9,921 nucleotides of DNA from Gemmatimonadota bacterium (GCA_002686955.1 NYZA01000048.1:1-9921); one strand, 5' to 3'; shown: positions 1-9,921, counted from the first letter of the stretch. The notes: generated from the letters alone by a model not told the origin. Made by a program: numbers and translations.

Positions 1-2
1 CT

Positions 3-119
3 TTCGAGCCCGGTATTCGAGTTCGTTTCGAGATCAAGGAGCCGAGTCCGCGGGAAGGCTGGTTGCCTTTCAAGGACTTGGCAAACCGAAGCCATGGGAC
101 GATCGCGCCGATCTTGTGA
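3..119 (+). CDS. C-terminal tail of an unidentified protein (partial)
   Basis: Reading from base 3 gives 38 codons before the TGA at 117-119. The peptide starts FEPGIRVRFEIKEPSPREGW and has the mixed charged and hydrophobic character of a real protein end; the other two forward frames here look less protein-like. The TGA overlaps the ATG at 116 (ATGA), a common arrangement between co-transcribed genes. I do not recognise the family, and so short a tail cannot be assigned. The alternative is that this is non-coding upstream DNA and the arrangement is chance. Confidence 0.35.
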   Translation, partial: FEPGIRVRFEIKEPSPREGWLPFKDLANRSHGTIAPIL

Positions 120-136
120 ATGAAGCCGGGGGGTTC

Positions 137-858
137 ATGCTCGCAATTCAAGTCGCCACATCTTCGATCTTCGCACTCGGGATCAGCGCGCACGGCGCCA
201 TGGCACAAGAGTGCGAGCTCGACCTCTACTTCCCCGATCCGCCCGCCACCGCTTCCCGCCTCGACCCCCTCGTCTTCGAAGCCCGTACCCGAAACGCCTG
301 CGCGGCCTCGTTGACGATCGAGACGGTCGAGCTGAGGGTCGCGGGACCCGGCAGCATGACGCGTCCCCTCTACCCCGGCCCGGAGCTCATCATGGCTCCG
401 GGCGACAGCGCCGCCAAAGAGATCCGTCTGGCGATTCCTCCCCTCGCGACGCTCGGACCCTACGACCTCACGGTCGCCATCTTTCGAAACGCTTAAGAGG
501 TCGCCACCGCCACCACGACGATCCGCGTCACCGGTCCCCTCTTCCTCGATATGGTGGCGGTTGCCGCGGACAGCTTTCCGATCGGTTCGCCCGCCGACGA
601 GTTGGGGCGCGAGATCGATGAGATTCACCACGGCGTTGGAATTACGCAGGCGTTTTCGATCGCCGCCACGGAGGTGACGCAAGTCCAATGGGCGACCGTC
701 ATGGGCGACGATCCGAGCTGGTTCGCGGACTGCGACTCCTGCCCGGTGGAGCGCCTGAGCTGGCTCGAGGCCACCGAGTTCTGCAATGCGGCGTCGCTCC
801 TCGATGGCCTCAGTCCCACGTATTCCGCCGATAGCACCGGCACCATCATTGATCGTGC
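137..858 (+). pseudogene. Secreted FGE-sulfatase-family protein, interrupted by an in-frame stop and truncated
   Basis: The N-terminus (MLAIQVATSSIFALGISAHG..AMA-QE) is a Sec signal peptide. About 95 residues of a beta-rich domain follow, reading VELRVAGPG and PYDLTVAIF. The frame meets TAA at 494-496 and then continues open in the same frame into the start of a formylglycine-generating-enzyme (SUMF1/EgtB/PvdO) domain: FPIGSPADELGREIDE, then TEVTQVQWATVMGDDPSWF, then PVERLSWLEATEFCNAAS, all at the usual spacing. The family normally continues with an RLPTEAEWE-type block and a C-terminal catalytic or metal-binding part. These are absent, because from about 850 the DNA reads as the end of another gene on the opposite strand. 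I chose ATG 137 because it begins the signal peptide and follows a G-rich run; ATG 116 in the same frame is the alternative. Known members modify sulfatases, make ergothioneine-type products or act as secreted domains of unknown role; this copy cannot be assigned and is probably non-functional. The stop could also be a sequence error. Confidence 0.8.
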
Positions 859-1405
859 CACTTCTCGTTCTTGACCTCATGGAGCACCGACTCGAAGACG
901 TTGAAGAGCAACTCCTTGGGCTCCGCGGGCATGAGCGGCAGTTCGAACTGGGAGTCTGCTCCGGTGACCGTCACCCGCAGCAGCGCATATCGATTGTTAC
1001 CGAAGTCGATCTCAACCGGAACCCGCATCCGGAAACCCGCCGGCACATCCTCCTGCCGTACCCGGCATCGCACCCGGACCTTGCCGTCGCCCGCCGGCTC
1101 CGTGCGGTAGGAGAAACGACAAGTGGGCACCGCCGTGCCGTAGACCCACTGCTCGAAGAACCAGCTCGTATCGGCGCCAAAGTGCTGGGAGACCAGCGCG
1201 GCAAAGTCCTTCGGTAGAGGCGGCGGACCCGGCGTAGGTGGAGTAGAAATCGCGCATCAGGGCGACGAACCGGTCCTCATTCATGGTTTTCAGGTTGAGC
1301 AGCATGTTGCGCAGCATGTGCAGAACCCAGGCCCCCTCTCTTGTAGACGATCAGACCGTCATGGAATACGCGCGCCGCATCGCGGCCTGGAACCGTGTCG
1401 CGAAC
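846..1405 (-). pseudogene. M1-family aminopeptidase, C-terminal fragment with two frameshifts
   Basis: On the minus strand three frames join into one M1 peptidase region. From about 1405 to the C-run at 1332-1336 the frame reads ARVFHDGLIVYKRG. After removing one base it continues AWVLHMLRNMLLNLK and DRFVALMRDFYSTYAGSAASTE. After removing one more base near 1207-1212 it continues DFAALVSQHFGADTSWFFEQW, VYGTAVPTCRFSYR, then a beta-sandwich ending VLHEVKNEKWHDQ and TGA (846-848). KGAWVLHMLR followed by FFEQWVYGTAVP is characteristic of the helical part downstream of the active site in M1 metallopeptidases. The HExxH zinc site and everything N-terminal are missing, since the fragment starts abruptly where a CBM3 frame begins on the other strand. 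Both frameshifts look like one extra base. It cannot encode an active enzyme as it stands. It may be a decayed gene or part of a misassembly. Confidence 0.82.
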
Positions 1406-1682
1406 GGCGGAGATCGGCAACTCCAACGTTTCCGGAGAGCTCGTGTTGCTCGAAGGCGACGACTACGCCCTCGACATCACCTTCTCGCTGGCGGCGGGGA
1501 ATCTCGCCCCCTTCGACGATTCGGGCGAGATCCAGAACCGCTTCAACAAGAACGACTGGAGCGACTACGACCAGAGCGACGACTACTCCTTCAACCCCGC
1601 CATGACCAGCTACACCGAGTGGGATCAGATCACGATCTACTGGAACGGCGAGCTGGTCTGGGGATTGGAGCCGGCGCTCTGA
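1404..1682 (+). pseudogene. Cellulose-binding module CBM3, C-terminal half only
   Basis: The frame reads EIGNSNVSGELVLLEGDDY, then LAAGNLAPFDDSGEIQNRFNK, then NDWSDYDQSDDYSFNP, then YTEWDQITIYWNGELVWGLEP, ending at TGA 1680-1682. The run RFNK.DWS.Y.QS.DYS followed by NG.LVWG.EP is the hallmark second half of family 3 carbohydrate-binding modules, which bind crystalline cellulose and usually sit in secreted cellulases or scaffoldins. The first half of the module and any catalytic domain are absent; upstream the DNA reads as M1 peptidase on the opposite strand. An in-frame GTG at 1395 exists but no ribosome site or signal peptide is seen, so this is a gene end without its beginning. The family call is strong; the fragment is very unlikely to be expressed as a working protein. 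Confidence 0.85.
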
Positions 1683-2004
1683 TCCGACGCATCGAAAACT
1701 GTATCCAGCAGACAAGCTCGGGTCCCGGTCGATCATGGCCCGCGCACGCTACGCTCTAACGAGCTGTGTAGGGAAAGGGGCTTGGGGTGGATTCCCGCGG
1801 GTCCCAAAGAGGAGCGCGTTCGCCGCACAGCCTCGCGAGCGACCAGGTCCGCCGGTTCGGGGGATGCGGGGCGACGGGGCTTGCCTGGATTCGATTCACG
1901 GAAACCGGAAGGCCAGTACTCAATCCCATCCCCCTTACTGCCGATCTTGATCGTCCGCGCGCGGTGTCGTGCGTGAGCTTGGGGATCCGCGATGCCCCAT
2001 CGGC
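1683..2004. other. Non-coding stretch with no convincing gene
   Basis: Open frames exist on both strands here but their translations are rich in Arg, Pro, Ser and Gly, lack recognisable motifs and have no good ribosome sites. I looked for tRNA T-arms and a tmRNA start: the string CTGGATTCGATTC near 1886-1898 resembles a tmRNA 5' end, but no matching acceptor stem or tag frame is apparent. The stretch separates the broken genes on the left from the intact operon on the right. Confidence 0.5.
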
Positions 2005-2034
2005 TTGACACGCCGAAAGATGCGTCGCTATCGT
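2005..2034 (+). promoter_or_regulatory. Sigma-70-like promoter ahead of the operon
   Basis: A perfect TTGACA (2005-2010) is followed after 18 bases by TATCGT (2029-2034, four of six matches to TATAAT). Transcription would begin near 2041, leaving a leader of about 45 bases before the chosen GTG at 2085. This supports the downstream start, because an ATG at 1992 would lie upstream of the promoter. The promoter is predicted from sequence only. Confidence 0.5.
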
Positions 2035-2072
2035 CGCGCCGAGCTGCGGCGCGGAAACGGAATCAAGATCTC

Positions 2073-2079
2073 AAGGGGA
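2073..2079 (+). promoter_or_regulatory. Ribosome binding site that sets the GTG 2085 start
   Basis: AAGGGGA lies five bases before GTG 2085. The in-frame ATG at 1992 has no comparable site and would add about 31 charged residues ahead of the signal peptide. Confidence 0.6.
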
Positions 2080-2084
2080 TCCTC

Positions 2085-2840
2085 GTGCGACTGACCCTGC
2101 TGATGACGGCCCTGGCGAGCGCCACGGCCGGCTTTTCTTCTCTTGCTCGGGCGGCCGATCCTGGGGCATCCGGGGGCGGAATCGTCTCGGTGACTTCGGT
2201 GCCCTCGGGAGCGCGGGTGGTGCTAGACGGCCGGGTTCGCGTGATGGGGATCACCCCCTTTACGGTGGACGACCTGCCCTACGGCCGCTACGGGCTCAAT
2301 TCCGGTGAGCCGGGTTATACGGCCCTTGGCGACGATCTCACTCTGAAGCCCAGCTCGAAGCTGAATGTGAATGTCGAGCTGCGGCCGAAGGGAAGGATGG
2401 GGGCGATGGCTCGCTCTCTGATCCTGCCGGGGTGGGGACAGACCTACAGCCACCGTGATGGCACCGCTTCGTTCTACCGGATCTCTCTGGGGATCGGGGC
2501 GCTGATCGCCGGTGTCGCGAGCCTCGACTACGCACTGAACCGCTCCGATTTCGACACCGCCAAGGAGAACTACACCGACGCGATTATCGAGGGCGAAGAT
2601 GGCGAGAGCGAGTGGCGGACGGCGCGGCTGGCCAGACGGCGTCTCGATCGATCGCAGAACATCTTGTTCTATGCTGGCGCCGGTATCGGGGCGCTGTGGG
2701 CGCTGAACGCCCTCGATGCCGCTTTCAACTTCCCGGCCTTCGATCCGATCCCCGTGGGGGAGCAGGTCAGCCTTCGACTCCAGCCGCGATTCGATCGAGG
2801 AGTCGGAGCGAAATTGGAGCTCACCCGTGCGATTCAGTAG
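2085..2840 (+). CDS. PEGA-domain protein with a two-helix membrane module
   Basis: The protein has 251 residues. Residues 1-23 form a Sec signal peptide (MRLTLLMTAL..., cut after ARA). Residues 33-100 are a PEGA-type beta domain: VSVTSVPSGARVVLDGR, then GITPFTVDDLPYGRYGL, ending VNVELRPKG. Next comes a module beginning RSLILPGWGQTYSHR (110-124) with hydrophobic segments at about 130-150 and 191-213. The 'LPG.GQ.Y' entry followed by hairpin membrane helices is widespread in FCB-group envelope proteins and resembles DUF5683-type proteins, where the function is unknown. PEGA domains are usually extracytoplasmic and thought to bind peptidoglycan or other envelope components. The next gene starts inside its last 14 bases, so the two are probably translated together. 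The start rests on the ribosome site and promoter. The domain call is confident; the role is not known. Confidence 0.82.
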   Translation: MRLTLLMTALASATAGFSSLARAADPGASGGGIVSVTSVPSGARVVLDGRVRVMGITPFTVDDLPYGRYGLNSGEPGYTALGDDLTLKPSSKLNVNVELRPKGRMGAMARSLILPGWGQTYSHRDGTASFYRISLGIGALIAGVASLDYALNRSDFDTAKENYTDAIIEGEDGESEWRTARLARRRLDRSQNILFYAGAGIGALWALNALDAAFNFPAFDPIPVGEQVSLRLQPRFDRGVGAKLELTRAIQ

Positions 2841-3795
2841 CTCTGTTCCGATCGCGATGGCGCTGGCCCTGGTCGGATGTGAAGTGCCCCCGCTCGATCC
2901 GGTCGAGCCTCCTCCTCCCGCCTTCGTGGCGCCGGGGGGGCTCGGGGCCCTTGTCGGCACCGATCGCGTGACTCTGACATGGAGTGTGGTCGAGGGCGCG
3001 GTCGACTATGCGGTGTATCGGGAGAGGACCGACGAAGAGGCGGTGCTGCTCGATACGACCATCGACACGGTTTTTGTCGATCTTGCGTTGCCGGCCGGTG
3101 TTCCACACGGCTATTCGGTGGCGGCGCGTGATGGCGATGAGGACGAGGGGGCGAGGGCGGAGTTGGCGCAGGCTGTCGCCGGTTTCTACGACATCGAGCT
3201 CGATGGCGGGCGGTCCGCGACGTCCGATCCGCAAGTGGGCGTGAGCCCGATCGCTCCGGCTTCGGTTTCGGTCGCGGCGATCGGCCTCGGCGGCTCTGAA
3301 GAGGCGGCACTCTCCGCCACTCCGACTCCATTCACCGGGGATGTGGCCTGGTTTTTCACGGGCGATGATGGTCTGAAGAGGGTATGGGGGGTTCTCTACA
3401 CCGAACAGGGCGTTCGGACCGGTGCCTTCAAGGCCGAGATCCTGCTCGATCGTTCGGCGGAGATCCAGGGGGTGGATTGGTGCGTCGTCGCGGGGGCCGA
3501 TTGCGCCGTGCAGGACACGGTTCATGTGGCGCGCGCCGACACCGTGCGCTTCAGAGTGCTCACGAGCGAGACCGACCTGCCGGGAACGGTGTCGATACAG
3601 ATCGGCGAGTTCGCGGGTGATCAGACCTCTCTCACCGATGTCGACGGCGATGGTCTCTACGAAGGGTTTCTCTACGCCGAGTGGACCGAGATCAGAACGA
3701 CCGGGACCGAGACGCCGGTGAGCGCCTTCCTGACCGACGCGGTGGGGAATGTGGCGACACCGGCGCGGGCTTCCGACGCGATCGTCATTCGTTGA
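2827..3795 (+). CDS. Lipoprotein with one fibronectin type III domain
   Basis: The GTG start at 2827 has GGAG seven bases upstream (2816-2819) and overlaps the previous stop by 14 bases. The 322-residue product begins MRFSSSVPIAMALALVGCEV, a lipoprotein signal with lipobox LVGC (Cys18), followed by a Pro-rich linker (20-37). Residues 45-118 look like an FnIII fold: VTLTWSVVEGAVDYAVYRE, then HGYSVAARD. The remaining 200 residues are a beta-rich region that I do not recognise. It includes a possible Ca-binding loop, DVDGDGLYEG, and a final 'LTDAVGNVATPA' strand like the FlgD/Ig-type ends of surface proteins. It is likely anchored in the outer membrane or periplasm. Its neighbours suggest an envelope role, but no substrate can be inferred. 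Longer in-frame starts upstream (for example 2716) would destroy the signal peptide. Confidence 0.78.
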   Translation: MRFSSSVPIAMALALVGCEVPPLDPVEPPPPAFVAPGGLGALVGTDRVTLTWSVVEGAVDYAVYRERTDEEAVLLDTTIDTVFVDLALPAGVPHGYSVAARDGDEDEGARAELAQAVAGFYDIELDGGRSATSDPQVGVSPIAPASVSVAAIGLGGSEEAALSATPTPFTGDVAWFFTGDDGLKRVWGVLYTEQGVRTGAFKAEILLDRSAEIQGVDWCVVAGADCAVQDTVHVARADTVRFRVLTSETDLPGTVSIQIGEFAGDQTSLTDVDGDGLYEGFLYAEWTEIRTTGTETPVSAFLTDAVGNVATPARASDAIVIR

Positions 3796-4787
3796 CTCCG
3801 CCGGCGGAGCGATCCGCGGTGCTCGTCACGGGTGGACGAGGGGTGCTGGCGCGGGAGATTCTGTCCGCCCTCTCGCGCTCGATGGAGCGGTCGATCCGGC
3901 TGATGGGGGGGGCGAGCGCTCCTTGGCTGGCTCGGGTCGGAGGGGAGCACGTGCGGGTCGTGGGGGGGGATGCGACCCGGACCGGCGACGTGGCCGCGGC
4001 GGCCGAAGGGGCGCGGGTCGTGGTGCAGATCGGCTACCTCTCCTTTCTGAGAGATCCGGAGAATCCCGCGCTCTATCTCGATGCGGTGGAGGCGGCGGTT
4101 CGGGGGGCCGCACGTGCGGGAGTGGCGAGGGTCATCTACATCTCTTCGCTTCTGGCGCTCGGACCGAACGAGGAGGGGGACCACGACACTCTGCACGACG
4201 CCATCCATTTCCACGGACCGATCGAGCGGATCGCGTGGGATGCGCTCGGTGTGGGCACCCGGCTGGCGCGCGAGTTGGGGATCGATCTGCTGACCCTCTT
4301 CCCCACCTTTGTGTTCGGGCGGGGACCGGCGGGGCCCGAAAACCCGATCGGCGCGTTGGCGGCGGTTCTGTCAAGTGGGCGCCTGAAGGTGCGCGTGGGG
4401 ACGGCGGGGCGGCGGATCACGGTCTGTCACGCCGGTGATGTGGCGGGGGCGGTGGTGCGCGCGGTCGATCGGCCGCCGCCGGGTGATCGCCTCACACTGG
4501 GCGGACATGTCGTTACGACCGACGAGCTGCTCGAGCGGATCGCCGGCGTTGGGGGGTGGAGTCCACCCCGGCTGCGGCTGGGCTGCTCGACGGCCGGCCT
4601 GCTGGCGCGGCTCCGGCGCCGAAATCCGCACCTTCGCCTCCTGAACCACGAGCTGATCGAGGCCCTGCGCCACGATTGGGTCTACAGTTCCGACGAAGCC
4701 CGGCGGGCACTCGACTACCGTCCGCGCCCTTTGGCGGAAGGGCTCGAGGAGTCTTTCGCGCACCGGAACGAGATCGATCGGAGCTGA
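3792..4787 (+). CDS. Extended SDR / NAD-dependent epimerase-like protein lacking the YxxxK catalytic pair
   Basis: The protein has 331 residues with the order of an extended short-chain dehydrogenase: Rossmann beta-1 and glycine loop VLVTGGRGVLAREIL (10-24), an acidic residue after GG (VVGGDATRTGD, 57-66), a VVVQIGYLSF segment, then VARVIYISSLLALGP (111-125), FPTFVFGRGP (170-179) and a C-terminal substrate region. In active family members the region before 'LRP..VYG.G' carries YxxxK, typically P-Y-E-R-x-K. Here it reads GPIERIAWDA (142-151), so Ile144 and Ala148 stand where Tyr and Lys belong. The Ser at the end of beta-5 (SS, 118-119) is kept. The protein may bind NAD(P) or a prenyl or aromatic ligand without redox catalysis, or use other residues. 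The TTG at 3792 overlaps the previous stop as TTGA; GTG 3819 with GGCGGAG upstream (3803-3809) is the main alternative and would start at MLVTGG. It sits one base upstream of the kinase gene. Confidence 0.8.
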   Translation: MTPPAERSAVLVTGGRGVLAREILSALSRSMERSIRLMGGASAPWLARVGGEHVRVVGGDATRTGDVAAAAEGARVVVQIGYLSFLRDPENPALYLDAVEAAVRGAARAGVARVIYISSLLALGPNEEGDHDTLHDAIHFHGPIERIAWDALGVGTRLARELGIDLLTLFPTFVFGRGPAGPENPIGALAAVLSSGRLKVRVGTAGRRITVCHAGDVAGAVVRAVDRPPPGDRLTLGGHVVTTDELLERIAGVGGWSPPRLRLGCSTAGLLARLRRRNPHLRLLNHELIEALRHDWVYSSDEARRALDYRPRPLAEGLEESFAHRNEIDRS

Positions 4788-4788
4788 G

Positions 4789-6180
4789 ATGCGGGCAGAG
4801 GCCCCCGGAGAGAACTGGCGTCAAGGGCTGCAGCTCGCGGCCGTCGTCGGTGCGCTGAGCCTGCGCTGGGTCGAAGCGCCGCAAGTGATTCTCGCTTGCA
4901 CCATCGCGCTTCTTTTGGTGCTCATCGTAGTCCCTCGGGTGGGGGAGTCGCTTTACCGTCCGGACGAACCGCGGTCGTCGGCACCGATCGGGCTGGTTCT
5001 CTATCCGGCAACGCTCCTGCTGCTCGTTGTGCTTTTCTGGTCGTTCGGCGGGATGCCCCATGTGACGGCGGCGATATGGGGACTGTTTGCGTGTGGCGAC
5101 GCGGCGGCGACGCTGATGGGGCGCGGCGAGGCGGCGGGGCTGCCGTGGAACCCGAAGAAATCGTGGCACGGCAGCTTCGCCTACTGGGTCTGCGGCTCGG
5201 TGAGCGCCCTCTTTCTGCTCGGATGGGTCGGCAGGCGAACGGATGTGCTGATCGCCGGGGGACCCTGGGTTGCCTGGTCGCTCTGCATCGTTGTCGGGGG
5301 GCTCTGCGCCTTCTTGGAGTCGCTTCCCGTCCGTCACCTGAACGACAACTTCTGGGTGCCCCTCGTGGGTGGCGTCGCGCTCTATACCGGTTTGTTGCTC
5401 CGCGCATCGTTCATGAGCGCCAATCTACCCGAGCCGCTCCCCTTCGCGATCGAGGCCGCGATTCATGTTCTGATCGTCTCCTGGGCGTGGACCCGCGGGC
5501 TCTGGGGAGTGGCGGGTTGGTTCGCCGCTCTCGCCGTCGGGGCGGTGGCACTTCTTCTCTTGGGTGCCGGGGGGTATCTGGCGCTCGTCGTGCTCGCGGT
5601 GATCGCCTGGCGCGCGACCGAGTACAATCACCGCCGTCGACTGGCTCTCGAGCTGGCCGGCGAGGAGCATCCCCCGCGCTGGAGCGGGCGCTTGGTCGTC
5701 GCCTCGACATCGGGCTTTCTTATTCTGGGCTTCCTGGCCTTTTCGACCGGGGTGGCCGGGGCAGAACCGGCAACCACCTCGCTGCACACCCTTTTCGCGA
5801 CCGCCGCCGTGGGGGCTCTGGCCGGAGTGGCGGCGGCGGTTCTGGCACGCGAGCTGGGGCCGATCTTCGGGCGGGCTCCGGTGCTCGCCACCACTCTCAA
5901 ACGGGTGGCGGCGGGAACCGGGGGGGCGATCTCGCTCGAGGGGACGTTGATCGGGGCGGCGGGGGCGCTGGTTGTTGGGTTGGCGGGGGCGATCGGGGGG
6001 TTGGCGCCGATCTGGGTCGCCCTGCCGGTGTGCATCGCCGGCACGCTCGGCAGCCACGTTGAGAGCTTCGTTGTGGCTTCGATCAGCACCCAGCGGCGCC
6101 CGGGCGAGCTTGCGCTGCTCTCCCTCAACACGACCGTGGCGGGGTTGGCGGTCATCCTGCTCTTCATGTTGGTCTTCTGA
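4789..6180 (+). CDS. Membrane fusion: polyprenol/phytol kinase-like (VTE5-type) plus DUF92 (VTE6-type) domains
   Basis: The protein has 463 residues with about a dozen hydrophobic segments. Residues 20-205 match the CTP-dependent polyprenol/dolichol/phytol kinase family: CGDAAATLMGR (102-112), then WNPKKSWHGSFAYWVCG (120-136), then ESLPVRHLNDNFWVPLVGG (177-195). These are the family's GD..A...G, KSxxGS and DN..VP motifs. Residues about 220-463 match DUF92, the family of plant VTE6 and cyanobacterial phytyl-phosphate kinases: ARELGPIFGRAPVLATTL (353-370), then RVAAGTGGAISLEGTL (372-387), and a C-terminal AGTLGSHVESF. In plants VTE5 makes phytyl phosphate from phytol and VTE6 makes phytyl diphosphate; both acting in one chain would yield a prenyl diphosphate in the membrane. 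The Asp usually seen in the DUF92 'ADT.A.E.G' motif is not apparent (AAAVLARELG). GGAG lies five bases before the ATG; the stop overlaps the UbiA start as TGATG. The substrate is not shown by the sequence. Confidence 0.82.
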   Translation: MRAEAPGENWRQGLQLAAVVGALSLRWVEAPQVILACTIALLLVLIVVPRVGESLYRPDEPRSSAPIGLVLYPATLLLLVVLFWSFGGMPHVTAAIWGLFACGDAAATLMGRGEAAGLPWNPKKSWHGSFAYWVCGSVSALFLLGWVGRRTDVLIAGGPWVAWSLCIVVGGLCAFLESLPVRHLNDNFWVPLVGGVALYTGLLLRASFMSANLPEPLPFAIEAAIHVLIVSWAWTRGLWGVAGWFAALAVGAVALLLLGAGGYLALVVLAVIAWRATEYNHRRRLALELAGEEHPPRWSGRLVVASTSGFLILGFLAFSTGVAGAEPATTSLHTLFATAAVGALAGVAAAVLARELGPIFGRAPVLATTLKRVAAGTGGAISLEGTLIGAAGALVVGLAGAIGGLAPIWVALPVCIAGTLGSHVESFVVASISTQRRPGELALLSLNTTVAGLAVILLFMLVF

Positions 6181-7157
6181 TGTCGGATGCCGCCGGGAGA
6201 TCCAGCAACCCCTATTGGGACCTCGTGCGCCCCTATACCTTGCTGCCGCCTCTGTTCGGCATGCTCTCGGGGGCGGTCTGCGCCATCGGCGCCGTGGCTA
6301 CGCGCACCGGCGCTTCGATCGGTGGCGCGGACGGCGTCGATCGGCGCGTCATCGCCATCGGTCTCGGTGCGGTCATGGCCGCGACACTCAATGCGGGCTC
6401 GAACGCGATCAACCAGCTCACCGACCAAGAGAACGATCGGAGGAACAAGCCCGCCCGGCCGCTGCCCTCCGGTCGGCTGACCCCGGGCGCCGTGCTGATC
6501 ACGGGCGTCTTCTTCTATGTCGCCGCCCTGCTCGCCGCTTGGGCGGTCGGAGTCCCCGTGGGCGGGACGATTCACGAGTGCTTTTGGATCGCCTTGGCCG
6601 GCGCCGCGGGGAGCCTGATCTACTCCGTCCCTCCCGTGCGGACGAAGAGGTGGGCCTGGGCGGCGCAGCTCACGATCGCGGTGCCGAGAGGGATGTTGCT
6701 CCGAGTGTGCGGCTGGTCGTGCGTCGCGCTCACTTTCAACGATCCAGAGCCCTGGTACGCGGGCGCGGTTTTCTTCCTCTTCCTGCTCGGGGCGGCCGCC
6801 ACCAAAGACTTCGCCGACATCGAAGGGGATCGGGCCGCGGGCTGCAACACCTGGCCTGTGGTTCACGGCCCGGCCGGCGCTGCTCGCAGGGTCGCGCCCT
6901 TCCTGCTCTTTCCCTGGCTCCTTCTTCCACTGGGTGTGGTGCTTCCCCACCCATCCGGTGGACCTTTGCTCGCCGGCAATCCGCTCGCATTGACGATCTT
7001 GGGCATCGCTCTTTCGGTCTACGGCGCCTACATCGCCCGGCTCATGCTCGTGCGCCCCGATGAGCTCGCTCGATCGGAGAACCACCCCTCGTGGGTCCAT
7101 ATGTACGCTTTGATGATGGTGGCCCAGATCGGATTGATGGTGGCGTATCTGATCTGA
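6180..7157 (+). CDS. UbiA-superfamily prenyltransferase
   Basis: This 325-residue integral membrane protein has both aspartate-rich motifs of the superfamily: NQLTDQEND (Asn78, Asp82, Asp86; NxxxDxxxD) and DFADIEGD (Asp210, Asp213, Asp217). These bind Mg2+ and the prenyl diphosphate. RRNKPARPLPSG after the first motif and the Gly-Cys-Asn-Thr-Trp-Pro-Val segment after the second are typical. Eight or nine hydrophobic segments are visible. The enzyme transfers a prenyl group to an acceptor in the membrane; the superfamily includes enzymes for quinones, haem O, chlorophyll and the archaeal lipid precursor DGGGP. The 'KD..DIEGDR..G..T.PV..G' second motif resembles the chlorophyll synthase and DGGGP synthase branches more than MenA, but I cannot place it without a tree. 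It begins one base inside the end of the kinase-fusion gene, so its prenyl diphosphate probably comes from that protein. Confidence 0.88.
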   Translation: MSDAAGRSSNPYWDLVRPYTLLPPLFGMLSGAVCAIGAVATRTGASIGGADGVDRRVIAIGLGAVMAATLNAGSNAINQLTDQENDRRNKPARPLPSGRLTPGAVLITGVFFYVAALLAAWAVGVPVGGTIHECFWIALAGAAGSLIYSVPPVRTKRWAWAAQLTIAVPRGMLLRVCGWSCVALTFNDPEPWYAGAVFFLFLLGAAATKDFADIEGDRAAGCNTWPVVHGPAGAARRVAPFLLFPWLLLPLGVVLPHPSGGPLLAGNPLALTILGIALSVYGAYIARLMLVRPDELARSENHPSWVHMYALMMVAQIGLMVAYLI

Positions 7158-7166
7158 GCGAAGAAG

Positions 7167-7173
7167 AGAGGAG
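7167..7173 (+). promoter_or_regulatory. Ribosome binding site of the ketoacyl synthase
   Basis: AGAGGAG ends six bases before ATG 7180. It is the strongest ribosome site in the operon and lies in the 22-base gap after the UbiA stop. Confidence 0.7.
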
Positions 7174-7179
7174 ATCACC

Positions 7180-8413
7180 ATGGCGAAACGAGTGGCAATC
7201 ACCGGTCTCGGGCCGGTCACACCGATCGGCGTCGGCCGGGACGATCTGGCCCGGGCGCTCATCGAAGGGAAATGTGGTGTAGGCCCACTCGACGATACGA
7301 TCGAGCACCACCTCGTGCTCACCCATTTTGGAGCTCAGATAGGGGATTGGGACCCGGGACGGTGGCTCGACACCCGCCAGCAGCGACGCCTGGCGCGCAA
7401 TGCCCAGTTCGCCGTCGTCGCCGCCGGCTCTGCGCTCGAAGACGCCGGAATCGACCTGCATTCCGATCTGGAGCTGGCCCGTCGCTGCGGGACGATTCTG
7501 GGGACCTGCGCCGAGCTCGAGTGGGTCTATCGAGAGGTGCTGAAGCTTTACAACGACCCCAAAGGCTACAAAAGTGTCGCTCCCTTGACCGTCACATGCT
7601 CCTTCCCCGACGCGCCGGCCGGTCAGGCCGCAATCGTGACCGGAGCGCGAGGGGCGAATCTGGCGGTTTCAACGGCCTGTTCGTCGAGCAACAATGCGAT
7701 GGGCTACGCCTTGAGCATGATCCGGCTCGGCATGCTCGATCTCTGTCTGACCGGCGGCAGCGAGGCGCCGCTCCAGGCTTCGACTCTTGCGGCGCGCGCT
7801 ATCCACCAGAAACGATGAACCGTACACCGCATGCCGTCCCTTCGATGCCACCAGAGACGGGTTCGTGATGGGCGAGGGGGCGGGGATCGTTCTCTTCGAA
7901 GAGCTCGAGCACGCCCGCCGCCGGGGGGCGCGGATCTATGCCGAGGTCTGTGGATTCGGTCAATCGTGCGATGCGCAACACATGACGAAGCTCGATCCCG
8001 AGGGTGTCGAGCCAGCCCGCGCGGTTCAGATGGCTCTCGACGACGCGGGACTGAACCCCGAGGATGTCGACTACATCAATGCGCATGGGACATCGACGCC
8101 GATCAACGACGCCAGCGAGACGCGGATCATCAAGCGGGTATTCGGAGATCGCGCCTACGATATTCCTGTTTCTTCCTCGAAATCGCAGCTCGGTCATCTG
8201 ATCGGCGCATCTGGTGGCGCGGAGCTGATCTCGACCCTCTTGGCGATGGAACAAGGGTTCATCCCACAGACGATAAACCTGCGCCATGCCGATCCTGAAT
8301 GCGATCTCGACTACGTGTCGGATGGGGCGAGAGAGGGGCGGATCGATGTTGCGGTGTTGAACTCCTTCGGCTTCGGCGGCAAGAACGCGATCCTGGCGAT
8401 TCGGAGAGTCTGA
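7180..8413 (+). pseudogene. FabF-like beta-ketoacyl-ACP synthase, split by one frameshift
   Basis: The first part (7180-7818) starts MAKRVAITGLGPVTPIGVG and carries the nucleophile in VSTACSSSNNAMGYA (Cys167, codon 7678-7680). It is followed by the [11 protein letters not shown] block and then runs into AIHQKR and a stop. The next frame (from about 7793) continues exactly where the family should: [43 protein letters not shown] (His codon 8084-8086) and [15 protein letters not shown] (Lys 8180-8182, His 8195-8197), ending [12 protein letters not shown]. So all residues of the Cys-His-His condensing triad are present, but in two frames. The joint fits one extra base between about 7786 and 7798 (GCGGCGCGCGC). 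The enzyme would condense an acyl-enzyme with malonyl-ACP. Beside UbiA it could serve a specialised acyl or polyketide product rather than housekeeping fatty acid synthesis. It may be intact in the organism if the frameshift is an error. Confidence 0.9.
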
Positions 8414-8435
8414 CGGGTCTCCGAGTGGTATCCTC

Positions 8436-8447
8436 CGCCGATCGGCG
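8436..8447. repeat. 12-base perfect palindrome between genes
   Basis: CGCCGATCGGCG reads the same on both strands, 22 bases after the ketoacyl synthase stop and 29 bases before the next ATG. It has no loop and no T-run, so it is not a standard terminator. It could be an operator half-site pair or chance in GC-rich DNA where CGATCG is common. Confidence 0.3.
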
Positions 8448-8462
8448 AAAGGAAACAGAAAG

Positions 8463-8470
8463 AAAGAGGA
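8463..8470 (+). promoter_or_regulatory. Ribosome binding site of the large lipoprotein gene
   Basis: AAAGAGGA ends six bases before ATG 8477 and supports that start. Confidence 0.6.
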
Positions 8471-8476
8471 CATCGC

Positions 8477-9921
8477 ATGGAGCGATGCAAAGGCGTTGCG
8501 GTGCTGGCTCAGATCGCGTTGCTGGTGGAAGGATGCGGCCTCGAATCTCCGGAGCTCCCCACCTGGCAGGCGTCGTATGTCGTGCCGATCCTCTCGGAGA
8601 CCTGGGATGCGGCGGAGCTGTTCGCGGAGCTCGATACCGCCTTCGTTCAAACCGAGGGGGATTCGAGCTCGCTCGGGATCGATCTGCGCCTCGATCTCGA
8701 TCCGGTTCCGCTGGCCGACGCGCTCTCGATCGGCGAGCTCGAAGACACGATTCGGGTCGGCCTCGACGAGATCGAGATCGACGTATCGTTCGGCGATAGT
8801 GCATCGTTCTACCCTTTCTGGGCGCTCTATTCCGAGTTGGATTCCGGGGACGATCCATACTTCGGAATCGTTCCGATGTTCGAGTTCGACCATTTCACGA
8901 GCGTCGACGGACCGGTCGGCTACGACTGGGTCGACCTCGAATCTGGTTCGATCTTCGTCGAGATCACCAATGGATTGCCGGTCCCGATCCTCGATCCCAC
9001 GGGCTCGCCCGAGCCTCGTTTGGTGCTCGAGAGTGAGACTGGGGAGCCGATCGCGGAGCAGCTCATCGACGTAGTGTTGGCGCCCGCGGAGATACGATCG
9101 ATCGAGATCGACGTGGAGGGCGAGCGGCTCGAGGCGACAATGCGGGGCCGCCTGATCGGAAGCTCGGCGGGCAGCGATTCGATTGTCGATATCGACCCAA
9201 ACGCTTTCGTCTCGGTACGGATCGCGGATGGCGAGGCGCTTGTTCCGGAAGCCTTCGCCGGGGAGCCCGGTCCTTCGGAAGGTGTCGTCGAGTCGAGCTA
9301 CGCGGTTGAATCCGATTTCGAGATCGAAAGCGCGAAGATCGCTTCGGGACAACTCGATCTGACTCTGGTGAACCGTTTTCCGCTCGGATTCGAGGTCGCG
9401 CTAACGATCCCTACCTATCGCCGCGACGGGGCCGCGCTCGCCGCGGGTGCCCTCGTAGGGGCGGGCGAAAGCGTCTCGATCTCACTCGATTTGGACGGCG
9501 TGGAGATCGTTCCGCAAGGCGCGGGTGGAGAGCTCGTCGTGCATACCGCTCTGGTCACCGAGGACCGCAGCGGTCGCCCCGTGACCGTCGATCCGGACGA
9601 CGAAATCCGTGTCGATGTCGCGCAATTGGAGATCGGGCTCGCGACGGTCACCGGGCGAATGACGGCGCCTTTCGAGATCGAGGCCGACACGGTAGAGACG
9701 GGGTTGGGCGACGCCAGTCTGGGTCTTCGTTTCGTCGAACCGGCCGGCACCGTGACGATCGATTCTCTTCCCGCCGAGCTCCGCAATCTCGATCTCGCGA
9801 TCGTCGCCCCGGGCGGTTACCCGGTCTTACATCTGGCGGGGACGATTCCCGCCGCGGGTGGCGACGTGGAGCTGGATCCGGATGAGCTCGAGGCCTTCCT
9901 GGCGGAGGCGCCCGGCACGGC
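8477..9921 (+). CDS. Large acidic beta-rich putative lipoprotein (N-terminal 481 residues, runs off the window)
   Basis: From ATG 8477 the frame stays open to the end of the window, 481 codons. The N-terminus MERCKGVAVLAQIALLVEGC is a short positively charged and hydrophobic leader ending in Cys20; the lipobox-like LVEGC has Glu at -2, which is unusual. Residues after Cys20 (GLESPELPTWQASYVVPI) resemble the start of surface lipoproteins often seen in FCB-group genomes, where a Cys is followed by a short P.W.V..P.. strand; this is from memory of such proteins and is not a firm family match. The rest is rich in Asp, Glu, Val and Ile in alternating patterns (for example LGIDLRLDLDPVPLADAL and SISLDLDGVEIVPQG), suggesting repeated beta-sandwich domains. 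No enzyme motif is visible. IEID occurs twice in similar surroundings (codons near 8771 and 9109). It is in the same orientation as the operon after a 63-base gap and may be co-transcribed or have its own promoter. Confidence 0.75.
   Translation, partial: MERCKGVAVLAQIALLVEGCGLESPELPTWQASYVVPILSETWDAAELFAELDTAFVQTEGDSSSLGIDLRLDLDPVPLADALSIGELEDTIRVGLDEIEIDVSFGDSASFYPFWALYSELDSGDDPYFGIVPMFEFDHFTSVDGPVGYDWVDLESGSIFVEITNGLPVPILDPTGSPEPRLVLESETGEPIAEQLIDVVLAPAEIRSIEIDVEGERLEATMRGRLIGSSAGSDSIVDIDPNAFVSVRIADGEALVPEAFAGEPGPSEGVVESSYAVESDFEIESAKIASGQLDLTLVNRFPLGFEVALTIPTYRRDGAALAAGALVGAGESVSISLDLDGVEIVPQGAGGELVVHTALVTEDRSGRPVTVDPDDEIRVDVAQLEIGLATVTGRMTAPFEIEADTVETGLGDASLGLRFVEPAGTVTIDSLPAELRNLDLAIVAPGGYPVLHLAGTIPAAGGDVELDPDELEAFLAEAPGT

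Follow-up and report, generated by a model that had tools for sequence, protein, structure and literature searches.

A gene set in which a UbiA-superfamily prenyltransferase is combined with homologues of the prenol kinases VTE5 and VTE6, often together with an SDR, is shared by several bacterial phyla and has apparently not been described so far. This conserved module is the main finding of our analysis, and its function is predicted from homology and gene neighbourhood. We consider it somewhat probable (roughly 55%) that the window, i.e. the whole 9921-base contig C48 of a 4.28 Mb MAG that is 84.5% complete, carries a diverged copy of what would be a prenol-recycling and prenyl-transfer module.

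Gene order in the window and at related loci

All genes of the cluster are located on the + strand. The first is an extended SDR of the Epimerase/3Beta_HSD type (3792..4787), whose TTG start codon at 3792 overlaps the stop of the upstream gene. After a gap of 1 nt it is followed by a fused kinase gene (4789..6180) with a VTE5/SEC59-like N half (residues ~1-216) and a VTE6-like DUF92 C half (~217-463). The UbiA gene (6180..7157) overlaps the kinase gene by 1 nt, and a FabF-like ketoacyl synthase (KS), split into an N-terminal (7180..7818) and a C-terminal half (7787..8413), begins after another 22 nt. An earlier, sequence-only reading had described the kinase, UbiA and FabF-like genes as packed with junctions of 1-22 bases behind an SDR-like gene, and these spacings agree with the coordinates. 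Pfam matches in the window were Epimerase (31 bits), DUF92 (87.9 bits), UbiA (109 bits), and the N and C domains of ketoacyl-synt. The GC content by codon position is coding-like across the cluster ORFs, all of which are open except KS. The gene directly upstream (2716..3795, + strand) is secreted or lipoprotein-like, with no assigned function, and is a lineage-level neighbour, whose counterpart in G001, the only relative from the same phylum among the genomes compared, sits immediately 5' of the kinase gene. Further 5' of the cluster, positions 1992-2840 encode a PEGA and DUF5683 protein, and positions 551-874 the N-terminal part of an FGE-sulfatase (SUMF1-like) domain, which ends about halfway along the model. 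The ORFs that come next as coding candidates are on the opposite strand (846-1317), and this part of a domain is possibly a truncated gene or an assembly junction.

To collect related loci, GTDB species genomes were scanned with an alignment of four UbiA members, which yielded 155 relatives. The 80 loci retained cover Acidobacteriota, Planctomycetota, Gemmatimonadota, Glassbacteria, Krumholzibacteriota, Eisenbacteria, Wallbacteria, Coatesbacteria, and others. A UbiA of this kind is also carried by the cultivable Sulfidibacter corallicola (L097). At 58 of the 83 UbiA loci, a set chosen for its similar UbiA proteins and correlated by phylogeny, profile searches on ORFs found VTE5/VTE6 homologues, and at 52 these were located immediately 5' of UbiA. 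When only loci with at least 1.6 kb of upstream sequence were counted (n=69), 40 contained a fused kinase, 10 two separate genes, and 1 the DUF92 half alone; L080 is an example with the fusion and L063 one with separate genes. A kinase was missing at 25 of the 83 loci, some of which are short contigs, so UbiA is not strictly kinase-dependent. A high-scoring SDR was present near UbiA at 23 of the 52 well-covered loci, all 23 of which also contain the kinases, and its position varies, being 5' of the kinase, 3' of UbiA, or apart. The occurrence of both fused and separate kinases and the shifting position of the SDR argue for functional linkage over a simple inherited gene order. UbiA and the VTE5/VTE6 pair, often with an SDR, recur together across several phyla. 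Of the pathway proposed in the sequence-only reading, the coupling of prenol activation to UbiA transfer is supported by this conservation, and an acceptor built by KS is not supported (see below). A search of the open-access literature turned up no description of such a module in bacteria other than phototrophs. Some loci are rearranged: in L067 the kinase and SDR lie 3' of UbiA on the opposite strand, and in L083 and L116 (Krumholzibacteriota) the SDR and DUF92 lie 3' of UbiA on the same strand.

Four of the kinase-less loci (L041, L078, L095, L118) have a polyprenyl synthase at most 250 bp from UbiA, and the presence of a short-chain prenyl diphosphate synthase in place of the kinases supports a supply of prenyl diphosphate. 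The most extended arrangement is an eight-gene row in Gemmatimonadales (L063, 7492-17553) with the order SDR, VTE5, VTE6, UbiA, PDE, polyprenyl synthase, PDE, and radical SAM. The PDEs are phosphodiesterase-family proteins, the second being a membrane protein, the polyprenyl synthase has FPP synthase as its best model (257 bits, cut-off 275), and the radical SAM protein belongs to the variant_rSAM family. Parts of this row were also seen in Glassbacteria (L047) and Planctomycetota (L043, L046). The clade UbiA adjoins a radical SAM gene (NF045502, variant_rSAM family) in L041 (9725-13080), L078 (3360-6473), L052, and L119, and G035 encodes a variant_rSAM protein with 60% identity to the L063 protein on a separate contig; the L063 radical SAM protein was not found in the window's genome or in G001, both of which are incomplete. 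In Acidobacteriota the module is preceded by LptD, an rfbA-type nucleotidyltransferase, RmlD, and GDP-mannose-dehydratase-like genes, and this LptD/RmlD envelope context is not present at the loci of other phyla. The synthase neighbours and the Acidobacteriota context together suggest that UbiA would depend on short-chain prenyl diphosphates and would make a product that concerns the envelope.

The UbiA transferase and the fused kinase

The window UbiA matches PF01040, contains two Asp-rich motifs, and retains all family-invariant catalytic residues (N75, N78, D82, D86, D210, D213, D217). Among 18 NCBIfam models that matched, the best was ChlG with 87.5 bits, compared to a cut-off of 313, and the cut-offs of ChlG, DGGGPS, heme O synthase and HPT were not reached. 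An assignment to a named NCBIfam subfamily was rejected, as the scores are far below all cut-offs. In a phylogenetic tree, all 83 UbiA members formed one group with a support of 96/93; the outgroups, many of them on long branches, were the heme O synthase, the DGGGPS-like protein, the DPPR synthase and other UbiAs of the genome together with four PDB sequences, and MenA was left out. In this tree, the group is separate from chlorophyll synthase, DGGGP synthase, heme O synthase, and DPPR synthase. Among solved structures, chlorophyll synthase (ChlG, PDB 9sau) is the closest, followed by the DGGGP synthase of M. jannaschii (PDB 6m31); both share with the clade the Asp-rich motifs and a KPxRPLPSG-type motif, whereas the module UbiA forms its own clade and has the C-terminal signature ENHPSWxHMY.

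DUF92 was matched by all 39 full-length kinase members, and the window score of 87.9 bits is well above the gathering threshold of 27.5. CTP_transf_1 (PF01148) was matched by 3 of 39 relatives, with a best E of 6.7e-5, and the window copy was below detection. The VTE5 half of the window retains all its invariant residues (G103, D104, N121, K124, E177, D186, N187). An hhalign comparison shows homology between the N and C halves of the kinase (E 8e-5) and places D104 opposite D350. The latter, which is present in 38 of 38 relatives, including G001, is replaced by Ala in the window, where Asp350-Thr351 reads Ala-Val (5836..5841, + strand), and the otherwise invariant Arg298 is Trp. The VTE5/VTE6 fusion suggested by the sequence-only reading is supported by the kinase gene and its DUF92 match, but the VTE6 half lacks the invariant Asp of its relatives and the VTE5 half escapes Pfam; we treat the former as a sequence homologue and do not claim it as an active kinase. 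An AlphaFold2 model of the fused protein had a pLDDT of 90.4. A search of PDB sequences with the kinase profile returned nothing meaningful, and Foldseek alone gave no significant match with the model, which is why a second structural alignment was used. Among Foldseek's top 1000 chains, the N half (residues 13-204) aligned best with CdsA 4q2g (Z 8.6, rmsd 5.6, 175 aligned), and the C half (residues 316-461) with an archaeal CDP-archaeol synthase (Z 6.2), Z values that are modest for helical membrane proteins. Both of these top matches are from the expected family. The window's genome contains more VTE5/SEC59-like N-half homologues on C161, C200, and C96 (L152, L154, L155); in one of them the matching region contains a TGA.

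SEC59-DUF92 fusions, with both halves from the cytidylyltransferase family and containing a catalytic Asp, are known in archaea (PMC5898192), which means that the fusion as such has been seen before. The domain order is identical to that of, for example, Mbar_A3310, but for the archaeal proteins uppS is the sole conserved neighbour reported, whereas here the neighbours are UbiA and an SDR. VTE5 and VTE6 of plants and cyanobacteria are CTP-preferring prenol and prenyl-phosphate kinases (PMC9782597), and their salvage route likewise combines a polyprenol kinase homologue (VTE5/FOLK) with a DUF92/COG1836 prenyl-phosphate kinase homologue (PMC9782597, PMC13415981), feeding UbiA-type transferases in plants. 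In contrast to this system, the module has a fused kinase gene or two neighbouring ones that share an operon with a dedicated UbiA and an SDR, is defined at the gene level, mostly in phyla not known as phototrophic, and, in the window, has a VTE6 half without the conserved Asp.

A degenerate SDR and a broken ketoacyl synthase

The SDR of the module may be related to the farnesol dehydrogenase FLDH. By analogy with the role of FLDH beside FOLK, it may act on prenal and prenol. The likeness to Arabidopsis, where FLDH acts with FOLK, is an oxidoreductase and a prenol kinase in one salvage route (PMC13415981). The best NCBIfam match of the SDR is HpnA, a hopanoid-associated sugar epimerase. The window copy is degenerate: compared to 21 relatives, in which all four positions are invariant, Tyr144 is replaced by Ile, Lys148 by Ala, Asn95 by Tyr, and Gly20 by Ala. 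The YxxxK motif thus reads IxxxA and the Rossmann GxxGxxG motif GGRGVLA, so the window copy lacks the combination that defines an extended SDR, whereas Tyr and Lys are kept in 21 of 21 relatives. The SDR partner put forward in the sequence-only reading is a true family partner at other loci, but its copy in the window is without the catalytic Tyr and Lys. The locus in G001 has no SDR.

The sequence-only reading had also counted a FabF-like synthase as one gene of the operon, and had suggested that this condensing enzyme builds the acceptor which UbiA then prenylates. In favour of such a four-gene pathway, KS lies on the same strand at 22 nt from UbiA, and the active-site Cys and two His can be read by eye across the two halves. 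However, there is no single ORF spanning the FabF model: residues 1-199 of the model are encoded by 7180-7818 and residues 204-407 by 7787-8413, in different frames, the frame being lost near 7793. Compared with intact FabFs from its own genome and from relatives, 4 residues and the frame offset are missing at the junction, or ~14 nt, which exceeds a typical single-base error, although an assembly artefact may be the cause. Both halves match TIGR03150, the likeness to FabF ketoacyl-ACP synthase II, from which the window KS differs by its frameshift. No KS match was found at any of the 82 other UbiA loci in a profile search of the ORFs in the stretch examined per locus. Moreover, the genome has a full FabF on C197 (36% and 57% identity to the KS halves) and a second KS on C84, so that the window KS is not its only FabF. 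Because KS is split, ~14 bases short, absent from the 82 other loci, and accompanied by an intact FabF elsewhere, we dropped it from the pathway, and consider the four-gene scheme hardly credible.

Proposed pathway and alternative products

In the complete module, the SDR would possibly interconvert prenal and prenol, the VTE5-like kinase would convert a free short-chain prenyl alcohol, perhaps C15-C20, into the prenyl monophosphate, and the VTE6-like kinase would convert this into the diphosphate. Both kinases are expected to be of the CTP type, following the plant and cyanobacterial VTE5/VTE6 precedent (PMC9782597), and the dedicated membrane UbiA would move the prenyl group from the diphosphate onto an acceptor. 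In the window's genome, judging from their residues, UbiA and the first kinase look competent and the second kinase and the SDR catalytically dead. KS is frameshifted as well, so UbiA probably depends on de novo diphosphate synthesis by polyprenyl synthases, for which the genome gave two matches, and the window's fused kinase would be expected to stop at the monophosphate. The loss of Tyr and Lys in the SDR and of Asp in the second kinase indicates that this copy has probably been reduced or is in decay, and these losses would weaken the full pathway in this organism. A more extreme view is that the whole cluster is a non-functional remnant. This would account for the KS frameshift, the four lost SDR residues, the loss of Asp350 and Arg298, and the missing SDR in G001, but it does not fit the intact invariant residues of UbiA and the VTE5 half, the open, coding-like ORFs outside KS, and the 73% identity between the UbiA proteins of the window and G001, and we regard it as rather unlikely.

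The alternatives differ in the product. VTE5-like enzymes share homology with dolichol kinase (PMC5898192), which means that a long polyprenol could serve as substrate, and the kinases might re-phosphorylate polyprenols of the undecaprenol or dolichol type for envelope glycans. In that case UbiA would form a lipid-linked or prenylated sugar, comparable to decaprenyl-phosphoribose synthesis, and the SDR would be a sugar epimerase, as its HpnA match and the Acidobacteriota neighbours would suggest. Yet the window UbiA gave no match to the models for DPPR synthase, the genome's DPPR synthase is another gene, L063 has a synthase of the short-chain FPP/GGPP type beside its UbiA, and the envelope context is confined to Acidobacteriota, so this scheme, too, is unlikely. 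An archaeal-type ether lipid branch, in which UbiA would prenylate a glycerol-phosphate acceptor with geranylgeranyl or phytyl and the kinases would provide the GGPP, is less likely still. The genome does encode a GGGP synthase (C128:8646-9293, L134; 256.6 bits, which exceeds the cut-off of 247 for PRK04169.1-2) and a DGGGPS-like UbiA (C195:11017-11700, L002; 196-208 bits, below the cut-offs), and the second closest solved enzyme to the clade is a DGGGPS, but the DGGGPS-like genes of this genome and of G001 are separate and fall outside the clade, and G001, G035, and G036 have a clade UbiA with no GGGPS found in the search. The C128 and C195 genes are, in their own right, candidates for making ether lipids of the archaeal type in a bacterium. 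Attachment of a quinone side chain, in a MenA or UbiA/MqnP role, would be in line with membership of the UbiA superfamily, but no MenA model is among the 18 NCBIfam matches, all far below cut-off, and no quinone genes were among the families identified in the neighbourhoods; we consider this role very improbable.

Our preferred reading remains that the window holds a diverged version of a module for prenol recycling and prenyl transfer. As a tentative extension, less probable than this reading itself, the full module in Acidobacteriota, Planctomycetota, Gemmatimonadota, and others may make an undescribed prenylated envelope lipid with built-in prenol recycling, to which some lineages would add a diphosphate synthase, two phosphodiesterase-family proteins, and a radical SAM protein. 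The comparison corrects the first reading, in that the ketoacyl synthase is a local and broken neighbour, and it ties both kinases to one dedicated prenyltransferase. The module points to a prenylated product that has yet to be assigned, and as an operon conserved in soil and groundwater phyla it provides testable genes.
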